This document shows positions 1-64,000 of a stretch of DNA of 64,000 nucleotides, piece by piece. The translations under genes were made by a program, and so were the position numbers. The notes under the pieces were generated by a model, which was not told the origin of the DNA, did not search any database, and saw only the letters and a list, made by a program, of their open reading frames with translations. How positions within the stretch are numbered: position 1 is the stretch's first letter; each line of letters opens with the position of its first letter. Source of the DNA: Thermus igniterrae ATCC 700962 (lineage in GTDB: Bacteria; Deinococcota; Deinococci; Deinococcales; Thermaceae); NCBI RefSeq assembly GCF_000376265.1, contig NZ_AQWU01000062.1, forward strand, positions 1-64,000, given 5' to 3'.

Positions 1-79
1 CCTCCCGGGCCAGGCGCAGGCAGTGTTCCAAGACCTCCTTGGGGCTTGCCTCCCTGCGAAGGAAGCCTCGCTTGCCCAT
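1..79 (-). CDS. N-terminus of an unidentified protein, cut by the window edge
   Basis: Reading leftward from an ATG at 79, the frame is open to the window edge and gives about 26 residues beginning MGKRGFLRREASPKEVLEHC. Codon third positions are G/C-rich, as in the rest of the window, so this looks coding. A good promoter lies directly upstream (TTGCAA, 18 bp, TATATC), with only nine bases between the -10 box and the ATG, so the message would be leaderless or nearly so. Too little is visible to name a family, and I make no functional call. Confidence 0.55.
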   Translation of the reverse strand, partial: MGKRGFLRREASPKEVLEHCLRLARE

Positions 80-88
80 CAGGAGAGA

Positions 89-118
89 GATATACACCCG
101 TCCTCCTGACCTTTGCAA
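89..118 (-). promoter_or_regulatory. Promoter of the cut-off leftward gene
   Basis: On the minus strand there is a -35 box TTGCAA (113-118), an 18-bp spacer and a -10 box TATATC (89-94). The start codon follows nine bases later. The -35 hexamer is its own reverse complement and coincides with the proposed TTG start of the rightward gene at 113. Confidence 0.5.
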
Positions 119-487
119 GGCAAGCCCAGCTTGAGCTGGAGCGAGGTCTTTGCCTTCCACGGCACCCGCAGGGGGATCGGTCGGCAAAGCCTCCTGGTGG
201 ACCGGGGGGAGTCGGGCTACCGGAATGTCTTTTTGCCCGATGGGCGCATCCTCTACATGGGGGAGGGGAAGCGGGGGCACCAGGAGCCCCTTGGGGGCAA
301 CCTCCGCCTCCTCCTGGCCCACCGGGAGAGCATCCCCTTGCGGGTCTTCCTGCGGGAGCGGCCAGGGCGCTGGCGGGACCTGGGCTGGTACCGGGTGGAG
401 GGGTGGCGGTATGCCCTCCTGCCCGAGGAGGGGCGGTATGTTTACTGGTTCACCCTTGCCCCTGGTGGATGCGCAGGAGGCCCTTGA
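113..487 (+). CDS. Uncharacterised 124-residue protein
   Basis: The frame is free of stops, uses codons like its neighbours and encodes a soluble protein rich in Arg, Gly and aromatic residues, with a compact stretch VFLPDGRILYMGEGKRG and a Tyr/Trp-rich C-terminal half. It may be a small beta-rich binding fold, but I cannot assign a family. An in-frame stop at 107-109 limits the 5' end, so translation must start at TTG 113 or a later codon. No ribosome-binding site is visible. The gene could therefore be the remnant of a longer one. Its 3' end overlaps the convergent coaX gene by 38 bp. I am fairly sure it is coding and unsure of the start. Confidence 0.55.
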   Translation: MQGKPSLSWSEVFAFHGTRRGIGRQSLLVDRGESGYRNVFLPDGRILYMGEGKRGHQEPLGGNLRLLLAHRESIPLRVFLRERPGRWRDLGWYRVEGWRYALLPEEGRYVYWFTLAPGGCAGGP

Positions 488-1208
488 GGGTGAGGTCCTC
501 GTCCACCACGTCAAAGGAGGGGCAGAGGTCCTTGAGGGTTTCCGCAAACCCCCCGGTGGCGATCACCAGGGCCTCCCCCGTCTCCTCCTTGAAGCGGCGC
601 ACCATCCCCTCCACCAGGGCGGCGTAACCCAGGACGAGGCCGGAGCGGAGGGCTTCCAGGGTGTTCCTGCCCACCACCCCCTTGGGCGGCACCAGGTCTA
701 TACGGGGGAGCTTGGCGGTGCGGGCCGCCAGGGCGTCCGCCGCCGTCTGGGGGCCGATGGTGATGGCCCCGCCCAGGTAGCGGTTGGGGGCCTCCACCAG
801 GTCAAAAGTGGTGGCGGTGCCGAAGTCCACCACGATGTAGCGGCCCGTGGGGCTTTCGTAGCCCAAAGCGCCCACGGCGTTCACCAGGCGGTCGGTGCCA
901 GCTTCCTTGGGGTTGTCTATGCACACCTCGAGCCCTGTGGCCCCGGCATCCACCACCTGGGCTTTGATGCTGAAGAGCTTCTCTATGGCTTCCTTCATCT
1001 CCCTCTCCACGGGGGGCACCACGCTGGAGAGGAGGGCGGCATTGGGAGGGGGGAGGTTTTCCAGGGCGAAGAGATTTCTTAGCATTACCCGGTACTCGCT
1101 TTCCATGCGCATCCGATCGGTGTGGATGCGGAAGTGGGCGATGAGATCCTCCCCGGAGAAGACCCCAAGGGCGGTGGAGGTGTTGCCGATGTCTATGGCC
1201 AGGAGCAT
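450..1208 (-). CDS. coaX: Type III pantothenate kinase
   Basis: This is the first enzyme of coenzyme A synthesis: it phosphorylates pantothenate with ATP in the cytoplasm. The 252 residues match the usual length. The N-terminus has the phosphate-loop motif LLAIDIGNT of the ASKHA fold. The middle has the family signature GTDRLVNAVGAL, and further on come VVDFGTATTFD and GGAITIGPQ. The type III family is insensitive to CoA feedback and normally needs a monovalent cation. The gene starts five bases after the osmC stop, so the two are probably one transcript. The 3' end overlaps the convergent 113-487 gene. Confidence 0.95.
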   Translation of the reverse strand: MLLAIDIGNTSTALGVFSGEDLIAHFRIHTDRMRMESEYRVMLRNLFALENLPPPNAALLSSVVPPVEREMKEAIEKLFSIKAQVVDAGATGLEVCIDNPKEAGTDRLVNAVGALGYESPTGRYIVVDFGTATTFDLVEAPNRYLGGAITIGPQTAADALAARTAKLPRIDLVPPKGVVGRNTLEALRSGLVLGYAALVEGMVRRFKEETGEALVIATGGFAETLKDLCPSFDVVDEDLTLKGLLRIHQGQG

Positions 1209-1213
1209 GGCGC

Positions 1214-1642
1214 TTAGCCTTGGGTCTCTTGGCCTTCTTCCCAGGGCTCCAGCACCACCTTGACGGTGATCTCGGCGTTGAGGCTGGCGGAAACGGAGCA
1301 GTACTTGGTGTGGGAAAGGTGGGCGGCGCGCTCGAGGGCCTCCAGGGTCACGTTGGGCCCTGAGGCGATGTGGGTCACGGTGATGTGGGTGTAGCGCCTG
1401 GGGTGGGTTTCCGCCCGGATGCCCTCCACCTCCACCCGGTAGCGGGCCAGGGGCTGCTTTTTCTTCTTCATGATGTCCACCACGTCGTAGGCAGTGCAGG
1501 CCCCTAGGGCCATGAGGAGGAGCTCCATGGGACGGGGGCCGGTGGCGGGCTGGTCCCCGTCGATCATCACCTTGTCCCCCTGCTCGTTGACCCCAAGGAA
1601 GCGATGCCCCACCAGGTTGTAGACCACCACCTTCTTCGTCAT
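1214..1642 (-). CDS. OsmC family peroxiredoxin-like protein
   Basis: The 142-residue protein has the OsmC/Ohr fold. Cys49 lies in MALGACTAYDVVD and Cys115 in THTKYCSVSASL-like context near the C-terminus, the two redox cysteines that reduce organic hydroperoxides in this family. The YhfA-like opening (KKVVVYNLVGHRF) and the segment GPRPMELLLMALGAC suggest the general OsmC branch rather than classical Ohr. It is a cytoplasmic homodimer in known members. It is the first gene of a probable osmC-coaX operon. A TAAAAT -10 box ends eight bases before the ATG, with no ribosome-binding site, so the mRNA is probably leaderless. Confidence 0.88.
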   Translation of the reverse strand: MTKKVVVYNLVGHRFLGVNEQGDKVMIDGDQPATGPRPMELLLMALGACTAYDVVDIMKKKKQPLARYRVEVEGIRAETHPRRYTHITVTHIASGPNVTLEALERAAHLSHTKYCSVSASLNAEITVKVVLEPWEEGQETQG

Positions 1643-1649
1643 GAGCCGG

Positions 1650-1655
1650 ATTTTA
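1650..1655 (-). promoter_or_regulatory. -10 box of osmC (leaderless)
   Basis: TAAAAT on the minus strand, with seven bases between it and the osmC ATG. That distance puts the transcript start at or next to the A of the start codon. No clear -35 box is visible. Confidence 0.45.
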
Positions 1656-1676
1656 CCAAGCCTTCATCTGGACCGC

Positions 1677-1682
1677 TAGAAT
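1677..1682 (+). promoter_or_regulatory. -10 box of the amidase gene
   Basis: TAGAAT with eight bases to the ATG at 1691 and no Shine-Dalgarno sequence between them. It is divergent from the osmC -10 box 22 bp away. Confidence 0.45.
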
Positions 1683-1690
1683 GGCCGTAG

Positions 1691-2785
1691 ATGCGGCTAT
1701 TGCCTTGGCTTTTGCTGGTATGGAGCCTGGCCTGGGCCTTTCCCCGAGTGGGGGTGCACGAGGGCTTCACCCGCCTGGTCTTTGACCTGCCTTCCCCGGA
1801 GGTGGCCCACACCCTCACCCAGGAAAACGGCCTTCTCACCCTGGTCCTGGTGGGGGTGAAGGCGGCGCCCCTGGACCAGGTAGTGAACTCCCCCGAGGTG
1901 GTCTCGGTGCAGACCCTTCCCGAGGAGGGGCGGGTGCGGGTCCATGTGCGCCTCAAGGCCCCGGTGGAGGTCTCGGTACGCCGCTTTTCCGACCCCGAGC
2001 GCCTGGTGGTGGACCTGGCCCTGAAGAAGGAGACCCCTCCTGCCGAGAAGCCGGCACCCTCACCTTCCCAGACCCGGGCGCCCAAGCCTCCCAGGCCCGT
2101 GGTGCTTCTGGACCCCGGGCACGGCGGGGTGGACCCGGGCATGGTGGGCTATGTGGTGGAGAAGGAGGCGGTGCTGGACGTGGCCCTGCGCCTGAAGCGC
2201 CTCCTGGAGCGGGAAGGGGTTGAGGTGCGCCTCACCCGGGACAAGGACGTCCACCTCTCCCCCGACAAGCGGGAGGACCTCTCCCGCCGGGCGGCCATGG
2301 CCGACAGTTCCCAGGTGAACCTCTTCATCTCCATCCACGTGAACGCCACGCCCACCCATACCGGGCGCGGGGTGGAGGCCTTCTACTTCGGCCGGACCCA
2401 GGACGCCCGGGTCCTGGCCCAGGTAATCCGGGAAAACGGTGGGGGGGAGCTGGGCCAGCGCCTCACCCAGGAGGCGCGTTCCGTGGCCGAGCGGATCCTT
2501 ACTGACATCGTGGCCCAGGCCAACCAGCGCTACAGCCAGCGCCTGGCGGAGACCCTGGGGCGCCACCTGGCCCAGGCCACGGGGAGCCCCTACCGGGGGG
2601 CTTTCCCCGGCGACCTCTTCGTCCTGCGCTACGCCAAGGTGCCGGCGGTGCTGGTGGAAATCGGCTTTGGCGACCATCCGGTGGAGGGGCGGCAGCTGGC
2701 GGACCCCGCCTATCGGGAGAAGGTGGCCCAGGGCCTCCTGGCGGGCATCCTCACCTTTCTGGCCCACGGGGCCTACGCCCGCTAG
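1691..2785 (+). CDS. N-acetylmuramoyl-L-alanine amidase with AMIN domain
   Basis: This secreted enzyme cleaves the bond between N-acetylmuramic acid and the stem peptide of peptidoglycan. Residues 1-16 are a signal peptide (MRLLPWLLLVWSLAWA). Residues 17-110 form an AMIN-like wall-targeting domain, followed by a Pro/Ala-rich linker (115-135). The Amidase_3 zinc domain runs from about 136 to 358, with ligands His144 (LDPGHGG), Glu159 and the His of SISIHVNA-type motif ISIHVNA, and the catalytic Glu in VLVEIGFGDH. It resembles AmiC-type amidases used in daughter-cell separation. It stands alone, 11 bp from the convergent kinase gene. Confidence 0.93.
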   Translation: MRLLPWLLLVWSLAWAFPRVGVHEGFTRLVFDLPSPEVAHTLTQENGLLTLVLVGVKAAPLDQVVNSPEVVSVQTLPEEGRVRVHVRLKAPVEVSVRRFSDPERLVVDLALKKETPPAEKPAPSPSQTRAPKPPRPVVLLDPGHGGVDPGMVGYVVEKEAVLDVALRLKRLLEREGVEVRLTRDKDVHLSPDKREDLSRRAAMADSSQVNLFISIHVNATPTHTGRGVEAFYFGRTQDARVLAQVIRENGGGELGQRLTQEARSVAERILTDIVAQANQRYSQRLAETLGRHLAQATGSPYRGAFPGDLFVLRYAKVPAVLVEIGFGDHPVEGRQLADPAYREKVAQGLLAGILTFLAHGAYAR

Positions 2786-2796
2786 CCCCAGGGGGG

Positions 2797-3561
2797 CTAA
2801 AAGGGAAAGGCCCTGAGGGCCTCCTGAGCGTTAGGGAAGCGGTCCTCTGGCCGCTTGGCCAGGAGGCGCTCCAGGAACGCTGCCGCCTTGGCCTCGAGGC
2901 CCGGGATAGGGGGTACGGGGTTTTGCAGGTGCCCCAGCATCACCTCCTCGGGGGCGCCCACGAAGGGGTGCTCCCCGGAAAGAATCCAGTAGAGGATGAT
3001 GCCGGCCGCGTAGACATCCGCCTCGGGGCCGGGGCTTTTCCCCAGAACCTGCTCGGGGGCCAGGTAGGGAAGGGTGCCCACGCGCAGGGGTTTTTTGAAG
3101 GCCTCCAGGGCCGGCCCCGAGAGGTCAAAGTCCACCAGCCGGGCCTCGTCCGTACCGGCCACGATGATGTTTTCCGGCTTCACGTCCCGATGGACCAGGC
3201 CCTTCTCGTGCATGTGGGCCAGGGCCATGAGGAGCTGGCGGAAGACGAAAAAGGCCCGATGCTGTTCCGGGCGGCGCAGCATCCACCTGCCCATTTCCTC
3301 TCCGGGGGCGTAGGCCAGGAGGAGGGCGGGGCCCTCCTCGAGGTCCAGGCTTTCCAGGACGGGGTTGAGGTTGGGGTGGTCAAGCTGCTTCCCCACCCAG
3401 AACTCCCGGTTGCGCCTTCCCTCGGCCCCCTTGGGGAAGACCTTCAGGGCGTAGGGGGTGCCGAAGGGGTCAAAGGCCAGGTAGACGGTGGCCAAGGCTC
3501 CCTGCCCCAAGGGGCGCACCACCCGGTACCTGTCCAAGAGGGTCTTCCCCGCCAGGCTCAC
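2797..3561 (-). CDS. Small soluble Ser/Thr protein kinase with a DFD motif
   Basis: A bacterial Hanks-type kinase domain spans almost all 254 residues. The Gly loop is LGQGALATVY (18-27), the ATP-binding lysine is Lys40, the catalytic loop is HRDVKPEN (124-131), and the activation segment ends in LAPEQ. The metal-binding DFG motif reads DFD (144-146), an unusual change. There is no membrane segment and no PASTA, FHA or TPR region, so this is a minimal cytoplasmic kinase. I chose GTG 3561 over GTG 3570, because the TATAGT -10 box (3569-3574) overlaps the upstream codon and sits seven bases before 3561. It is divergent from the patatin gene. Confidence 0.85.
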   Translation of the reverse strand: MSLAGKTLLDRYRVVRPLGQGALATVYLAFDPFGTPYALKVFPKGAEGRRNREFWVGKQLDHPNLNPVLESLDLEEGPALLLAYAPGEEMGRWMLRRPEQHRAFFVFRQLLMALAHMHEKGLVHRDVKPENIIVAGTDEARLVDFDLSGPALEAFKKPLRVGTLPYLAPEQVLGKSPGPEADVYAAGIILYWILSGEHPFVGAPEEVMLGHLQNPVPPIPGLEAKAAAFLERLLAKRPEDRFPNAQEALRAFPF

Positions 3562-3568
3562 TGCTTCC

Positions 3569-3574
3569 ACTATA
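3569..3574 (-). promoter_or_regulatory. -10 box of the kinase gene (leaderless)
   Basis: TATAGT on the minus strand with seven bases to GTG 3561. It overlaps the more upstream in-frame GTG at 3570, which therefore cannot be in the message. Confidence 0.5.
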
Positions 3575-3606
3575 CCCGTCCCTCATTCCTTTCACCCTTG
3601 AGTCGT

Positions 3607-3612
3607 TAGGAT
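3607..3612 (+). promoter_or_regulatory. -10 box of the patatin gene (leaderless)
   Basis: TAGGAT followed by six bases and the GTG start at 3619, without a ribosome-binding site. Confidence 0.45.
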
Positions 3613-3618
3613 TTTCCC

Positions 3619-4374
3619 GTGCGCGGGCTGGCGCTTTCCGGAGGTGGGGCCAGGGGCCTGGCCCATATCGGGGCCCTGGAGGCCTTCCTGGAGGCGGGCC
3701 TGGACTTCCAGGTGGTGGCAGGCACCAGCATGGGGGCCATCGTGGGGGCCCTCTTCGCCGCGGGGAAGACCCCGGAGGAGATGCTCCACATCGCCCGCCG
3801 GACGCCCTGGCTGGGGCTTTTGGGCCTTTCCCCGCGGGAGGGGATTTTCTCCCGCAAAAAGCTCAAGGACTTCCTGGCCGAGCACCTGCCCCCAAGCTTT
3901 GCCGAGCTGAAGCGCCCCCTGGCGGTCACCGCGGTGGACGTGGTCTCGGGGCGCCTCCTCTTCCTCACCCAAGGGGACCTGGTGAGCGCGGTTTTGGCCT
4001 CCGCCGCCTACCCGGGCCTCCTGGCCCCGGTGGAGCGGGAAGGGAGGCTTCTTTTTGACGGGGGCGTCCTGGACAACCTGCCCGTAGACGCCGCCCGCCT
4101 CCTAGGGGCCACGGAGGTTTACGCCGTGGACGTCACCCCCGAGCGCATGGCAGACGAGGCCCCCCGGGGGCTTTTGGCCCTGGCCCGGCGGGCGGTGGAT
4201 CTGATGCAGCTCCACCTCACCTCCGTGCGCCTCACCCTCTATGCCCCCGAGGTGTACGTGAAGCCCAGCCTCCCGGGGGTGGGCCTGGAGGACTTCCGGC
4301 GCCTGGAGGAGATTGTGCAAGCAGGGCGCGAGGCGGCAAAGCGGGCTCTAGGGGGTAGAGTGGGAGGGGTATGA
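3619..4374 (+). CDS. Patatin-like phospholipase (RssA family)
   Basis: The 251 residues carry all patatin hallmarks: the oxyanion motif SGGGARGLAHIG (7-18), the nucleophile Ser37 in GTSMG, and the catalytic aspartate Asp147 in DGG. Members of this small bacterial group (RssA/YchK-like) hydrolyse acyl ester bonds in the cytoplasm or at the membrane; the substrate is not predictable. No signal peptide or transmembrane segment is seen. The start is GTG, six bases after a TAGGAT box. The stop overlaps the start of the signal peptidase gene by 4 bp (ATGA), so the two are translationally coupled. Confidence 0.9.
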   Translation: MRGLALSGGGARGLAHIGALEAFLEAGLDFQVVAGTSMGAIVGALFAAGKTPEEMLHIARRTPWLGLLGLSPREGIFSRKKLKDFLAEHLPPSFAELKRPLAVTAVDVVSGRLLFLTQGDLVSAVLASAAYPGLLAPVEREGRLLFDGGVLDNLPVDAARLLGATEVYAVDVTPERMADEAPRGLLALARRAVDLMQLHLTSVRLTLYAPEVYVKPSLPGVGLEDFRRLEEIVQAGREAAKRALGGRVGGV

Positions 4375-5177
4375 AGGCCTTTTGGGACTACCTTTTCAAA
4401 GAATGGTTTCGGCAGGTGGGGGAGGCCCTCCTGGTGGCCTTTTTGGTCACCACCTTCGTTTTCACCACCGTGGGGGTGGTGGGGCAGAGCATGTTCCCCA
4501 CCTTGAAAAACGGCGAGCGGGTTCTGGTGCCCAAGTGGGAGACCTGGCTGGTGCGCTTCGGCCTCACGGAGTGGCGTCGGGGGGAGATCGCCATCCTCAA
4601 GCCCCCGGAGGGTACCCCCTACGCCACAGCCCGCTTCCCGGTGCTGGGCTTCTCCTTCCGGGCCTTCTTCATCAAGCGCATCGTGGCCGTGCCCGGGGAT
4701 GAGGTTTACGTGGAGCGGGGGGTGGTCTATGTGAACGGAAGGCCCCTGGAGGAGCGGCACATCACCGACTACCTTTCCCCCTGGCCCGACTCCTTCCCCG
4801 GGGTCTGCTACAAGGAGGGGCGCATGACCCGCATCATCACCCAGCAGGGGGATTTTCCCGTGGACCTCCTCCCCGCCTACCTAAGACCCCTTCGGGAGAT
4901 GCTCCTTCCCCCTTCCCCCGGGGTCTTGGAGCGGAGCCGGCTGGAGGAGTCCTGCGAGGTGGGGCGCATCCGCCTCAAGGAGGGGTACTACTTTGTCATG
5001 GGGGACAACCGCACCCTGGGGGGCTCCGAGGACTCCCGCACCTTCGGCCCGGTGCCCGTGGAGGCCATCGCCGGGCGGGCCAACTTCGTCTGGTGGCCCC
5101 TTTTGGTCCGGGAGGAGGGGGGTGTGCGCTGGAACCTGCGGCGGCTCTCCCCCCCGGAGGCCTACCGCCTCAGATGA
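4371..5177 (+). CDS. lepB: Signal peptidase I (lepB) with a cysteine-bearing insert
   Basis: This membrane serine protease removes signal peptides from Sec and Tat substrates. A single membrane anchor lies at about 18-38, followed by the catalytic Ser40 (GQSMFPTL), Lys102 in FFIKRIVAVPGD, and the box E motif GDNR...SEDSRTFG (211-226). Between boxes D and E there is an extra region of roughly 60 residues (about 130-200) holding the only cysteines, Cys146 and Cys195, which would face the outside and could form a disulfide. The gene is coupled to patatin upstream and overlaps the convergent lutC by 8 bp. Many exported proteins in this window are its likely substrates. Confidence 0.94.
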   Translation: MKAFWDYLFKEWFRQVGEALLVAFLVTTFVFTTVGVVGQSMFPTLKNGERVLVPKWETWLVRFGLTEWRRGEIAILKPPEGTPYATARFPVLGFSFRAFFIKRIVAVPGDEVYVERGVVYVNGRPLEERHITDYLSPWPDSFPGVCYKEGRMTRIITQQGDFPVDLLPAYLRPLREMLLPPSPGVLERSRLEESCEVGRIRLKEGYYFVMGDNRTLGGSEDSRTFGPVPVEAIAGRANFVWWPLLVREEGGVRWNLRRLSPPEAYRLR

Positions 5178-5733
5178 GGACCACCACCATGAGCCGTCCG
5201 GGGCCGTGGACCCCCTTCACCATCACCTGGCCGATGTCCGCGCTCTTGGAGGGGCCGGAGTGGAGGCCTAGGGCGCTGGGGAGAGGGCCCAGGTGGGAAA
5301 GGGCCATGAGCAGGGTGGGGTAGACCCTCTCCGCCTCCACCAGGACCAGGTGGGCGGGGGGAAGGAGCTGGGTCCGGCGGCCGTCTTCGGCGGAGAGGGC
5401 CACGGTCCCGGTCTCCGCCACGGCGAAGAGGGCCCAGGAAATCCCCAAGGGGGCCTCCTCCGGGGGGAGTTCCGGCAAGGGGGGGCGGAGCTCTGGGGGC
5501 ACCCCCTTGCCGAAGGCGGCTCCAGGAAAGCCCGGGAGGAGCTCTTTAAGGAGGGCCAGGGCCTCCGCCCGATCTACCCGGTGCCCCTCGGCCCCGTTTT
5601 CCCCAAGCCGCTTCAGGAAGAGGTCCAGGGGGTCCTCGGGAAAGGTGGCGTGGGGGTGTTCGGGCAATAGGGCCTTGGGTCGGTCCTTGAGGGCCCGGCG
5701 GACCCGAGCGAGGATGCGGGTTTTAGCCTCCAT
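5170..5733 (-). CDS. lutC: Lactate utilisation protein C (LUD domain)
   Basis: The 187-residue protein has the LUD (YkgG) fold, with the signature VAETGTVALSAEDGRR and a C-terminal MVVVLI strand. LutC is the third subunit of the LutABC system, which oxidises L-lactate to pyruvate independently of the flavin enzyme LldD in Bacillus subtilis. It lacks iron-sulfur cysteines, as expected. Its start overlaps the end of lutB by 11 bp, which puts it last in the lutA-lutB-lutC operon. Confidence 0.92.
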   Translation of the reverse strand: MEAKTRILARVRRALKDRPKALLPEHPHATFPEDPLDLFLKRLGENGAEGHRVDRAEALALLKELLPGFPGAAFGKGVPPELRPPLPELPPEEAPLGISWALFAVAETGTVALSAEDGRRTQLLPPAHLVLVEAERVYPTLLMALSHLGPLPSALGLHSGPSKSADIGQVMVKGVHGPGRLMVVVLI

Positions 5734-7129
5734 CGCCTTCCTCCTTTGCCTCCTTTAGGGTCTGCCAGAGCTCGTGGAAGGGCTTGGGGCTGGGCTTCAG
5801 GGGGCCCCTTCCCTGGGTCCAGGCCCGGAGAAGGGGGAGGAGGTCCTGGGGAAGGGGCAGGCCCCGCAAGGCCCGGCTGAAGAGGCGGTAGAGGGTAGGG
5901 CTTGCCATCACCTTGAGGAAGGCCCCCATGGCGGCCTTCTCCCAGGCGGGGCTCAGGCCTTCCTCCGCCGCCCGGTGCCGCCAGGTGAGGAGGAGCTTGG
6001 GGATGGGGATTTTCACGGGGCAGGCCTCCTGGCAGGCCCCGCACAGGGTGGAGGCGAAGGGGAGGGGGTGGGCCTCCTCGAGGCCCAGAAGCCCCGGGTC
6101 CAGCACCGCCCCGATGGGGCCGGAGTAGACGTAGCCGTAGGGGTGGCCCCCGGTCTGGCGGTAGACGGGGCAGGCGTTCAGGCAGGCCCCACAGCGCACG
6201 CACCGAAGCACCTCCCAGGCCTCGGGGTCGTGCAGGAGAGCGGTGCGCCCGTGGTCCACCAGGACCACGTGCACCTCCTCGGGGCCCTCCTCCCCCGGCC
6301 TGGCCGGTCCCTGGAGGAGGGAGACGAAGGTGGAAAGCCGCTGCCCCGTGGCCGCCCGGGCGGTGAGGGGGAGGAAGAGGCCCAGGTCCTGGAAGCGGGG
6401 GAGGAGCTTCTCCAGGCCCACGAAGGCCACGTGGACCCGGGGGAGGCTGGTGGAAAGCCGGATGTTCCCCTCGTTTTCCATGAGGGCCAGGGTGCCGGTC
6501 TCCGCCACCAGGAAGTTGGCCCCGCTGATGCCGAGCTCCGCGGTCAGGAAGGCTTCCCTGAGCACCCGCCGGGCCACCTGGGCTAGCTCTTCCGGGCTGG
6601 CCTCCAGGGGCGTGCCGAAGCGCTGGTGGAATAGCCGCTGGATCTCCTCCAGGGGGAGGTGGATGGCGGGGCCCACGATGTGGCTTGGGGGTTCGCCCAG
6701 GAGCTGGATCAGGTACTCCCCCAGGTCGGTCTCGTAAACCTCCACCCCCAAGGACTCCAGCAGGGGGTTCACCCCCAGCTCCTCGGTGAGCATGCTCTTG
6801 GCCTTCACCGCCCGCCTGACCCCGTGGCGGGCCACCACCTCCCGCAGGACCCGGTGGGCGTCCTCCGGGGTCTCCGCCCAGTGGACCTGGACCCCGTTTT
6901 CCCGAAGCCGCTTCTCCGCCAGCTCCAGGTAGTGGTCCAGGTGGGTGAGGAGATGATTTTTCACTGCCTTGGCCCTCTCCCGCCAGGCCTCGGCGTCAAT
7001 CTCCCCGTAGGCCTTAAGCCGGTTCCTTTCAAAGTGCAGGGTGGCTCCGGTGACGGCGGTGCGCACCTGGGGTTTTTCCTTGAGGAGGCGGGCGGCCTCC
7101 TCGGGGTAGCGCTTAGCCTTGGCCTGCAT
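5723..7129 (-). CDS. lutB: Lactate utilisation iron-sulfur protein B
   Basis: The 468 residues combine an N-terminal LUD domain (about 60-290, with SGANFLVAETGTLALMENEGN) and a ferredoxin-like part with two 4Fe-4S motifs: CVRCGACLNACPVYRQ and CGACQEACPVKIPIP. This layout and length match LutB/YkgF, the electron-transfer subunit of the lactate oxidation complex, probably feeding the quinone pool. It overlaps lutA by 17 bp and lutC by 11 bp, so the three are made together. Confidence 0.94.
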   Translation of the reverse strand: MQAKAKRYPEEAARLLKEKPQVRTAVTGATLHFERNRLKAYGEIDAEAWRERAKAVKNHLLTHLDHYLELAEKRLRENGVQVHWAETPEDAHRVLREVVARHGVRRAVKAKSMLTEELGVNPLLESLGVEVYETDLGEYLIQLLGEPPSHIVGPAIHLPLEEIQRLFHQRFGTPLEASPEELAQVARRVLREAFLTAELGISGANFLVAETGTLALMENEGNIRLSTSLPRVHVAFVGLEKLLPRFQDLGLFLPLTARAATGQRLSTFVSLLQGPARPGEEGPEEVHVVLVDHGRTALLHDPEAWEVLRCVRCGACLNACPVYRQTGGHPYGYVYSGPIGAVLDPGLLGLEEAHPLPFASTLCGACQEACPVKIPIPKLLLTWRHRAAEEGLSPAWEKAAMGAFLKVMASPTLYRLFSRALRGLPLPQDLLPLLRAWTQGRGPLKPSPKPFHELWQTLKEAKEEGDGG

Positions 7130-7829
7130 ACGCCTCCCAAAGGAGGGTGGCCAGGGGGGCCACCCGTAGGTTCAGGCCCTTTTGCGCCAGGCGCCCGGAG
7201 AGGTGGAGGAGGCAGCCGGCATCCGTGGAGGTGAGGACCTGGGCCTCCGGCAGGGTGGTGAGCTTCCGGTCGGCCATGGCCAGGGAGACCTCGGGGAGCT
7301 TCACCGAGAAAAGCCCCCCGAAGCCACAGCACTCCTCCGCCGCCTCCCAAGGCAGGAGCTCGGCCCCGGCATTTTGCAGGAGAAGGAGGGGTTCTTCCTT
7401 AACCCCAAGCTCCCTTAGGGCATGGCAGCCGTGGTGGTAGGCCACCTTGACCCCCTTGAGGCCCTCCCCCAGCCGCTCCACCCCCAGGACCCTCACCAGG
7501 AACTCCGAGAGCTCATAGGTCTTTTCCGAAAGGGCCAGGGCTTCCTGATTGCCTGGGAGGAGCTCTAGGTAGTGGTGGCGCACCATGCTGGCGCAGCTTC
7601 CCGAGGGCAGGACCACATACTCCGCTTCGCCGAAGATCTCCAGGTTTCTCAGGGCCAGGGGCCTAGCCTCCCTCCAGTGGCCGGCGTTGAAGGCGGGCTG
7701 GCCGCAGCAGGTCTGGCCCTGGGGGAAGTCCACCTCCACCCCCAAGGCCCTGAGGAGCCGCACCGCCGCCACCCCGGCCTCGGCGTAGAACTGGTCGGCC
7801 AGGCAGGTGATGAAGAGGGCCACCCGCAT
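7113..7829 (-). CDS. lutA: Lactate utilisation protein A (two CCG domains)
   Basis: The 238-residue protein has two cysteine-rich CCG domains of the LutA/GlpC/HdrB type: TCCGQPAFN near residue 58 and the C-terminal EECCGFGGLF, plus HHGCHALRE. These bind an iron-sulfur cluster in relatives. It opens the lutABC operon. I chose ATG 7829 (MRVALFITCL) over ATG 7838, because the TATGCT -10 box (7839-7844) directly abuts the upstream ATG, so RNA would start after it; the chosen start also matches the usual LutA N-terminus. Confidence 0.92.
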   Translation of the reverse strand: MRVALFITCLADQFYAEAGVAAVRLLRALGVEVDFPQGQTCCGQPAFNAGHWREARPLALRNLEIFGEAEYVVLPSGSCASMVRHHYLELLPGNQEALALSEKTYELSEFLVRVLGVERLGEGLKGVKVAYHHGCHALRELGVKEEPLLLLQNAGAELLPWEAAEECCGFGGLFSVKLPEVSLAMADRKLTTLPEAQVLTSTDAGCLLHLSGRLAQKGLNLRVAPLATLLWEAYAGQG

Positions 7830-7838
7830 TTGTGCCAT

Positions 7839-7844
7839 AGCATA
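7839..7844 (-). promoter_or_regulatory. -10 box of the lutABC operon
   Basis: TATGCT on the minus strand, nine bases before ATG 7829. No clear -35 box or operator is visible in the short gap to the end of the histidine kinase gene at 7864. Confidence 0.4.
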
Positions 7845-7863
7845 CCCCCTTTGGCCCAGGAGT

Positions 7864-9123
7864 CTAGGGTTCCTCCTCCAGAAGGGGGAGGCGCACCCGG
7901 AAAAGGGTGCGCCCGGGCTGGCTTTCCACGGCGATCTCCCCCCCGTGGGCCCTGGCGATGGCCTGGGCGATGGCTAGGCCCAGCCCCGCCCCACCCCCGG
8001 GCCCCCGGGCAAAGCGCTGGAAGAGGCGGGGAAGGAGCTCGGGGGGGATGCCGGGCCCCTGGTCCTCCACCTCGAGGCGGGCGAAGCCCCCCTCCTTATG
8101 GAGGCGCACCTGCACCCCTTCAGGCCCCGCAGCCCGCACGCTGTTGGCGATGAGGTTGCGGAGGAGTTGCAGGAGGCGGTCGGGGTCCCCCAGGACCTCC
8201 GCCTCCTCCCCCGTGAAGCCCACCCCGTACTCCCGGGCGGCCTCCGCGGCCAGGGCGTGGAGGTCCACGATGTGGGGGTTGAGGGTGCGCTCCGCCTCCC
8301 CCCGGGCCAGGGCCAGGAGGTCCTCCACCAGGCGGCGCATCCTCTCCGCGGTGGCTTTAGCGGTGGCCAGGGCCTCGAGGTCCCCTGGGTTCCGCCCCAG
8401 GCGGTCCAGGTGGCCCAGGAGGACGGTGAGGGGGGTGCGGAGCTCGTGGCTGGCCTCGGCCAGGAAGGCCCGCTCCTTGGCCTTGGCCTCCTGCAGGGCA
8501 AGAAGGAGGCCGTTCACCGCTTCCACCATGCGGCCGAACTCGTCCTTGGGGAGGCGGAGGGGGACGGGGTCCAGGCGCTCGGGGCTCCGCTCGGCGATGG
8601 CCCGGGCCGCCTTTTCCAGGGGCCTGGCCGCCAGCCGGGCGGTGAGGTAGACCAGGACCACCCCCAGGGGAAAGAGGAGGAAGAAGGCCTCCAAAAGGGC
8701 CCGCCGCAGCGCCCTGAGGGCCAGCTCTATGGGGGCGGTGTCCTGGGTGAGGGCCAGGAGGCCCAGGGGGGTGCGCACCAGGGCGGCGGCGAAGCCCTCC
8801 TGCCAGACCACCTTGGGGACCTCCCCCACCCCCTGCAGGGCCTCCTGGGCCAGGCGGTGGGCCTCCTGGGTGAGGATCAGGGCCTCCCCGTCCTCGGCGT
8901 AGAGGTGGAGGTAGACCCCCCCCGTGGGGAGGAGGGTCCCTGCCTGGCCCTTGCGGTAGGCCTCCGCCGCCCGCCGGGCGTCCTCCAGGAGGGTGGCCTC
9001 GAGGTGCCCCCTCAGGGCCCGCTCCACCCCCCGGCCCGCCAGGTACAGGGCCGCCACCAAAAAAAGGAGCCAGAGGAGGCTGAAGGAGAGAAAAAGCCGA
9101 AAGCGGAAGGAGAAGGGCGGCAT
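7864..9123 (-). CDS. Membrane sensor histidine kinase
   Basis: The 419-residue protein has two membrane helices (about 9-30 and 140-163) around an extracytoplasmic sensor domain of about 110 residues, then a HAMP linker, the phosphorylated His in FLAEASHELRTPLT, the N box (LLRNLIANSVRAA), G1 (DQGPGIPPE) and G2 (GGGAGLGLAI). It is a typical class I (EnvZ/PhoR-like) kinase. It starts six bases after the response regulator stop, so the two form a two-component pair. The signal is unknown; the co-transcribed membrane and exported proteins upstream hint at an envelope signal. Confidence 0.93.
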   Translation of the reverse strand: MPPFSFRFRLFLSFSLLWLLFLVAALYLAGRGVERALRGHLEATLLEDARRAAEAYRKGQAGTLLPTGGVYLHLYAEDGEALILTQEAHRLAQEALQGVGEVPKVVWQEGFAAALVRTPLGLLALTQDTAPIELALRALRRALLEAFFLLFPLGVVLVYLTARLAARPLEKAARAIAERSPERLDPVPLRLPKDEFGRMVEAVNGLLLALQEAKAKERAFLAEASHELRTPLTVLLGHLDRLGRNPGDLEALATAKATAERMRRLVEDLLALARGEAERTLNPHIVDLHALAAEAAREYGVGFTGEEAEVLGDPDRLLQLLRNLIANSVRAAGPEGVQVRLHKEGGFARLEVEDQGPGIPPELLPRLFQRFARGPGGGAGLGLAIAQAIARAHGGEIAVESQPGRTLFRVRLPLLEEEP

Positions 9124-9129
9124 GCCCCC

Positions 9130-9813
9130 CTAACCCTCCTCTTCCCCTTTCCCGGGGCGCACCGCATACCCCAGGCCCCGCACCGTGCGCAGGTAGCCGT
9201 AGGCCCCCACCTCCCGCAGCTTGGCCCGCAGGTTGGCCACGTGCACGTCCAGGACGTTGGAGTCCCGGCCCAGGGGGCGCCCCCAGACCCTTTCCTCAAT
9301 CTCCTGCCGGGGAAAGACCCTCCCCGGGCGGCTCATGAGGAGCTGGAGGAGCTCAAACTCCTTGGGGGAGAGGCGCACCTCCTGCTCCCCGAAGAAGACC
9401 TGGCGCCTTTTGGGGTAAAGCTCCAGCCGCCCCACGCTCAGGACCTCGCTGCCCCCCCTGTGGCGGAGCTGGACCTGGATGCGGGCCAAAAGCTCCGCGG
9501 GGTGGAAGGGCTTGACCAGGTAGTCGTCCGCCCCCTCGGAGAGGAGGCCCACCTTGCGCTCCACCGCATCTTGGGCGGTGAGGACCAGGATGGGGGTCTC
9601 GTCGGTGGCGCGGATCCTCCGGGCCACCTCGGCCCCGTCCAGGTCGGGCAGACCCAGGTCCAGGACCACCAGGTCGGGCTTTTTCTCCCGGTGCCGCACC
9701 AGCCCCTCCATGCCGCTTTTGGCCCACTCCACGGCAAAGCCGGCCTCCTTGAGCTCCAGCTCCACCAGCCGGGCCACCTCGGGGTCGTCTTCTATGAGCA
9801 GGATCCGCTTCAT
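9130..9813 (-). CDS. OmpR-family response regulator
   Basis: The 227 residues hold a receiver domain (acidic pocket Glu8, Asp9 and Asp10, phospho-acceptor Asp52 in VLDLGLPDLDG, Thr in VLTAQD, Lys in YLVKPF) and a C-terminal winged helix with the OmpR signature (LSPKEFELLQLLMSRPGR; RDSNVLDVHVANLRAKL). It pairs with the histidine kinase just downstream. Its start overlaps the stop of the upstream small gene by 4 bp (ATGA), which makes these genes one translationally coupled unit. Confidence 0.94.
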   Translation of the reverse strand: MKRILLIEDDPEVARLVELELKEAGFAVEWAKSGMEGLVRHREKKPDLVVLDLGLPDLDGAEVARRIRATDETPILVLTAQDAVERKVGLLSEGADDYLVKPFHPAELLARIQVQLRHRGGSEVLSVGRLELYPKRRQVFFGEQEVRLSPKEFELLQLLMSRPGRVFPRQEIEERVWGRPLGRDSNVLDVHVANLRAKLREVGAYGYLRTVRGLGYAVRPGKGEEEG

Positions 9814-10172
9814 GGCCAGAGCCTTTCCGGCGGGGCGAGGCCATAGACCTCCTTCAGAAGCCTGAGGAGGCTCACCCGCTCCTTGTCCTGCAGGAGGAGC
9901 ACGTCCCCCCGGTCCGCCACCCCGGGGAAATTGCGGGGCTTCTCCCCGGGGAGGACCAGGAGGAGCTGGACCTCCTGCCCCGTCCGGGGTGGCACGGGCG
10001 GGGAGAGGGCCAAAAGGCGCCTCCCCTCCACCCGCCAGGCCCCGTGCAGGGTGCGCAGGTCCTGGGAGAGGAGCCTAAGCTCCGTCCCCGGGGGCAGGGC
10101 GGGCCCCAGGAGGGGGAAGAGGACGGCCAGGCCCATCCCCAGAAGGAGAAGGAGAGCCAGGGGGCGCATCAT
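9810..10172 (-). CDS. Small exported or membrane-anchored protein, unknown function
   Basis: The 120 residues begin with a hydrophobic stretch (MMRPLALLLLLGMGLAVLFPLLG), which is a signal peptide or anchor. The rest (about 95 residues) is soluble and ends YGLAPPERLWP. There is no lipobox cysteine. I do not recognise a family. It lies between a DUF502 membrane protein and a two-component system and is coupled to the response regulator by an ATGA overlap. An accessory or ligand-binding role in that signalling unit is only an inference. Confidence 0.7.
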   Translation of the reverse strand: MMRPLALLLLLGMGLAVLFPLLGPALPPGTELRLLSQDLRTLHGAWRVEGRRLLALSPPVPPRTGQEVQLLLVLPGEKPRNFPGVADRGDVLLLQDKERVSLLRLLKEVYGLAPPERLWP

Positions 10173-10180
10173 GTCCCATT

Positions 10181-10828
10181 CTAGGAGGGCCGCTCGGCCC
10201 TTTGTGGGAGGGAGGTTAAGGGGCCTGAAGGTTTCTCCGGCAGGAGGAAACCCGCCGAGACCACGTACTTCAGGGCTTCCTCCACGCTGATCTCCAGGGG
10301 AATCACCTCCTCGGTGGGCACCAGGATCACCATGCCGCTGGCGGGCACGGGGCTGGTGGGCACCAGGACCACGGTGTACCCCTCGGGCAGAGGGGGAAGC
10401 CGCCGGTCCACGGGCTGGACCACGAAGCAGAGGGTGTAGAGGCCCCGCCTGGGGTACTCGATCACCGCGGCCCGGCTGAACTTCACCTCCTTCTGGCCGA
10501 AGAGGGTGTGGGCGATCTGCTGGACGGCCTTGTAGATGTCCCGGACGATGGGCAGGAGGAGGAGGGAGCGCTCCAGGGAGACGATGAGCTGGCGCCCCAG
10601 GTAGTGCTCCGCCAGGGCGCCCACCAGGTAGATGAGGACCGCGGCCAGGAATAGCCCCACGAAGGGAAGCAGGGGCTGGTAAGCGGCGGGAACCTCCAGG
10701 CTCAGGAAGCTGAGGAAGGTCTGGATGTAGCTGCCGGAATAGGTGTAGACCCAGCCCAGGAAGTAGAGGGTGACCAGGAGGGGCAGGAGGGTGACGAGGC
10801 CGGTGAGGAGACGCTGGCGCAACCGCAT
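10181..10828 (-). CDS. DUF502 family membrane protein
   Basis: The 215-residue protein has two membrane helices (about 8-30 and 52-75), then a conserved cytoplasmic region with VRDIYKAVQQIAHTLFGQ, AAVIEYPRRGLYTLCFV and VLVPTSPVPASGMVILVPTEEV. These are signatures of DUF502, a family of unproven function in bacteria and plants (plant members are LCV/COV1-like). I start at ATG 10828, where TGAGGG lies just before it, rather than at an upstream in-frame ATG that would add an Arg/Pro-rich, non-hydrophobic tail overlapping a hairpin. It is the first gene of the operon that ends with the histidine kinase. Confidence 0.85.
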   Translation of the reverse strand: MRLRQRLLTGLVTLLPLLVTLYFLGWVYTYSGSYIQTFLSFLSLEVPAAYQPLLPFVGLFLAAVLIYLVGALAEHYLGRQLIVSLERSLLLLPIVRDIYKAVQQIAHTLFGQKEVKFSRAAVIEYPRRGLYTLCFVVQPVDRRLPPLPEGYTVVLVPTSPVPASGMVILVPTEEVIPLEISVEEALKYVVSAGFLLPEKPSGPLTSLPQRAERPS

Positions 10829-10850
10829 GGCCCTCAGTCTACGCAAAGGC

Positions 10851-10873
10851 CCCCGCCCCAGAGGCGGGCGGGG
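10851..10873 (-). terminator. Hairpin after sdrP
   Basis: Perfect 8-bp arms (10851-10858 and 10866-10873) with a 7-base loop, 24 bp past the sdrP stop. On the minus strand it is followed by CCTTTGCG, a weak T tract. It separates sdrP from the DUF502 operon. Confidence 0.5.
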
Positions 10874-10896
10874 ACGCATTCAGGCTGGGCAAGGGG

Positions 10897-11505
10897 CTAG
10901 CGCCCGTCCCCCCGGCTTTGGGCCAGCTCCTTGAGGCCCCTGAGGTCCTTGAGGACGATCTTGCCGTAGCCGGAGCGGATGTAGCCTTCGCGGGAAAGCT
11001 CCCCCACCACCTTGGTGACCGTCTCCCGCACGCTCCCCACGGCGGCGGCCAGCTCGTCGTGGGTGGCCCGGAGCACCAGCTGCCCTTCCTCCTCCCTGGC
11101 CAAGGGGGTCTCGGCCAGCTCCAGAAGGGCGGCGGCCATGCGGTTTTTGAGGCGTTGGGTGGCCAGGCGCTCAATGCGGCGGTAGGACTCGGAAAGGGCC
11201 TGGGCCAGCTGGGCCACCAGGTCCAGGACCTCCTCGGGGCCGGGCTCCTTGGGCAGGGCCTCGGCCACCACCTCGGTCACCGCCTCGGCGAAGTAGCCCC
11301 GCTCCAGGCCGGAGAGGGCCTCCTCGCCGAAGTAGCCCCCGGGGCGCACCAGGCGCAGGGTGAGGGCGTTGCCCTCCTCGTCCACGGCCTCGAGGCGCAC
11401 CAGGCCCTCGAGGACCCGGTAGACCCGGTCCCTGGGGCCCGGCACCCCCGGGTAGAGGATGACCTCGCCGGGCTTGAAGCTTAGGGTTTCACGGGCCTGG
11501 GTCAT
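10897..11505 (-). CDS. sdrP: CRP/FNR-family regulator SdrP
   Basis: The 202-residue protein is an orthologue of Thermus thermophilus SdrP, a CRP/FNR activator of stationary-phase and redox-stress genes that works without cAMP. The N-terminal beta-barrel (about 1-90) is followed by the dimer helix (LAQALSESYRRIERLATQRL) and the winged-helix domain, with recognition helix in AAVGSVRETVTKVVGEL. I start at ATG 11505 (MTQARETLSF), which has AGGAGG five bases upstream and matches the known length, rather than at the upstream start. Its own promoter lies at 11523-11552. Confidence 0.92.
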   Translation of the reverse strand: MTQARETLSFKPGEVILYPGVPGPRDRVYRVLEGLVRLEAVDEEGNALTLRLVRPGGYFGEEALSGLERGYFAEAVTEVVAEALPKEPGPEEVLDLVAQLAQALSESYRRIERLATQRLKNRMAAALLELAETPLAREEEGQLVLRATHDELAAAVGSVRETVTKVVGELSREGYIRSGYGKIVLKDLRGLKELAQSRGDGR

Positions 11506-11522
11506 GGCTTCCTCCTTCCCCC

Positions 11523-11562
11523 AGGCTAGCACGCCCCCGGGGATTTTGTAAACCTTTAGGTT
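11523..11562 (-). promoter_or_regulatory. sdrP promoter with an inverted repeat on the -35 box
   Basis: On the minus strand, -35 TTTACA (11547-11552), an 18-bp spacer and -10 TAGCCT (11523-11528). A short inverted repeat, AACCT-TT-AGGTT (11551-11562), overlaps the -35 box and could bind a regulator. It does not match the SdrP site I recall (TTGTG, nine bases, CNC), so self-regulation is not supported. Confidence 0.5.
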
Positions 11563-11580
11563 GCAAAAATCCCGCCCGGC

Positions 11581-11811
11581 CTACCTTTGGCCCAGGGGGC
11601 GCTTGCGGGCAATGGGGAGGAGGCGCTCCGTGGCCAGCTCCGCCTCGCGGCCTTGCCGCCTGGCTTCTTCCCGCTCCATTTCCGCCCAGAAGAGGGCCAT
11701 TTCCCAGACCGCCTGGAGCCGTTCCTCCAGGGACACCGCCTGCCACTCCTCCCGGTCCTTGGGGATGGTGTCCAGGGAGAACCTGCGGGCCAGGGGCTTG
11801 ATCCTTCCCAT
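11581..11811 (-). CDS. Small acidic-helical partner of the nucleotidyltransferase
   Basis: The 76-residue protein is charged and mostly helical (SLEERLQAVWEMALFWAEMEREEARRQG). Small proteins with an 'EERL..W/WE' helix are often found next to minimal nucleotidyltransferase genes, so this is probably the second half of a two-gene cassette. The ATG overlaps the nucleotidyltransferase stop by one base (TGATG), so the two are translationally coupled. I do not recognise a named domain. The next gene (sdrP) has its own promoter. Confidence 0.7.
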   Translation of the reverse strand: MGRIKPLARRFSLDTIPKDREEWQAVSLEERLQAVWEMALFWAEMEREEARRQGREAELATERLLPIARKRPLGQR

Positions 11812-12233
11812 CAGAGCTCCTCTATGTCCCTGAGGTCTATGGGCCTGCCGAAAGCCCTTTTCAGGGCCTTAAAGTCCTCCGGATGGACCACCCAGATGGG
11901 CACCCCCCGCACCTCCTTGGACAGCGCGCGGCCAAAGGCCTCCTCAAAGGAGGGGGTTTCCAGAATCACCAGGTCAATGCGGTTGGGCGCGTAGCCTAGC
12001 TGGACTACCCCGGGGGTGGCAAGGTCCTCTGGGGTGAGACCCAGATCGTCCCCCCCAAAAAAGGCCCGTATGGCGGAGAGAACCCTTTCCGCCTCCCTGG
12101 CGTCCACCCAGAGGTCCAGGTCTTTGGTAAAGCGGGGGCGGCCCAGGAAGGCCAGGGCGTACCCCCCGATGACCAGGAAGCGGGCGCCCGCCCCGTGCAG
12201 GGCCCGGACGAAGTCCAGCATGTCCTCCGTCAT
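11811..12233 (-). CDS. Minimal nucleotidyltransferase (AbiEii/MNT-like)
   Basis: The 140-residue protein shows the polymerase-beta-type core: GGYALAF (23-29) then RPRFTKDLDLWVD with the metal-binding Asp38 and Asp40. The rest (LGYAPNRIDLVIL) supplies the third acidic strand. Relatives transfer nucleotides to protein or RNA partners and often act in toxin-antitoxin or phage-defence pairs; the actual target here is unknown. The start overlaps the cutA stop by 4 bp and the stop overlaps the 76-residue gene, so it lies within a gyrA-cutA-nucleotidyltransferase-small protein operon. Confidence 0.82.
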   Translation of the reverse strand: MTEDMLDFVRALHGAGARFLVIGGYALAFLGRPRFTKDLDLWVDAREAERVLSAIRAFFGGDDLGLTPEDLATPGVVQLGYAPNRIDLVILETPSFEEAFGRALSKEVRGVPIWVVHPEDFKALKRAFGRPIDLRDIEEL

Positions 12234-12541
12234 CCCACGTTCTCCCGCAGCCAGGCCAGGTACGCCCCGTGCCCCTCGGCCACGGGCAGGGCCAGGATCT
12301 CGGGCACGGTGTAGGGGTGGAGGGCCAGGACCCGCTCCTTCAGCCGGGGAAAGGCGAAGGTGGTGGTCTTGGCGATGAGGAGCACCTCCTGGTCCTCCAC
12401 CACCTCCCCCTGCCAGCGGTAGACCGAGGTGAGGCCGGGGACCAGGTTCACGCAGGCGGCCAGGCGCTCCTCCACCAGGGTGCGGGCCAGGGTGCGGGCC
12501 ACCTCCTCGTTGGGGGCGGTGATGAGCACCACCTCTTCCAT
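12230..12541 (-). CDS. cutA: CutA1 divalent-cation tolerance protein
   Basis: The 103-residue protein has the ferredoxin-like CutA fold and its conserved motifs: ITAPNEEVARTLARTLVEERLAACVN, SVYRWQGEVVEDQEVLL and HPYTVPEILALPV. CutA forms very stable trimers and has been linked to copper tolerance, but its true biochemical role is unclear. The ATG abuts the gyrA stop (TAGATG), and the stop overlaps the nucleotidyltransferase start (ATGA). It is thus expressed from the gyrA transcript. Confidence 0.95.
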   Translation of the reverse strand: MEEVVLITAPNEEVARTLARTLVEERLAACVNLVPGLTSVYRWQGEVVEDQEVLLIAKTTTFAFPRLKERVLALHPYTVPEILALPVAEGHGAYLAWLRENVG

Positions 12542-14959
12542 CTACTTCTCCTCCTCCACCACGAAGGCGCTGGCCACCTCGTCCTCCTCGGGCAGGTTCA
12601 TCACCTTGACCCCCGCGGTGGCGCGGGAGTACTGGCGGATCTCCGCCACCGGGGTGCGGATGGCCAGGCCCTTTTTGGAAAGGACGAGGAGGTCCTCCGG
12701 GCCCCGCACCTTCAGGAGGGCGCTTAGGCGGCCCACCTTCAGGGAGACGGCGTAGGTGATGACCCCCATCCCCCCCCGGCCCTGCCGGGGGTACTCCGCC
12801 AGGGGGGTGCGCTTGCCGTAGCCCCGGGTGCTTACGGAGAGGAGGTCCGCCATCTCCCCGGGCTTGACGGTGACCAGGGAGACCACCCGGTCCCCCGGCT
12901 TCTTGAAGCGGATGCCCACCACCCCCTGGCTGTCCCGGCCCGTGGCCCGCACCTCCTCCAGGGGGAAGCGGATGGCCTGCCCCTCCGCCGTGGCCAGGAT
13001 GGCCTCGTCCTCGGGGTCGGAGAGGGCCACCCCCACCAGGCGGTCCCCCTCCTGCAGGCGGATGGCGATGAGGCCGGCGGTGCCCAGGTTGGCGTACTCC
13101 TTGAGGGCGGTGCGCTTGATCAGGCCCCTTTCCGTGGCGAAGACCAGGTAGCCCTCCCCCTCCAGGCCCCGCACGGAGAGGAGGGCGGCCACCTCCTCCT
13201 CCTCGGTGAGGGGCAGGAGGGTTTTCACGTGCACCCCCCGGGCCTGGCGGCCCATCTCCGGCAGGTCGTAGACCTTGAGGCGGTAGACCCGGCCGCGGTT
13301 GGTGAAGAGGAGGAGGTCGTCGTGGGCGTCGGCCACGAAGACCTGGGTGGCCTCGTCCTCCTCCTTGGTCTTGCCGGCCAAAAGGCCCTTGCCCCCCCGC
13401 CCCTGGGCCCGGTAGCTCTCCAGGGGAAGGCGCTTCAGGAAGCCCTGGGCGGTGCGGGTGATGACCATGGGCTCGTCCTCAATGAGGTCCTCGGGGTTGA
13501 AGCTTTCCTCAAACTCGGTGAGGAGGGTACGCCGGGCGTCCCCGTAGCGCGCCTTGATGCGGAGGAGCTCCTCCTTTACCTCCTGCCAGAGCCGGCCCTC
13601 GTCCTCGAGGATGGCCCTCAGCCGGGCGATCTCCTCCATGAGCTCCCGGTATTCCTCCAAGAGCTTCTCCCGCTCCAGGGCCACCAGGCGTTGCAGGCGC
13701 ATGTCCAGGATGGCCTGGGCCTGGGCCTCGGAGAGGCCGAAGCGCTCCGTGAGCCGGGCCCGGGCCTGGGCGGCGTCCTCCGAGCCGCGGATGAGGGCGA
13801 TGACCTCGTCGATGTGGTCCAGGGCGATGAGGAGGCCTTCCAGGATGTGCGCCCTTTCCTCGGCCTTCTTCAGGTCAAAGAGGCTCCGGCGCCGCACCAC
13901 CTCCTTGCGGTGGTCCAGGTAGTGGCGCATGAGCCCAAGGAGGGGGAGGACCTTGGGCTCCCCGTTCACGATGGCCAGGAGGTTCACCGTGAAGGAGGTC
14001 TGCAGGGCGGTGTGCTTGTAGAGCTGGTTCAGCACCACCTGGGGGTTGGCCCCCCGCTTGAGCTCAATGGCGATCCTGAGCCCCTGGCGGTCGGACTCGT
14101 CCCGCAGGGCCACGATGTCCTCAATCTTCTTGGCCTTGACCAGGGCGGCGATCTGGGCGATGAGGCTGGCCTTGTTGACCTGGTAGGGGATTTCCGTGAC
14201 CACCAGCATGGGCCGCTGGCCCTTCTCCTCCACCCGCACCTTGGCCCGCACCTTGAGGCTGCCCCGGCCGGTGGCGTAGGCCTCCTTGATCCCCCGGCGG
14301 GAGAGCTTGCCCCCTGTGGGGAAGTCGGGGCCCGGCAGGTGGCGCATCACCTCCTCCAGGGTGATCCCGGGGTTGTCGATCATGGCCACCAGGGCGTCCA
14401 CCACCTCGGAGAGGTTGTGGGGGGGAAGGCTGGTGGCCATGCCCACGGCGATGCCGCTGGCCCCGTTCACCAGGAGGTTGGGGATGGCCGCGGGGAGCAC
14501 CTCGGGCTCCTTGAGGGAGCCGTCATAGTTGGGGCGGAAGGGTACCGTTTCCTTGTCGATGTCGGCCAGCATCTCCGCCCCCAGGGGGGAGAGGCGGGCC
14601 TCGGTGTAGCGCTGGGCAGCGGGGGGGTCGCCGTCAATGGAGCCGAAGTTCCCCTGCCCGTCCATGAGGGGGTAGCGCAGGTTCCAGGGCTGGGCCATGC
14701 GCACCAGGGCCTCGTAGATGGCCGCGTCCCCGTGGGGGTGGTATTTGCCCATGACCTCGCCCGTGATCTTGGCGCTCTTCACGTGCTTGCGGTTGGGAAG
14801 CACCCCCTCCTGGTAGGCCCCGAAGAGGATGCGCCGCTGGACCGGCTTGAGCCCGTCCCGCACGTCGGGAAGGGCCCGGTCCACGATGACGGACATGGCG
14901 TAGTTGATGAAGCTCTGCTTGAGCTCCTCGGTGATTTCCACGGGTACGATCTGGGCCAT
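12542..14959 (-). CDS. gyrA: DNA gyrase subunit A
   Basis: The 805 residues comprise the breakage-reunion domain, with the catalytic tyrosine Tyr118 ([10 protein letters not shown]), a coiled-coil arm and the C-terminal DNA-wrapping beta-pinwheel. The pinwheel keeps a GyrA box (QGRGGKG), which identifies gyrase rather than topoisomerase IV. In the quinolone-contact region the motif is [12 protein letters not shown], so the positions of E. coli Ser83 and Asp87 are Ala79 and Glu83. It introduces negative supercoils together with GyrB, which is not in the window. A TATAAT box lies 34 bp upstream. Three small genes follow on the same transcript. Confidence 0.97.
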
Positions 14960-14965
14960 AGCGTT

Positions 14966-14973
14966 CCTCGAGG
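14966..14973. repeat. CCTCGAGG octamer (one of about 37 copies)
   Basis: This perfect 8-bp palindrome lies in the gyrA leader. About 36 further copies were found by eye through the window, mostly inside genes on both strands and in different reading frames. Another intergenic copy is at 33486-33493, in the centre of the liv hairpin. Confidence 0.6.
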
Positions 14974-14993
14974 GCGTTCAGACGCCTCTTCTC

Positions 14994-15026
14994 ATTATAG
15001 CAGTCCCCCGGGTTCCCGGGGGTAAA
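14994..15026 (-). promoter_or_regulatory. gyrA promoter with a perfect palindrome in the spacer
   Basis: On the minus strand the -10 box is a perfect TATAAT (14994-14999). The best -35-like hexamer, TTTACC (15021-15026), is 21 bp away, which is long. An 18-bp palindrome, CCCCCGGGTTCCCGGGGG (15005-15022), fills the spacer. It could terminate aroQ transcription, act as an operator, or shorten the spacer by extruding; which is not decided by the sequence. Confidence 0.55.
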
Positions 15027-15051
15027 GCTAATGGATTCTAAAAAATCGGGC

Positions 15052-15495
15052 TTACTTCCCCCCCACCTCCAGGGCCTCGGCCAGGTAGGTGAGGGCCAGC
15101 TTGTAGGAGAGGGGGCCAAAGCCGGAGATGATGCCCCGGCAGGCCCCCGCGGTCACGGAGTGCTGGCGGAAGGGCTCCCGGGCGTGGAGGTTGGAGAGGT
15201 GGACCTCCACCACGGGGAGGGGCTGGGCCCGGATGGCGTCCAGGAGGGCGTAGGAGTAGTGGGTGAGGGCCCCGGGGTTCAGGACGATGGCCAAGAAGCC
15301 CTCCCGGTGGGCCTGCTGCACCCACTCAATGAGCTGGCCCTCGTAGTTGCTCTGCCGGAAGGCCACCCCCAGGCCCAGCTCGGCCCCCCAGGCCTCGCAG
15401 AGGGCCTCCAGCTCCTCCAGGGTGGTGTGGCCGTAGATGTGGGGCTCCCGCCTGCCCAAAAGGTTCAGGTTGGGACCGTTGAGGATCAGCACCAT
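15052..15495 (-). CDS. aroQ: 3-dehydroquinate dehydratase, type II
   Basis: This is the third step of the shikimate pathway: 3-dehydroquinate loses water to give 3-dehydroshikimate. The 147-residue length is that of the dodecameric type II enzyme. The signature VLILNGPNLNLLGRREPHIYG includes the catalytic Tyr and Arg, with QSNYEGQLIEWV, LNPGALTHYSYALLDA and EVHLSNLHAREPFRQHS following. I start at ATG 15495 with AAGGAG upstream; the longer frame would add 29 charged residues absent from the family. It is divergent from the M23 gene. Confidence 0.95.
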   Translation of the reverse strand: MVLILNGPNLNLLGRREPHIYGHTTLEELEALCEAWGAELGLGVAFRQSNYEGQLIEWVQQAHREGFLAIVLNPGALTHYSYALLDAIRAQPLPVVEVHLSNLHAREPFRQHSVTAGACRGIISGFGPLSYKLALTYLAEALEVGGK

Positions 15496-15513
15496 AGGGG
15501 GCTCCTTTCCCCC

Positions 15514-15519
15514 TAGGAT
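15514..15519 (+). promoter_or_regulatory. -10 box of the LysM/M23 gene (leaderless)
   Basis: TAGGAT, then six bases, then the ATG at 15526. No ribosome-binding site is present. Confidence 0.45.
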
Positions 15520-15525
15520 AAGCCC

Positions 15526-16494
15526 ATGGCCCGCTTCCTGGCCCTTTCCCTCCTCCTTCTCTTCGCCTGGGCAAAGACCCATACCGTGGCCCCGGGGGAG
15601 ACCCTCTTCTCCTTGGCCCGGCGCTACGGCACCACGGTGGAGGAGCTCATGCGCCTCAACGGGCTCAAGGACCCTGACCGCATCTATGCCGGCCAGGTGC
15701 TCCGGGTGCGGCCGGGGGTGGAGGTGCGCCTCCCCCGGGGCTGGGCCCTCTACCGGCCCCCCGTCCAGGGGCAGGCCTTCGGCCTCTGGGTGGAGGGGTA
15801 CGCCCAGGGGGAGGCGGAATTCCTGGGCCTGCGCTACCCCCTGGTCCCTGGGGAGGGGAGGCTTTGGGCCCTTTTGGCGGTGGGGGCTCTGGTGGAGCCC
15901 GGGGCCTACCCCTTGCGCCTCCTTTTGGGGGATGAGGCCGTGGTCTTCCCGGTGCGGGTGGCCCCGGGGGGGTACGGGCGGGAAACCCTGGCCCTCACCC
16001 CGGCCCTCGAGGCCCTCCTAAAAGACCCCGGGCTCAAAGCGGAGCGGCAGAAGGTGGTGGGGGCCTGTTCCCAAACGACCCCTTCCCGCCCCCTGGGCCC
16101 CTTCCGCAGGCCCCTGGAGGGGCGCCCCACCAGCCCCTTCGGCACCAGGCGCCGGTACGGCACCCTCCTCACCGCCTACCACGAGGGCCTGGACTTTGCC
16201 GCCCCGGTGGGGACCCCGGTGCGGGCGGTGGCCGAGGGGGTGGTGGTCCTCTCCGAGCGGCTCAGGGTGCGGGGGGAGGCCGTGGTCCTGGCCCACGGCA
16301 TGGGGCTTTGCACGGGGTACTGGCACCTCCAAAGGCGGCTTGTCCGGGTGGGGGAGCGCCTGCGGGCGGGGGAGGTGCTGGGGCTTTTGGGGAGCACGGG
16401 GCTTTCCACCGGCCCCCACCTGCACCTGGAGGTGCGCCTTAAGGGGGTGCCCGTGGACCCCATGCCCTTCTTCCAGGGGCTTCCCCTACCCTAG
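15526..16494 (+). CDS. Secreted LysM and M23 metallopeptidase
   Basis: A signal peptide (about 1-16) leads to a LysM peptidoglycan-binding motif ([20 protein letters not shown]...LMRLNGL, about 18-62). After a middle region comes a C-terminal M23 (lysostaphin/NlpD-like) domain with [29 protein letters not shown] and [13 protein letters not shown], in which HLHLE supplies zinc ligands. The first zinc-ligand motif (usually HxGxD) reads HEGLD, so it is kept. It probably cuts peptidoglycan cross-links or activates amidases. The gene is leaderless-type and overlaps the convergent methyltransferase by 9 bp. Confidence 0.93.
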
Positions 16495-17709
16495 GCGGAG
16501 GAGGGAGAGCACCTCCACGTGGTGGGTGAAGGGGAAGAAGTCGTAGGGGCGGGCGAAGGCCAGGCGGTAGCCCCCCTGGACCAGGGCCCCCACGTCCCGG
16601 GCCCAGGTGGCGGGGTCGCAGGTGATGTAGAGGACCTCCTGGGGCCGGGTTTCCAGGAGGTAGGCCCGCACCTCGGGGGCAAGCCCCGCCCGGGGCGGGT
16701 CCAGGAGCACCAGGTCAAAGGCCCCGAGCCGGGCCGCCTCCCGGGCGTCCCCCCGGTGAAAGCGCACGTTTTCCACCCCAAGCCGCCTGCGGTCGGCCTC
16801 GCCCCGGCGCACCGCTTCCTTGCTGATCTCCACCGCCACCACCTCCCGGTACCGGGGGGCGAGGAGGAGGGAAAGGAGGCCTGAGCCGGCGTAGAGCTCC
16901 AGGGCCCTTTCCCCCCCGGAGGGGAGGCCCTGGGCCTCCTGCAAAAGCTCCCCTGCCGCCAGGGGGTTCACCTGGCTGAAGCTCTCCACGCTCACGCTGG
17001 CGGTGAGGGGGCCAAAGCGCTCCAGGAGGGTTCTTTCCCCGTGGAGGGGGCGCACCTGGCCGCGGAAGCGGCCCTTGGCCGAGGGCTCCCCCCAGACCAC
17101 CCCGGCAAAGCCCTCCGCCACCAGGGCCTTGGCGGGGCGCTTCAGGGCCTCGGGGCTTCCCCCGATAAGCCCTAAGAGCACCCGCCCCTCCAGGAGGCTT
17201 CCCCTTAGGACCACCTCCTCCACGGGCAGGGGCCAGCCCGAGAGCACCCCCAGGGCCCAGGCCAGGGGCTCCGCCAGGAGGGGGTCCTCGGCCACCCGCA
17301 CCAGGGCGTGGCTTTCCGGAAGGCGGTAGGCCAGGCCTCCCAGGGGGTGGCGGGCGTACTGGGCGGCGGTGCGGTAGCCGAGCGCCCTGGGGGAGGGGCG
17401 GATGGGGCTTAGGGGGAAGGGGAGCTTGGCGATGCGCTCCAGGGCCTCCCGCACCAGCCCCTCCTTCAGGGGGAGCTGGCGCTCGTAGACCAGAGGCAGG
17501 TCAGCCGTGGGGGGGAGGGGGTGGGGGTAGCGGTCGGGGTGGGGTTGCAAAAGCTCAACTTCTTCCAGGAAAAGCGCCCCCCTGCGGCGCACCGGGCGGC
17601 CCCGCACCACCTCCCCCGGGAGGGCCCCCTTGACCAGGACGGCCCCCTCCTCCGTGCGGGCCAGGCCGTAGCCCCCGGGGACCAGCTTCTCCACGGTGAG
17701 AACCCTCAT
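16486..17709 (-). CDS. RlmD/TrmA-type RNA m5U methyltransferase lacking the Fe-S cysteines
   Basis: The 407-residue protein has a TRAM-like N-terminus (1-55), a middle domain and a C-terminal SAM-dependent Rossmann fold: [34 protein letters not shown] and the catalytic cysteine in [12 protein letters not shown]. These are hallmarks of 5-methyluridine methyltransferases of rRNA or tRNA. The usual four cysteines of the 4Fe-4S site of RlmD/RlmC are missing; the only cysteine is the catalytic one. Which RNA it modifies cannot be decided. The start is ATG 17709, with TATGGT six bases upstream; a longer frame extends through the opposite-strand regulator and is rejected. Confidence 0.88.
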
Positions 17710-17715
17710 CCCTCC

Positions 17716-17745
17716 ACCATACCCCACACCCCTTGGCGCTAAGAT
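17716..17745. promoter_or_regulatory. Divergent -10 boxes for the methyltransferase and the NarL regulator
   Basis: TATGGT on the minus strand (17716-17721) is six bases before ATG 17709. TAAGAT on the plus strand (17740-17745) is six bases before GTG 17752. Both point to leaderless transcripts; the minus-strand one also has GGAGGG next to the start. Confidence 0.45.
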
Positions 17746-17751
17746 GGAAGG

Positions 17752-18405
17752 GTGATTCGCATCCTTTTGGCGGACGACCATGCCCTCTTTCGCCAGGGGC
17801 TCAAAAGCCTCTTGGAGGCGGAGGGGGACTTCCGGGTGGTGGGGGAGGCCAAGGACGGTTGGGAGGCCTTGCGCCATGCCCTCGAGGCCAAGCCTGACGT
17901 GATCCTCATGGACATCCAGATGCCCGGCCTGGACGGGGTGCAGGCCACCCAGGCCATCCTCAAGGAGTGGCCGGCGGCCAAGGTGATCATCCTCACCATG
18001 TACCGCCAGGACGCCTACGTGTTTGAGGCGGTGAAGGCGGGGGCCAGGGGCTACCTCCTGAAGGACACCGACGCCAGCGAGCTCATCGGGGCCATCCGCC
18101 GGGTGCACGCGGGGGAGGTGCTCCTGGACGCCGAACTGGCGGGGCGCATCATCCAGGACTTCCGGGCCAAGAAGGAGGCCAGCACCCCCTTGCACGCCGA
18201 GCTCTCCGAGCGGGAGATCCAGATCCTCAAGCTGGTGGCCCAGGGGTACACCAACCTGGAGATCGCCGCCGAGCTGCAGCTTTCCGAGAAGACGGTGCGC
18301 AACCGCCTCTCCGAGATCTTCCAGAAGCTCCACCTCAACAACCGTACCCAGGCCGCCCTCTACGCCATCCGCGAAGGGCTGGCCCAGCCGGAACCCGAGG
18401 AGTAG
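17752..18405 (+). CDS. NarL/FixJ-family response regulator
   Basis: The 217 residues hold a receiver domain (Asp8, Asp9, phospho-acceptor Asp54 in [12 protein letters not shown], Lys in YLLKDTD) and a LuxR-type helix-turn-helix ([40 protein letters not shown]). No histidine kinase is adjacent, so its partner is elsewhere. The start is GTG, six bases after TAAGAT. The stop overlaps the next start (TAGTG), so the M20 peptidase gene is co-translated, which is an unusual partner for a response regulator. Confidence 0.93.
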
Positions 18406-19394
18406 TGGACCCGGTGCGCTTCCTCCTGGAGCTGGCTCCCCTGGCCGGGGAGGAGGCCAGGGGGGAGTACGTGGCCCGTCACCTCCCGGGGGCCCGGCGG
18501 GATGGCCTGGGCAACGTCTTTGCCGGGGAGGGGCGGCTCCTCCTCCTGGCCCATCTGGACACGGTCCTGCCCCCCACCCCCCTCAGGCGGCGGGGGGAGC
18601 GCCTCTACGGCCCGGGGGTGGGGGACAACTCCGCCGGGGTGGCCGTCTTGCTCTCCCTGCCCCAGCGCCCCGGGGTGGTGTGGGGCTTCACCGTGGGGGA
18701 GGAGGGCCTGGGGAACCTGCGGGGGGCGAGGGCCCTGGTGGAGGCCCTGGCCCCCAGGGTGGTGGTGGCGGTGGACGGCTACCTCCCCGGGGTGGTGGAC
18801 CGCGCCCTGGGCTCCTTGCGCTTTCGGGTGCGCTACCTGGGAAGGGGAGGGCACGCCTGGGGGGACCGGGGCACCCCAAGCCCAGTCTTCGCCCTGGCCG
18901 AGGGGCTTGCCGCCCTCCATGCCCTCTTCCAGGGCCAGGAGGAGGCGAGCCTCAACGCCAGCAGCCTGCGGGGGGGTGAGGCGGTGAACGCCATCCCCAA
19001 GGAGGCCTCGGCCCTCCTGGAGATCCGCGCCCTCGCTCCCGAGGCGCTAAAGGCCCTTTACGAGAAGGCGGTGGCGGCCCTCAAGGAGGCGGCCCGGCGG
19101 CACGGGGTGGAGATGGCCCTCGAGGTCCTGGGGGAGCGGCCCGCGGGCGCCACCGCCACCCCGGAGTTGTTGCGGGCGGCCGAGGAGGCCCTGGCCACCA
19201 TCGGGGAGAGGCCCCTGTTCCAGCCAGGCTCCACGGATGCCGGCGCCGCCATAGAGCGGGGCATTCCCGCCTTGGCCCTGGGGGTCTACCGGGGGGGTGG
19301 GGCCCACACCGAGGAGGAGTGGGTCCTTCCCCAGAGCCTCAAGGAGGGACAGCAGGTGCTCCTGGCCTTTCTGGAGGCCCTTGGCGTAGGATAG
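18405..19394 (+). CDS. M20-family metallopeptidase/deacylase
   Basis: The 329-residue protein has M20 zinc-site motifs: [37 protein letters not shown] and a C-terminal [11 protein letters not shown]. The lid domain is present ([16 protein letters not shown]). Family members cleave short peptides or N-acyl groups, for example acetylornithine deacetylase, PepT and the [LysW]-lysine hydrolase LysK of Thermus lysine synthesis. The sequence alone does not choose among them. It starts with GTG overlapping the response regulator stop by one base and is followed five bases later by a DUF2229-like gene. Confidence 0.85.
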
Positions 19395-19399
19395 GGCGT

Positions 19400-20230
19400 A
19401 TGCGCGTGGGTGTGCTTTCGGGCTTCCTTTCCCGGCGGTACCTGGGCTTCTGGGCGGCTTACCTGGAGGCCCTGGGGGCGGAGGTGGTGCGGGCCGAGGT
19501 ATCCCCGGACCTCCGCCAGCCCTACTGCCTTCCCGTCCAGGGGCTTTTGGCCCAGGTGGAGGCCCTGAAGGCCCGGGGTGTGGACTACCTCCTCCTTCCC
19601 GACCTGCAGGGCGGGGTGGAGTCGGAGCGGGGCGGGGGGGGATGCCCCTGGCTTCTGGACCTCGAGGCCGCCCTCCTCCGCTACTACCCCGGGCTTCCCC
19701 CGGTCCTCAAGGTTCCCGCCGAGCTTTCCGAAAAGGCCCTGGGCCGCGCCGCCGAGGTGGGCCACCTGCTCACCCAGAACCCCATGCTGGTGGGCCGCGC
19801 CCTGGACCGGGCCAAGGGGTTCCTTAAGCCCCCTTCTCCCCTCAAGACACCCCTGGGAAGCGTGGGGGTGGTGGCCCAGCCCTACCTCCTGGAGGAGGAA
19901 GGCTTCCGGGAGGTGGTGCGGCAGGCCCTGGCCCGGGTGGACCTCTTGCCCTACTTCCCCGACCTGCCCCCCGAGAGGCTCCGGGAGGAGGGGGAGCGCT
20001 TTTTGCCCATGGACCTTCCCACCGACCTGGAGCTTTTGGGCATGGTCCACTACCTCCACCGGCTGGGCCGGGTGAAGGCCCTCTTACTGGTGGTCTCCTA
20101 CGCCTGCCCCCCCATCCCCGGCCTCCTGCGCAAGGCGGCCCGGCGGCTTGCCAAGCCCCACCGCCTCCTCACCCTGGGGGAGGACTGGACCGAGGCCCTG
20201 AAGGGCCTGAAGGCGGAGCTCCAGGGGTAG
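19400..20230 (+). CDS. DUF2229/CoA-dehydratase-activase-related protein (tentative)
   Basis: The 276-residue protein starts MRVGVLSGFLSRRYLGFWAAYLEALGAEVV, resembling the DUF2229 region found with BadF/HgdC-type 2-hydroxyacyl-CoA dehydratase activators, here as a stand-alone protein. It has LLLPDLQGG, HLLTQNPMLVGRALD and a late LLVVSYACPPIPG segment. It lacks the activator ATPase domain and a clear iron-sulfur motif. I chose ATG 19400, since the upstream extension overlaps the peptidase gene in another frame. The substrate is unknown; confidence in the family is moderate. Confidence 0.65.
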   Translation: MRVGVLSGFLSRRYLGFWAAYLEALGAEVVRAEVSPDLRQPYCLPVQGLLAQVEALKARGVDYLLLPDLQGGVESERGGGGCPWLLDLEAALLRYYPGLPPVLKVPAELSEKALGRAAEVGHLLTQNPMLVGRALDRAKGFLKPPSPLKTPLGSVGVVAQPYLLEEEGFREVVRQALARVDLLPYFPDLPPERLREEGERFLPMDLPTDLELLGMVHYLHRLGRVKALLLVVSYACPPIPGLLRKAARRLAKPHRLLTLGEDWTEALKGLKAELQG

Positions 20231-20271
20231 GGGCCTGTGGCCCAGGCCCCAAGGGGCGGGGGATTTCGCGG

Positions 20272-20299
20272 TAAACTGGTGGGCATGACCGGTCGGTCA
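20272..20299 (+). promoter_or_regulatory. tmrBA -10 box and TetR-type operator over the start codon
   Basis: TAAACT (20272-20277) lies seven bases before ATG 20285. The palindrome TGACCGGTCGGTCA (20286-20299) begins inside the start codon; its arms TGACC and GGTCA match perfectly. A bound repressor would cover the transcript start. Thirteen of 14 bases are the same as at the MFS exporter promoter (53145-53158). Confidence 0.5.
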
Positions 20300-22021
20300 G
20301 TCCTCTACCGCCTCCTCCCCTACCTGGCCCCCTACCGGGGGCGCTACCTCCTGGGCGTCTTCTTGGGCCTCCTCTCCATCCTCTTCTTCGTCCTCACCCC
20401 CTACTTCCTGCGCCTGGCGGTGGATGCAGTGGGGCACGGGGGGCCCTACGGGCGCTACGCCCTCTTCCTCCTCCTTTCCGGTGGGGTGAGCGCCCTCCTC
20501 TCCTACTTCATGCGCCGCCTGGCGGTGGTGGCCAGCCGGCAGGTGGAGTATGACCTGCGCAGGGACCTCTTCCACCACCTCCTCCGCCTGGACCGCTCCT
20601 TCCACCAGAAGACCCGGGTGGGGGACCTGATGAACCGCCTGAACACCGACCTCTCCGCGGTGCGGGAGATGGTGGGGCCGGGCATCATGATGGGAAGCCG
20701 GCTTTCCTTCCTGGTCCTCCTGGCCTTCGCCTCCATGTACGCCGTGGATGCCCGCCTGGCCTTCTACCTCACCCTGATCCTCCCGGCCATCGCCGGGGTC
20801 ATGTTCTACCTCCTCCGGCTGATAGACCGCCGCTACCGCGAGGCCCAGGAGGCCTTTGACGCCATCAGCACCCTGGCCCAGGAGGCCTTCAGCGGCATCC
20901 GGGTGGTGAAGGGGTACGCCCTGGAGGGGCGGATGCTCACCCGCTTCCAGGACCTCAACCGGGCCTACATGGCCAAGAGCCTGGCCCTGGTCAAGGTGGA
21001 AGGCCCCATGCAGGCCCTTCTGGGCTTCCTCATGGGCTTTGCCTTCCTCACCGTCCTCTGGGCCGGCGGGGGGATGGTGGTGCGGGGGGAGCTTTCCGTG
21101 GGGGAGCTGGTGCAGTTCAACGCCTACCTGGCCCAGCTCACCTGGCCCATCCTGGGCCTGGGCTGGGTGATGGCCATGTACCAGCGGGGCCTCACCAGCC
21201 TGAGGCGCCTTTTGGAGCTTTTGGACCAGGAGCCCGCCATCCGCGATGAAGACCCCCTGCCCCTCCGCCTGGAGGACCTTTCCGGGGAGGTGCGCTTTGA
21301 GGGGGTGGGCCTCCAGCTGGGGGGGCGCTGGCTCCTCAAGGACATCACCCTCACCGTGCCCGAGGGCATGACCCTGGGCATCACTGGGCGCACCGGGGCG
21401 GGGAAGAGCCTCCTGGCCGCCCTGGTGCCCCGGCTTCTGGACCCCACGGAGGGGCGGGTCTACGTGGGGGGGTACGAGGTGAAGCGGATTCCCCTGGCCG
21501 TCCTGCGCCGGGCCGTGGGGATGGCCCCCCAGGAGCCCTTCCTCTTCAGCGAGACCCTGATGGAGAACATGGCCTTTGGCCTCGAGGCCCAAGACCCCGA
21601 GCGGGTGGCCTGGGCCGCCCAGCTGGCCGGGGTCCACGAGGAAATCCTGGCCTTCCCCAAGGGCTACGAGACCGTCCTGGGGGAAAGGGGGGTGACCCTT
21701 TCCGGGGGGCAAAGGCAGCGGGTGGCCCTGGCCCGGGCCCTGGCCAAGCGCCCCAAGGTCCTCATCCTGGACGATGCCCTAAGCGCGGTGGACACCGAGA
21801 CCGAGGCCAGGATTCTCCAGGGCCTGAAGACGGTGCTGGGCCGCCAGACCACCTTCCTCATCTCCCACCGCACCGCCACCCTGCGCCATGCGGACTGGAT
21901 CATCGTCCTGGAGGGGGGGAGGATCGTGGAGGAGGGCACCCATGAGAGCCTCCTGGAGGCGGGCGGCCTCTACGCCGAGCTGGACCGCATCCAGCGCATG
22001 GAAAGCGAGGTGGAGGGATGA
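20285..22021 (+). CDS. tmrB: Heterodimeric ABC exporter subunit TmrB
   Basis: The 578-residue half-transporter has six membrane helices (1-310) and a nucleotide-binding domain with Walker A TGRTGAGKS (368-376), signature LSGGQ (472-476) and Walker B ILDDALS. The catalytic glutamate after Walker B is replaced by Asp497, as in TmrB of Thermus thermophilus, whose length is the same. With TmrA it forms a multidrug exporter that also moves peptides and is used as a model of the human TAP peptide transporter. ATG 20285 was chosen for the family length and its leaderless -10 box. It overlaps tmrA by 4 bp. Confidence 0.92.
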   Translation: MTGRSVLYRLLPYLAPYRGRYLLGVFLGLLSILFFVLTPYFLRLAVDAVGHGGPYGRYALFLLLSGGVSALLSYFMRRLAVVASRQVEYDLRRDLFHHLLRLDRSFHQKTRVGDLMNRLNTDLSAVREMVGPGIMMGSRLSFLVLLAFASMYAVDARLAFYLTLILPAIAGVMFYLLRLIDRRYREAQEAFDAISTLAQEAFSGIRVVKGYALEGRMLTRFQDLNRAYMAKSLALVKVEGPMQALLGFLMGFAFLTVLWAGGGMVVRGELSVGELVQFNAYLAQLTWPILGLGWVMAMYQRGLTSLRRLLELLDQEPAIRDEDPLPLRLEDLSGEVRFEGVGLQLGGRWLLKDITLTVPEGMTLGITGRTGAGKSLLAALVPRLLDPTEGRVYVGGYEVKRIPLAVLRRAVGMAPQEPFLFSETLMENMAFGLEAQDPERVAWAAQLAGVHEEILAFPKGYETVLGERGVTLSGGQRQRVALARALAKRPKVLILDDALSAVDTETEARILQGLKTVLGRQTTFLISHRTATLRHADWIIVLEGGRIVEEGTHESLLEAGGLYAELDRIQRMESEVEG

Positions 22022-23823
22022 CCCACGAGGACGCCTACAGCAAGGCCTTTGACCGGGTGCTCTTCGCCCGCATCTTGCAGTACGTGAAGCCCTACCGCCT
22101 GCAGGTGGGCCTGGCCCTCCTCTTCCTCCTCCTCACCACCCTGACCGCGGCCGCCACCCCCCTCTTCTTCAAGTGGGCCATTGACGGGGCCCTGGTGCCC
22201 AAGGAGGCCAAGCCCCTGGAGGAACGCTTTTCCCTCCTCCTCTGGGTGAGCCTGGGCTTTTTGCTGGTGCGGGGGCTCAACTTTGCCGCCACCTACGGCC
22301 AGACCTACCTCATCCAGTGGGTGGGGCAGCGGGTGCTCTTTGACCTAAGGAGTGCCCTCTTCGCCAAGCTCATGCGCCTCCACCCGGGCTTCTACGACAA
22401 AAACCCCGTGGGCCGCCTCATGACCCGGGTCACCTCCGATGTGGACGCCATCAACCAGTTCATCACCGGGGGGCTGGTGGGGGTCATCGCCGACCTCTTC
22501 ACCCTCTTTGGCCTCCTGGCCTTCATGTTCGCCCTAAGCCCCAAGCTCACCCTGGTGGTCCTCCTGGTGGTGCCCGTGCTCCTTTGGGTCACCGCCTGGG
22601 TGCGCAACGGGATGCGCCTGGCCTACCGGGAGATGCGCCTGAGGCTTGCCCGGGTGAACGCCGCCCTGCAGGAGAACCTTTCCGGGGTGGAGACCATCCA
22701 GCTTTTCGTCCGGGAGAAGGACCGGGAGGCCCGCTTTGACCGGCTGGCCCAGGACCTCCTGCGCGCCTGGGTGGAGATCGTGCGCTGGTTCGCCCTCTTC
22801 TTCCCCGTGGTGGGCTTTCTGGGGGACCTGGCCGTGGCGGGCCTCCTCTTCTACGGCGGGGGAGAGGTGGTGCGGGGGGTGGCCTCCTTGGGGCTTCTGG
22901 TGGCCTTCGTGGACTACACCCGCCAGCTCTTCCAGCCCCTGCAGGACCTCTCCGACAAGTTCAACCTCTTCCAGGGGGCCATGGCCAGCGCCGAGCGCAT
23001 CTTCGGCGTGCTGGACGCCGAGGAGGAGCTCAAGGACCCCACCTCCCCCAAGCCCGTCCAACGCTTCCGGGGGGAGGTGGTCTTCAAGGACGTGTGGCTG
23101 GCCTACACCCCCAAGGGGGTGGAGCCCACGGAGAAGGACTGGGTCCTGCGGGGGGTTTCCTTCCGCATCGCCCCCGGGGAGAAGGTGGCCCTGGTGGGGG
23201 CCACGGGGGCGGGGAAGACCAGCGTGGTGAGCCTTATCGCCCGCTTTTACGACCCCCAGCGGGGCGAGGTGCGCATAGACGGGGAGGACGTGCGCAACTA
23301 CCGCCAGGAGGAGCTCAGGCGGCACGTGGGCATCGTGCTCCAGGACCCCTTCCTCTTCTCCGGCACCATCCTGGACAACCTGCGCCTCTTTGACGAGAGC
23401 ATCCCCGAGGAGCGGGTGGTGGAGGTGGCCCGCTTCCTGGGCGTGCACGAGGCCATCCTCCGCCTGCCCCAGGGCTACCACACCCGGGTGGGGGAGCGGG
23501 GGGCGGGGCTTTCCACGGGGGAGAAGCAGCTCCTGGCCCTGGTGCGGGCCCTGCTGGCCAGCCCCGACATCCTCCTCATCCTGGACGAGGCCACGGCCAA
23601 CGTGGACTCCGAAACGGAAAAGCGCCTGCAGGAGGCCCTCTACAAGGCCATGGAGGGACGCACCTCCCTGATCATCGCCCACCGGCTCTCCACCATCCGC
23701 CGGGTGGACCGCATCCTGGTCTTCCGCAAGGGGCGGCTGGTGGAGGAGGGGACGCACGAGGCCCTCCTGGAGCGGGGAGGGTACTACGCCACCCTCTACC
23801 GCCTGCAGTACGCGGAGCCATGA
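22018..23823 (+). CDS. tmrA: Heterodimeric ABC exporter subunit TmrA
   Basis: The 601-residue partner of TmrB has six membrane helices (about 30-320), Walker A GATGAGKT (394-401), Walker B ILDE with the catalytic Glu524, and a degenerate signature LSTGE (498-502). The canonical ATP site is thus built from TmrA Walker motifs and the TmrB signature, and the second site is degenerate, the known asymmetric layout. An ATGA overlap with tmrB upstream and another with folC downstream couple the three genes. Confidence 0.93.
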   Translation: MTHEDAYSKAFDRVLFARILQYVKPYRLQVGLALLFLLLTTLTAAATPLFFKWAIDGALVPKEAKPLEERFSLLLWVSLGFLLVRGLNFAATYGQTYLIQWVGQRVLFDLRSALFAKLMRLHPGFYDKNPVGRLMTRVTSDVDAINQFITGGLVGVIADLFTLFGLLAFMFALSPKLTLVVLLVVPVLLWVTAWVRNGMRLAYREMRLRLARVNAALQENLSGVETIQLFVREKDREARFDRLAQDLLRAWVEIVRWFALFFPVVGFLGDLAVAGLLFYGGGEVVRGVASLGLLVAFVDYTRQLFQPLQDLSDKFNLFQGAMASAERIFGVLDAEEELKDPTSPKPVQRFRGEVVFKDVWLAYTPKGVEPTEKDWVLRGVSFRIAPGEKVALVGATGAGKTSVVSLIARFYDPQRGEVRIDGEDVRNYRQEELRRHVGIVLQDPFLFSGTILDNLRLFDESIPEERVVEVARFLGVHEAILRLPQGYHTRVGERGAGLSTGEKQLLALVRALLASPDILLILDEATANVDSETEKRLQEALYKAMEGRTSLIIAHRLSTIRRVDRILVFRKGRLVEEGTHEALLERGGYYATLYRLQYAEP

Positions 23824-24971
23824 CCTACCGGGAGGCCTTGGAATGGCTCTACGCCCGGCGCCGCCAGGGGGAGCGGGGCACGGGGCGGGTGCGCGCCTTG
23901 CTGGAGCGCCTGGGCCACCCCGAAGGGGCCTTCCGGGCGGTGCACGTCCTGGGCACCAACGGCAAGGGGAGCGTGGTGGCCTACCTGGAAGCGGCCTTCC
24001 GGGCGGCAGGCGTCCCCTTTGGCGCCTACACCAGCCCCCACCTCCAGGACTTTCGCGAGCGCATCCGCACCCACCTGGGCCTCATCCCCGAGGAGGAGGT
24101 GGTGGCCTTCGCCGCCTGGGCCCGGGAGGAGGCCTGGCCCGAGCCCCCCGGCTTCTTTGACCTGGCCACCGCCTTGGCCTTCCACCACTTCCGGAAGGCA
24201 GGGGTGGCCCTGGCCGCGGTGGAGGCGGGGGTGGGAGGGGAGAAGGACGCCACCAACGCCCTGGCCCACGTGACCCTCACCGTGCTCACCAACGTGGGGG
24301 AGGACCACCTGGAGGCCCTGGGGGGAAGCCTCCAGGCGGTGGCCCAGGACAAGGCCGGGGCCTTTCGCCCCGGGGTGCCGGTGGTCACCGGGGCCAGGGG
24401 GGTGGGCCTCGAGGTGGCCCGGCAGGTGGCCGAGGCCAGGGGGGCACCCCTTTATCCCCTGGACCCCGAAGACTCCCTCTTTGCCCTCCCGGTGCCTCCC
24501 GGGCTTAAGGGCCGCTTCCAGGAGGAAAACGCCCGCCTGGCGGCGGCCGCCCTGCGCCTTCTGGGCTTTGCGGAAGAGGTCATCGCCCGGGGGCTCAGGG
24601 AGGCCCGCCACCCTGGGCGCTTGGAGCGCTTCTTGCTGGAAGGGGTGGAGGTCTACCTGGACGGGGCCCACAACCCCCCTGCGGCGGCGGCCTTAGCCCA
24701 GGAGCTCCCCGCCTACCACCTGGTCTTTGGGGCCTTTCCCCGGAAGGACGTCCGGGGGGTGCTGGCCCACCTCCTGCCCCAGGCCCGAAGCGTCCGCTAC
24801 ACCCGGGCTGGGGAGGGCGCTTTGGGCCCCGAGCTGGGGAAGCCCTTCTTTGAGGAGCCCTGGGAAGCCCTCCTGGACGCGGTGGAGGCCGCCAGGAAGG
24901 ATGGGCTTCCTATCTTGGCCACGGGGTCCTTGTACCTGGTGGGGGCCCTGCGGGGCCGCCTTACTCCCTAG
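23820..24971 (+). CDS. folC: Folylpolyglutamate/dihydrofolate synthase
   Basis: The 383-residue enzyme adds glutamate to folates with ATP. Motifs in order are VLGTNGKGSVVAYLEA (P-loop), TSPHLQDFRERIR, GVGGEKDATNAL, VLTNVGEDHLEALG and DGAHNPPAAAAL, all typical of FolC. The start overlaps the tmrA stop (ATGA), so folate polyglutamylation is tied to the exporter operon, an arrangement with no obvious logic. The 3' end overlaps the convergent PrcB-like gene by 11 bp. Confidence 0.94.
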   Translation: MTYREALEWLYARRRQGERGTGRVRALLERLGHPEGAFRAVHVLGTNGKGSVVAYLEAAFRAAGVPFGAYTSPHLQDFRERIRTHLGLIPEEEVVAFAAWAREEAWPEPPGFFDLATALAFHHFRKAGVALAAVEAGVGGEKDATNALAHVTLTVLTNVGEDHLEALGGSLQAVAQDKAGAFRPGVPVVTGARGVGLEVARQVAEARGAPLYPLDPEDSLFALPVPPGLKGRFQEENARLAAAALRLLGFAEEVIARGLREARHPGRLERFLLEGVEVYLDGAHNPPAAAALAQELPAYHLVFGAFPRKDVRGVLAHLLPQARSVRYTRAGEGALGPELGKPFFEEPWEALLDAVEAARKDGLPILATGSLYLVGALRGRLTP

Positions 24972-26013
24972 CCTCCGCCAGCACCTTGCCCGCGGGGTCG
25001 GCGAAGACCACCCGCCGCACCCGCTCCAGCTCCAGGATCACGTAGGGGCTGGTGAGGGCCTGGGTGACGATGGCCCCTGGCCTGGGGCTTTGCAGGTTCA
25101 GGATCACCCGCGCCACCTCCCCGCCGTAGGTGACCCCCACCACCTCCATGGCGTACCCCCCCGTGGGCTTCAGGCCCCAGAAGAAGGCGGCCACGCTCCG
25201 GGTGCGGAAGTCCACGCTGGGGGCAGGGGGACGGGGGATGCGGTTGCCCACCGCCAGGTTCCAGACCTCGGCGAAGCGGGTGGGGTTGTTGGCCAGGAAG
25301 GCCCGGGGCTCGGTCTCCTGATAAGCGGCGTTGGCGCCGCGGTCCAGGATCTGGTAGGGAGGCGTGGGCGGGGTCACCAGCTCCACTCTAAGCCCGTACT
25401 GGACCAGGAGGGCGCCCACCCGGTAGCCGTCGGGGGTGGGGTCTAGGGTGAGGGGCCTGAGGACGGGCTCGCTGAGCTCAAAGACCACCACCTGCCGCCC
25501 GCCCCGCCGGGCCAGGATTTCCCGCAGGAGGACCTGGGTCTCGGGGCCGGTAAAGGCGTAGAGGTCCGGGGTCAGGTAGTTGGCGGGCTGCACCAGGGCC
25601 CGCTTTTCCCCTTCCCGCATGGCGGCCGTGAGGCGGACCCAGCCCACGCCGTCATAGAGCCAGGTGGCCCGCAGGTTGGCCTGGGTTCGCACCTCCACCA
25701 GGTTCCCCGAGAACCCCCTCACCGCCTCGGCCGCCGGCCTCAGGGCGGGCCCCACCTCCCTGAGGACCGGGCTTCCCTCCACCCAAAGGGCCCCGGGGAC
25801 GGCCCAGAGGTTCTCCCCGGTGCCCTTTTCCAGCCGCAGGACCTTGGGCCCCAGCTTCACCTCCCGGGGCTCCCCGTAGAAGTAGGTCCAGCGCTCCGTG
25901 GCCTCGGGGAAGAGGAGCTGGGCCTCGGCCACCCGGTAGCCCGAGCCTTCCAGCACCTCGCAGGCGGAGAGGAGGGGCACCAGGAGGAGGGTGGCGTACA
26001 GGGCTTTTCTCAT
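24961..26013 (-). CDS. Lipoprotein with PrcB-like C-terminal domain
   Basis: The 350-residue protein begins with a lipoprotein signal peptide and lipobox (LLSAC, Cys about 18). Residues up to about 230 are unassigned. The C-terminal quarter (SVAAFFWGLKPTGGYAMEVVGVTYGG...VTQALTSPYVILELE) matches the PrcB/protease-complex C-terminal domain, first described in Treponema dentilisin, where PrcB helps protease maturation. It is likely anchored on the outer face of the membrane. The start is ATG 26013, eight bases after TATCAT; a longer upstream frame is a shadow of the permease. Confidence 0.8.
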   Translation of the reverse strand: MRKALYATLLLVPLLSACEVLEGSGYRVAEAQLLFPEATERWTYFYGEPREVKLGPKVLRLEKGTGENLWAVPGALWVEGSPVLREVGPALRPAAEAVRGFSGNLVEVRTQANLRATWLYDGVGWVRLTAAMREGEKRALVQPANYLTPDLYAFTGPETQVLLREILARRGGRQVVVFELSEPVLRPLTLDPTPDGYRVGALLVQYGLRVELVTPPTPPYQILDRGANAAYQETEPRAFLANNPTRFAEVWNLAVGNRIPRPPAPSVDFRTRSVAAFFWGLKPTGGYAMEVVGVTYGGEVARVILNLQSPRPGAIVTQALTSPYVILELERVRRVVFADPAGKVLAEARE

Positions 26014-26087
26014 GGTTCCATGATACCCCTCTAGGGGATGGGGGTGTTGAGCCTTTTTTAAGCCTTGGCCGGGGGTAGGAGGGCGGG

Positions 26088-27107
26088 CTAGCGGCTCCTG
26101 GGGTCCAGGGCGTCCCGCAGGGCGTCGCCCAGGAGGTTGAAGGCCAGGACCAAGCCCACGATGGCCAGCCCCGGGAACGTGGCCACGTGCGGGGCCACCG
26201 CCAGGTACTCCCGTCCCCGGGCCAGCATCAGCCCCCACTCGGGCTCCGGGGGTCTGGCCCCCAGGCCCAGGAAGCCCAGGCCGGCGGCGAAGAGGATGGC
26301 GATGGCCATCTGCAGGCTGGTTTGGATCAGGATGGGCCCCAGGGCGTTGGGGAGGAGGTGGCGGAGGAGGATGCGGGCGTGGCTTGCTCCCAGGGCACGG
26401 GCGGCCTCCACGTAGTCCAGGGCCTTCAGGGAGAGGACCACGCCCCGCACCAGCCGGGCGTAGATGGGGATGGCGGCGATGCCCACGGCGATCATGGCAT
26501 TCCCCAGCCCCGTGCCCAGGATGGCCACCAGGACGATGGCCAAGAGGATGCCGGGAAAGGCCAGCATCACGTCCACCAGGCGCTGGACCAGGAGATCTAT
26601 CCGCCCCCCGAAGTAGGCGGAGAGGGCTCCCAGAGGGGCTCCCAGGAGAAGCCCGATGCCCACGGCCACCAGCCCGATGGTGAGGGAGACGGGGATGCCG
26701 TAGAGGATGCGGGAGAAGAGGTCCCGGCCCTGCTCGTCCGTGCCCAGGAGGTAGAGGCGCACCGGGCCCTCCACCCCGAAGAGGTGGAGGTTGCCCGTAA
26801 GGCCAAACCAGCGCCACTCCTCCCCCCGCACCCAAAGCCGCACGGGGTACTTCTCCTCCCAGCGGACCTGGACCCCCTCCAGGGGATGCCGGAAGACCGG
26901 GCTCACGAAGAGGCCTATCTGCCCCTCTGGTCCCCGCAGGCTCACCCCGGCCAGGGGGGGCACGTAGGCCGCCCGCAGGTCCTGGGTGTAGGGGGAGTAG
27001 GGGGCGAGGAGGGGGGCGAGCACGCCCCCGAGGAGGTAGAGCCCCAGCAGGACCAGGCCCGCCTGGGCCAGGCGGTTTCTCAGGAAGCGGCGCAGGGGTC
27101 TAGTCAT
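26088..27107 (-). CDS. Peptide ABC transporter permease (DppC/OppC type)
   Basis: The 339-residue permease has the DppC layout: a first helix (about 16-38), then LLGTDEQGRDLFSRILYG and five more helices, with the ATPase-coupling loop EAARALGASHARILLRHLLPN. The extracytoplasmic part between the first helix and LLGTDEQGRD is about 50 residues longer than usual (about 45-110) and could be a small extra domain. The start overlaps the DppB-type stop by 8 bp. The operon has no ATPase genes. Confidence 0.93.
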   Translation of the reverse strand: MTRPLRRFLRNRLAQAGLVLLGLYLLGGVLAPLLAPYSPYTQDLRAAYVPPLAGVSLRGPEGQIGLFVSPVFRHPLEGVQVRWEEKYPVRLWVRGEEWRWFGLTGNLHLFGVEGPVRLYLLGTDEQGRDLFSRILYGIPVSLTIGLVAVGIGLLLGAPLGALSAYFGGRIDLLVQRLVDVMLAFPGILLAIVLVAILGTGLGNAMIAVGIAAIPIYARLVRGVVLSLKALDYVEAARALGASHARILLRHLLPNALGPILIQTSLQMAIAILFAAGLGFLGLGARPPEPEWGLMLARGREYLAVAPHVATFPGLAIVGLVLAFNLLGDALRDALDPRSR

Positions 27108-28020
27108 AGCGCACCCTCGGGTCAATCCAGGCGTAGAGGAGGTCCACCAGCAGGTTGACCAGGATGAAGCTGACGGCCACCAGGAGCACGGCCCCTTGGA
27201 CCACGGGGTAGTCCCTGGCCAGGATGGAGCCCACCAGGAGCTGGCCGATGCCCGGCCAGGCGAAGATGGTCTCGGTGATGACTGCCCCTGCCAGGAGGCT
27301 ACCGAACTCCAGGCCCGCCACCGTGACCACGGGGATGAGGGCGTTTCTGAGGGCATGCTTGAAGATGACCACCCGCTCCGCCAGGCCCTTGGCCCGGGCG
27401 GTGCGGATGTAGTCCTGGGAGAGCACCTCCAGGAGGGTGCCCCGGGTCATGCGGGCCAGGAGGGCGGTGGCGTTCACCCCCAGGGTGATGGCGGGCAGGA
27501 CCAGGTGGGCCAGGGTGCCCTTGCCGGCCACGGGGAACCAGCCCAGCTCCACGGAGAAGATGAGGATGGCCAAAAGCCCAAACCAGAAGACGGGCATGGA
27601 GACCCCCAGGAGGGCCAGGACCATCACGAAAAGGTCCAGCCCGCTTCCCGGGCGCAGGGCGGCCAGGATGCCCAGGGGGATGCCCGAGAGGAGGGCCACC
27701 AGGATGGCGGCGCTGGCCAGCTCCACGGTGTTGGGGAAGTAGGTCCTTAGCTCCAGGAGCACGGGGCGGCGGCTCCGGGCCGACTCGCCCAGGTCGCCCT
27801 GTAGGAGGGCTCCCAGATAGATGGCAAACTGCTCGGGGAGGGACTTGTCCAGGCCGTAGCGGGCCCGGATGGCCTCGAGGGTCTCCGGCGTGGCGAACTC
27901 CCCCGCCAGGAGCACCGCCGGGTCCCCCGGGGCCAGGCGCACCATGAGGAAGACCAGGAGCACCACCCCGAACAGGGTGGGCACGGCGATCAGCAGGCGG
28001 CGAAGAGCGTAGGTGAACAT
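27100..28020 (-). CDS. Peptide ABC transporter permease (DppB/OppB type)
   Basis: The 306-residue permease begins MFTYALRRLLIAVPTLFGVVLLVF, the standard DppB N-terminus, and has LAPGDPA, the six-helix core and the coupling motif DYIRTARAKGLAERVVIFKHALRNALIPV. It forms the channel with the DppC-type partner that follows. ATG 28020 fits the family; an upstream in-frame start would read through the strong hairpin at 28035-28065 that separates it from the binding-protein gene. Confidence 0.94.
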   Translation of the reverse strand: MFTYALRRLLIAVPTLFGVVLLVFLMVRLAPGDPAVLLAGEFATPETLEAIRARYGLDKSLPEQFAIYLGALLQGDLGESARSRRPVLLELRTYFPNTVELASAAILVALLSGIPLGILAALRPGSGLDLFVMVLALLGVSMPVFWFGLLAILIFSVELGWFPVAGKGTLAHLVLPAITLGVNATALLARMTRGTLLEVLSQDYIRTARAKGLAERVVIFKHALRNALIPVVTVAGLEFGSLLAGAVITETIFAWPGIGQLLVGSILARDYPVVQGAVLLVAVSFILVNLLVDLLYAWIDPRVRYD

Positions 28021-28034
28021 GTTCCTCCGCACCT

Positions 28035-28065
28035 TACCCCGTGGGGGGTACCCCCCCACGGGGTA
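28035..28065 (-). terminator. Strong hairpin between binding protein and permease genes
   Basis: Two 14-bp arms (28035-28048 and 28052-28065) match perfectly around a 3-base loop. It lies 16 bp after the binding-protein stop and 14 bp before the permease start. There is no T tract. It probably limits read-through or protects the 3' end of the binding-protein mRNA, giving more binding protein than permease. Confidence 0.65.
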
Positions 28066-28081
28066 GGGGCAATGGGGCCTC

Positions 28082-29590
28082 CTAGCGGAAGCGGGCCTTG
28101 TAGGCCAGGTAGCGCTCCGTGGGGTGGACGATGAAGCCCTGGACCTCCTGGCGGATGGCGGTCACCTGCACCTCGGAGTGGAGGAAGAGCCAAGGGGCAT
28201 CCCGGAAGATGCGGGTCATGGCCTCGCGGTAGAGCTGCTGTCTGCCCTGGGGCAGGGTGGAGATGCGGGCCTGGGCCAGCAGCTTGTCCACCTCGGCGTT
28301 CTTGTAGAAGGCCCGGTTAAAGCCCGGGGCCCACTGGCTGGAGTGGAAGAGGGGGTAGAGGCCGTAGTCCGCATCCCCCGTCACCGTGCCCCAGCCCAGC
28401 ATGGCCATCTGGATCCGGTTTTCCTTCAGGGGCCGCTGGGTCTCCTGCAGGTAGGCCCCCCATTCCATGGTCTGGATGGTGGCCTCCACCCCTACCCGCC
28501 GCAGCTGGCCCTGGATGGCCTCACACACCTGGATGTCCTGGAAGTAGCGGCCCGTGGGGCAGTGCAGGGTGATGCGCAGGGGGGTGCTCACCCCTGCCTG
28601 GCGCAACAGCTCCTGGGCCCGCTGGGGGTTGTACTCGTAGCGGCCGATGCTGGCATAGCCAAAGATGCTGGGGGCGATGGGGGCATCGGAGATACGGCCA
28701 ATCCCTCCCAGGACGAACTGCAGGATCTCCTCCCGGTTCACCGCGTGGTTCAGGGCCTGCCGCACCCGCACGTCGTTGAAGGGGGGGCGCTGGGTGTTGA
28801 AGTAGATGTAGATGGTGCGCAGGCTGGGGGTGCGCACCACCTCAATGGCCCGGTTGGCCTGGAGCCGGGGGATGTCCTGGGGCGGGATGCGCACCGCCAC
28901 GTGGGCCTGTCCCGTCTCCACCAGGGCCACCCGCGTGGTCCCCTCGGGTACGGGGATGAAGCGCACCTGGGGGATGGCGGGTTTTTCGCCCCAGTAGTTC
29001 TCATTGCGCACCAGGTCCACGAACTGCCCTTTCTGCCAGGCCTGGAAGCGGTAGGGACCGGTGCCCACGGGGTTGTCCCGGTACTGGGCCCCGAAGCGCT
29101 GGATGGCCGTGGGGCTCTGCATGGCAGTGGAGCTGTGGGTCAGGTGGGCCAGCACCGGGGCAAAGGGGTTCTTGAGGCGTAGCCGCACCGTGTGGCTGTC
29201 CACCACCTCCACCCGCTCCAGCTCGGAGAGCAGGAAGGCGAAGGGGCTGGCCAGCTCCCGGGAGACGAAGCGCTCCAGGTTGAACTTCACCGCCTCGGCG
29301 TTGAAGGGGGTGCCGTCGTGGAAGGTGATGCCCCGCTTGAGGCGGATGGTGAGGGTCTTGCCCCCGTCGGAAAAGCTATGCCCCTCGGCCAGGAGGGGGA
29401 CGATCCGCCCCTCGGGGGTGAGTTCAAAGAGGGTTTCGCTGATGTGGGTTACCACTGTGGCCGAAGGGGAGTCCTGGGCCAGGGGGGCGTCCAGGGTGAT
29501 GGGGTCGGTGCCTTGGGCCACCACCAGGCGTTGCTGGGCCCAGGCACCCGCCAGGGCCAGTAAACCGAGGGCCAGGAACAGCTTTCTCAT
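28082..29590 (-). CDS. Peptide ABC transporter substrate-binding protein
   Basis: The 502-residue exported protein belongs to the SBP_bac_5 (DppA/OppA) family. A signal peptide (MRKLFLALGLLALAGAWAQ) is cut near residue 19. Conserved features are VVTHISETLFELTPEGRIVPLLAEGHSF-like entry, FHDGTPFNAEAVKFNLERF, NPVGTGPYRFQAW and the C-terminal QGFIVHPTERYLAY. It captures oligopeptides or a related solute outside the membrane for the two permeases downstream. It has a full promoter and a ribosome-binding site (AAGGAG), unlike many leaderless neighbours. Confidence 0.93.
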   Translation of the reverse strand: MRKLFLALGLLALAGAWAQQRLVVAQGTDPITLDAPLAQDSPSATVVTHISETLFELTPEGRIVPLLAEGHSFSDGGKTLTIRLKRGITFHDGTPFNAEAVKFNLERFVSRELASPFAFLLSELERVEVVDSHTVRLRLKNPFAPVLAHLTHSSTAMQSPTAIQRFGAQYRDNPVGTGPYRFQAWQKGQFVDLVRNENYWGEKPAIPQVRFIPVPEGTTRVALVETGQAHVAVRIPPQDIPRLQANRAIEVVRTPSLRTIYIYFNTQRPPFNDVRVRQALNHAVNREEILQFVLGGIGRISDAPIAPSIFGYASIGRYEYNPQRAQELLRQAGVSTPLRITLHCPTGRYFQDIQVCEAIQGQLRRVGVEATIQTMEWGAYLQETQRPLKENRIQMAMLGWGTVTGDADYGLYPLFHSSQWAPGFNRAFYKNAEVDKLLAQARISTLPQGRQQLYREAMTRIFRDAPWLFLHSEVQVTAIRQEVQGFIVHPTERYLAYKARFR

Positions 29591-29630
29591 ACTCGCTCCT
29601 TTCTGGGGACCACCCTTGTAATTCAGGCCA

Positions 29631-29660
29631 AGTATAATGCGCCCCCTTCCGGGGGCGCAA
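29631..29660 (-). promoter_or_regulatory. Promoter of the peptide transporter operon with hairpin in the spacer
   Basis: On the minus strand, -35 TTGCGC (29655-29660), an 18-bp spacer and -10 TATACT (29631-29636). The palindrome of 29639-29658 (8-bp arms, TTCC loop) fills the spacer and is also the likely terminator of livF, which ends at 29675. Confidence 0.65.
29639..29658 (-). terminator. Hairpin after livF
   Basis: Perfect 8-bp arms GCGCCCCC and GGGGGCGC around TTCC, 17 bp past the livF stop. It is followed on the minus strand by ATTATACTT, which is also the -10 region of the next operon. Confidence 0.55.
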
Positions 29661-29674
29661 GCCGGGGTATGGGC

Positions 29675-30384
29675 TCAGCCTTCCCCCAGGTAGGCCTTCT
29701 GCACCTCGGGGTTTTGCGCCAGCTCCCGGGCAGGCCCAAAGAGGGTGATCTCCCCCGTGGCCAGCACGTAGCCCCGGTGGGCGATCTGCAGGGCCAGCCG
29801 GGCGTTTTGCTCCACCAAGAGGATGGTCTTGCCCTCCTGGTTCAGCTTCTGGATGGTTTCAAAGATGAAGTCCACCAGCACCGGGGCCAGGCCCATGGAA
29901 GGCTCGTCCATGAGGAGGATCCGGGGGTTTTGCATGAGGGCCCGGCCGATGGCCAGCATCTGTTGCTCCCCGCCGGAGAGGGTGCCTCCCTTCTGGCCCC
30001 GCCGCTCGTAGAGCCGGGGGAAGAGGGCGAAGACCTGGTCCTTCCGCTCCTGAACCACCTTGCGGTCCGTCTCCAGGTAGGCCCCGATCTCCAGGTTCTC
30101 CTCCACGGTGAGCCGGGGGAAGATCCGCCGCCCCTCGGGCACGTGCCCCACCCCCAGGGCCACGATCTGGTGGGCAGGGAGGCGGTGGATGGGCCGGCCC
30201 TGGAAGAGCACCTCCCCCTGCCGCGGCTTCACCAGGCCGCTGATGGTGCGCAAGGTGGTGCTCTTGCCCGCCCCGTTGGAGCCAATCAGGGTGACGATCT
30301 CCCCTTCCTCCACCTTCAGGGAGACCCCCTTCAGGGCGTGGATGTGGCCGTAGTAGGTGTGGACGCCCCGGAGTTCCAGGAGGC

Positions 30385-30388
<4 letters not shown>
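29675..30388 (-). CDS. livF: Branched-chain amino acid ABC transporter ATPase LivF
   Basis: The 237-residue ATPase has Walker A IGSNGAGKST, signature LSGGEQQMLAIGRAL and Walker B LLMDEPSMGLAP, with the LivF-type ending (NPEVQKAYLGEG). It powers the LivHM permease together with LivG. It is the last gene of livJ-H-M-G-F, overlapping livG by 4 bp. A hairpin follows its stop. Confidence 0.96.
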
Positions 30389-31160
<772 letters not shown>

Positions 31161-31164
<4 letters not shown>

Positions 31165-32489
31165 GCTTCCTCCATCTCCGCCTTGTGCCGCTTCTCGGGG
31201 ATGAGCCCCTCCGGGCGGAAGATCATCATCAGCACCAGGATAAGGCCGAAGACCAGGCGCTCGTACTTGGCGGGGTCCACCTGGCTCGGGATCTGGGGCA
31301 GGCTGGTGCGCACGAACTCGCTGAAGGTCTTGAGCACGTCCAGGTTGAGGATGGTGAGGGCGGCCGCCCCCAGGATGGCCCCGGGGATGGACCCCATCCC
31401 GCCCAGGATCACCATGCCCAGGATGGTGATGGAGGCCAAAAGGGTGAAGGACTCGGGGGAGACGAAGGTGCGCTGGGCGGCGAAGATCACCCCCATGACC
31501 CCGGAAAAGGCCGCCCCGGTCATGAAGGCCAGGAGCTTGGTGGGCAGGAGGGGGATGCCCATGGAACGGGCGGCGATCTCGTCCTCGCGGATGGCCACCC
31601 AGGCCCGGCCGAAGCGGGAGTTGGCCAGGTTCACGTTCACCAGCACCACCAGACCGATCATGAGGAGGACCAGGAGGTAGAAGAAGAGCTGGTAGTCCGT
31701 GGTCTGGTCCAGGCGCACCCCCATGGCGGCCATCAGCTCGCGGAACCAGTCAATGGGCGGGCGCTGGATGGGGGTGATGCCCTGGGGGCCGTTGGTGAAG
31801 TTGATGGGGTGGTCCAGGTTGTTGGCCAGGATGCGCACCACCTCCCCCAGGCCCAGGGTGACGATGGCCAGGTAGTCCCCCCGGAGGCGGAGGGCGGGCA
31901 GGCCGATGAGGAGGCCCGTCAGGGCGGTGGTGGCGATGGCGATCAGCATGAAGGGGTAGATGTACTCCCCAGGCAAGGGGAAGTTGCCCGCCATGAAGTT
32001 CTTGGCCTGCTGGCTGCCGAAGATGGCCCAGGTGTAGGCCCCCACGGCGAAGAAGGCGGCATAGCCCAGGTCCAGAAGCCCCGCCATGCCCACCACCACG
32101 TTGAGCCCCAGGGCCATGGCCGCGTAGATGCCGATCTGGATGCCCAGCTCAAAGACGAAGGTGTTGGCGAAGCCCGCCAGGGGCACGCTGATGAGGAGGA
32201 TGGCCAGGCCCAGGGCCGCTCGGATCCAGGTGGGGACCCGGGGCAGGGTGGTGAGGGCCACCAGGATGCCCACCAGGCCGATGAGGCCCAGGGTGTTCCC
32301 TGAGCGCACCAGGCCCACGGTGAAGGCCAGGGTGAGGAGGGCCAGGTTCAGGGTCCTGAGGTTGGGGGAGAGGCGCAAAAAGGCCGCCGCCGCCAGGGCC
32401 CCCAGGCCGAACAGGTTGGCTAGGGCCCCAGGGGCCAGGAAGGCCAGGCCCAGGTAGGCCAGGCTGAGGAGGAGGGAAAGGGCGCTCAT
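31161..32489 (-). CDS. livM: Branched-chain amino acid ABC transporter permease LivM
   Basis: The 442-residue protein is longer than the usual 300-420. Extra helices at the N-terminus (about 1-120) precede the LivM core, with VVGMAGLLDLGYAAFFAVGAYTWA and the coupling loop FGRAWVAIREDEIAARSMGIPLLPTKLLAF. It forms the membrane channel with LivH. It is coupled by 4-bp overlaps to livH upstream and livG downstream. Confidence 0.95.
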
Positions 32490-33454
32490 ACCTTCTCCTT
32501 GACCACCTGTCCCAGGAGGCCTTGGGGCCGCAGGAGGAGGATGAGGATCAGGATGAGGAAGGCCACCACGTCCTTGTACTCGGTGCCGAAGTTGCCGTTT
32601 GTGAGGATGGGCAGGTAGGTGCCGAAGAAGTTTTCCAGCTGGCCCAGCACCAGCCCGCCCAGCATGGCCCCGGGAATGTTGCCGATGCCCCCCAGGACCG
32701 CGGCGGTGAAGGCCTTGAGGCCGGGCAGGAAGCCCACGTAGGGGGTGATGGTGGTGTACTGCAGGGCAAAGAGCACCCCCGCCACCCCGCCCAAGGAGCC
32801 CCCGATGAGGAAGGTGCGGGAGATGATGCGGTCGGGGTCAATGCCCATGAGGCTGGCAGTGGAGAGGTCCTGGGCCACGGCGCGGATGGCCACCCCCAGC
32901 TTGGTGCGGTTCACCAGGTAGGTGAGGCCCAGGAGCATGAGGATGGAGACCCCCATGAGGACGAAGGATTTGGTCTGGGCGAAGATGGCCCCCCCGAAGA
33001 GGCTCACCGAGCCCTCCAGGTCCTCCACCGTGCGCATGCGCAGGAAGAACTCGTTGTGCCAGAGCCCCTCAATGAGCCGCACCAGGTCCTGCAGGATGAA
33101 GGAGACCCCGATGGCGGTGATGAGGGGCACCAGGCGGTTGGTGGTGCCCCGCTTGCGCAGGGGGCGGTAGGCGAAACGCTCCACCAGGATGGCGGTGAGC
33201 CCGGCGATGGCCCCGCCCAGGAGGAGGGCCAAAAGGAGCAGGAGGAAGCCATTCCCCACGTGGGGGGCCAGGTAGCGGAAGACCTCCACCCCCACCACGG
33301 CTCCGATCATGAAGATCTCGGAGTGGGCAAAGTTTATGAGCTCCAGTACGCCGTACACCATGGTGTATCCCAGAGCCACCATGGCGTAGACGAACCCCAG
33401 CACAAAGCCGTCAAAGATGACCTGGGGGAGTAGAGCCAGAATCTGTTCTAGCAA
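32486..33454 (-). CDS. livH: Branched-chain amino acid ABC transporter permease LivH
   Basis: The 322-residue permease has the LivH motifs: DGFVLGFVYAMVALGYTMVYGVLELINFAHSE-type N-terminus, the coupling loop GVAIRAVAQDLSTASLMGIDPDRIISRTF, and a C-terminal LILLLRPQGLLGQ. It is the first permease after the binding protein, from which it is separated by the perfect 30-bp palindrome at 33475-33504. Confidence 0.95.
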   Translation of the reverse strand: MLEQILALLPQVIFDGFVLGFVYAMVALGYTMVYGVLELINFAHSEIFMIGAVVGVEVFRYLAPHVGNGFLLLLLALLLGGAIAGLTAILVERFAYRPLRKRGTTNRLVPLITAIGVSFILQDLVRLIEGLWHNEFFLRMRTVEDLEGSVSLFGGAIFAQTKSFVLMGVSILMLLGLTYLVNRTKLGVAIRAVAQDLSTASLMGIDPDRIISRTFLIGGSLGGVAGVLFALQYTTITPYVGFLPGLKAFTAAVLGGIGNIPGAMLGGLVLGQLENFFGTYLPILTNGNFGTEYKDVVAFLILILILLLRPQGLLGQVVKEKV

Positions 33455-33474
33455 AACGCCTCCTTTCTCCGGGC

Positions 33475-33504
33475 CAAGGGGGTGGCCTCGAGGCCACCCC
33501 CTTG
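33475..33504 (-). terminator. Perfect 30-bp palindrome between livJ and livH
   Basis: Both 15-base halves match exactly, with CCTCGAGG at the centre. It follows the livJ stop by 15 bp and precedes livH by 20 bp. There is no T tract. As in the peptide operon, it probably makes the binding protein more abundant than the permeases, by partial termination or by protecting the mRNA end. Confidence 0.65.
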
Positions 33505-33519
33505 AGGCTTGGGCAGAGT

Positions 33520-34698
33520 TTACCTGGCGCCGGGGGCCGCCATCTCAATGGTGCGGATCAGCTTGTTGTCGGCCCAGTTGCCGGTGCTGGCCACCTGCAT
33601 GACGAAGTACTTGGCCTTCTTGTTGTCGCCCTTGTCGTCAAACTCAATGGCCCCGGTGAGGCCCTCCATCTTGACCTTGCGCACCTCCTGGGCCACCTGC
33701 TCCCGGGTGGGCTTCTTGCCCCCGGCGGCCTTGATGGCGGCCTCGAGGGCGGTGAGGATCACGTTGGCGGAGTCGTAGGCGTAGATGCCGAAGCCCTCCA
33801 TGTCCTTGCCGAACTTCTGCTTGAAGCGCTCCGCCACCGCCTTGGCCTTGGGGAAGGCGGAGACGGGGCCGGCCACGGTGGTGTAGTAGGTGCCGGCAGC
33901 GTTTTGCGCACCCGCCAGGCGCAGGAACTCGCTGGAGTCCAGGCCGTCGCCGCCCATGAGCCGGGTCTTGAGGCCCCGCTCCCGGAGCTGCTTCAGGAAG
34001 GGCCCAATCTGGCTGTAGATGCCCCCGAAGTAGATGAGCTCAGGGGTGGGACGGGCGCCGCGGATCTGGTTGATGATGGGCACGAAATTGGACTGCTCCT
34101 CAGTGCCCACGAAGGCCACCGCTTTGCCGCCCAGGGCCTCGAGGCGCTTCCTGAACTCCTCGGCCAGCCCCTGGCCGTAGGCGGTCTTGTCGTGGATGAC
34201 GAAGACGTTCTTCACCTTCAGGTTGTTGAAGGCGTACTCCGCCCCCACCGGCCCCTGCACGTCATCCCGCCCGCAGATGCGGTTCACGTTGGGAAGCCGG
34301 CGGTCGGTGACCCGGGGGTTGGTGTTGGCCGGGGAGACCATGACCAGGCCCACCCGGGCGTAGACCTCGCTGGAGGGGATGGCCACGCCGGAGTTCAGGT
34401 GGCCCACCACGCCCAGGATGTCGGGGTCGTTGATGATGCGGTTGGCATTGGCCACGCCCACGTCGGGGTTGGCCTGGTCGTCGTAGGGTACCAGGACCAG
34501 GTCAAAGCCCAGGGCCTTGAACTTGGCCTTGGCCTCCTCCACCGCCAGCTCCGCCCCCAGCTTGATCTGCTCCCCCAGGGCGGCCTGGGGGCCAGAGAGG
34601 GGGGACTGGGTGGCGATCTTGATGACGTTGGCCTGGCCCAACGCCATGCCCAAGGCGGCTACACCTGCTACCAGAAGGCCGATTTTCCTCATAGGCAC
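33520..34698 (-). CDS. livJ: Branched-chain amino acid binding protein LivJ/LivK type
   Basis: The 392-residue exported protein is a Peripla_BP_6 family member. A signal peptide (MPMRKIGLLVAGVAALGMALGQA) is followed by IKIATQSPLSGPQAALGEQIKLGAELAVEEA, VGVANANRIINDPDILGVVGHLNSGVAIPSSEVY and VVTVSPANTNP-like ligand residues (VMVSPANTNPRVT). It delivers branched-chain or other amino acids to LivHMGF. The ATG at 34698 has GGGAGG upstream; MRKIGLLVAG two codons later is an alternative start. Confidence 0.94.
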   Translation of the reverse strand: MPMRKIGLLVAGVAALGMALGQANVIKIATQSPLSGPQAALGEQIKLGAELAVEEAKAKFKALGFDLVLVPYDDQANPDVGVANANRIINDPDILGVVGHLNSGVAIPSSEVYARVGLVMVSPANTNPRVTDRRLPNVNRICGRDDVQGPVGAEYAFNNLKVKNVFVIHDKTAYGQGLAEEFRKRLEALGGKAVAFVGTEEQSNFVPIINQIRGARPTPELIYFGGIYSQIGPFLKQLRERGLKTRLMGGDGLDSSEFLRLAGAQNAAGTYYTTVAGPVSAFPKAKAVAERFKQKFGKDMEGFGIYAYDSANVILTALEAAIKAAGGKKPTREQVAQEVRKVKMEGLTGAIEFDDKGDNKKAKYFVMQVASTGNWADNKLIRTIEMAAPGAR

Positions 34699-34728
34699 CT
34701 CCCAAGCACGCGTTCGCGTTGCGGCCCC

Positions 34729-34759
34729 ATTCTAAGGGGGGGGTAGCGGGCTTTGTCAA
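34729..34759 (-). promoter_or_regulatory. Promoter of the liv operon
   Basis: On the minus strand, -35 TTGACA (34754-34759), a 19-bp spacer and -10 TAGAAT (34729-34734). A 30-base leader and ribosome-binding site precede the ATG at 34698. The palindrome at 34783-34796 lies about 24 bp upstream of the -35 box. Confidence 0.65.
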
Positions 34760-34782
34760 TGCCCCCGGTGAATGTTTATGCC

Positions 34783-34796
34783 TGACCCATGGGTCA
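34783..34796. promoter_or_regulatory. TGACCCATGGGTCA palindrome upstream of the liv promoter
   Basis: A perfect 14-bp palindrome, placed where an activator or nitrogen regulator could act on livJ, 42 bp past the glnA stop. The half-site TGACC is the same as in the exporter operators, but the spacing differs. Confidence 0.4.
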
Positions 34797-34797
34797 A

Positions 34798-34825
34798 TCC
34801 CTCCCTTCCCCGGGGAAGGGAGGGA
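34798..34825 (-). terminator. Perfect 28-bp palindrome after glnA
   Basis: Two 14-base arms match perfectly, 13 bp past the glnA stop. No T tract follows on the minus strand. It is the likely glnA terminator or mRNA-end hairpin. Confidence 0.6.
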
Positions 34826-34838
34826 GCCATACCCCTTC

Positions 34839-36179
34839 TCAGTACGTGGCCAGGTACTGGTCCAGCTCCCACTGGTGGACCGTGACCCGGTAGTCGTCCC
34901 ACTCCATCTGCTTGGCCTGGAGGAAGTGGGTGTAGACATGCTCCCCCAGGGCTTCGCGGATCACAGGGTCCTTCCTCAGGGCCTCGAGGGCCTCCCGCAG
35001 GGTACCGGGGAGCTCGCGGATCTTGTGCTTGCGGCGGTCGCGCACGCTCATCTGGTAGATGTTGCGCTGGATGGGCGGGGGCGGCAGGAGCTTCCGCTCA
35101 ATGCCGTCAATGGCGGCGGCGGCCATGACCGCCAGGGCCAGGTAGGGGTTGGAGGAGGGGTCGGGCATCCTGAGCTCCGCCCGGGTGCCCACCCCCCGGC
35201 GGGCGGGGATGCGGATCATGGCGGAGCGGTTGGAGGCGGACCAGGCGATGTTGGTGGGGGCCTCGTACCCCGGGGTGAGGCGCTTGTAGGAGTTCACCAG
35301 GGGGTTGGTGATGGCCACCATGCCCTCGGCATGCTCCAGGAGCCCGGCGATGAAGTGGAGGGCGGTCTTGGAGAGCTGGTACTCGGCGTTGGGGTCAAAG
35401 AAGGCGTTCTGCCCGTCCTTGAAGAGGGAGAGGTGGGTGTGCATGCCGCTGCCGTTGATGCCGCGGATGGGCTTGGGCAGGAAGGTGGCGTGGAGGCCAT
35501 GGTTCAGGGCCACCCGCTTCACCACCCACTTGAAGGTGGCGATGTTGTCCGCGGTGGTGAGGGCATCGGCGTACTTGAAGTCAATCTCGTGCTGCCCGGG
35601 GGCCACCTCGTGGTGGGAGGCCTCAATCTCAAAGCCCATGGCCACCAGGGCGTTCACCATGTCCCGCCGGGCCTCCTCCCCCTTGTCCACCGGGGCCAGG
35701 TCAAAGTAGCCCGCCTTGTCGTGGGTCTCCACCGTGGGCAGGCCCTCGGGGGTGCGCAGGAAGAGGAAGAACTCGGGCTCGGGGCCGGCGTACATGTTGT
35801 CAAACCCCAGCTTCTGCAGGCGCTCCACCTGGCGCTTCAGCACGTACCGGGGGTCCCCCTCAAAGGGACGGCCATCGGGGTAGGTGACGTCGCAGATGAG
35901 CCGGGCCACCCGCCCCCGCGTGGGGTCCTCCACCAGGTCGGGCAGGATGACGAAGGTGTTGTAGTCGGGCTTGAGGAGCATGTCCGACTCCTCAATGCGG
36001 GTGAAGCCCTCAATGGAGGAGCCGTCAAACATGATCTCCCCGTCCAGGGCCTTCTCAAACTGGGAGGCCGGCACCTCCACGTTCTTCACCACCCCGAGGA
36101 TGTCGGTGATCTGCAACCGCAGGAAAGTGACCTTTTCCTCTTTCAGCGCCTTGAGGATCTCTGCCTTGGTGTACCCCAT
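34839..36179 (-). CDS. glnA: Glutamine synthetase, type I
   Basis: The enzyme makes glutamine from glutamate, ammonia and ATP. The 446-residue length and lack of the GSI-beta insert fit the GSI-alpha class (Bacillus type). Motifs are [45 protein letters not shown] and [10 protein letters not shown]-like [16 protein letters not shown]. The adenylylation tyrosine loop of GSI-beta is not evident. I start at ATG 36179, which has AAGGAGG upstream; the longer frame overlaps the promoter. Expression is from a strong promoter with a hairpin in the leader. Confidence 0.96.
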
Positions 36180-36200
36180 CTTCCGCCTCCTTTGCCGCCT

Positions 36201-36231
36201 TGCCCAGGGTTTTTCGCCAACAACCCGGGCA
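36201..36231 (-). promoter_or_regulatory. Hairpin in the glnA leader
   Basis: TGCCCAGGGTT (36201-36211) and AACCCGGGCA (36222-36231) can pair over ten bases with one bulge, leaving a 10-base loop. It sits between the promoter and the ribosome-binding site and could affect mRNA stability or translation. Confidence 0.45.
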
Positions 36232-36241
36232 GGTTGTGCAG

Positions 36242-36271
36242 AGTGTACGGCATAAATCTGCATGATGTCAA
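36242..36271 (-). promoter_or_regulatory. glnA promoter
   Basis: On the minus strand, a consensus -35 TTGACA (36266-36271), an 18-bp spacer and -10 TACACT (36242-36247). The transcript would have a leader of about 55 bases. Confidence 0.75.
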
Positions 36272-36373
36272 GTCTTTGCTGAACGGGCGTGCCAAAAATC
36301 CCGGACGCCCGGCCGGGTCCCTCTTGACCCTTTCCTGACCCAGGGGCGAATAGACTGGTCGGTGGAGGGGCTT

Positions 36374-38026
36374 ATGGTAAAACGGCGCAACCTATTGAAA
36401 GCGGGAGCGGCCCTGGGGGCTTTGGGGCTTGGCCTGGGGCGGGCCCAGGGGGCCTTCACCCTGACCCTGGTGCACACCAACGACACCCACGCTCACCTGG
36501 AGCCCATGGAGCTCACCCTCTCCGGGCAGCGGGTCAAGGTGGGGGGTGTGGCCCAGCGGGTGGCCTTCCTGGACCGCCTCCGGGCCCAGCGGCGCAACCT
36601 CCTCCTCCTGGACGCGGGGGACGTCTTCCAGGGCACCCTGTACTTCAACCAGTACCGGGGGCTGGCCGACCGCTACTTCATGCACCGCATGCTCTACCGG
36701 GTGATGGCCCTGGGCAACCACGAGTTTGACCTGGGCCCTGGCCCCCTGGCCGAGTTTTTGCGGGGGACCAAGTTCAAGGTGGTCTCCGCCAACGTGGGGG
36801 TGGAGCGGGAGCCAAGGCTCAAGGGGCTGATCGCCCCCTATGCCGTCCTGAGCGTGGGGGGGGAGAAGGTGGGGGTGATCGGCCTCACCACCCCGGACAC
36901 CCGGGAGATTGCCAACCCCGGGCCCACGGTGGACTTCCTGGACCCCTACGAAAGCGCCCAGAAGGCGGTCTTTGAGCTGCTTAAGCAGGGGGTGAACAAG
37001 ATCGTGGTCCTCTCCCACCTGGGCTACGGGGAGGACCTGAAGCTGGCCCGGCGGCTGGTGGGGGCCCAGGTGATCGTGGGCGGCCACTCCCACACCCTCC
37101 TGGGAAGCTTCCCCCACCGGGAGCTCACCCCGGCGGGTCCCTACCCCACGGTGGTGAAGAACCCCGAGGGCAAGGACGTCCTGGTGGTGCAGGCCTGGGA
37201 GTGGGGCAAGGTGGTGGGGGTCCTCGAGGTCACCTTCGGCCCCAAGGGGGAGGTGGTGGCCTACAAGGGGGAGCCCTTCCTCATGATCCCCCAGGTGGCC
37301 CCCGAGGACTTCTTCGCCAAGGAGGCCCTCATGGCCTACGCCCAGCCGGTGATGGCCCTCATGGGCCAGGTGATCGCCGAGGCCCGGGTGGACCTGGTGG
37401 GCGAGCGGGCCATCGTGCGGCGGCGGGAGAGCAACCTGGGCAACCTGATCGCCGACGGCATGCTCTGGAAGACCAAAAACGCCGGGGTGCAGATTGCCCT
37501 GCAAAACGGCGGGGGCATCCGCGCCTCCATCCCCAAGGGGCCCATCACCGTGGGTAAGGTCTACGAGGTCCTGCCTTTCGGCAACACCCTGGTGGTCATG
37601 GACCTGAAGGGTAAGGAGATCAAGGCCGCCCTGGAGAACGGGGTCTCCCAGTGGGAGCAGACCGCGGGCCGCTTCCTCCAGGTGGCCGGCCTGCGCTACG
37701 CCTTTGACCTTTCCCGGCCGGCGGGGGACCGGGTGGTGCGGGTGGAGGTGAAGACGCCCCAGGGCTTCCGTCCCCTGGACCTCGAGGCCACCTACCGGGT
37801 GGTGGTCAACAACTTCATCGCCGCCGGGGGCGATGGCTTCACCGTGCTCAAGGAGGCCCAGGGCTATAGGGTGGACACCGGCTTCAGCGACGCCGAAAGC
37901 TTCATGGACTACCTCCGGGAGCTCAGGGTGGTGGAGGCAGGGCTGGAGGGGCGGATTGAGGTGCTGAACGAGCCCCGTGGGGAAAAGCCCGCTTACTGGG
38001 CCTACGGGGGCCTGGTGGGGGCTTAG
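36374..38026 (+). CDS. Tat-exported 5'-nucleotidase/UshA-like phosphoesterase
   Basis: The 550-residue protein starts with a twin-arginine signal peptide (MVKRRNLLKAGAALGALGLG). The metallophosphatase domain (about 30-320) has HTNDTHAHLE, LDAGDVFQG, GNHEFD and GGHSHT. The C-terminal 5'-nucleotidase domain (about 340-520) has NGGGIRASI, LPFGNTLVV and FIAAGGDGF, which sandwich the base. It probably releases phosphate and nucleosides from nucleotides outside the membrane with a two-metal centre; relatives also include SoxB-type hydrolases. It is divergent from glnA. A possible TAGACT -10 box lies at 36351. Confidence 0.92.
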   Translation: MVKRRNLLKAGAALGALGLGLGRAQGAFTLTLVHTNDTHAHLEPMELTLSGQRVKVGGVAQRVAFLDRLRAQRRNLLLLDAGDVFQGTLYFNQYRGLADRYFMHRMLYRVMALGNHEFDLGPGPLAEFLRGTKFKVVSANVGVEREPRLKGLIAPYAVLSVGGEKVGVIGLTTPDTREIANPGPTVDFLDPYESAQKAVFELLKQGVNKIVVLSHLGYGEDLKLARRLVGAQVIVGGHSHTLLGSFPHRELTPAGPYPTVVKNPEGKDVLVVQAWEWGKVVGVLEVTFGPKGEVVAYKGEPFLMIPQVAPEDFFAKEALMAYAQPVMALMGQVIAEARVDLVGERAIVRRRESNLGNLIADGMLWKTKNAGVQIALQNGGGIRASIPKGPITVGKVYEVLPFGNTLVVMDLKGKEIKAALENGVSQWEQTAGRFLQVAGLRYAFDLSRPAGDRVVRVEVKTPQGFRPLDLEATYRVVVNNFIAAGGDGFTVLKEAQGYRVDTGFSDAESFMDYLRELRVVEAGLEGRIEVLNEPRGEKPAYWAYGGLVGA

Positions 38027-38037
38027 GCCCCAAGGCC

Positions 38038-38067
38038 AGACCCCCCGGGGCCAGCCCCGGGGGGTCT
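38038..38067. terminator. Bidirectional hairpin terminator
   Basis: Thirteen-bp arms (38038-38050 and 38055-38067) match perfectly around a 4-base loop, 11 bp after the nucleotidase stop and 10 bp from the convergent MOSC gene stop. It is followed on the plus strand by TTCC. Confidence 0.75.
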
Positions 38068-38077
38068 TTCCGTCCCC

Positions 38078-38521
38078 TTATCCTGCAGGGGTCAGAACCT
38101 GCACCGGGTCTCCCACCCGCACCAAGCCCCCCACCAGCACCCGGGCATAGAGCCCACGGCCGCCAAAGAGGAGCTTGGGCAGGCGGAGGTCAAACTGGGA
38201 GAGGCTCTGGCACACGGTGCAGACCTGGGCCAGCTCCAGAAGGGCCTCCCCCACCTGGAGCCGGGCCTTTGGGGGTAGCCCGTGGGGGTCCAGGTCCAGG
38301 AGGAGGTTTTCCCCCAGGGCGCCATAGGGCAGGGTAATCCCGGCGCCAAGGGCCTTCTCGTAGGCGGAAAGCCCCGCCACCAAAACCGCCCGGTCGGGGT
38401 CCTTGCCCGCGTGCCGGTCCCCCCTGGCGCCAAACCCGGCCACCAGCTCCAGGGCCTCCACCGGGGGCTTGGGAAGCCCCGGGGTGGTGCCCAGGTGCAG
38501 GGAGACCACCCGGCCCGTCAT
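38078..38521 (-). CDS. MOSC-domain protein
   Basis: The 147-residue protein is a single MOSC domain: VVSLHLGTTPGLPKPPVEALELVAGFGARGDRHAG-like N-terminus, YGALGENLLLD, and a cysteine pair in AQVCTVCQSL. MOSC proteins handle molybdenum cofactor or sulfur in relatives (YiiM, mARC, the Moco sulfurase C-terminus). The start overlaps the cytochrome stop by 4 bp. The position right after a molybdenum sulfite dehydrogenase and its cytochrome suggests a role in maturing that enzyme, which is inference. Confidence 0.88.
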   Translation of the reverse strand: MTGRVVSLHLGTTPGLPKPPVEALELVAGFGARGDRHAGKDPDRAVLVAGLSAYEKALGAGITLPYGALGENLLLDLDPHGLPPKARLQVGEALLELAQVCTVCQSLSQFDLRLPKLLFGGRGLYARVLVGGLVRVGDPVQVLTPAG

Positions 38522-39213
38522 GGCAGCTTGAGCCCCTGGCGGAGCTTGAGGACCTCCTCGGGGGTGAGGGGTTTGGCCCGGGCGGCCTTGACCTCCTCGG
38601 GGGCGTAGGCCTTGAAGCCCTGGGGGGCGCCCCAGGCGGCCAGGTGGTTCAGCACCAGGGCCAGGTCCTCGTCGGAGAGCCAGGCAAACCCCGGCATGAT
38701 GCCGCTATACTCCTGCCCCTCAATCTTCAGGGTTCCCTGGACCCCATAGAGCACGGCCAGGAGGAGGTAGTCCCGGCCTCCCTGGGCCTTTAGGAGCTTT
38801 TCCGTGTGGCCCTTCAAGGGCGGGAAGATGGGGGGGTTGCCCTCGCCCTGGGGGCCGTGGCAGCCCAGGCAGTTGGCGTAGACCTGGGCCCCCGTCTTGG
38901 AGGCGGGGGCGGCCGCCACCGGGGCCGGGGCGGGCGGCGGCTGGGTGCCCAGGTAGAGGGCCAGGTAGTCCAGGATGGCCCCCCGTTCCTCGGGGGTGAC
39001 CTGGAGGCCGCGGGAGACCATCTCGGTCATGATGGCGTCCCAGCGCTCCCGGGAGAGCCGCTCCCGGGCCACGAAGCCGATGTCGTGGCAGGCCTGGCAC
39101 TTGGCCAGGACCAGCTCCTTGCCCGGGCCCTCGGGGAGGGTGTACTGGCTCAAGGCCCAGTACCCGCCAAGCCCCAGGGCCAAGGCGCCCAAAAGAACCA
39201 GGGTTTTCCTCAT
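38518..39213 (-). CDS. Diheme cytochrome c (c550 type), electron acceptor of sulfite dehydrogenase
   Basis: The 231-residue protein has an N-terminal signal or anchor helix (2-22) and two heme c motifs, CQACH (39-43) and CLGCH (115-119), in two cytochrome c domains joined by a Pro/Ala linker (91-106). Candidate axial Met residues lie in ...AIMTEM and SGIMPGFAWL. In Thermus thermophilus a cytochrome c550 next to sulfite dehydrogenase passes electrons to the terminal oxidases, and this gene matches that position. A TAGTCT box six bases before the ATG suggests its own leaderless promoter. Confidence 0.9.
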   Translation of the reverse strand: MRKTLVLLGALALGLGGYWALSQYTLPEGPGKELVLAKCQACHDIGFVARERLSRERWDAIMTEMVSRGLQVTPEERGAILDYLALYLGTQPPPAPAPVAAAPASKTGAQVYANCLGCHGPQGEGNPPIFPPLKGHTEKLLKAQGGRDYLLLAVLYGVQGTLKIEGQEYSGIMPGFAWLSDEDLALVLNHLAAWGAPQGFKAYAPEEVKAARAKPLTPEEVLKLRQGLKLP

Positions 39214-39219
39214 GGGTAA

Positions 39220-39225
39220 AGACTA
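39220..39225 (-). promoter_or_regulatory. -10 box of the cytochrome gene (leaderless)
   Basis: TAGTCT on the minus strand, six bases before ATG 39213. It lies just past two hairpins that separate this gene from the sulfite dehydrogenase gene. Confidence 0.4.
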
Positions 39226-39239
39226 CCTCCCTCTTCTTG

Positions 39240-39288
39240 GGGCCGCCATGGGGCGGCCCACAAAGCCCCCGGGGAAACCCCCGGGGGC
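39240..39288 (-). terminator. Two tandem hairpins between sulfite dehydrogenase and cytochrome genes
   Basis: The first met by RNA polymerase has 10-bp arms (39265-39274 and 39279-39288); the second has 8-bp arms (39240-39247 and 39252-39259). Both are perfect and lack T tracts. They may reduce read-through or protect the upstream mRNA. Confidence 0.55.
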
Positions 39289-39299
39289 AACCGCAAGCC

Positions 39300-40523
39300 T
39301 CAGGCCACGGTGAAGTTCACCCGCATCACGCCGCTGTACTCGTAGCCCCGCTCGTTCCAGGCGATGTTGCCGTCCAGGGGCTGGCTACGGCCCAAGGCGT
39401 CCCAGGCCCGGGCCATGACCTCGTGGGCCCCGGGCCGCAGGTAGACCGTGGCCCGCCAGCGCACCCAGCCGAAGGTCTTCTCCTTGCGCTCCAGTTCGGC
39501 CTGGTGCCAGGTGCGGCCGCCGTTGGTGGACACCTCCACGCTCACGATGGGGGCGATGCCGTCGTTGAAGGCCACCCCCTCCACCCGCACGTAGGGGCCC
39601 CGGACGGTCTGGCCCTCGAGGGGGGCGAAGATGAAGCTGTTGAGGGTTACCAGCCAGTTGGAGCGGGAGTTGGCGAAGTTGTAGGGGTAGGTCTTGCCCG
39701 GCTCCTGGGGGAGGAAGGGGAGGCTGGTGTTGGGGATGGTGGGCACCCGGTAGCGGGGCATCTGCTCGGCGGTGGTGTTCTCCCCCTCGGTGAACTCAAT
39801 CTTCTCCACCCACTTCACGTTGTTCACCCCGAAGTACCCGGGGAAGACCAGCCGCACCGGCCCCCCGTGCACCGCGGGCAGGGGCTCCCCGTTCATGGAG
39901 AGGGCTAGCAGGGCGTTTTCCAGGGCGTGGATGGGCACGGAGCGCACGAACTCGGGGGCGTTCCCCTGGCGGCTGGCGTGGGCGGTGATGTGCAAGGCCT
40001 TCTCCCCCAGCTTCACCCCCTTGGCGGCCAGGAGGTCCTTGAGGCGCACGCCGCGGAAGGTGACGTTGCCCACCCCACCCCGCTTCCAGGGGTTGCCCGA
40101 AGGGCGGGGCTGGTAGAGGGTGCGCCCGTTCCCCGAGCACTGCAGGACCATGGTGACCTCGTGCTGGGGGAGGGTCAGGAGCTCCTTGGCCTCAAAGGTA
40201 AAGGGCTTGTCCACCAGGCCCCCCACCTGGATCTTCCAGCCCTCCAGGTTCGCCCCCTCCACGGTGTTGTACCCGGGCAGGTCCACGTTGTTGCGGATGT
40301 AGAGGAGCTCTTTGGGGGTGCGCTCGGGGTTGGCGGCCAGGAGGTCGTAGGGGGTCTCCAGGACGATGGGGCGTTGGGAGAGCACGATCAGCTTGGCGTT
40401 TTTGCCCTTTACCAGCTGGTCCGCCGTGGGGGCCTGCTGGGCCAGCCCTCGTCCCCCCGCGGCCAGCACCGCCGCGCCCAGGCCCATGAGCTTCAAGGTG
40501 GTGCGCCGGTTCACCTTTTCCAT
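39300..40523 (-). CDS. Tat-exported molybdenum sulfite dehydrogenase
   Basis: The 407-residue enzyme belongs to the sulfite oxidase family. The Tat signal is NRRTTLKLMG (5-14), cut after GRGLAQQA. The molybdopterin domain has the catalytic Cys129 in VLQCSGNGR and GVRLKDLL, SVPIHALENALLA and GGPVRLVFPGYFGVNNVKWV. The C-terminal dimerisation domain (about 290-405) has GVAFNDGIAPIVSVEVSTNGGRTW. It oxidises sulfite to sulfate outside the membrane and passes electrons to the cytochrome downstream. ATG 40523 was chosen for the Tat motif and GGGAGG upstream; the 60-residue extension crosses the promoter. Confidence 0.93.
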   Translation of the reverse strand: MEKVNRRTTLKLMGLGAAVLAAGGRGLAQQAPTADQLVKGKNAKLIVLSQRPIVLETPYDLLAANPERTPKELLYIRNNVDLPGYNTVEGANLEGWKIQVGGLVDKPFTFEAKELLTLPQHEVTMVLQCSGNGRTLYQPRPSGNPWKRGGVGNVTFRGVRLKDLLAAKGVKLGEKALHITAHASRQGNAPEFVRSVPIHALENALLALSMNGEPLPAVHGGPVRLVFPGYFGVNNVKWVEKIEFTEGENTTAEQMPRYRVPTIPNTSLPFLPQEPGKTYPYNFANSRSNWLVTLNSFIFAPLEGQTVRGPYVRVEGVAFNDGIAPIVSVEVSTNGGRTWHQAELERKEKTFGWVRWRATVYLRPGAHEVMARAWDALGRSQPLDGNIAWNERGYEYSGVMRVNFTVA

Positions 40524-40579
40524 ACCTTGCCTCCCGTGCGAGCCGGGGGGACTTTTGTCCCCGCTTTCCGGTTGCCCCC

Positions 40580-40609
40580 AATCTAGGCGGCACACCTTAC
40601 CCCTGTCAA
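40580..40609 (-). promoter_or_regulatory. Promoter of the sulfite dehydrogenase operon
   Basis: On the minus strand, consensus -35 TTGACA (40604-40609), an 18-bp spacer and -10 TAGATT (40580-40585), with a leader of about 50 bases. Confidence 0.75.
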
Positions 40610-40686
40610 GTGAGGGTTTGCCCTCCTGAAGCCCATAGCTAAGGGAAAGGTCAAGGAGTCTACAGGGGGGTATGGGGAGGCGTATC

Positions 40687-43122
40687 ATGGAGGACATGCT
40701 CAAGGGCGAAGGCCCGGGTCCCCTCCCTCCCCTCCTGCAGCAGTACGTGGAGCTCCGGGACCGCTACCCCGAGTACCTCCTCCTCTTCCAGGTGGGGGAC
40801 TTCTACGAGTGCTTTGGCGAGGACGCCGAGCGCCTGGCCCGCGCCCTGGGCCTGGCCCTCACCCACAAGTCCAGCAAGGACTTCACCACCCCCATGGCGG
40901 GCATCCCCATCCGGGCCTTTGACGGCTACGCGGAGCGCCTCCTCAAGATGGGCTTCCGCCTGGCGGTGGCCGACCAGGTGGAGCCGGCGGAGGAGGCCGA
41001 GGGCCTGGTGCGCCGGGAGGTGACCCAGCTCCTCACCCCGGGCACCCTGGTCCAGGAGACCCTTCTCCCCAAGGAGGCCAACTACCTGGCGGCGGTGGCC
41101 ACGGGGGACGGCTTTGGCGTGGCCTTCCTGGATGTGTCCACCGGGGAGTTCAAGGGAACGCTCTTGCAGAGCAAGAGTGCTCTTTACGACGAGCTTTTCC
41201 GCCACCGGCCCGCCGAGGTCCTCCTGGCCCCCGAGCTGCGGGAGAACGAGGCCTTCCTGGAGGAGTTCCGCAAGCGCTTCCCGGTGATGCTCTCCGAGGC
41301 CCCCTTTGACCCGGAAGGGGAAGGCCCCCTGGCCTTGCGCCGGGCCCAGGGGGCGCTTCTCCGCTATGCCGCCCGGACGCAGGGGGGAAGTTTTGTCCCC
41401 AGGCCTTTCCGCTTCTACGACCCCGGGGCCTTCATGCGCCTGCCCGAGGCCACCCTGCGGGCTTTGGAGGTCTTTGAACCCCTGCGGGGGCAGGACACCC
41501 TCTTCGGCGTCCTGGACGAGACCCGCACCGCCCCGGGCCGCAGGCTCCTGCAGGCCTGGCTCCGCCATCCCCTCCTGGACCGGGGGCCCCTGGAGGCCCG
41601 GCTTGACCGGGTGGAGGCCTTCGTGCGGGAGGGCACCCTTCGGGAAGGGGTGCGGCGCCTCCTCTTCCGCCTGGCCGACCTGGAGCGGCTCGCCACCCGG
41701 CTGGAGCTGGGGCGGGCGGGGCCTAGGGATTTGGCTGCCCTGCGCCGCAGCCTGGAGATCCTGCCCGAGCTCAAGGCCCTCCTGGGGGAGGAGGTGGGGC
41801 TTCCCGAGCTCTCCTTCCTCCTGGCGGAGCTCCGGGCTGCCCTGGTGGACGACCCCCCCCTGAAGCTCTCCGAGGGGGGGCTCATCCGGGAGGGGTACGA
41901 CCCCCACCTGGACGCCCTGCGCCAGGCCCACCGGGAGGGGGTGGCCTACTTCCTGGCCCTGGAGGAAAGGGAGCGGGAGCGCACCGGCATCCCCACCCTG
42001 AAGGTGGGCTACAACGCCGTCTTCGGCTACCACCTGGAGGTGACCCGGCCCTATTACGACCGGGTCCCCCCGGAGTACAAGGCGGTGCAGACCCTCAAGG
42101 ACCGGCAGCGCTACACCCTGCCGGAGATCAAGGAGCGGGAACGGGAGCTCTACCGCCTCGAGGCCCAGATCCGCCGCCGGGAGGAGGAGGTCTTCCTGGA
42201 GGTGCGGGAGAAGGCCAAGAAGGAGGCCGAGGCCCTCAGGGAGGCGGCCCGGGTGCTGGCCGAGCTGGACGTCTTCGCCGCCTTGGCCGAGGTGGCCGTG
42301 CGCCACGGGTACACCAGGCCCCGCTTCGGAGAGCGCCTTCGCATCCGCGCCGGGCGCCACCCGGTGGTGGAACGCCGCACGGTCTTCGTCCCCAACGACC
42401 TGGAGATGGCGGGGGAGCTCGTGCTGGTCACCGGGCCCAACATGGCGGGGAAGAGCACCTTTTTGCGCCAGACCGCCCTCATCGCCCTGCTGGCCCAGAT
42501 GGGGAGCTTCGTTCCCGCGGAGGAGGCGGAGCTTCCCCTTTTTGACCGCATCCTCACCCGCATCGGCGCCTCCGACGACCTGGCCGGGGGGCGGAGCACC
42601 TTCATGGTGGAGATGGAGGAGGTGGCCCTCATCCTCAAGGAGGCCACGGAGCGGAGCCTGGTCCTCCTGGACGAGGTGGGGCGGGGCACCTCCAGCCTGG
42701 ATGGGGTGGCCATCGCCACCGCCGTGGCTGAGGCCCTGCACGAGCGGGGTTGCTACGCCCTTTTTGCCACCCACTACTTTGAGCTCACCGCCTTGCCCCT
42801 ACCCCGGCTTAGGAACCTGCACGTGGCCGCCAAGGAGGAGGAGGGGGGGCTTACCTTCTACCACCAGGTCCTGCCGGGCCCTGCCTCCAAGAGCTACGGG
42901 GTGGAGGTGGCCCGGATGGCCGGCCTGCCCAAGGAGGTGGTGGAGCGGGCCCAGCACCTCCTCAGGGCCATGGCCGCCCGGCGAGAGGGGCCGGGGGAGG
43001 CGGTTTTGCAGAGGCTCCTGGCCTTGGACCCCGACCGCCTCACCCCTCTGGAGGCCCTCCGCCTCCTCCACGAGCTCAGGGCCTTGGTCCTGGGGACCCC
43101 CTTGGGTACCATGAAGGGGTGA
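40687..43122 (+). CDS. mutS: DNA mismatch repair protein MutS
   Basis: The 811-residue protein has the same length as Taq MutS. The mismatch-reading motif is Phe39-Tyr40-Glu41 (GDFYECFG). The core, clamp and ATPase domains follow, with Walker A TGPNMAGKST, Walker B LVLLDEVGRGTSSLDG and the helix-turn-helix tail. It recognises mispaired bases and recruits MutL. ATG 40687 was preferred over ATG 40672 because GGGGAGG lies six bases before it and the N-terminus MEDMLKGEGPG matches Taq MutS. It is followed by mutL 52 bp downstream. Confidence 0.96.
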   Translation: MEDMLKGEGPGPLPPLLQQYVELRDRYPEYLLLFQVGDFYECFGEDAERLARALGLALTHKSSKDFTTPMAGIPIRAFDGYAERLLKMGFRLAVADQVEPAEEAEGLVRREVTQLLTPGTLVQETLLPKEANYLAAVATGDGFGVAFLDVSTGEFKGTLLQSKSALYDELFRHRPAEVLLAPELRENEAFLEEFRKRFPVMLSEAPFDPEGEGPLALRRAQGALLRYAARTQGGSFVPRPFRFYDPGAFMRLPEATLRALEVFEPLRGQDTLFGVLDETRTAPGRRLLQAWLRHPLLDRGPLEARLDRVEAFVREGTLREGVRRLLFRLADLERLATRLELGRAGPRDLAALRRSLEILPELKALLGEEVGLPELSFLLAELRAALVDDPPLKLSEGGLIREGYDPHLDALRQAHREGVAYFLALEERERERTGIPTLKVGYNAVFGYHLEVTRPYYDRVPPEYKAVQTLKDRQRYTLPEIKERERELYRLEAQIRRREEEVFLEVREKAKKEAEALREAARVLAELDVFAALAEVAVRHGYTRPRFGERLRIRAGRHPVVERRTVFVPNDLEMAGELVLVTGPNMAGKSTFLRQTALIALLAQMGSFVPAEEAELPLFDRILTRIGASDDLAGGRSTFMVEMEEVALILKEATERSLVLLDEVGRGTSSLDGVAIATAVAEALHERGCYALFATHYFELTALPLPRLRNLHVAAKEEEGGLTFYHQVLPGPASKSYGVEVARMAGLPKEVVERAQHLLRAMAARREGPGEAVLQRLLALDPDRLTPLEALRLLHELRALVLGTPLGTMKG

Positions 43123-43174
43123 GGGTCTGGCCGCGCCGCGGGCCTGCTTCCCCGCTGGCCCGGGTGGGGGCTCC

Positions 43175-44809
43175 ATGATCCGGCCCCTGCCCGAGTCCCT
43201 CCGGGGCCTTCTGGCCCGGGGGGAGGTGCTCCTTTCCGTAAAGGACGCGGTGCGGGAGCTTTTGGAAAACGCCCTGGACGCGGGGGCCAAGAGGGTGCGG
43301 GTGGAGCTTTGGGGTGGGGGCCTGGAGCGGCTGGTGGTGGAGGACGACGGAGCGGGCATCCCCCTGGCCGAGCTTCCCCTGGCCGTGGAGCCCTACGCCA
43401 CCAGCAAGCTGGAGACCCCTGAGCGCATCGCCACCCTGGGCTTCCGCGGCCAGGCCCTTTATGCCCTTAGGCAGGCGGCCCACCTGCGCCTCCGCTCCCG
43501 CCCCCGGGGGCAGGTGGGGGGCGGGCTCCTCCTGGCCTCGAGGGAGGAGGTGGCCCTCCAGGAGGTGCCAGCCCCCCCGGGCACCCGGGTGGAGGTCCTG
43601 GGCCTCTTCCGGGGAGAGGGGCGGGACCCGGCGCGGGAGGCCCGGGGGGTGCAGGAGCTCCTCAGGCGCTACCTCCTCCACCACCCCCACCTCTCCCTGG
43701 CCCTCTTCGTGGAGGGGGAGGCCCGGCTCCTTTTCCCGGGTTCGGGCCTCAAGGAAGCGGCCCGGCTGGCCTTTGGCCGGGTCCTGGCCCAGAGGCTTAT
43801 TCCCCTCGAGGCCCACCAAGGGGAGATGCACCTACTAGGCCTCCTTTCCGGCCCCCAGGCCTCCCGCACCCGGCCCGACCTCCTCTTCCTGGCGGTGAAT
43901 GGCCGCCCCGTGGCCTGGCCCGAGGGGCTCCTTAGGGCCCTGCGCCGGGCCTACCGCGAGCTTCTCCCCGAGGGGCACTTCCCCCTCGGGGTGGTCAACC
44001 TTACCCTTCCCCCAGAGGCCTTCCGCCTGCGCCTGGACGCCCGCAAGGAGGAGGTGGCCGTGGCGGAAGGGGTAGAGGCCTTCCTGGAGGAGGCCCTGCG
44101 GGAGACCTTCCAGCGCCACAGCCTGGCCCGGGCCCTGCCGGAGCCCAAGCCCCTCCTGCCCCTCCTGCCCCCCACGCCCTCGGGCCTCCCCCGGCTACGC
44201 TACCTGGGCCAGTTCCGGGAGAGCTACCTCCTGGCCGAGGCGGGGGACACCCTCTACGTGGTGGACCAGCACGCGGCCCACGAGCGGGTGATCTTTGAGG
44301 AGTTCCAGCGGAGGCTTGGGGAAGAGGGGCTACGCCCCCTGCCCCGCCCGGTCCTGGTGGAGCTCGCCCCCGAGGAGGAAGCCCTCTTAGAGGAGGGGCA
44401 CCCAGCCCCCCTCTTCGCCTACGAGCCCTTCGGCCCGGGGCGGGTGCGGCTCCTGGCCGCCCCCCCCTTTCTCCACCCCTACCCCCTGCTCCTGCCCGAG
44501 GTCTTCCGCGAGGCCCTAAGGGGGGAGGGGAGGAGCCTCAAGGACCTCCTGGCCCGCCTGAGCTGCCTGCCCGCCCTGAAGGCCGGTCACCCCCTGGGCC
44601 GGGCCGAGGGCCAGGCCCTTCTGGACGCCCTCCTGGCCTGCGAGACCCCTTGGGTCTGCCCCCACGGCCGGCCGGTGCTCCTGGCCCTTAGGGAGGAGGA
44701 CCTCATCCGCCGCTTTGGCCGCCGCTCGGGGGCCCGGGCAGGAGGAGAATCCCGTCCTCATCGGCCACGAGAAAGCTCCCCGGAAGAACCCTCACCCCAA
44801 GGAGGCTGA
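43175..44809 (+). CDS. mutL: DNA mismatch repair endonuclease MutL
   Basis: The 544-residue protein has a GHKL ATPase domain (VRELLENALDAGAKRV, DDGAGIP, TLGFRGQALYAL). The C-terminal domain holds the metal-binding endonuclease motif DQHAAHERVIFEE (about 362) and CPHGRPV, so it nicks DNA as in organisms without MutH. The last 26 or so residues (after RRFGRRSG) are low-complexity and lie in the 107-bp overlap with the convergent rraA gene, so this tail appears to be a by-product of that overlap. It is in an apparent mutSL operon. Confidence 0.95.
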   Translation: MIRPLPESLRGLLARGEVLLSVKDAVRELLENALDAGAKRVRVELWGGGLERLVVEDDGAGIPLAELPLAVEPYATSKLETPERIATLGFRGQALYALRQAAHLRLRSRPRGQVGGGLLLASREEVALQEVPAPPGTRVEVLGLFRGEGRDPAREARGVQELLRRYLLHHPHLSLALFVEGEARLLFPGSGLKEAARLAFGRVLAQRLIPLEAHQGEMHLLGLLSGPQASRTRPDLLFLAVNGRPVAWPEGLLRALRRAYRELLPEGHFPLGVVNLTLPPEAFRLRLDARKEEVAVAEGVEAFLEEALRETFQRHSLARALPEPKPLLPLLPPTPSGLPRLRYLGQFRESYLLAEAGDTLYVVDQHAAHERVIFEEFQRRLGEEGLRPLPRPVLVELAPEEEALLEEGHPAPLFAYEPFGPGRVRLLAAPPFLHPYPLLLPEVFREALRGEGRSLKDLLARLSCLPALKAGHPLGRAEGQALLDALLACETPWVCPHGRPVLLALREEDLIRRFGRRSGARAGGESRPHRPRESSPEEPSPQGG

Positions 44810-45197
44810 GGGGCACATCCACCTCCCCCTTCCCCTCCTTGGCGCTTTTTTTGGGGGTGGCGGCCAGGGCGCGGACGCCGATGGGCACCTCCTTCAGCTC
44901 CACCGCATCCCGCACCGCCCCGTGGACCACCACGCCCGCCCAGCCCCGCTCCCAGGCCAGCCGGGCCAGGTTCCCTCCCAAAAGGGCGGTGCGCAGGGAA
45001 CCTCCCCCGTCCACGAAGAGGACCTGGCCCTGGCCTCCCTCCTCCAGCACCCTTCGCACCAGGGCGTTGTCCTCAAAGACCTTTAGGGTCCGGACCCGGC
45101 CGAAAAAGTGGGTTTTGCCGCCGAAGTCCCGGAAGACCATGGGTAGGGCCTCTGCCTCAGGATGGGCATCGGAAAGGTCCGTGGTGCGCCATGCCAT
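44703..45197 (-). CDS. rraA: RraA family protein (possible HMG/CHA aldolase)
   Basis: The 164-residue protein begins MAWRTTDLSDAHPEA and has the family core FGRVRTLKVFEDNALVRRVLEE, VDGGGSLRTALLGGNLARLA and GAVRDAVELKEVPIGVRALAATPKKS. The G-x20-RD pattern around GGNLA...GAVRD is shared with HMG/CHA aldolases, so an aldolase or oxaloacetate decarboxylase activity is possible; the RNase E inhibitor role is doubtful in this lineage. The start has TACTAT six bases upstream (leaderless). Its last 107 bp are antisense to mutL. Confidence 0.9.
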   Translation of the reverse strand: MAWRTTDLSDAHPEAEALPMVFRDFGGKTHFFGRVRTLKVFEDNALVRRVLEEGGQGQVLFVDGGGSLRTALLGGNLARLAWERGWAGVVVHGAVRDAVELKEVPIGVRALAATPKKSAKEGKGEVDVPLSLLGVRVLPGSFLVADEDGILLLPGPPSGGQSGG

Positions 45198-45202
45198 GGG
45201 TA

Positions 45203-45209
45203 TATAGTA
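45203..45209. promoter_or_regulatory. Overlapping divergent -10 boxes for rraA and purU
   Basis: The two ATG codons (45197 leftward and 45216 rightward) are separated by only 18 bp. TATAGT (45203-45208, plus strand) is seven bases before purU; TACTAT (45204-45209, minus strand) is six bases before rraA. They share the same base pairs, so only one polymerase can bind at a time. Confidence 0.5.
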
Positions 45210-45215
45210 GCCCCC

Positions 45216-46073
45216 ATGGACGAGGCGCGGCTCCTCATCACCTGCCCGGACCGCCCCGGCATCGTGGCCGCGGTCTCGGGCTTCCTCTACGCCCATGGGG
45301 CCAACATCACGGATTTGCAGCAGCACTCCACCGATCCCGAAGGGGGGACCTTCTTCATGCGGGTGGCCTTCACCACCCCGCACCTGGACCTCTCCCGCCC
45401 CGCCCTGGAGCGGGCCTTCCAGGAGGTGGTGGCCGAGCGCTTCGCCATGGCCTGGCGCCTGGCCTACGCCTCGGAGCCCAAGCGGGCGGCCATCCTGGTC
45501 TCCCGGCCGGCCCATGCCCTGCTGGAACTCCTTTGGCGCTATCGGGTGGGAGAGTTGCCCATGGACCTGCGCCTGGTGGTCTCCAACCACCCCCACCACC
45601 GGGAGGAGGTGGAGCGCTTCGGGGTGACCTACCACCACGTACCCGTGGAGCCGGGACGCAAGGAGGAGGCCGAGGAGCGCATCCTTGACCTCCTCGAGGC
45701 CGCGGGGGTGGAGGTGGTGATCCTGGCCCGCTACATGCAGATCCTCTCCCCGGCCTTCGTGGCCCGCTACCCCATGCGCATCCTCAACATCCACCACTCC
45801 TTCCTCCCCGCCTTCGCCGGGGCCAATCCCTACCGCCAGGCCCACGAGCGGGGGGTGAAGCTCATCGGGGCCACGGCCCACTACGTGACCGAGGAGCTGG
45901 ACGCCGGCCCCATCATTGAGCAGGACGTGGCCCGGGTCTCCCACCGCCACTCCGTGGAGGACCTGCGGCGGATCGGCCAGGAGTTGGAACGCACGGTCCT
46001 GGCCCGGGCGGTGCGCTGGCACCTGGAGGACCGGGTGATCGTCCACGGCAACAAGACCGTGGTCTTCGTCTAA
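45216..46073 (+). CDS. purU: Formyltetrahydrofolate deformylase
   Basis: The 285-residue enzyme releases formate from 10-formyltetrahydrofolate and so balances one-carbon pools. An N-terminal ACT domain (ARLLITCPDRPGIVAAVSGFLYAHGANITDLQQHS, 3-75) is followed by the formyltransferase-type catalytic domain with MQILSPAFVARYPMRILNIHHSFLPAFAGANPY and HYVTEELDAGPIIEQD, which hold the Asn, His and Asp of the active site. The ATG has TATAGT seven bases upstream and no ribosome-binding site. The upstream in-frame ATG at 45162 would run through rraA and its promoter. Confidence 0.94.
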   Translation: MDEARLLITCPDRPGIVAAVSGFLYAHGANITDLQQHSTDPEGGTFFMRVAFTTPHLDLSRPALERAFQEVVAERFAMAWRLAYASEPKRAAILVSRPAHALLELLWRYRVGELPMDLRLVVSNHPHHREEVERFGVTYHHVPVEPGRKEEAEERILDLLEAAGVEVVILARYMQILSPAFVARYPMRILNIHHSFLPAFAGANPYRQAHERGVKLIGATAHYVTEELDAGPIIEQDVARVSHRHSVEDLRRIGQELERTVLARAVRWHLEDRVIVHGNKTVVFV

Positions 46074-46119
46074 TCGCCCCCTAACCCCCGGGGCTTAGGG
46101 TAAGGCCAGGAGGTGGCGC

Positions 46120-47334
46120 ATGAACCTCGGGCGTTCTTTCGTGGGTTTTCTGGTGCTCTCCCTCATGGCCGGGGCGGTGCTCTGGTGGGGGCTTGGGAAC
46201 GGGCAGACCCAGCGTCCCCAGGCTTCCCAGGCGGCCCCTGCCGAGGCCGGGCTTCTGGAGTACGAGCGCAACACCGTGGAAATCGTGGAGCGCTACGGGG
46301 ACGGAGTGGTGTACGTAGGGGTGGTGGCCCGCCCCCAGAACGTGCAGCTTCCCCCGGGGTTTGAGTTCTTTGCCCCCTTCCTGCCTCCCCAGGAGGGCAC
46401 GGGCTCAGGGTTCGTCATTGACAAGGAGGGCTACATCCTCACCAACTACCACGTGGTGGAGGGGGCAAGCCGCATCACGGTGAAGTTCCACAACGACCCT
46501 AAGGAGTACACCGCCCGCCTGGTGGGGGCAGCCCCGCCCCTGGACCTAGCCCTCCTGCGGGTGGACGCCCCTCGGGAGAAGCTGGTGCCTCTGGTCCTAG
46601 GGGACTCGGACCGCATCCGCGTGGGGCAGAAGGCCATCGCCATGGGTAACCCCTTTGGCCTGGAGTTCACCGTGACTCAGGGGATTGTCTCCGCCATCCG
46701 CGAGAACCCCGGGGCCATCGGGGATGACTCCGGCCTGGTGCCCCAGGTGATCCAGACGGATGCCGCCATCAACCCTGGCAACTCCGGTGGGCCCCTCCTC
46801 AACTCCCGGGGGGAGGTGATCGGCATCAACACCGCCATCTTCACCCCCACGGGCCAGATGGGGGCGGCCCAGTTCGCCGGGGTGGGCTTCGCCCTGCCCA
46901 TCAACCTGGTGAAGCAGTACCTGCCGGAGCTTAGGGCGGGCAAGACCCTCACCGCTGAGGCCATCATCCGCTCCCGGCCCCGGCTTGGGGTTGCCCTCAT
47001 CCCCCTCTCCGTGTACCCGGAGAGGCTACGCCAGCAGTACAACCTGCCCGCAAGCGGCCTCATGGTGCAGGAGGTGGAGCGAAATAGCCCCGCCGAGCGG
47101 GCTGGCCTCCGCCCCCCCACCCGCTTCGCCTACGTCCAGCTGGCCAGCGGGGAGACCCTCCAGGTGGGGGTGGACGGGGATGTGCTCCTCAAGGCGGATG
47201 GGGTGGCCCTCACCTCCATCGCCCAGCTACGCCAGGTCCTCTACGCCAAGAAGCCCAATGAGGCGGTGGTCCTCGAGGTCTGGCGCCAGGGCCGCACCCT
47301 CACCCTGAAGGTGGTCCCCCAGGTCCTCCGCTAG
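46120..47334 (+). CDS. HtrA/DegP-type serine protease
   Basis: The 404-residue protein has an N-terminal membrane anchor (about 7-25), then a trypsin-like domain with His111 (NYHVVEG), Asp142 (LDLALL) and Ser222 (GNSGGP), and one C-terminal PDZ domain (about 295-400, with NSPAERAGLRP and DVLLKADGVALTS). This matches DegS/HtrA-type quality-control proteases on the outer face of the membrane. It has a good ribosome-binding site (AGGAGGTG). Its stop overlaps the convergent DUF1850 gene by 4 bp. Confidence 0.94.
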   Translation: MNLGRSFVGFLVLSLMAGAVLWWGLGNGQTQRPQASQAAPAEAGLLEYERNTVEIVERYGDGVVYVGVVARPQNVQLPPGFEFFAPFLPPQEGTGSGFVIDKEGYILTNYHVVEGASRITVKFHNDPKEYTARLVGAAPPLDLALLRVDAPREKLVPLVLGDSDRIRVGQKAIAMGNPFGLEFTVTQGIVSAIRENPGAIGDDSGLVPQVIQTDAAINPGNSGGPLLNSRGEVIGINTAIFTPTGQMGAAQFAGVGFALPINLVKQYLPELRAGKTLTAEAIIRSRPRLGVALIPLSVYPERLRQQYNLPASGLMVQEVERNSPAERAGLRPPTRFAYVQLASGETLQVGVDGDVLLKADGVALTSIAQLRQVLYAKKPNEAVVLEVWRQGRTLTLKVVPQVLR

Positions 47335-47783
47335 GGGGGCCACAGGAGGCGGACCCTGAGGCACCCCCCTTCCACCGGGAACCAGGTGCCGCCCAGCCGT
47401 AGGGCCAGCCCCACCTGGGAGCAGTAGCGGAGCTCCCGCCGCCTTTCCTGAGCCAGGGCCTGGTTCCAGGCGTACTCCCCGCCCGTGTAGTAGGCCTCCG
47501 TCTCCGGGTCGGTGTAGGCCTTGAAGCCCTGGAACCCGCGAACGAGGCGGAACTCCAGGAGGACCGGCCTCCCCGTTACCGAGTTCATAAACTCCACCCG
47601 CCCGCTGTCCCAGGGGGTGAGGAGGAGGTAGGTCTTCTTCCCTTCTTCCTCCACCTCCACCACCCGCACCAGGGCGAGGAGGAGGCCAAGCCCCAAGACC
47701 AGGAGGAGCCCACCCACCCCCCTGGCGGGTGGGCTTCCTTGGGCCGGAGGCCCGTCTGCTGGCTTGCCGCGTCCTGGGCTCAA
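47331..47783 (-). CDS. DUF1850 protein of a TAXI-TRAP system
   Basis: The 150-residue protein has a Pro/Gly-rich start, one hydrophobic segment (about 24-42) and a soluble domain with YLLLTPWDSGRVEFMNSVTGRPVLLEFRL and GGEYAWNQAL, which fits DUF1850. This family is usually found next to TAXI-type TRAP transporters, as here, where it is the last gene after a TAXI binding protein. Its role is unknown; an accessory part of the transporter is the obvious guess. The exact start within the Pro/Gly-rich segment is uncertain. Confidence 0.75.
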   Translation of the reverse strand: MSPGRGKPADGPPAQGSPPARGVGGLLLVLGLGLLLALVRVVEVEEEGKKTYLLLTPWDSGRVEFMNSVTGRPVLLEFRLVRGFQGFKAYTDPETEAYYTGGEYAWNQALAQERRRELRYCSQVGLALRLGGTWFPVEGGCLRVRLLWPP

Positions 47784-47795
47784 GGGCGGCTGGCC

Positions 47796-48773
47796 CTAGC
47801 GGAGCGCCCCCACCTCGCGGAAGTAGCGCAAGGCCCCCTCGTGGTAGGGGATGGTGCCCCCCACGAAGCGCACCGCATTTTCCAGGCTGGTGTCCCGGGC
47901 GGCGGCCACCGCCTGGCGCAGGGTGGCCAGGTTTTCAAAGGTGGCCTTGGTGAGGGCGTAGGCGGCCTCAGCGGGCAGGCTCTCGGGGCAGACGAAGAGG
48001 TTCCAGAAGGCCAGGGTGGGGGTGTCGGTGCGGGCCCCGTAGGTGGCCTTGGGGATTACCCCGGGCCCGGCCAGGCCGGGGAAGCGCCGCTGGAAGGTCT
48101 GGACCACGGTGCTCTTGGGGTCCAGGGGCACCAGGTAGATGCGTTGCCCCTTCCGGGCCAGGGCGGCGGAGAGCTCGGTGATGGCCCCGGTGGGTAGCCC
48201 CCCGGACCAGAAGAAGGCGTCAATGTTGCCCTCCGCCAGGGCGTTGGCGCTCTCCTGGGCCCCCAGGCGCTCCTGCTTGGCGAAGTCCTTGGGGGAAAGC
48301 CCCGCCGCCTGGAGCACCAGGAGGGCCTCCACCTCGGTGCCCGAGCCCGGGGCCCCGGTGGAGACCCGCTTGCCCTTCAGGTCCTGCACCACCCGGATTC
48401 CCGACCCCTCCCGGGCCACGATGTGCAGGAAGTTGGGGTACATGGCGAAGAGGATGCGGGCGCTCTTGGCAGGCCTTTCCCGGAAGCGCTCGTGTTGCCC
48501 GGTGAAGGCCAGGTAGGCGGAGTCGGGGAGCACGGTGCCGCAGTAGAAGGTCCCGCCGCCGGTGCGGGTTTCCAGGAGGAGGAGGTTGTCGATGGAGGCC
48601 GCGGTCTGGATGGCCTGGGCCTCGGCCACCCCGGCCTTGTTCCAGACCTCGGCCAGGGTGGTGCCGTAGTAGAAGTACACCCCTCCCACCCCCCCGGTGG
48701 CGATGACCACCCGGGGCTTCTGGGCCGCAGCCATACCCAACAGGGCCAAAAGGGCAAGCAACACGCCTCTCAT
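47796..48773 (-). CDS. TAXI-family TRAP binding protein 1
   Basis: The 325-residue exported protein has a signal peptide (MRGVLLALLALLGMAAA) and TAXI-family motifs: VVIATGGVGGVYFYYGTTLAEVWNKAGV, LKGKRVSTGAPGSGTEVEALLVL and DAFFWSGGLPTGAITELS. A related Thermus TAXI protein was crystallised with glutamate or glutamine, so an acidic amino acid is a plausible ligand. It is the second TAXI protein of this operon, about half identical by eye to the one at 50974, and lies 24 bp after the fused permease. Confidence 0.93.
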   Translation of the reverse strand: MRGVLLALLALLGMAAAQKPRVVIATGGVGGVYFYYGTTLAEVWNKAGVAEAQAIQTAASIDNLLLLETRTGGGTFYCGTVLPDSAYLAFTGQHERFRERPAKSARILFAMYPNFLHIVAREGSGIRVVQDLKGKRVSTGAPGSGTEVEALLVLQAAGLSPKDFAKQERLGAQESANALAEGNIDAFFWSGGLPTGAITELSAALARKGQRIYLVPLDPKSTVVQTFQRRFPGLAGPGVIPKATYGARTDTPTLAFWNLFVCPESLPAEAAYALTKATFENLATLRQAVAAARDTSLENAVRFVGGTIPYHEGALRYFREVGALR

Positions 48774-48797
48774 AGCCTTTCTCCTTTCGCTCCTACC

Positions 48798-50912
48798 CTA
48801 AGCCCCCTTTCCCGCCGGCGTCAAGCCCTTGAAGAAGAAGGGGAGGCCGAGGAGGAAAGCCAGGAGGTTCAGGGGACCGTAGGGGACAAAGAGCATCACC
48901 GCCAGAAGGCCCAGGGTCCAGGCCTCCCAGCGCCTTAGGGGCCTGCGGGTGTACCCGGCCCCGGAGGCCGAGAGGTAGATGATGCCCGCGGCCACGGAGA
49001 GGAAGCGCTCCAGGATCATCGCCCAGGCCTCGGCCGGCGGGGAGTTCTCCAGGACGGGGACGATGAGCAAGGCGGTACCCGAGTAGGAGAGGAGGAAGAA
49101 GAAGCCCACCAGGTACTTGGACAGGGCCACCCGGGCGGCGTACACCCCGGTCTGGAGGGGGTTGGTGCCGAAGACGCTGCTGGCGGCGTAGGCGGAAAGG
49201 GCTACCGGCGGGGTCACGTCCGCCAGGACCGCGTAGTAGAAGAGGAACATGTGGGTGGCGAAGATGGCGGCGGACTCGGGGATGCCGTTTTCCTTGGCCA
49301 AGGCGATGATGGCCGGGGCGGTGAGGGCCGAGGTGAGCACGTAGGTGGCCGTGGGCGGCACTCCCATCCCCAGGACCAGGCTGAAGACGGCGGTGATGAG
49401 GGTGGCCAGGAGGAGGCTCTCCCCGGAGACCTGCTGCAGGAGCTGGCTGAACTTGGAGGGCAGGCCGGAGATGACCATCATGGCGAAGATGAGGTTGGCG
49501 GCGGTCACCGCTGTGCCGATGGGCAGGAGGGTGCGGAAGCCCTCGGCCAGCCCCTCGAGGACCGGCCCAACCCCCCTAGGCCTTAAGGTGGGGTCCAGGT
49601 AGGTGAGGACGATGAAGAGGACCAGGGCCAGGCTGGCGGCCGTGCGCACCTCGTACCCCAGGTAGAGCATGGCCACGATGAGGAGGATGGGGAGGAAGAT
49701 GAAGCCGTAGCGCAGGAGGTAGCGCCTCCGGCTCATGCCCAGCTCCGGGGCCACGGCCTTCAGCCCTGCCTTCCGGGCGTAGAACTCGTTGAAGGCCAGG
49801 ACGGTGGTGAGGTAGAGGAGGGCGGGGCCGATGGTCATGACGATCACCTTCAGGAGGGGGATCTGGAGGATCTCCACCATGATGAAGGCGATGGAGCCCA
49901 GGACCGGGGGGGTGATGAGGGCGATGGTGCCGGCGGTGGCCACCAGGCCGGCGGCGATGAGACGCTCGTACCCTGCCCGCTCGTAGAGGGGCTTGGTGAG
50001 GGCGGCCACGAACTGGGTGTCCGCGGCCCCGCTGCCCGAGAACATGCCCATGAAGACGCTGGCCACCCCGGTGACCCGGCCCGGGGTGGCGGGGTGTTTG
50101 CCCACCAGGGCCAGGGCGTAGTTGGCCACCACCCTGCCCAGGCCTAGGGCCCCGATCATCCCGGAAAGCAGGGTGAAGTAGACCAGGTACTTGGCGGAAA
50201 CCCCGGTGATGAGGCCGTAGATGCCGGCCTCCGTCTCGTTGAAGGTCTTGCCCAGGAGGAGGTCAATCCCCTGGGGGCTTCCCTTGAAGGCCCCGGGGAA
50301 GAGGTTAGCGTAGAGGTTGTAGCTGAAGAAGAAGAGGACCAGGACCGGCATCACCGGGCCCAGAAGCCGGTACACCAGCCCCAGGACCAGCATGATGAGG
50401 CCGAAGGACATGGCCATGTCCCAGGGCTGGGGCAGCACCGCCCGGTAGACCAGCTCCTCAAAGTAGCGGAGCTGGTACAGGGTAGGGAAGAGGGCCAGGA
50501 GGACCGCCAGGAGGTCGGCGGGGCGCTTCAGGCCGGGCAGAAGGGCCGGCAGGACCGCCACCCCCCAGTAGAGGAGGCCCACCGCCTTGGCCTCCCAGGG
50601 GAGGCTGACCCCGGGCACGCTGGGGAAGAGGAAGTTGTAGAGGGGGACCAGGGTGAAAAGCGCGTAGATCCAGGCGCCCAGGGTGCGCTTCCTGGGCAGG
50701 TAGAAGGAGACCAGGTACCCTCCTAAGAGGAGGAAGAGCACGTGGGTGCTCCGCTGTAGCTGGACGATGTCCAGGATGGGGATCTCCGCCCTGGCCAGGG
50801 GGGTGAAGGGGTGGAGGACCAGGTAGAGGCTGTAGAGGGCCCCCAGGATCAGCACCCAGCGGGTGAGCCGGGCCAAGGGGGTTTCAGGGGTTGTGGGGCG
50901 TTCCAGTTCCAT
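48798..50912 (-). CDS. TRAP transporter fused permease (DctQM type)
   Basis: The 704-residue protein fuses the small and large TRAP permease subunits. About four helices at the N-terminus (DctQ-like) precede the DctM-like part with GMFSGSGAADTQFVAALTKPLYERAGY, TPPVLGSIAFIMVE, GMGVPPTATYVLTSALTAPAI and DVTPPVALSAYAASSVF. It imports the TAXI ligand using an ion gradient. It sits between two TAXI binding-protein genes on the same strand, an arrangement that would let two ligands share one permease. Confidence 0.94.
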   Translation of the reverse strand: MELERPTTPETPLARLTRWVLILGALYSLYLVLHPFTPLARAEIPILDIVQLQRSTHVLFLLLGGYLVSFYLPRKRTLGAWIYALFTLVPLYNFLFPSVPGVSLPWEAKAVGLLYWGVAVLPALLPGLKRPADLLAVLLALFPTLYQLRYFEELVYRAVLPQPWDMAMSFGLIMLVLGLVYRLLGPVMPVLVLFFFSYNLYANLFPGAFKGSPQGIDLLLGKTFNETEAGIYGLITGVSAKYLVYFTLLSGMIGALGLGRVVANYALALVGKHPATPGRVTGVASVFMGMFSGSGAADTQFVAALTKPLYERAGYERLIAAGLVATAGTIALITPPVLGSIAFIMVEILQIPLLKVIVMTIGPALLYLTTVLAFNEFYARKAGLKAVAPELGMSRRRYLLRYGFIFLPILLIVAMLYLGYEVRTAASLALVLFIVLTYLDPTLRPRGVGPVLEGLAEGFRTLLPIGTAVTAANLIFAMMVISGLPSKFSQLLQQVSGESLLLATLITAVFSLVLGMGVPPTATYVLTSALTAPAIIALAKENGIPESAAIFATHMFLFYYAVLADVTPPVALSAYAASSVFGTNPLQTGVYAARVALSKYLVGFFFLLSYSGTALLIVPVLENSPPAEAWAMILERFLSVAAGIIYLSASGAGYTRRPLRRWEAWTLGLLAVMLFVPYGPLNLLAFLLGLPFFFKGLTPAGKGA

Positions 50913-50973
50913 CCTTGCCTCCGAAAACGCCCGGGGCCTGGGGAGGCCCAGGGCACCCGGGCGCGGCTTGGGA

Positions 50974-51957
50974 CTACTTGATGAGGCCCTTCTCCTTCAG
51001 GTAGCGCTCGGCCCCCGGGTGGAAGGGGATGGGGAGCTTGCCGTAGAGCTTGGCGGTGGCCTCGAGGCTGGTGTCCTTGGCCGCGGCCACGGCGGTGCGC
51101 AGGGTGTCCAGGTTCTCAAAGACCGCCTTGACCATGGCGTAGCCGGCCTCGGCGGGGAGGCTTTCGGGGCAGACCACCACGTTGCCCGTGGCCAGACCCG
51201 GCACATCCGTGCGGGTGTTGTAGACGCTCTTGGGCACGGTGTAGGTGTCCACCAGCCCGGGGAAGCGCTTCATGACCACCTGGGCGGTGGTGCTCTTGGG
51301 GTCCACGGGGACGAGGTACACCCGGTCCCCCTTGCGGGCCAGGGTCTGGGAGAGCTCCACGATGGAGCTGGTGGGCACGCCCCCCACCCAGAAGAAGGCG
51401 TCCAGGGTGCCTTCGGCCAGGGCCTTGGCCCCCTCGGCCACGGGCAGGCGCTCCCGCTTGGCGAAGCTCTCCACCTTCACCCCTGCCCCCTGGAGGACCA
51501 GAAGGGCCAGGTTCTCCGTGCTGGAACCGGGCTGGCCAGTGGAGACCCGCTTGCCCTTCAGGTCCTGCACCACCTTGATGCCCGCCTTCTCCGTGGTCAC
51601 GATGTGGATGAAGGAGGGGTACATGTAGAAGAGGACCCGCTGGGCCTTGGCGGGCCGATCCTTGAAGCGGGGCTCCTCCCCGGTATAGGCCACGTAGGCG
51701 GAGTCCGTGGTGGTGAGGGCGCAGTAGTAGGTGCCGCCCCCCGTGCGGTCGCGCAGGAGTTGCAGGTTGTCGTAAGACCCCCCGGTCTGCACCGGCTGGG
51801 CCTCCACCACCCCGGCCTTGTTGAGGATGTCGGCCATGGCGGTGCCGTAGTAGAAGAAGACGCCGCCGGTGCTCCCGGTGCCGATGACCACCCTGGGCTT
51901 CTGGGCCAGGGCCAGGCCCAGAAGCGCAAGACCGATGAGTATAAAGGCTTTCTTCAT
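50974..51957 (-). CDS. TAXI-family TRAP binding protein 2
   Basis: The 327-residue exported protein has a signal peptide (MKKAFILIGLALLGLALAQ) and TAXI motifs VVIGTGSTGGVFFYYGTAMADILNKAGV, LKGKRVSTGQPGSSTENLALLVL and DAFFWVGGVPTSSIVELSQ. It closely resembles the Thermus TAXI protein whose structure was solved with glutamate. It is the first gene of the operon, behind a strong promoter. ATG 51957 was chosen because GGGAGG lies just upstream; GTG 51963 would sit too close to it. Confidence 0.94.
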   Translation of the reverse strand: MKKAFILIGLALLGLALAQKPRVVIGTGSTGGVFFYYGTAMADILNKAGVVEAQPVQTGGSYDNLQLLRDRTGGGTYYCALTTTDSAYVAYTGEEPRFKDRPAKAQRVLFYMYPSFIHIVTTEKAGIKVVQDLKGKRVSTGQPGSSTENLALLVLQGAGVKVESFAKRERLPVAEGAKALAEGTLDAFFWVGGVPTSSIVELSQTLARKGDRVYLVPVDPKSTTAQVVMKRFPGLVDTYTVPKSVYNTRTDVPGLATGNVVVCPESLPAEAGYAMVKAVFENLDTLRTAVAAAKDTSLEATAKLYGKLPIPFHPGAERYLKEKGLIK

Positions 51958-51986
51958 GGCCACCTCCCGTATACTTTTGCGCCCCT

Positions 51987-52015
51987 AACCTACCCCACCC
52001 CCGTAGGTCTGTCAA
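51987..52015 (-). promoter_or_regulatory. Promoter of the TAXI-TRAP operon
   Basis: On the minus strand, consensus -35 TTGACA (52010-52015), a 17-bp spacer and -10 TAGGTT (51987-51992). The -35 box overlaps the end of the upstream site-2 protease gene. Confidence 0.65.
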
Positions 52016-53103
52016 GGCCGGGAGAGGCCGAGAAGCCTTACCTGGAAGGCCCTCAGGAGATCCGTCTTGCTGAGGATGCCCAGGAGGCGCCCCCCTTCCA
52101 CCACCAGGGCCCGGGTGTAGTTTCTTTCCGCCATCCGCTCCAAGGCGGTAAGGGCTTCCTCCTCGGGGGAGAGGACCAGGGGGGGTTGGAGGTAGCGGCC
52201 CACGGGGGCTTGGGGGTCGGCCCCGTCCAGCCCTTCCAGCCCCACCACTCCCAAAACCCTTTCCCCCTCCACCACGGGGAAGCCCGAGACCCGGTGGGCT
52301 AGCGCCAGCCCCAGTACCTCCCGGACGCTCAGCTCGGGGGGAACGGTGAGGGGGTCTTGGGTCATCAGGTCACGCACCTTGAGGCCTTCCAGGGCCTGGG
52401 CCAGGAGGGTGGACTCAGCCTCGGCCCTCGAGGCCATGTACACGAAGAAGGCGATGAGGATCAGGAAGGGGTTGAAGACCACCAGGCCAAAGAGCCCCAG
52501 GGCCAGGGCCACCGCCTGGCTTAGGGCGGCCGCCTGGCGGGTGGCCTGCAGGTAGGGCTTGCGCAGGGCCAGGAGGGCCCGGTAGACCCGACCCCCGTCC
52601 AGGGGCAGGGCGGGGAGGAGGTTGAAAAGGCCCAGCATGAGGTTCACCAGGGCCAGGTAGTGGGTGAGGAAGCCCAAGGCCCCCGCCTCCACCCGGCCCA
52701 GGCGGAAGAGGAGGGCCAGGGCGAAGCTCACCAGAGGCCCTGCCAGGGCCACGGCCAGTTCCCTCCGGGGCTCCTTGGGGAGCCGTTCCATCTGGGCCAT
52801 GCCCCCCAGAAGCCATAGGGTGATGCGCCGGGTCTCCACCCCGTAGCGCCGGGCGGTCAGGGCGTGCCCTAGCTCGTGCAGGAGCACGGAGAGGAAAAGC
52901 CCCAAGGCGGCCAGAAGGCCCAGGAGGAAGGGCCAAGGACCCATCAGAAGCCCAGGGTCCTGGGGTAGGCCGAAGAGCTCCAGGTAAAGGGGCAGGTTGC
53001 TACCGATGAGGAAGGCCAGCAGGGGGAGGACCAGGAGGAAGGAGGGGTCCAGGTGGATGGGGATCCCCAGGAGGCGGAAAAGGGGAAACCCACGGCCGAA
53101 CAT
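52012..53103 (-). CDS. Site-2 protease (M50) with two CBS domains
   Basis: The 363-residue membrane metalloprotease has the zinc motif HELGH (76-80) and the second ligand in NLLPALPLDGGRVY. Six hydrophobic segments lie within 1-225, and two CBS domains (about 240-360, MTQDPLTVPPELSVREVLGLAL and LTALERMAERNYTRALVVEGGRLLGILS) follow. M50-CBS proteins cut membrane-bound proteins such as anti-sigma factors; the CBS pair may sense adenine nucleotides. No partner gene is adjacent. It is divergent from the MFS exporter. Confidence 0.93.
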   Translation of the reverse strand: MFGRGFPLFRLLGIPIHLDPSFLLVLPLLAFLIGSNLPLYLELFGLPQDPGLLMGPWPFLLGLLAALGLFLSVLLHELGHALTARRYGVETRRITLWLLGGMAQMERLPKEPRRELAVALAGPLVSFALALLFRLGRVEAGALGFLTHYLALVNLMLGLFNLLPALPLDGGRVYRALLALRKPYLQATRQAAALSQAVALALGLFGLVVFNPFLILIAFFVYMASRAEAESTLLAQALEGLKVRDLMTQDPLTVPPELSVREVLGLALAHRVSGFPVVEGERVLGVVGLEGLDGADPQAPVGRYLQPPLVLSPEEEALTALERMAERNYTRALVVEGGRLLGILSKTDLLRAFQVRLLGLSRP

Positions 53104-53137
53104 GCCTCAGTATAGGCCCCTTCCCCAGGGCCTCGGC

Positions 53138-53168
53138 TTGATAATGACCGGTCAGTCAGGGGTAGGAT
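53138..53168 (+). promoter_or_regulatory. MFS exporter promoter with TetR-type operator in the spacer
   Basis: TTGATA (53138-53143) and TAGGAT (53163-53168) are 19 bp apart, and GTG 53175 follows six bases later. The spacer contains TGACCGGTCAGTCA (53145-53158), whose first ten bases are a perfect palindrome. It differs from the tmrB site in one base. A repressor there would block polymerase. Confidence 0.55.
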
Positions 53169-53174
53169 AGGGGG

Positions 53175-54371
53175 GTGCTGGCCCTCGCCCTTCTCCGGGA
53201 CACCCGCTACCGCACCTACTGGTTGGCCCTCTTCACCTCCCAGATGGGCACCTGGATGCAGGCGGCGGCCCAGGGTTGGCTGGTCCTCCTCCTCACGGGA
53301 AGTGCGGAACGGCTCGGCCTGGTGGTGGCCCTGCAGTTTTTGCCCTCCTTGCTCTTCTCCCTCCCCGCCGGGGTCCTGGCGGACCGCTACCCCAAGCGCC
53401 ACCTCCTCCTCCTCACCCAGGGGGGCATGATGCTTCTGGCCTTCCTCATGGCCCTTCTCATCCTCACCGGCTGGGTGCGCTACGGCCACGTGCTCCTCTT
53501 CGCCTTCCTCTACGGGGCCCTGAACGCCATGGACCTGCCCGTACGCCAGAGCTTCACCGTGGAGTTGGCGGGCCGGGAACGCTACCCGGGGGCCATCGCC
53601 CTCAACTCCTTCGGCTTCAATCTAAGCCGCCTCTTAGGACCAGCCTTGGCCGGTCTCCTCATCGCAGGTTTTGGCGTGGGCATGGCCTATCTGGCCAACG
53701 CCCTGTCCTTTCTCCCCCTCCTTTTGGTCCTCCGGGGCGTACCCCCGGGCCCCGCGGCCGGGGAGGGGGACGGCCGCTTCCTCCGGGAGGCCCTGGAGGG
53801 GGTGCGCTTTGTCCTGGAAAACCCCCTGGTGCGAAGGGTGGTGGGGCTTGTGCTCTTTGCCAGCCTCCTGGGCATGAACTTCCAGACCCTGGTGCCCGCC
53901 TACGCCCGCCTGGTCCTGGGGCTTTCCGCTACGGGCTACGGCTTCCTGGTCTCCAGCGTGGGGGTGGGGGCCTTGGGGGCCGCCTTGGTCATGGCCTTCA
54001 CGGGAAGGCCCAGGCCAGGCCGCCTTCTCCTGGGGGTCTTCGCCCTGGCCCTGGCCCACCTGGGGCTTTTCCTGCCCCAGGCCTCCTGGGTGCCCCTCTT
54101 CCTCGCCCTGGGGGGGTTTGGCATGATCTCCGTCCTCATCAACGCCAATACCCTGGTGCAGCTCTCCGTGCCCGACCGCCTTAGGGGCCGGGTCATGGCG
54201 GTCTACAGCCTGGTCATGCTGGGCACCGGCCCCCTGGGGGCCTACCTCACGGGGCTTCTCTTTGAGCTTCTGGGGGGGCGGCTGGCCGCCTTAGCCTTGG
54301 GCGGGGGGGTGTTCCTGGTGGGCCTTTACCAGCTCCGGCCCTGGCCTAAGGGCGCCAGTCCGCCGGCCTAG
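53175..54371 (+). CDS. MFS exporter (EntS-like)
   Basis: The 398-residue protein has about twelve hydrophobic helices and the MFS_3/EntS-like pattern: [54 protein letters not shown] (the loop 2-3 motif), and [17 protein letters not shown]. Relatives export siderophores, drugs and lipophilic compounds. The substrate is not predictable. GTG at 53175 is six bases after the -10 box, so the mRNA is probably leaderless. Its 3' end overlaps wecB by 26 bp. Confidence 0.9.
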
Positions 54372-55464
54372 GCCCAAGGCCGAGCCGCCAGGCCACCCCC
54401 TGGGCCACCCTTTGCCCGGCCTTGCCGTCCCCGTAGGGGTTGGGGGCGGCCCGCATGCGGGCCAGGGCCTGGGGGTCTTCCAGGAGGCCCTTCACCGTGC
54501 GGTAGACCCCTTCGGGCTCGGTGCCCGCCAGCTTGAGGATGCCCGCCTCCAGCCCCTCAGGCCTTTCGGTCACGTTGCGCAACACCACCACCGGCACCCC
54601 CAGGGCGGCCCCCTCCTCCTGTAGCCCCCCGGAGTCGGTGACCAGGAGGAGGCTTTCCCGCATGAGGGCGGCCATGGGGCCGTACTCCAGGGGGTCCAGG
54701 AGGACGAAGTTCCTCACCCCCTTCAGCACGGGGAAGACCGCCTCCCGCACCACGGGGTTCAGGTGCACGGGGTAGACGAAGGTGAGCTCGGGGAAGGCCT
54801 CGGCCACCCGTTTGAGGGCCCGGGCCAGCTCTGGAAGAAGGGGCCAGTTCTCCCGCCGGTGCATGGTGACGGTCACGTAGGGCCCCGGGGGGAGCCCCTG
54901 GGGGAGGCGGCCTAGGCGGGCGGCCAGGAGCACGGCGTCCACCCCCGTCTGCCCCGTGACCAGGATGCCCTCCTCCCCTTTGCCCTCCCTGAGGAGGTTG
55001 GCCTTGGCCAGGGGGGTGGGGGCGAAGTCCAGGTCGGTGAGCACATCGGTGAGGCGGCGGTTGGCCTCCTCGGGGAAGGGCTCCTTGAGGTTGCCGCTCC
55101 TCAGGCCCGCCTCCACGTGGCCCACGGGCAGGCCCACCAGGAAGGCGGCCCAGGCCACGGCGAAGGTGGTGAGGGTGTCCCCGTGGACCAGCACGTAGTC
55201 CGCCCGCATCTCCTCCAGGGCCCGGGCCGCCTGGGGCAGGATGCGGGCGGCCAGGTCGGGGAGGGCCTGGCGTTCTTGCATTACATCCAGATTGCGGTCC
55301 TCCTGGATGCCGAAAAGGGAAAGGGCCTGTCTAAGCTGCTCCCGGTGCTGGCCGGTGAGGAGGACCAGGGGCTTGAGGTGGGGTAGGTCCTTGAGGGCCA
55401 GGTAGACCGGGGCCATCTTGGTGGCCTCGGGCCGGGTACCGAAGGCCAGGACGACCCGCTTCAT
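54346..55464 (-). CDS. wecB: UDP-N-acetylglucosamine 2-epimerase
   Basis: The 372-residue enzyme converts UDP-GlcNAc to UDP-ManNAc, a precursor of wall and surface glycans. Signatures are [64 protein letters not shown] and [20 protein letters not shown] 55464 overlaps the wecA stop by 4 bp. It is the last gene of upp-wecA-wecB. It runs into the end of the convergent MFS gene. Confidence 0.95.
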
Positions 55465-56546
55465 TCCCCCCTCCAAAGGGCGCGTAGCCGGCGGTAGGTC
55501 ACCCAGCTCAGGCCGGCCACGGTGGCCAGAAGGCTTGCCAGGATGGCTTCTTTAGGCATTCCCAGGTAGACCATGGCCAGCAGGTTGAAAAGGAGGGCCA
55601 CCCCCCAGAGGACGAAGGCCACCCGCCGCTGGGAGAGCCCCCGGGCCAGGAGGCGGTGGTGGAGGTGGTCCTTTCCGGGGGTGGCCAGGGGGTTTTGCCC
55701 CTTGAGGAGGCGGCGCACCACCACCTGGGTGGTGTCCAGGATGGGCAGGAGGAGGAAGAGGGCCGGGGGCAGGAGGCCCAGGAAGGTGGTGAGCTTGAGG
55801 TTGCCCAAAAGGGCGGTGGCCGCCAGGGTGTAGCCCAGGAAGTAGGCCCCGGCATCCCCCAGGATGATGCGGCTGGGATGCAGGTTGTGCCGCAAAAACC
55901 CCAGGGCCGCCCCCCCCAGGGCGGCCAGGACCAGGGTGCCCGCGGCCCAGTAGGGGAACTGGGCGCTCACGAAGAGGAGGCTCATGGCGCTGATGAAGGC
56001 AATGCCCCCTGCCAGGCCATCCAGGCCGTCCATGAGGTTCAGGGCGTTGGTGATGCCCACCACCCAGAGCCAGGTGAGGAAGAGGCCCAGGGCCGGGTCC
56101 AGGGGGGTGCCGAAGGCGGCCTCAAAACGCACCCCCACGGCCATGAGGAGGAGGGCGGCCAGGGTCTGCACGAAGAGGCGGAAGAGGGGCGGCAGGCCGA
56201 ACTGGTCGTCAATGAAGCCCACCAGGACCAGCCAGGCCCCCCCGAGGAGGATGGCCAGCACCTGGATGAGGACCTGTTCCACCAGGATGGGCCTTAGGAA
56301 GGCCGCGGCCACCAGGGCCAGGACCACGCCGGCGTAGACGGCCAGCCCCCCGGCGTTGGGCAGGGGCTCGCGGTTGAGCCGCCTTTCGTTGGGCTGGTCG
56401 GCCCAGCCCACCTTGAGGGCAAAGCGGCGCACCTGGGGGATGAAGCGCCAGGTGAAGAAGAGGGCCAGCAGGAAGGCGAAGACCACGGTGAGCCAGCCCG
56501 TGCCCGAGGGCTCGGCGATGCCGATGCGGCGGAGGAGCTCGGTCAT
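55461..56546 (-). CDS. wecA: WecA/MraY-like phospho-sugar transferase
   Basis: The 361-residue membrane protein has about ten helices and the family motifs [33 protein letters not shown] and [15 protein letters not shown]. It moves a sugar phosphate (GlcNAc-1-P in WecA/TagO) from its UDP form to undecaprenyl phosphate, starting lipid-linked glycan synthesis. The adjacent UDP-GlcNAc 2-epimerase fits a TagO-like function rather than MraY. It overlaps upp and wecB by 4 bp each. Confidence 0.92.
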
Positions 56547-57169
56547 TTCGTCCCGTAGATGCGGTCCCCGGCGTCCCCCAGGCCCGGGACGATGTAGCCG
56601 TGGTCGTTGAGGCGCTCGTCAATGGCCGCCACCACCACCTCGGTGTCGGGGTGGTCCTTGGCGATGCGCTCCAGCCCCTCGGGGGCGGCGATGATGCACA
56701 TGAGCTTGATGCCGCTGGCCCCCCGTTCCTTCAACAGGGAAAGGGCATGGCTGGCGCTTCCCCCGGTGGCCAGCATGGGGTCCAGGAGGAAGACCCGGCG
56801 CTCGGCGATGTCCGGGGGGAGCTTGGCGTAGTACTGCACGGGCTTCAGGGACTCGGGGTCGCGGTAGAGGCCGATGTGCCCCACCCGGGCATGGGGTACC
56901 AGCTTGAGGATGCCCTCCACCATGACCAGCCCCGCCCGCAGGATGGCCACCAGGGCCAGCTTCTTCCCCGAGAGCACCCGCACCCGGGCCGGGGCCACCG
57001 GGGTCTCCACGGTGGTCTCCGTGAGCTCCAGGTCCCGCATGGCCTCGTAGGCCATGAGGAGGGAAAGCTCCTCGGCCAGCTCCCGGAAGTCCTTGGCGCC
57101 CGTGCGCTTGTCCCGGAGGTGGGCCAGCTTGTGCTGGACCAGGGGATGGTCCACCAGGGTGATCCTCAT
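56543..57169 (-). CDS. upp: Uracil phosphoribosyltransferase
   Basis: The 208-residue enzyme salvages uracil with PRPP to UMP. It starts [21 protein letters not shown], with the PRPP loop [12 protein letters not shown] and the uracil-binding tail [25 protein letters not shown]. It is translated with wecA and wecB through ATGA overlaps, linking UMP supply to UDP-sugar use. ATG 57169 matches the family start; the longer frame runs through the next gene. Confidence 0.96.
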
Positions 57170-57179
57170 CCCCCAGAGC

Positions 57180-58022
57180 CTAACATGCCTGCCCCCTTCG
57201 GGGAAGGCAGTCCCTGAGGAAGCTTTCCGCCCGGGGGAGCTTTTCCCGAAGGGCCTCCTGGAAGCCCTCGGGGTGCTTGGTGCGGAACCAGTGGAGGTCA
57301 TGGAGGTAGGTGAGGGGGACGTAGAAGGCCAGGCGCGCCCGCACCTCCAGGGGGTAGAGCCGGGCCAGGCGGAAGAGGGCCTCCCGGGCCGGGGCTTCCC
57401 CCAGGAGGTCCAGGCTCCCCGTCTTCAGGAGGGCCAGGTCCCGGGCCGGGTCGTCCCCTCCCGAGCGGACCCAGTCCACCAGCATCACCTCCGGGCCCTC
57501 CTGGCCTCCTTCCTTCACCAGGAGGTTGCCTGCCCAGGCGTCCCGGTGGCAGAAGCGCCGCTCGGCCCCGGCGGCCAGGTCCACCTCCCGCTTGAGGGCC
57601 CTGATGAGGGCCAGGGCCTCGGGCAGGTCAAAGAGGCTTTCCGCGAAGCGCTCCAGCCGGGCCAGGAGCTCCTCCCGGCCCACGTACCCGGGCTCGGGCA
57701 GGCGGTGGAGGGTGAGGAAGAGGTGGGAGAGGGCAGCCAGGGTCCTGGGGGTGAAGGCCTCGGGGGAGAAGGGCCTTCCCGGGAAGCGGCGGGTGATGAG
57801 AACCCCCAGCCCCTCCACCCGCTCCACGCCCAGGACGAAGCCTCCCAGCCCCGCCCGGGCCATGCGCTGGGCCTCGAGGGCCGCCAGGTGGGCCTCGGGG
57901 GCCTGGTAGACCTTGTAGACCCGCTCCCCGTCGGTGTAGACCCGGGCCTCAAAGCCGCCCAGGGGGGTGAGGCGGGCCAGGGCTTGGGGGGAGAGGAGGC
58001 CCTTCAGGGCCGGAAGCGCCAC
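57180..58022 (-). CDS. APH-family phosphotransferase, substrate unknown
   Basis: The 280-residue protein has the aminoglycoside-phosphotransferase/choline-kinase fold: [14 protein letters not shown] (nucleotide-binding strand and lysine), [11 protein letters not shown] (catalytic loop with Asp and Asn) and [21 protein letters not shown] (metal-binding Asp). Members phosphorylate small molecules or sugars; drug resistance should not be assumed. I start at GTG 58022, which is seven bases after TAGAAT, because the longer frame reads through the divergent radical SAM gene. The first residues ([18 protein letters not shown]) fit the family. Confidence 0.85.
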
Positions 58023-58029
58023 AGGGCCT

Positions 58030-58035
58030 ATTCTA
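58030..58035 (-). promoter_or_regulatory. -10 box of the phosphotransferase gene (leaderless)
   Basis: TAGAAT on the minus strand with seven bases to GTG 58022. It lies within the 57-bp gap to the divergent radical SAM gene. Confidence 0.45.
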
Positions 58036-58079
58036 AAGGCCTCCTGCCAGGGCTTAAGCCCCCAGGGTAACCTGAGGGC

Positions 58080-59153
58080 GTGGAGCTCCTGCGCCCCGAG
58101 GCCACCCTCCTCGCCCTGGGGGACAGGGTGGTCTCCTTTGACCGGGAGGGCCGGCCCTACCACTACTTCCGCCAGGGCCTTACCTTCAAGCGCGCCCTGG
58201 ACGGAAGCCTCCACCTGCGCTTCCGGGATGGGGAGAGGAGGCGGAGACGCCTGGCCGAGGAGGAGGCCCTAGTCGTCTACCGGGAGGTCCTGGAGCTGGC
58301 GGCGGCCCACCTCCAAGACCCCGGGCGCCGGGCCGAGGTCCTGGCCTGGACCCCCGAGGGGCTCCTGGACCCCACCCCCTACCGCCGGGCCTACGCCTGG
58401 CCGGTCTCCATCCTGCCCCCGGACGCCTACCTCAGCGTGGTCCTCCAGGCCACCACGGGGTGTAGCTGGAACCGTTGCGCTTTTTGCTCCTTTTACCAGG
58501 ACCGCCCCTTCCAAAAGCGTAGCCCTGAGGCCTTCCGGGAGCACGTGGAGCGGGTGCTGGCCCTTTTGGGCCGGGGGCGGCTTTTGCGCCGGGGGGTCTT
58601 CCTGGCGGACGGCAACGCCCTGGCCCTGGCCGAACCCCTCCTCCCCCTCCTGGAGGCGGTGGGGGAGGCCTTTCCCGGGGAGCCCGTCCTGGGCTTTTTG
58701 GACCTCTTCACCGGCCTCAGGAGGCCCGCCTCCTGGTGGAGGCGGCTTCGCGCCCTGGGCCTGCGGCGGGTCTACCTGGGCCTGGAGACCGGGCACGCCC
58801 CCCTTCTGGCCCTCCTCCAGAAGCCGGGCCACCCCCGGGAGGCCCTGCCCCTGGTCCGGGCCCTCAAGGAGGCGGGGCTGAGCCTGGGGGTAATCCTCAT
58901 GGTGGGGGCGGGGGGGGCTCCCTTTGCCGCCGCCCACTTCCGGGACAGCCTGGCCCTTCTGGCCGGGCTCCCCCTTACCCCGGAGGACGTGGTCTACCTT
59001 TCCCCCTTCCAGGTTGCTCCGGGCACACCCTACGCCCAATTGGGCCTCGAGGCCCTGGCGGACGTGGAGGGGGAGGTGCGGGCCTGGGCCTCTGCCCTGC
59101 GCCGCCTGGGGCTGAAGGTGGCCCGCTACGATATCCGGGAGTTCCTCTACTAG
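58080..59153 (+). CDS. Radical SAM protein with CX4CX2C motif
   Basis: The 357-residue protein has a poorly conserved N-terminal region (1-115) and a radical SAM core with Cys128, Cys133 and Cys136 in TTGCSWNRCAFCSFY. The spacing is CX4CX2C rather than the usual CX3CX2C. VFLADGNALAL and VYLGLETGHAPLLALLQKPG fit the Elp3/MiaB-like superfamily with a SAM-contacting GLETG motif. The reaction is unknown. The start is GTG, with a GAGGG too close to act as a normal ribosome-binding site. It is divergent from the phosphotransferase. Confidence 0.85.
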   Translation: MELLRPEATLLALGDRVVSFDREGRPYHYFRQGLTFKRALDGSLHLRFRDGERRRRRLAEEEALVVYREVLELAAAHLQDPGRRAEVLAWTPEGLLDPTPYRRAYAWPVSILPPDAYLSVVLQATTGCSWNRCAFCSFYQDRPFQKRSPEAFREHVERVLALLGRGRLLRRGVFLADGNALALAEPLLPLLEAVGEAFPGEPVLGFLDLFTGLRRPASWWRRLRALGLRRVYLGLETGHAPLLALLQKPGHPREALPLVRALKEAGLSLGVILMVGAGGAPFAAAHFRDSLALLAGLPLTPEDVVYLSPFQVAPGTPYAQLGLEALADVEGEVRAWASALRRLGLKVARYDIREFLY

Positions 59154-59171
59154 CCCCCTGGGGCCAGGGGG

Positions 59172-59177
59172 TATACT
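59172..59177 (+). promoter_or_regulatory. -10 box of the small unknown gene (leaderless)
   Basis: TATACT with six bases to ATG 59184 and no ribosome-binding site. Confidence 0.5.
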
Positions 59178-59183
59178 CAGGCC

Positions 59184-59573
59184 ATGAGCGCTTCCCACGA
59201 CCGCGAGCTCTACCAGGCCTGGGTGGAACTCCTCTCCTGGATGCGGGAGTACGCCCAGGCCAAGGGCGTGCGCTTTGAGAAGGAGGCCGACTTCCCCGAC
59301 TTCATCTACCGCATGGAGAGGCCCTACGACCTGCCCACCACCATCATGACCGCCTCCTTGTCCGACGCCCTGGGGGAGCCCTTCCTGCTGGCCGACGTCT
59401 CCCCCCGCCACGCCCAGCTCAAGCGCATCGGACTCCGCCTTCCCCGGGCCCACATTCACCTGCACGCCCACTACGAGCCCGGCAAGGGCCTGGTGACGGG
59501 CAAGGTGCCCCTCACCAAGGAGCGCTTCTTCGCCCTGGCCGACCGGGCGCGGGAGGCCCTGGCCTTCGCCTAG
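59184..59573 (+). CDS. Uncharacterised 129-residue protein
   Basis: The soluble protein opens with a charged helix (ELYQAWVELLSWMREYAQAKGVRFEKE). The middle has PYDLPTTIMTASLSDALGEPFLLADVSPRHAQLKRIGLRLPRAHIHLHAHYEPG, with three histidines in HIHLHAH. I do not recognise the family. It has a clean leaderless-type -10 box and normal codon use, so it is expressed. Its stop overlaps the thioesterase stop by 4 bp. Confidence 0.7.
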   Translation: MSASHDRELYQAWVELLSWMREYAQAKGVRFEKEADFPDFIYRMERPYDLPTTIMTASLSDALGEPFLLADVSPRHAQLKRIGLRLPRAHIHLHAHYEPGKGLVTGKVPLTKERFFALADRAREALAFA

Positions 59574-59977
59574 ACCTGGGCGATGGTCCCCTGGCCCAGG
59601 GCCACGAGCCGCCTTTCCCCTTCCTCCTCGGCGTAGACCTCCCCCTGGACCACCGCCAGCCGTTTTCCGGCGTGCACCACCCGTCCGGTGGCCGTGAGCC
59701 GCCCTCCCCGGGCCGGGCGCACAAAGTTCACCTTGAACTCCACGGTGAGCACCTGGGGCTGGGGGCCCAGGGCCATCCCCCCGGCGAAGGTGAGGGCGTT
59801 GTCCAGGAGGGTGGCAATCACCCCTCCGTGCACCGTCCCCAAGTGCTGCAGGTGCTCCGGGCCCACGGCCAGGGCGAACTCCACCCCCTCAGGGCCTGCC
59901 CTCACCAGCTCCGCCCCCACGTGGCGGCTGAAGGGCTGGGCCCGCAGGACCTCCCTACCCAACTCCAACAGGTCCAT
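59570..59977 (-). CDS. PaaI-like hotdog thioesterase
   Basis: The 135-residue protein has the PaaI/YbgC hotdog signature: LQHLGTVHGGVIATLLDNALTFAGG and VEFKVNFVRPARGGRLTATGRVVHAGKRLAVVQGEVY. Such enzymes hydrolyse acyl-CoA thioesters, often phenylacetyl-CoA-type compounds. I start at ATG 59977, because AAGGAGGTG (59981-59989) is placed ideally before it; the longer start at 60001 would add eight residues and overlap this site. It follows hemW closely and is probably co-transcribed with it. Confidence 0.88.
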   Translation of the reverse strand: MDLLELGREVLRAQPFSRHVGAELVRAGPEGVEFALAVGPEHLQHLGTVHGGVIATLLDNALTFAGGMALGPQPQVLTVEFKVNFVRPARGGRLTATGRVVHAGKRLAVVQGEVYAEEEGERRLVALGQGTIAQV

Positions 59978-60004
59978 GCCCACCTCCTTGAACTGGGTCA
60001 AAGT

Positions 60005-61123
60005 TTAGGGGCGGACCGGCAAGGCGTCAAGGGCCTCCCATAGGGCCAGCACCACCCGGTGGAGCACGAAAAAGGCCTCCCGGGTGGGCCGGAGGCCCCT
60101 GCCCTCCAGGACCAGGAGCCCCTCCTCCGCCAGGCCCCGGGCGGTGGCCTCCAGGGCCTCCCAGAGGGGAAGGCCGGTCCGGGCCTCCAGGAGGTCCACC
60201 TCCACCCCTTCCCGCAGGCGCAGGCCCAGCATGAGGGCCTCCTTGGCGTACTCCAGGGGGCTCAGGGCCTCCTCCGCGGGGGGTTCTCCCCCAAGCCAGC
60301 GGGGAAGCGGGGGGTTGGTGCGCCGAAGGGCGTAGGCCGGGCCATCGCCCGGGTACTGGCCCGTGGCCCCCGGGCCCAGGGCCAGCCAGAACCCGGCCCG
60401 CCAGTAGACCAGGTTGTGGCGGGCCTCCTCCCCGGGCCGGGCGAAGTTGGAGACCTCGTAGCGCAAAAGCCCGGCCTCCCCCAGCACCGCCTCGGCCCGC
60501 TCCATGGCCCAGGCTTCCCGTTCGGGGTCCTCCTCCAGGCCCAGGAGGGCCAAGGGCGTGCCCTTTTCCACCTGCAGGGTGTAGGCGGAAATGTGCCCCA
60601 CCCCCAGGTGGGCGGCCTCCTCTAGGTCCCTTTCCAGGTCCTGCATGGGCAGGCCCAGGATGAGGTCTATGGAGACGCGAAACCCCGCTTCCAGGCTCAT
60701 CTCCACCGCCCTCAGGGCTCCTTTGCGCCCGTGGGCCCGGCCGAGGAACTTTAAGACGGGGTCCTGGAAGCTCTGCACTCCCAGGGAGAGGCGGTTCACC
60801 CCTAGCTCCTTGAGGAGCTGGAGGCGTTCCCGGCTCAGGGTGCCGGGGTTGGCCTCGAGGGTCACCTCGGCCCCCCGGGCCAGCTCCCAGGGAAGGGCCT
60901 GGAAGAGGGCCACCAATTCCCCCTCCCGCAGGTAGCTGGGGGTGCCCCCGCCCAGGTAGAGGGTCTTCAGGGGCTCAGGGTAGGCGGCGTGGAGGGCCTG
61001 GGCCTCTTCCCTAAGGCGCCTAAGGTAGGCTTCCACCCACCCCGGGCCCCGCCGCACCACGTGGAAGTCGCAGTAGGGGCAGAGGGTGGGGCAGAAGGGG
61101 ACGTGCACGTAAAGGCTGGCCAT
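60005..61123 (-). CDS. hemW: HemW-like radical SAM protein
   Basis: The 372-residue protein begins MASLYVHVPFCPTLCPYCDFHVV with the radical SAM cysteines Cys11, Cys15 and Cys18, then GGGTPSYL and LEANPGTLSRERLQLLKELGVNRLSLGVQSFQD. The fourth Cys found in the CX2CXC of true HemN coproporphyrinogen oxidase is replaced, as in HemW, a heme chaperone. The C-terminal HemN domain is present. ATG 61123 has GGGAGG upstream and is preferred over 61147. It lies between the glycerate kinase and thioesterase genes. Confidence 0.92.
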   Translation of the reverse strand: MASLYVHVPFCPTLCPYCDFHVVRRGPGWVEAYLRRLREEAQALHAAYPEPLKTLYLGGGTPSYLREGELVALFQALPWELARGAEVTLEANPGTLSRERLQLLKELGVNRLSLGVQSFQDPVLKFLGRAHGRKGALRAVEMSLEAGFRVSIDLILGLPMQDLERDLEEAAHLGVGHISAYTLQVEKGTPLALLGLEEDPEREAWAMERAEAVLGEAGLLRYEVSNFARPGEEARHNLVYWRAGFWLALGPGATGQYPGDGPAYALRRTNPPLPRWLGGEPPAEEALSPLEYAKEALMLGLRLREGVEVDLLEARTGLPLWEALEATARGLAEEGLLVLEGRGLRPTREAFFVLHRVVLALWEALDALPVRP

Positions 61124-61150
61124 GGTCCTCCCGGGCCGGCGGGCCACCCC

Positions 61151-62371
61151 TCAGTCTACGTAAAGGAGGCGGAAGTCGTTGAGGTTGGTGCCGGTGGGGC
61201 CGGTCCGGAGGAGGGTGCCAGCTTCCCGAAAGAAGCCCAGGCTGTTGTTTTCCGCCAGGTAGGGCCTGGGGTCCAGCCCCCTGGCCCAGACCCCGGGGGT
61301 GAGGAGGGCTCCTGCGGCCCCCGAGCTCCCGTCCAGGCCATCGGAGTCCGCGGCCAGGGCGTAGAGGGGACTTTCCAGATGGGCGTAAAGGGCCAGGAGA
61401 AACTCCAGGTTCCGCCCTCCCTGCCCCCGGCCCACCACCCGCACCTGGGCCTCTCCCCCGGAGAGGAGGAAAAGGGGTTTGCGGAAGGGAAGCCCGTGGG
61501 CGCGGATGCTCCCCACCAGCTCCGCGTGGAAGCGGGCCAGGGCCCTGGCCTCCCCGCCGAAGCGGTCGGAGAGGATCACCGCCTTGTGGCCTTCCCGCCG
61601 CAAAAAGGCCTGGGCCGCACGCAGGAGGTCCAGGTTGGTGCCCACCAGGCGCCAAGAAAGCCGCCTTAGGGCGGGGTCTTCCGGCTTGAGCGTCTCCGGG
61701 TATTCCCCCCGAGCCCCCCGCTCCAGGGCCGCCCGCACCTCGGGAAGGTCCAGGCCGTAGCGGTCCAGGACGGCCAGGGCCTCGGCGTAGGTGCTGGGGT
61801 CGGGGTGGAAGGGCCCGGAAGCGATGACGCTGGGGTCATCCCCCGGCACGTCGGAGAGGAGGAGGACGTGGACCCTGGCCCGGGTGGCCAGGAGGGCCCT
61901 TCCCCCCTTGAGGCGGGAGAGGTGCTTGCGCACGGCGTTCACCTCCCGGATGCTGGCCCCGCTCCTAAGGAGGGCTTCGGTGAGGGCCTGCTTGGCCTCC
62001 AGGCTGACCCCAGCGGGGGCACACCATAAGGCGCTTCCTCCCCCCGAGACCAGGGCCAGGACCCGGGCCTTGGGCGGTAGGGCCTGGAGGAGGCTTAAGA
62101 CCTCCTCCCCCGCCCGAAGGTTTTCCCTATCGGGCACCGGATGCCGGGCGAAAACGGCCTCGAGCCCTCCCGCCTCCTGCCCCTTGGGCAGGGTGAGGTG
62201 GTAGGGCACCCTTCCGTAGCGGTCCAGAGCCGCCTGGAGCATGGGGGCCGCCCCTTTGCCCACCGCCAGGATGAGGTCCGGCTTCCAAGAAGGGAGGCGC
62301 CTTGCCGTGAGGCCGTAGGGGTGGGTGGCCTCCAGGGCCTGGAGGAAGGCTTCCTTCAGGAGGGCTTCCAT
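61151..62371 (-). CDS. Glycerate 2-kinase (MOFRL family)
   Basis: The 406-residue protein belongs to the GckA/TtuD (MOFRL) family that phosphorylates glycerate to 2-phosphoglycerate. Motifs are LILAVGKGAAPMLQAAL, LVSGGGSALWCAPAGVSLEAKQALTEALLRSGASIREVNAVRKHLSRLKGG-type segment and the C-terminal MOFRL motif GGRNLEFLLALYAHL...DSDGLDGSSGAAGALL. It follows glcE-glcF, so it finishes the glycolate-glyoxylate-glycerate route into glycolysis. Confidence 0.93.
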   Translation of the reverse strand: MEALLKEAFLQALEATHPYGLTARRLPSWKPDLILAVGKGAAPMLQAALDRYGRVPYHLTLPKGQEAGGLEAVFARHPVPDRENLRAGEEVLSLLQALPPKARVLALVSGGGSALWCAPAGVSLEAKQALTEALLRSGASIREVNAVRKHLSRLKGGRALLATRARVHVLLLSDVPGDDPSVIASGPFHPDPSTYAEALAVLDRYGLDLPEVRAALERGARGEYPETLKPEDPALRRLSWRLVGTNLDLLRAAQAFLRREGHKAVILSDRFGGEARALARFHAELVGSIRAHGLPFRKPLFLLSGGEAQVRVVGRGQGGRNLEFLLALYAHLESPLYALAADSDGLDGSSGAAGALLTPGVWARGLDPRPYLAENNSLGFFREAGTLLRTGPTGTNLNDFRLLYVD

Positions 62372-62386
62372 CCCTTTGTGAGGCCC

Positions 62387-63655
62387 TCAGGCCAGGGTCT
62401 CGAGGAGGGGGTCCTTGCCCGCATAGAGGAGGGCCAGGAGCTCTGCCGTGTGCAGGACGGGAAGGTCCAGATGGGCCTGGATCTGGGTGAGGCAGCCGAT
62501 GTTGCCCGTGACCACCAGCTCCGCCCCCGTGGCCTTCAGGTTGGCCGCCTTCCTCTGGCCCAGGGCCGCGGCGATCTCCGGCTGGAAGAGGTTGTAGGTG
62601 CCGGCGCTCCCGCAGCAGAGCTCCCACTCCTTGGGCTCCAGCACCTCCACCCCCGCCGCCTTCAGAAGGCGCCGGGGGGCCTCCCGCACCCCCTGGGCGT
62701 GGGCCAGGTGGCAGGCATCGTGGTAGGCCACCCGCAGGGGCCTTGGCGGGGGTGGGGGCGGGGTGAAGCCCAGCGCCTCGAGGATCACCGTGAGGTCCTT
62801 TACCTTAGCCGCCAAGCGCCGGGCCTCCTCCTCCTCGGGCTCCCCCAGGAAGAGGAGGGGGTACTCCTTCATCCCCGAGCCGCACCCGGCGGCGTTGGTC
62901 ACCACGTACTCCACCTCCCGGAAGGCCTTAAGGTTCTGCCGGGCTAGGGCCCTGGCCCCCTCCTTGTCCCCGGCGTGGAGGTTGAGGGCCCCGCAACAGG
63001 CCTGCTCCCTGAGGAGGACCACCTCCACCCCGTTTTCCTGGAGTACCCGCAGGGTGGCCTCGTTGATGGAGGGACGGAGCACCCGCTGGGCGCACCCCAG
63101 GAGGAGGCCCACCCGGGCCTTGCGTTCCCCCTTGGCGGGGTAGACCTCCGGGTAGGGGGCCTCCTTGGGCAGGCGCTCCGGGAGAAGCTCCAGGGGGGCC
63201 CTTAGGGCTTTGGGCAGGGGCAGGGGCTTCAGGAGGGGCTTGAGCCCCACGCCCAGGGCCGCCAGGGGCCGGAAGCGCTCGGGATGGGGCAGGGTGCGCA
63301 GGAGGGCCAACCGGAAGGCCCGTTCCAGGGGGTAGCGGTGGCGCTTTTCCTCGGTGTGGAGGCGGAAGGCGGCGATGAGCTCCCCGTAGGGCACGCCGCT
63401 TGGGCAGGCGGTGACGCAGGCCTGGCAGGCCAGGCAACGGTCCAGGTAGGGCAGGGCCTCCTCCAGGGGGAGGTTTCCCTCCAGCACCTCCTTCATGAGG
63501 AAGATGCGCCCCCGGGGGGAGTCCATCTCCTCCTGCAGGACCACGTAGGTGGGGCAGGTGGGCAGGCAGAAGCCGCAGTGCACGCAGGCCTCTATGGCGT
63601 GGGCCATCACCTCGCCCTCCTTGCCCAGGGTTTCCACGGGAATCCGGTGTTGCAT
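62387..63655 (-). CDS. glcF: Glycolate oxidase iron-sulfur subunit
   Basis: The 422-residue protein has two 4Fe-4S motifs ([14 protein letters not shown] and [14 protein letters not shown]) and two CCG domains ([18 protein letters not shown], with [11 protein letters not shown]). This is the GlcF layout. It passes electrons from the GlcDE flavoprotein to quinones as glycolate becomes glyoxylate. It begins four bases after glcE and is followed 15 bp later by glycerate kinase. It shares the CCG domain with LutA. Confidence 0.95.
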
Positions 63656-63659
63656 GGTC

Positions 63660-64000
63660 TCACCCTAAGGGAAAGCGGCTCCTGGGGTCCAGGGCCTCCT
63701 TAAGCCGGTGGAAGAAGGGGGCGGGGGGTGGGGGGAAGAGGGGGTCTTCGGCCCCCTTGAGCACCAGGTAGGGAAGACCTTCCCGCCTTAAGGCCTCCAG
63801 GCCTTCCCCGTCCAGTCCCGCGTAGAGCACCTCACCCCCGTCCAGGTAGCGCCTTGGACCCAGGGGCAGGCCTTCCAGCCGGGGGATGAGGGCTAGCCCG
63901 GCGGGCACCTTGGCCCAGATAGGGCTTTCCTCCAGGAAGGCCAGGTCCCGCACCGCCTCCCAGTGGGCCTCGTCCTCCTCCAGCACCTCCCCCTCCCGGC
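63660..64000 (-). CDS. glcE: Glycolate oxidase FAD-binding subunit, C-terminal part
   Basis: The frame is open to the right edge, so only about the last 112 residues are visible. They end [16 protein letters not shown], the usual C-terminus of FAD-linked oxidases of the GlcE group. The immediate neighbour glcF supports the assignment. The upstream glcD is presumably outside the window. Confidence 0.85.

Follow-up and report, generated by a model that had tools for sequence, protein, structure and literature searches.

The genes aroQ and gyrA lie in the same orientation on the minus strand of the DNA analysed here, a stretch of 64,000 nucleotides from Thermus igniterrae ATCC 700962 (hereafter the window), with aroQ being the upstream gene. 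We take aroQ to encode the type II 3-dehydroquinate dehydratase from its MVLILNGPNLNLLG start, and the initial annotation of this region gave the gene the same name. A gap of 92 bp separates the aroQ stop codon (TAA, at 15052) from the gyrA start codon (ATG, at 14959). Read along the minus strand, the gap contains first a T-rich stretch and then, one after the other: TTTACC; the inverted repeat CCCCCGGGAACCCGGGGG; ACTGC; TATAAT; seven bases; GGCGT-CTGA-ACGCC; AGGA; and the ATG of gyrA. The positions of these features are listed in Table 1.

Table 1. Genes and sequence elements in and around the aroQ–gyrA gap (window coordinates).
Feature	Position	Strand	Basis or remark
aroQ (3-dehydroquinate dehydratase, type II)	15052..15495	-	ORF list and gene model; codirectional with and upstream of gyrA
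gyrA, 805 aa	12542..14959	-	ORF list; ATG at 14959
Inverted repeat CCCCCGGGAACCCGGGGG	15005..15022	-	29 nt past aroQ stop; proposed aroQ 3'-end hairpin
Weak -35-like box TTTACC	15021..15026	-	4/6 match; 21 bp from the -10
gyrA extended -10 element TGCTATAAT	14994..15002	-	TATAAT hexamer at 14999-14994
Predicted gyrA transcription start	14987	-	7th nt past the -10 hexamer; inferred
gyrA leader hairpin GGCGT-CTGA-ACGCC	14973..14986	-	begins at about +2 of the message; conserved in Thermus
Shine-Dalgarno-like AGGA	14965..14968	-	sequence

We infer the approximate start of gyrA transcription from the position of its -10 and from Thermus gyrB, whose -10 ends, as judged by eye, about 6 nt upstream of the GTG, so that gyrB is probably leaderless. 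Among the matches listed in our literature searches on Thermus transcription starts, terminators, leaderless genes and gyrase promoters or leaders, none announces in its title or the opening of its abstract a mapped start or end of the gyrA transcript in Thermus.

The initial annotation described the repeat as a perfect palindrome lying exactly between the TATAAT and the best -35-like box. The repeat is real and does lie in the spacer of the gyrA promoter, and the distance of 21 bp between the two boxes is correct. The repeat is not perfect, since its two 8-bp arms surround a 2-nt AA/TT centre, and it also overlaps TTTACC by the final 2 bases of that box. Folded alone, CCCCCGGGAACCCGGGGG forms 7 bp with a 4-nt loop, and it ends 5 nt upstream of the perfect extended -10 element TGCTATAAT. 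Its strength is reached by 0.16% of 5000 dinucleotide shuffles of the 92-bp gap (P 0.0016). Thus, the repeat is above chance locally, yet it is not rare in the genome as a whole: the pattern CCCCGGGN{0,6}CCCGGGG is found at 29 genomic places, compared to 9 for the reversed control. When 18 of these 29 places were inspected together with their flanks (15 loci and 3 sites in the window), some looked like gene ends while others appeared by eye to be coding. No DNA similar to the region was found in the plasmid collection, and the search of the gyrA region against Rfam gave nothing near the gathering score, with one sub-threshold match that we attribute to chance.

The gyrA promoter and its upstream repeats in Thermus

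Relatives of gyrA were obtained from all 27 Thermus genomes. In three of the assemblies the gyrA match is split (L026/L029 in G008, L027/L028 in G016 and L025/L030 in G020), perhaps owing to frameshifts or assembly errors.

The -10 of gyrA is conserved in Thermus, and TGN stands directly before the hexamer in 25 of the 27 genomes (the exceptions being G005 and G015); thus, the spacer need not matter. With TGCTATAAT and no match to a -35 at 16-18 bp, the promoter resembles the extended -10 type used by the primary sigma factor, from which it differs in nothing notable. At spacings of 14-22 bp, the best -35-like match is TTTACC, which agrees with TTGACA in 4 of 6 positions; the hexamers found at 16-18 bp agree in 0 or 1 of 6. 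TTTACC is probably not a functional -35, and a -35 box would appear to be dispensable for gyrA.

The upstream repeat behaves differently from the conserved extended -10. The initial annotation had stated that its proposal, a repeat that senses supercoiling, should be given up if the palindrome is not conserved in other Thermus gyrA promoters, and the palindrome is absent from the other 26. Within the 60 nt that precede the gyrA -10, repeats with 18 bonds or more do occur in 10 of the 27 genomes; their sequences differ among clades, the CCCCCGGGAACCCGGGGG-type repeat being present in the source genome only and other repeats in the remaining 9. Four of the 10 genomes (G000, G003, G001 and G009) beat 95% of the shuffles of their own 60 nt. 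Such repeats are found in 10 of the 22 genomes in which the upstream neighbour, mostly aroQ, is codirectional with gyrA, compared to none of the 5 with a divergent neighbour, a difference that is suggestive but not convincing alone, the orientation classes having been judged from ORFs and partly by eye. As 12 of the 22 codirectional genomes have no such repeat and only four of the 10 exceed 95% of shuffles, aroQ does not generally need one.

Readings of the spacer repeat

Hairpins past stop codons were counted in 464 kb (the window and a further 400 kb) of the 2.2-Mb genome, which has 69% G+C, using our own gene calls based on codon usage. A hairpin was considered strong when a repeat with at least 20 hydrogen bonds is found within 70 nt past the stop codon, and gaps of at least 45 bp were included. 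Of the codirectional gaps, 31 out of 101 have a strong post-stop hairpin, compared to 6% of shuffles, which is about five-fold, and the aroQ–gyrA repeat is one of these 31. Convergent gaps show a weak excess (2/10 vs. 10% of shuffles), and in divergent gaps strong hairpins upstream of genes are found in 2 out of 40 (4% of shuffles). The 8 nt that follow the hairpin contain 3 T or fewer in 16 of the 31 cases, the aroQ–gyrA repeat included; thus, a poor U-tract is usual in this genome.

The placement next to a -10 also recurs. In the same genome, a hairpin is directly followed by TATACT before a CBS-domain-like gene (named by eye from the translation), and hairpins adjoin the -10-like boxes of an ABC substrate-binding-like gene and a glutamate-dehydrogenase-like gene (also named by eye). 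Gyrase is therefore not alone in having this arrangement. Loci at which a G+C-rich gene-end hairpin abuts the -10-like box of the next gene are L044:1501-1521, L191:15463-15512 and window positions 29591-29674.

We consider it probable that the repeat belongs to the 3' end of aroQ and has no part in gyrA regulation, and that gyrA is transcribed from an extended -10 promoter that is indifferent to the spacer and to the -35. The repeat stands past the aroQ stop codon, it is a member of the post-stop class, relatives do not keep it as part of the promoter, and they do keep the extended -10. The aroQ transcript would fold a G+C-rich hairpin (7 bp with a 4-nt loop) 29 nt past its stop codon, and this hairpin may mark, stabilise or help to terminate the transcript; its action is thus presumed to take place in the aroQ RNA. 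With so short an intergenic gap, the hairpin comes to overlap the gyrA promoter, and the promoter would tolerate the overlap because the extended -10 would be independent of the spacer and of the -35 box. What looked temptingly like a supercoiling sensor is then most likely the end hairpin of one gene pressed into the promoter of the next, a clean negative, and a hairpin in the promoter is also found before a few other genes of this compact genome.

The initial annotation had mentioned in passing that the palindrome could be the aroQ terminator. This has become the best-supported reading, except that the canonical U-tract is missing. Like an intrinsic (rho-independent) terminator, the repeat forms a G+C-rich hairpin soon after a stop codon, and the 75-nt stretch that contains it has an MFE z-score of -2.47, with 5 of 200 shuffles folding equally well. 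Unlike such a terminator, it has no run of U after the stem: the next 8 nt, ACUGCUAU, contain 3 T, and the terminator scan does not report the site. The repeat should therefore not be called a canonical intrinsic terminator.

That the repeat is an incidental G+C-rich inverted repeat without function for either gene is rather unlikely. It would fit with the lack of conservation, the missing U-tract and the high G+C content of the genome, but not with the P value obtained for the gap or with the enrichment of the post-stop class over shuffles.

It is very improbable that the repeat is an operator for a DNA-binding regulator placed in the promoter spacer, in the manner of the radiation/desiccation response motif (RDRM), i.e. 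the DdrO operator, of the sister genera. Operators at gyrase promoters do exist in the family, in that RDRM-like palindromes are found at gyrA and gyrB of the Thermaceae outside Thermus (see below). However, the repeat is unlike RDRM in sequence and is not conserved at gyrA, no RDRM with up to 2 mismatches is found in any of the 27 Thermus gyrA upstream regions, and homologs of IrrE/DdrO are reported as absent from Thermus in passages of PMC8072749. In addition, the core pattern of the repeat occurs at 28 other genomic places, and the 17 of these that were inspected include some that appear by eye to be coding. Another candidate, GGCGTNNNNACGCC, was considered as the operator of a regulon and rejected: the gyrA site is the only one in the genome (3 for the reversed control), so there is no regulon.

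Finally, the repeat could extrude or twist under negative supercoiling, alter the effective spacing of the -35 and the -10, and so tune gyrA transcription. The repeat does sit in the promoter spacer of a gyrase gene, and extrusion is not forbidden on energetic grounds: it would cost about 12.6 kcal/mol before the junction, compared to 12.7 kcal/mol released at sigma -0.06, a rough estimate that uses 37°C parameters and a textbook quadratic supercoiling term. In E. coli promoter libraries, spacer sequence affects supercoiling sensitivity, but the effect of spacer length is minor and is non-significant once promoter strength is corrected for, according to passages of PMC8695583. As the repeat takes up 16 of the 21 bp of the spacer as well as 2 bp of TTTACC, extrusion would leave 5 bp instead of the working distance of about 17 bp and would break the -35-like box; the cruciform mechanism is rejected on this spacing and not on the borderline energy. 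With a repeat present in 1 of 27 Thermus genomes, the wrong geometry, a conserved extended -10 and similar hairpins next to the -10-like boxes of unrelated genes, we give almost no credence to a sensor that shortens the spacer.

A conserved leader hairpin of gyrA

What the relatives keep is not the spacer repeat but a small hairpin predicted at the very beginning of the gyrA message. GGC is found exactly 7 nt past the -10 hexamer in all 27 Thermus genomes. In 22 of the 27, a perfect hairpin whose arms have 4 bp or more opens at that GGC, compared to 3.3% of shuffled leaders. The other five leaders are that of G020, which has an outer G-U pair, and those of G001 to G004, which have the 3-bp form GGC-TTTG-GCC. 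The stem shortens on both arms together, namely: GGCGT/ACGCC, GGCG/CGCC and GGC/GCC. Outside Thermus, G049, whose GyrA is 85% identical, has GGCCC/GGGCC at the same position. Furthermore, the pattern TATAMT-N7-GGCGN6CGCY has 12 matches in the 27 genomes, one each in 12 of them and all at gyrA, while the control has none.

To align the leader hairpins, 12 distinct ones were cut out, comprising 11 Thermus forms and that of G049, with the 3-bp forms of G001 to G004 excluded. In this alignment 95% of the cells are paired. Two of the pairs have changes in both partners, in each case because of G049. Two such pairs are reached in 9 of 500 shuffles, and the covariation score is reached in 20 of 500. 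These pair changes provide modest support for a hairpin that would form in the leader RNA.

Upon folding of the predicted leaders at 37°C, the hairpin (3 to 6 bp) is the best structure in 21 of the 27 genomes, with another fold predicted in the other six. At 70°C, 19 of the 27 leaders keep the hairpin intact at -1.8 to -3.1 kcal/mol; at this temperature G010, G013 and G004 give a weak form, G019 and G020 another fold, and G001 to G003 no structure. Support from any single genome is weak, since an arm of 4 bp or longer, at any of three offsets, is seen at 12% of random genome positions; the case for the leader hairpin rests on its conservation.

With transcription starting 7 nt past the -10, the hairpin would begin at about +2 of the gyrA message. 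Bacterial mRNAs with a 5'-terminal hairpin commonly decay more slowly from that end, and our preferred role for the Thermus hairpin is that it may slow such decay of the gyrA mRNA. That the conserved element is an operator is less likely than that it acts as RNA, given the variable distance, 4 to 9 nt within Thermus, that separates GGC from GCC. As a separate observation, GGCGT could also pair with the RCGCT that precedes the start codon, a pairing that would mask the Shine-Dalgarno site.

A structured gyrA 5' leader is also known from Pseudomonas, where PMC2864571 lists the motif RF01740 and passages of PMC8297930 report premature gyrA 3' ends in P. aeruginosa. The Thermus hairpin differs from these leaders in that it is very short, belongs to unrelated bacteria and has no Rfam match of note.

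Predicted terminators and RDRM-like sites in related genera

The sister set consists of 22 Thermaceae genomes outside Thermus (gyrA loci L139-L160, gyrB loci L224-L245), G047 having been excluded for its fragmentary gyrA. In 20 of the 22 genomes, the 100 nt that precede the start codon of gyrA contain a predicted intrinsic terminator, which typically has the form AAGCGC-loop-GCGCTTTTTTT. It lies downstream of a TATAAT- or TATACT-type -10, i.e. between the gyrA promoter and the start codon. The two genomes that miss it are G031, where the stem is mismatched, and G049. No such leader terminator is found in the 22 gyrB upstream regions of the sister set or in the 27 Thermus gyrA leaders. In the three genomes that were searched, the terminator pattern occurs once per genome, at gyrA. 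The predicted termination site in the gyrA leader of Meiothermus has the form GCGC...GCGCUUUUUUU; the search of a Meiothermus relative's gyrA leader against Rfam gave nothing near the gathering score and one sub-threshold chance match. From its sequence and position, the terminator of the sister genera is a candidate transcription attenuator of gyrA.

The sister genomes also carry the RDRM-like palindromes referred to above. The 17-bp palindrome TTAYG-N7-CRTAA, with at most 1 mismatch, is present at gyrA in 19 of the 22 genomes (0.9% of shuffles) and at gyrB in 20 of the 22 (1.8% of shuffles). The two gyrB misses are G049 and G040, the contig of the latter ending 53 nt upstream. As judged by eye, the gyrB palindromes adjoin the -10, except for G036, in which the match lies elsewhere. 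When a stricter pattern was searched across the whole of ten sister genomes, 11 matches were obtained, of which eight lie at gyrA, one lies at gyrB and the other two lie in other places. In 5 of the 50 genomes of the family the exact site stands two bases ahead of TGNTATA, each time at gyrB. RDRM-like sites were also seen upstream of two other genes (L218 at 1501, in G027; and L220 at 1501, in G029).

In Deinococcus, RDRM sites are described at gyrA and gyrB (passages of PMC1978522 and PMC5552922), and the TTAYG-N7-CRTAA sites of the sister genera match this motif in sequence. The repeat of the source genome is, like the Deinococcus RDRM, a palindrome in a gyrase promoter, but it differs in sequence and architecture, and it is the sister genera instead that have the RDRM-like sites. 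Passages of PMC8072749 report IrrE/DdrO homologs in Meiothermus and its relatives and none in Thermus; in the parts of the literature on DdrO, RDRM and gyrA that we retrieved, Meiothermus is named in this source only, and with respect to the regulators, not their sites. The lack of an RDRM at gyrA in Thermus (0/27 at up to 2 mismatches) agrees with the reported absence of DdrO. Counter to that absence, an RDRM match with one mismatch is found in 2 of the 27 Thermus gyrB upstream regions, and 2 more have a match with two mismatches.

Compared to the spacer repeat, the leader hairpin is the more useful lead: its sequence changes while its place is kept, and a full terminator is found in the sister genera. 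It is possible, though we regard it as doubtful, that the leader RNA of gyrA controls the gene in the Thermaceae, with the Thermus hairpin descending from or paralleling the terminator of the sister genera. Early termination would then set gyrase synthesis in the sister genera downstream of a DdrO-type operator, and the Thermus hairpin would control the lifetime of the mRNA or the access of ribosomes. If it is true that the leader attenuates gyrA, it would be a second layer of control on the supply of gyrase in this group.

In the wider class, gyrA upstream regions from 18 of 40 further genomes were viewed by eye. The six genomes of one family (G057 to G062) have leader hairpins of other sequences, one of which is followed by a T6 run, and the remaining genomes among the 18 have no clear equivalent of the leader hairpin by eye. 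RDRM-like sites are present in 3 of the 18 (G050, G054 and G056) and in none of G057 to G062. With regard to gyrB in Thermus (L161-L187), an element of the form CCC-N-T...AAGGGAAAAA recurs upstream of its -10.
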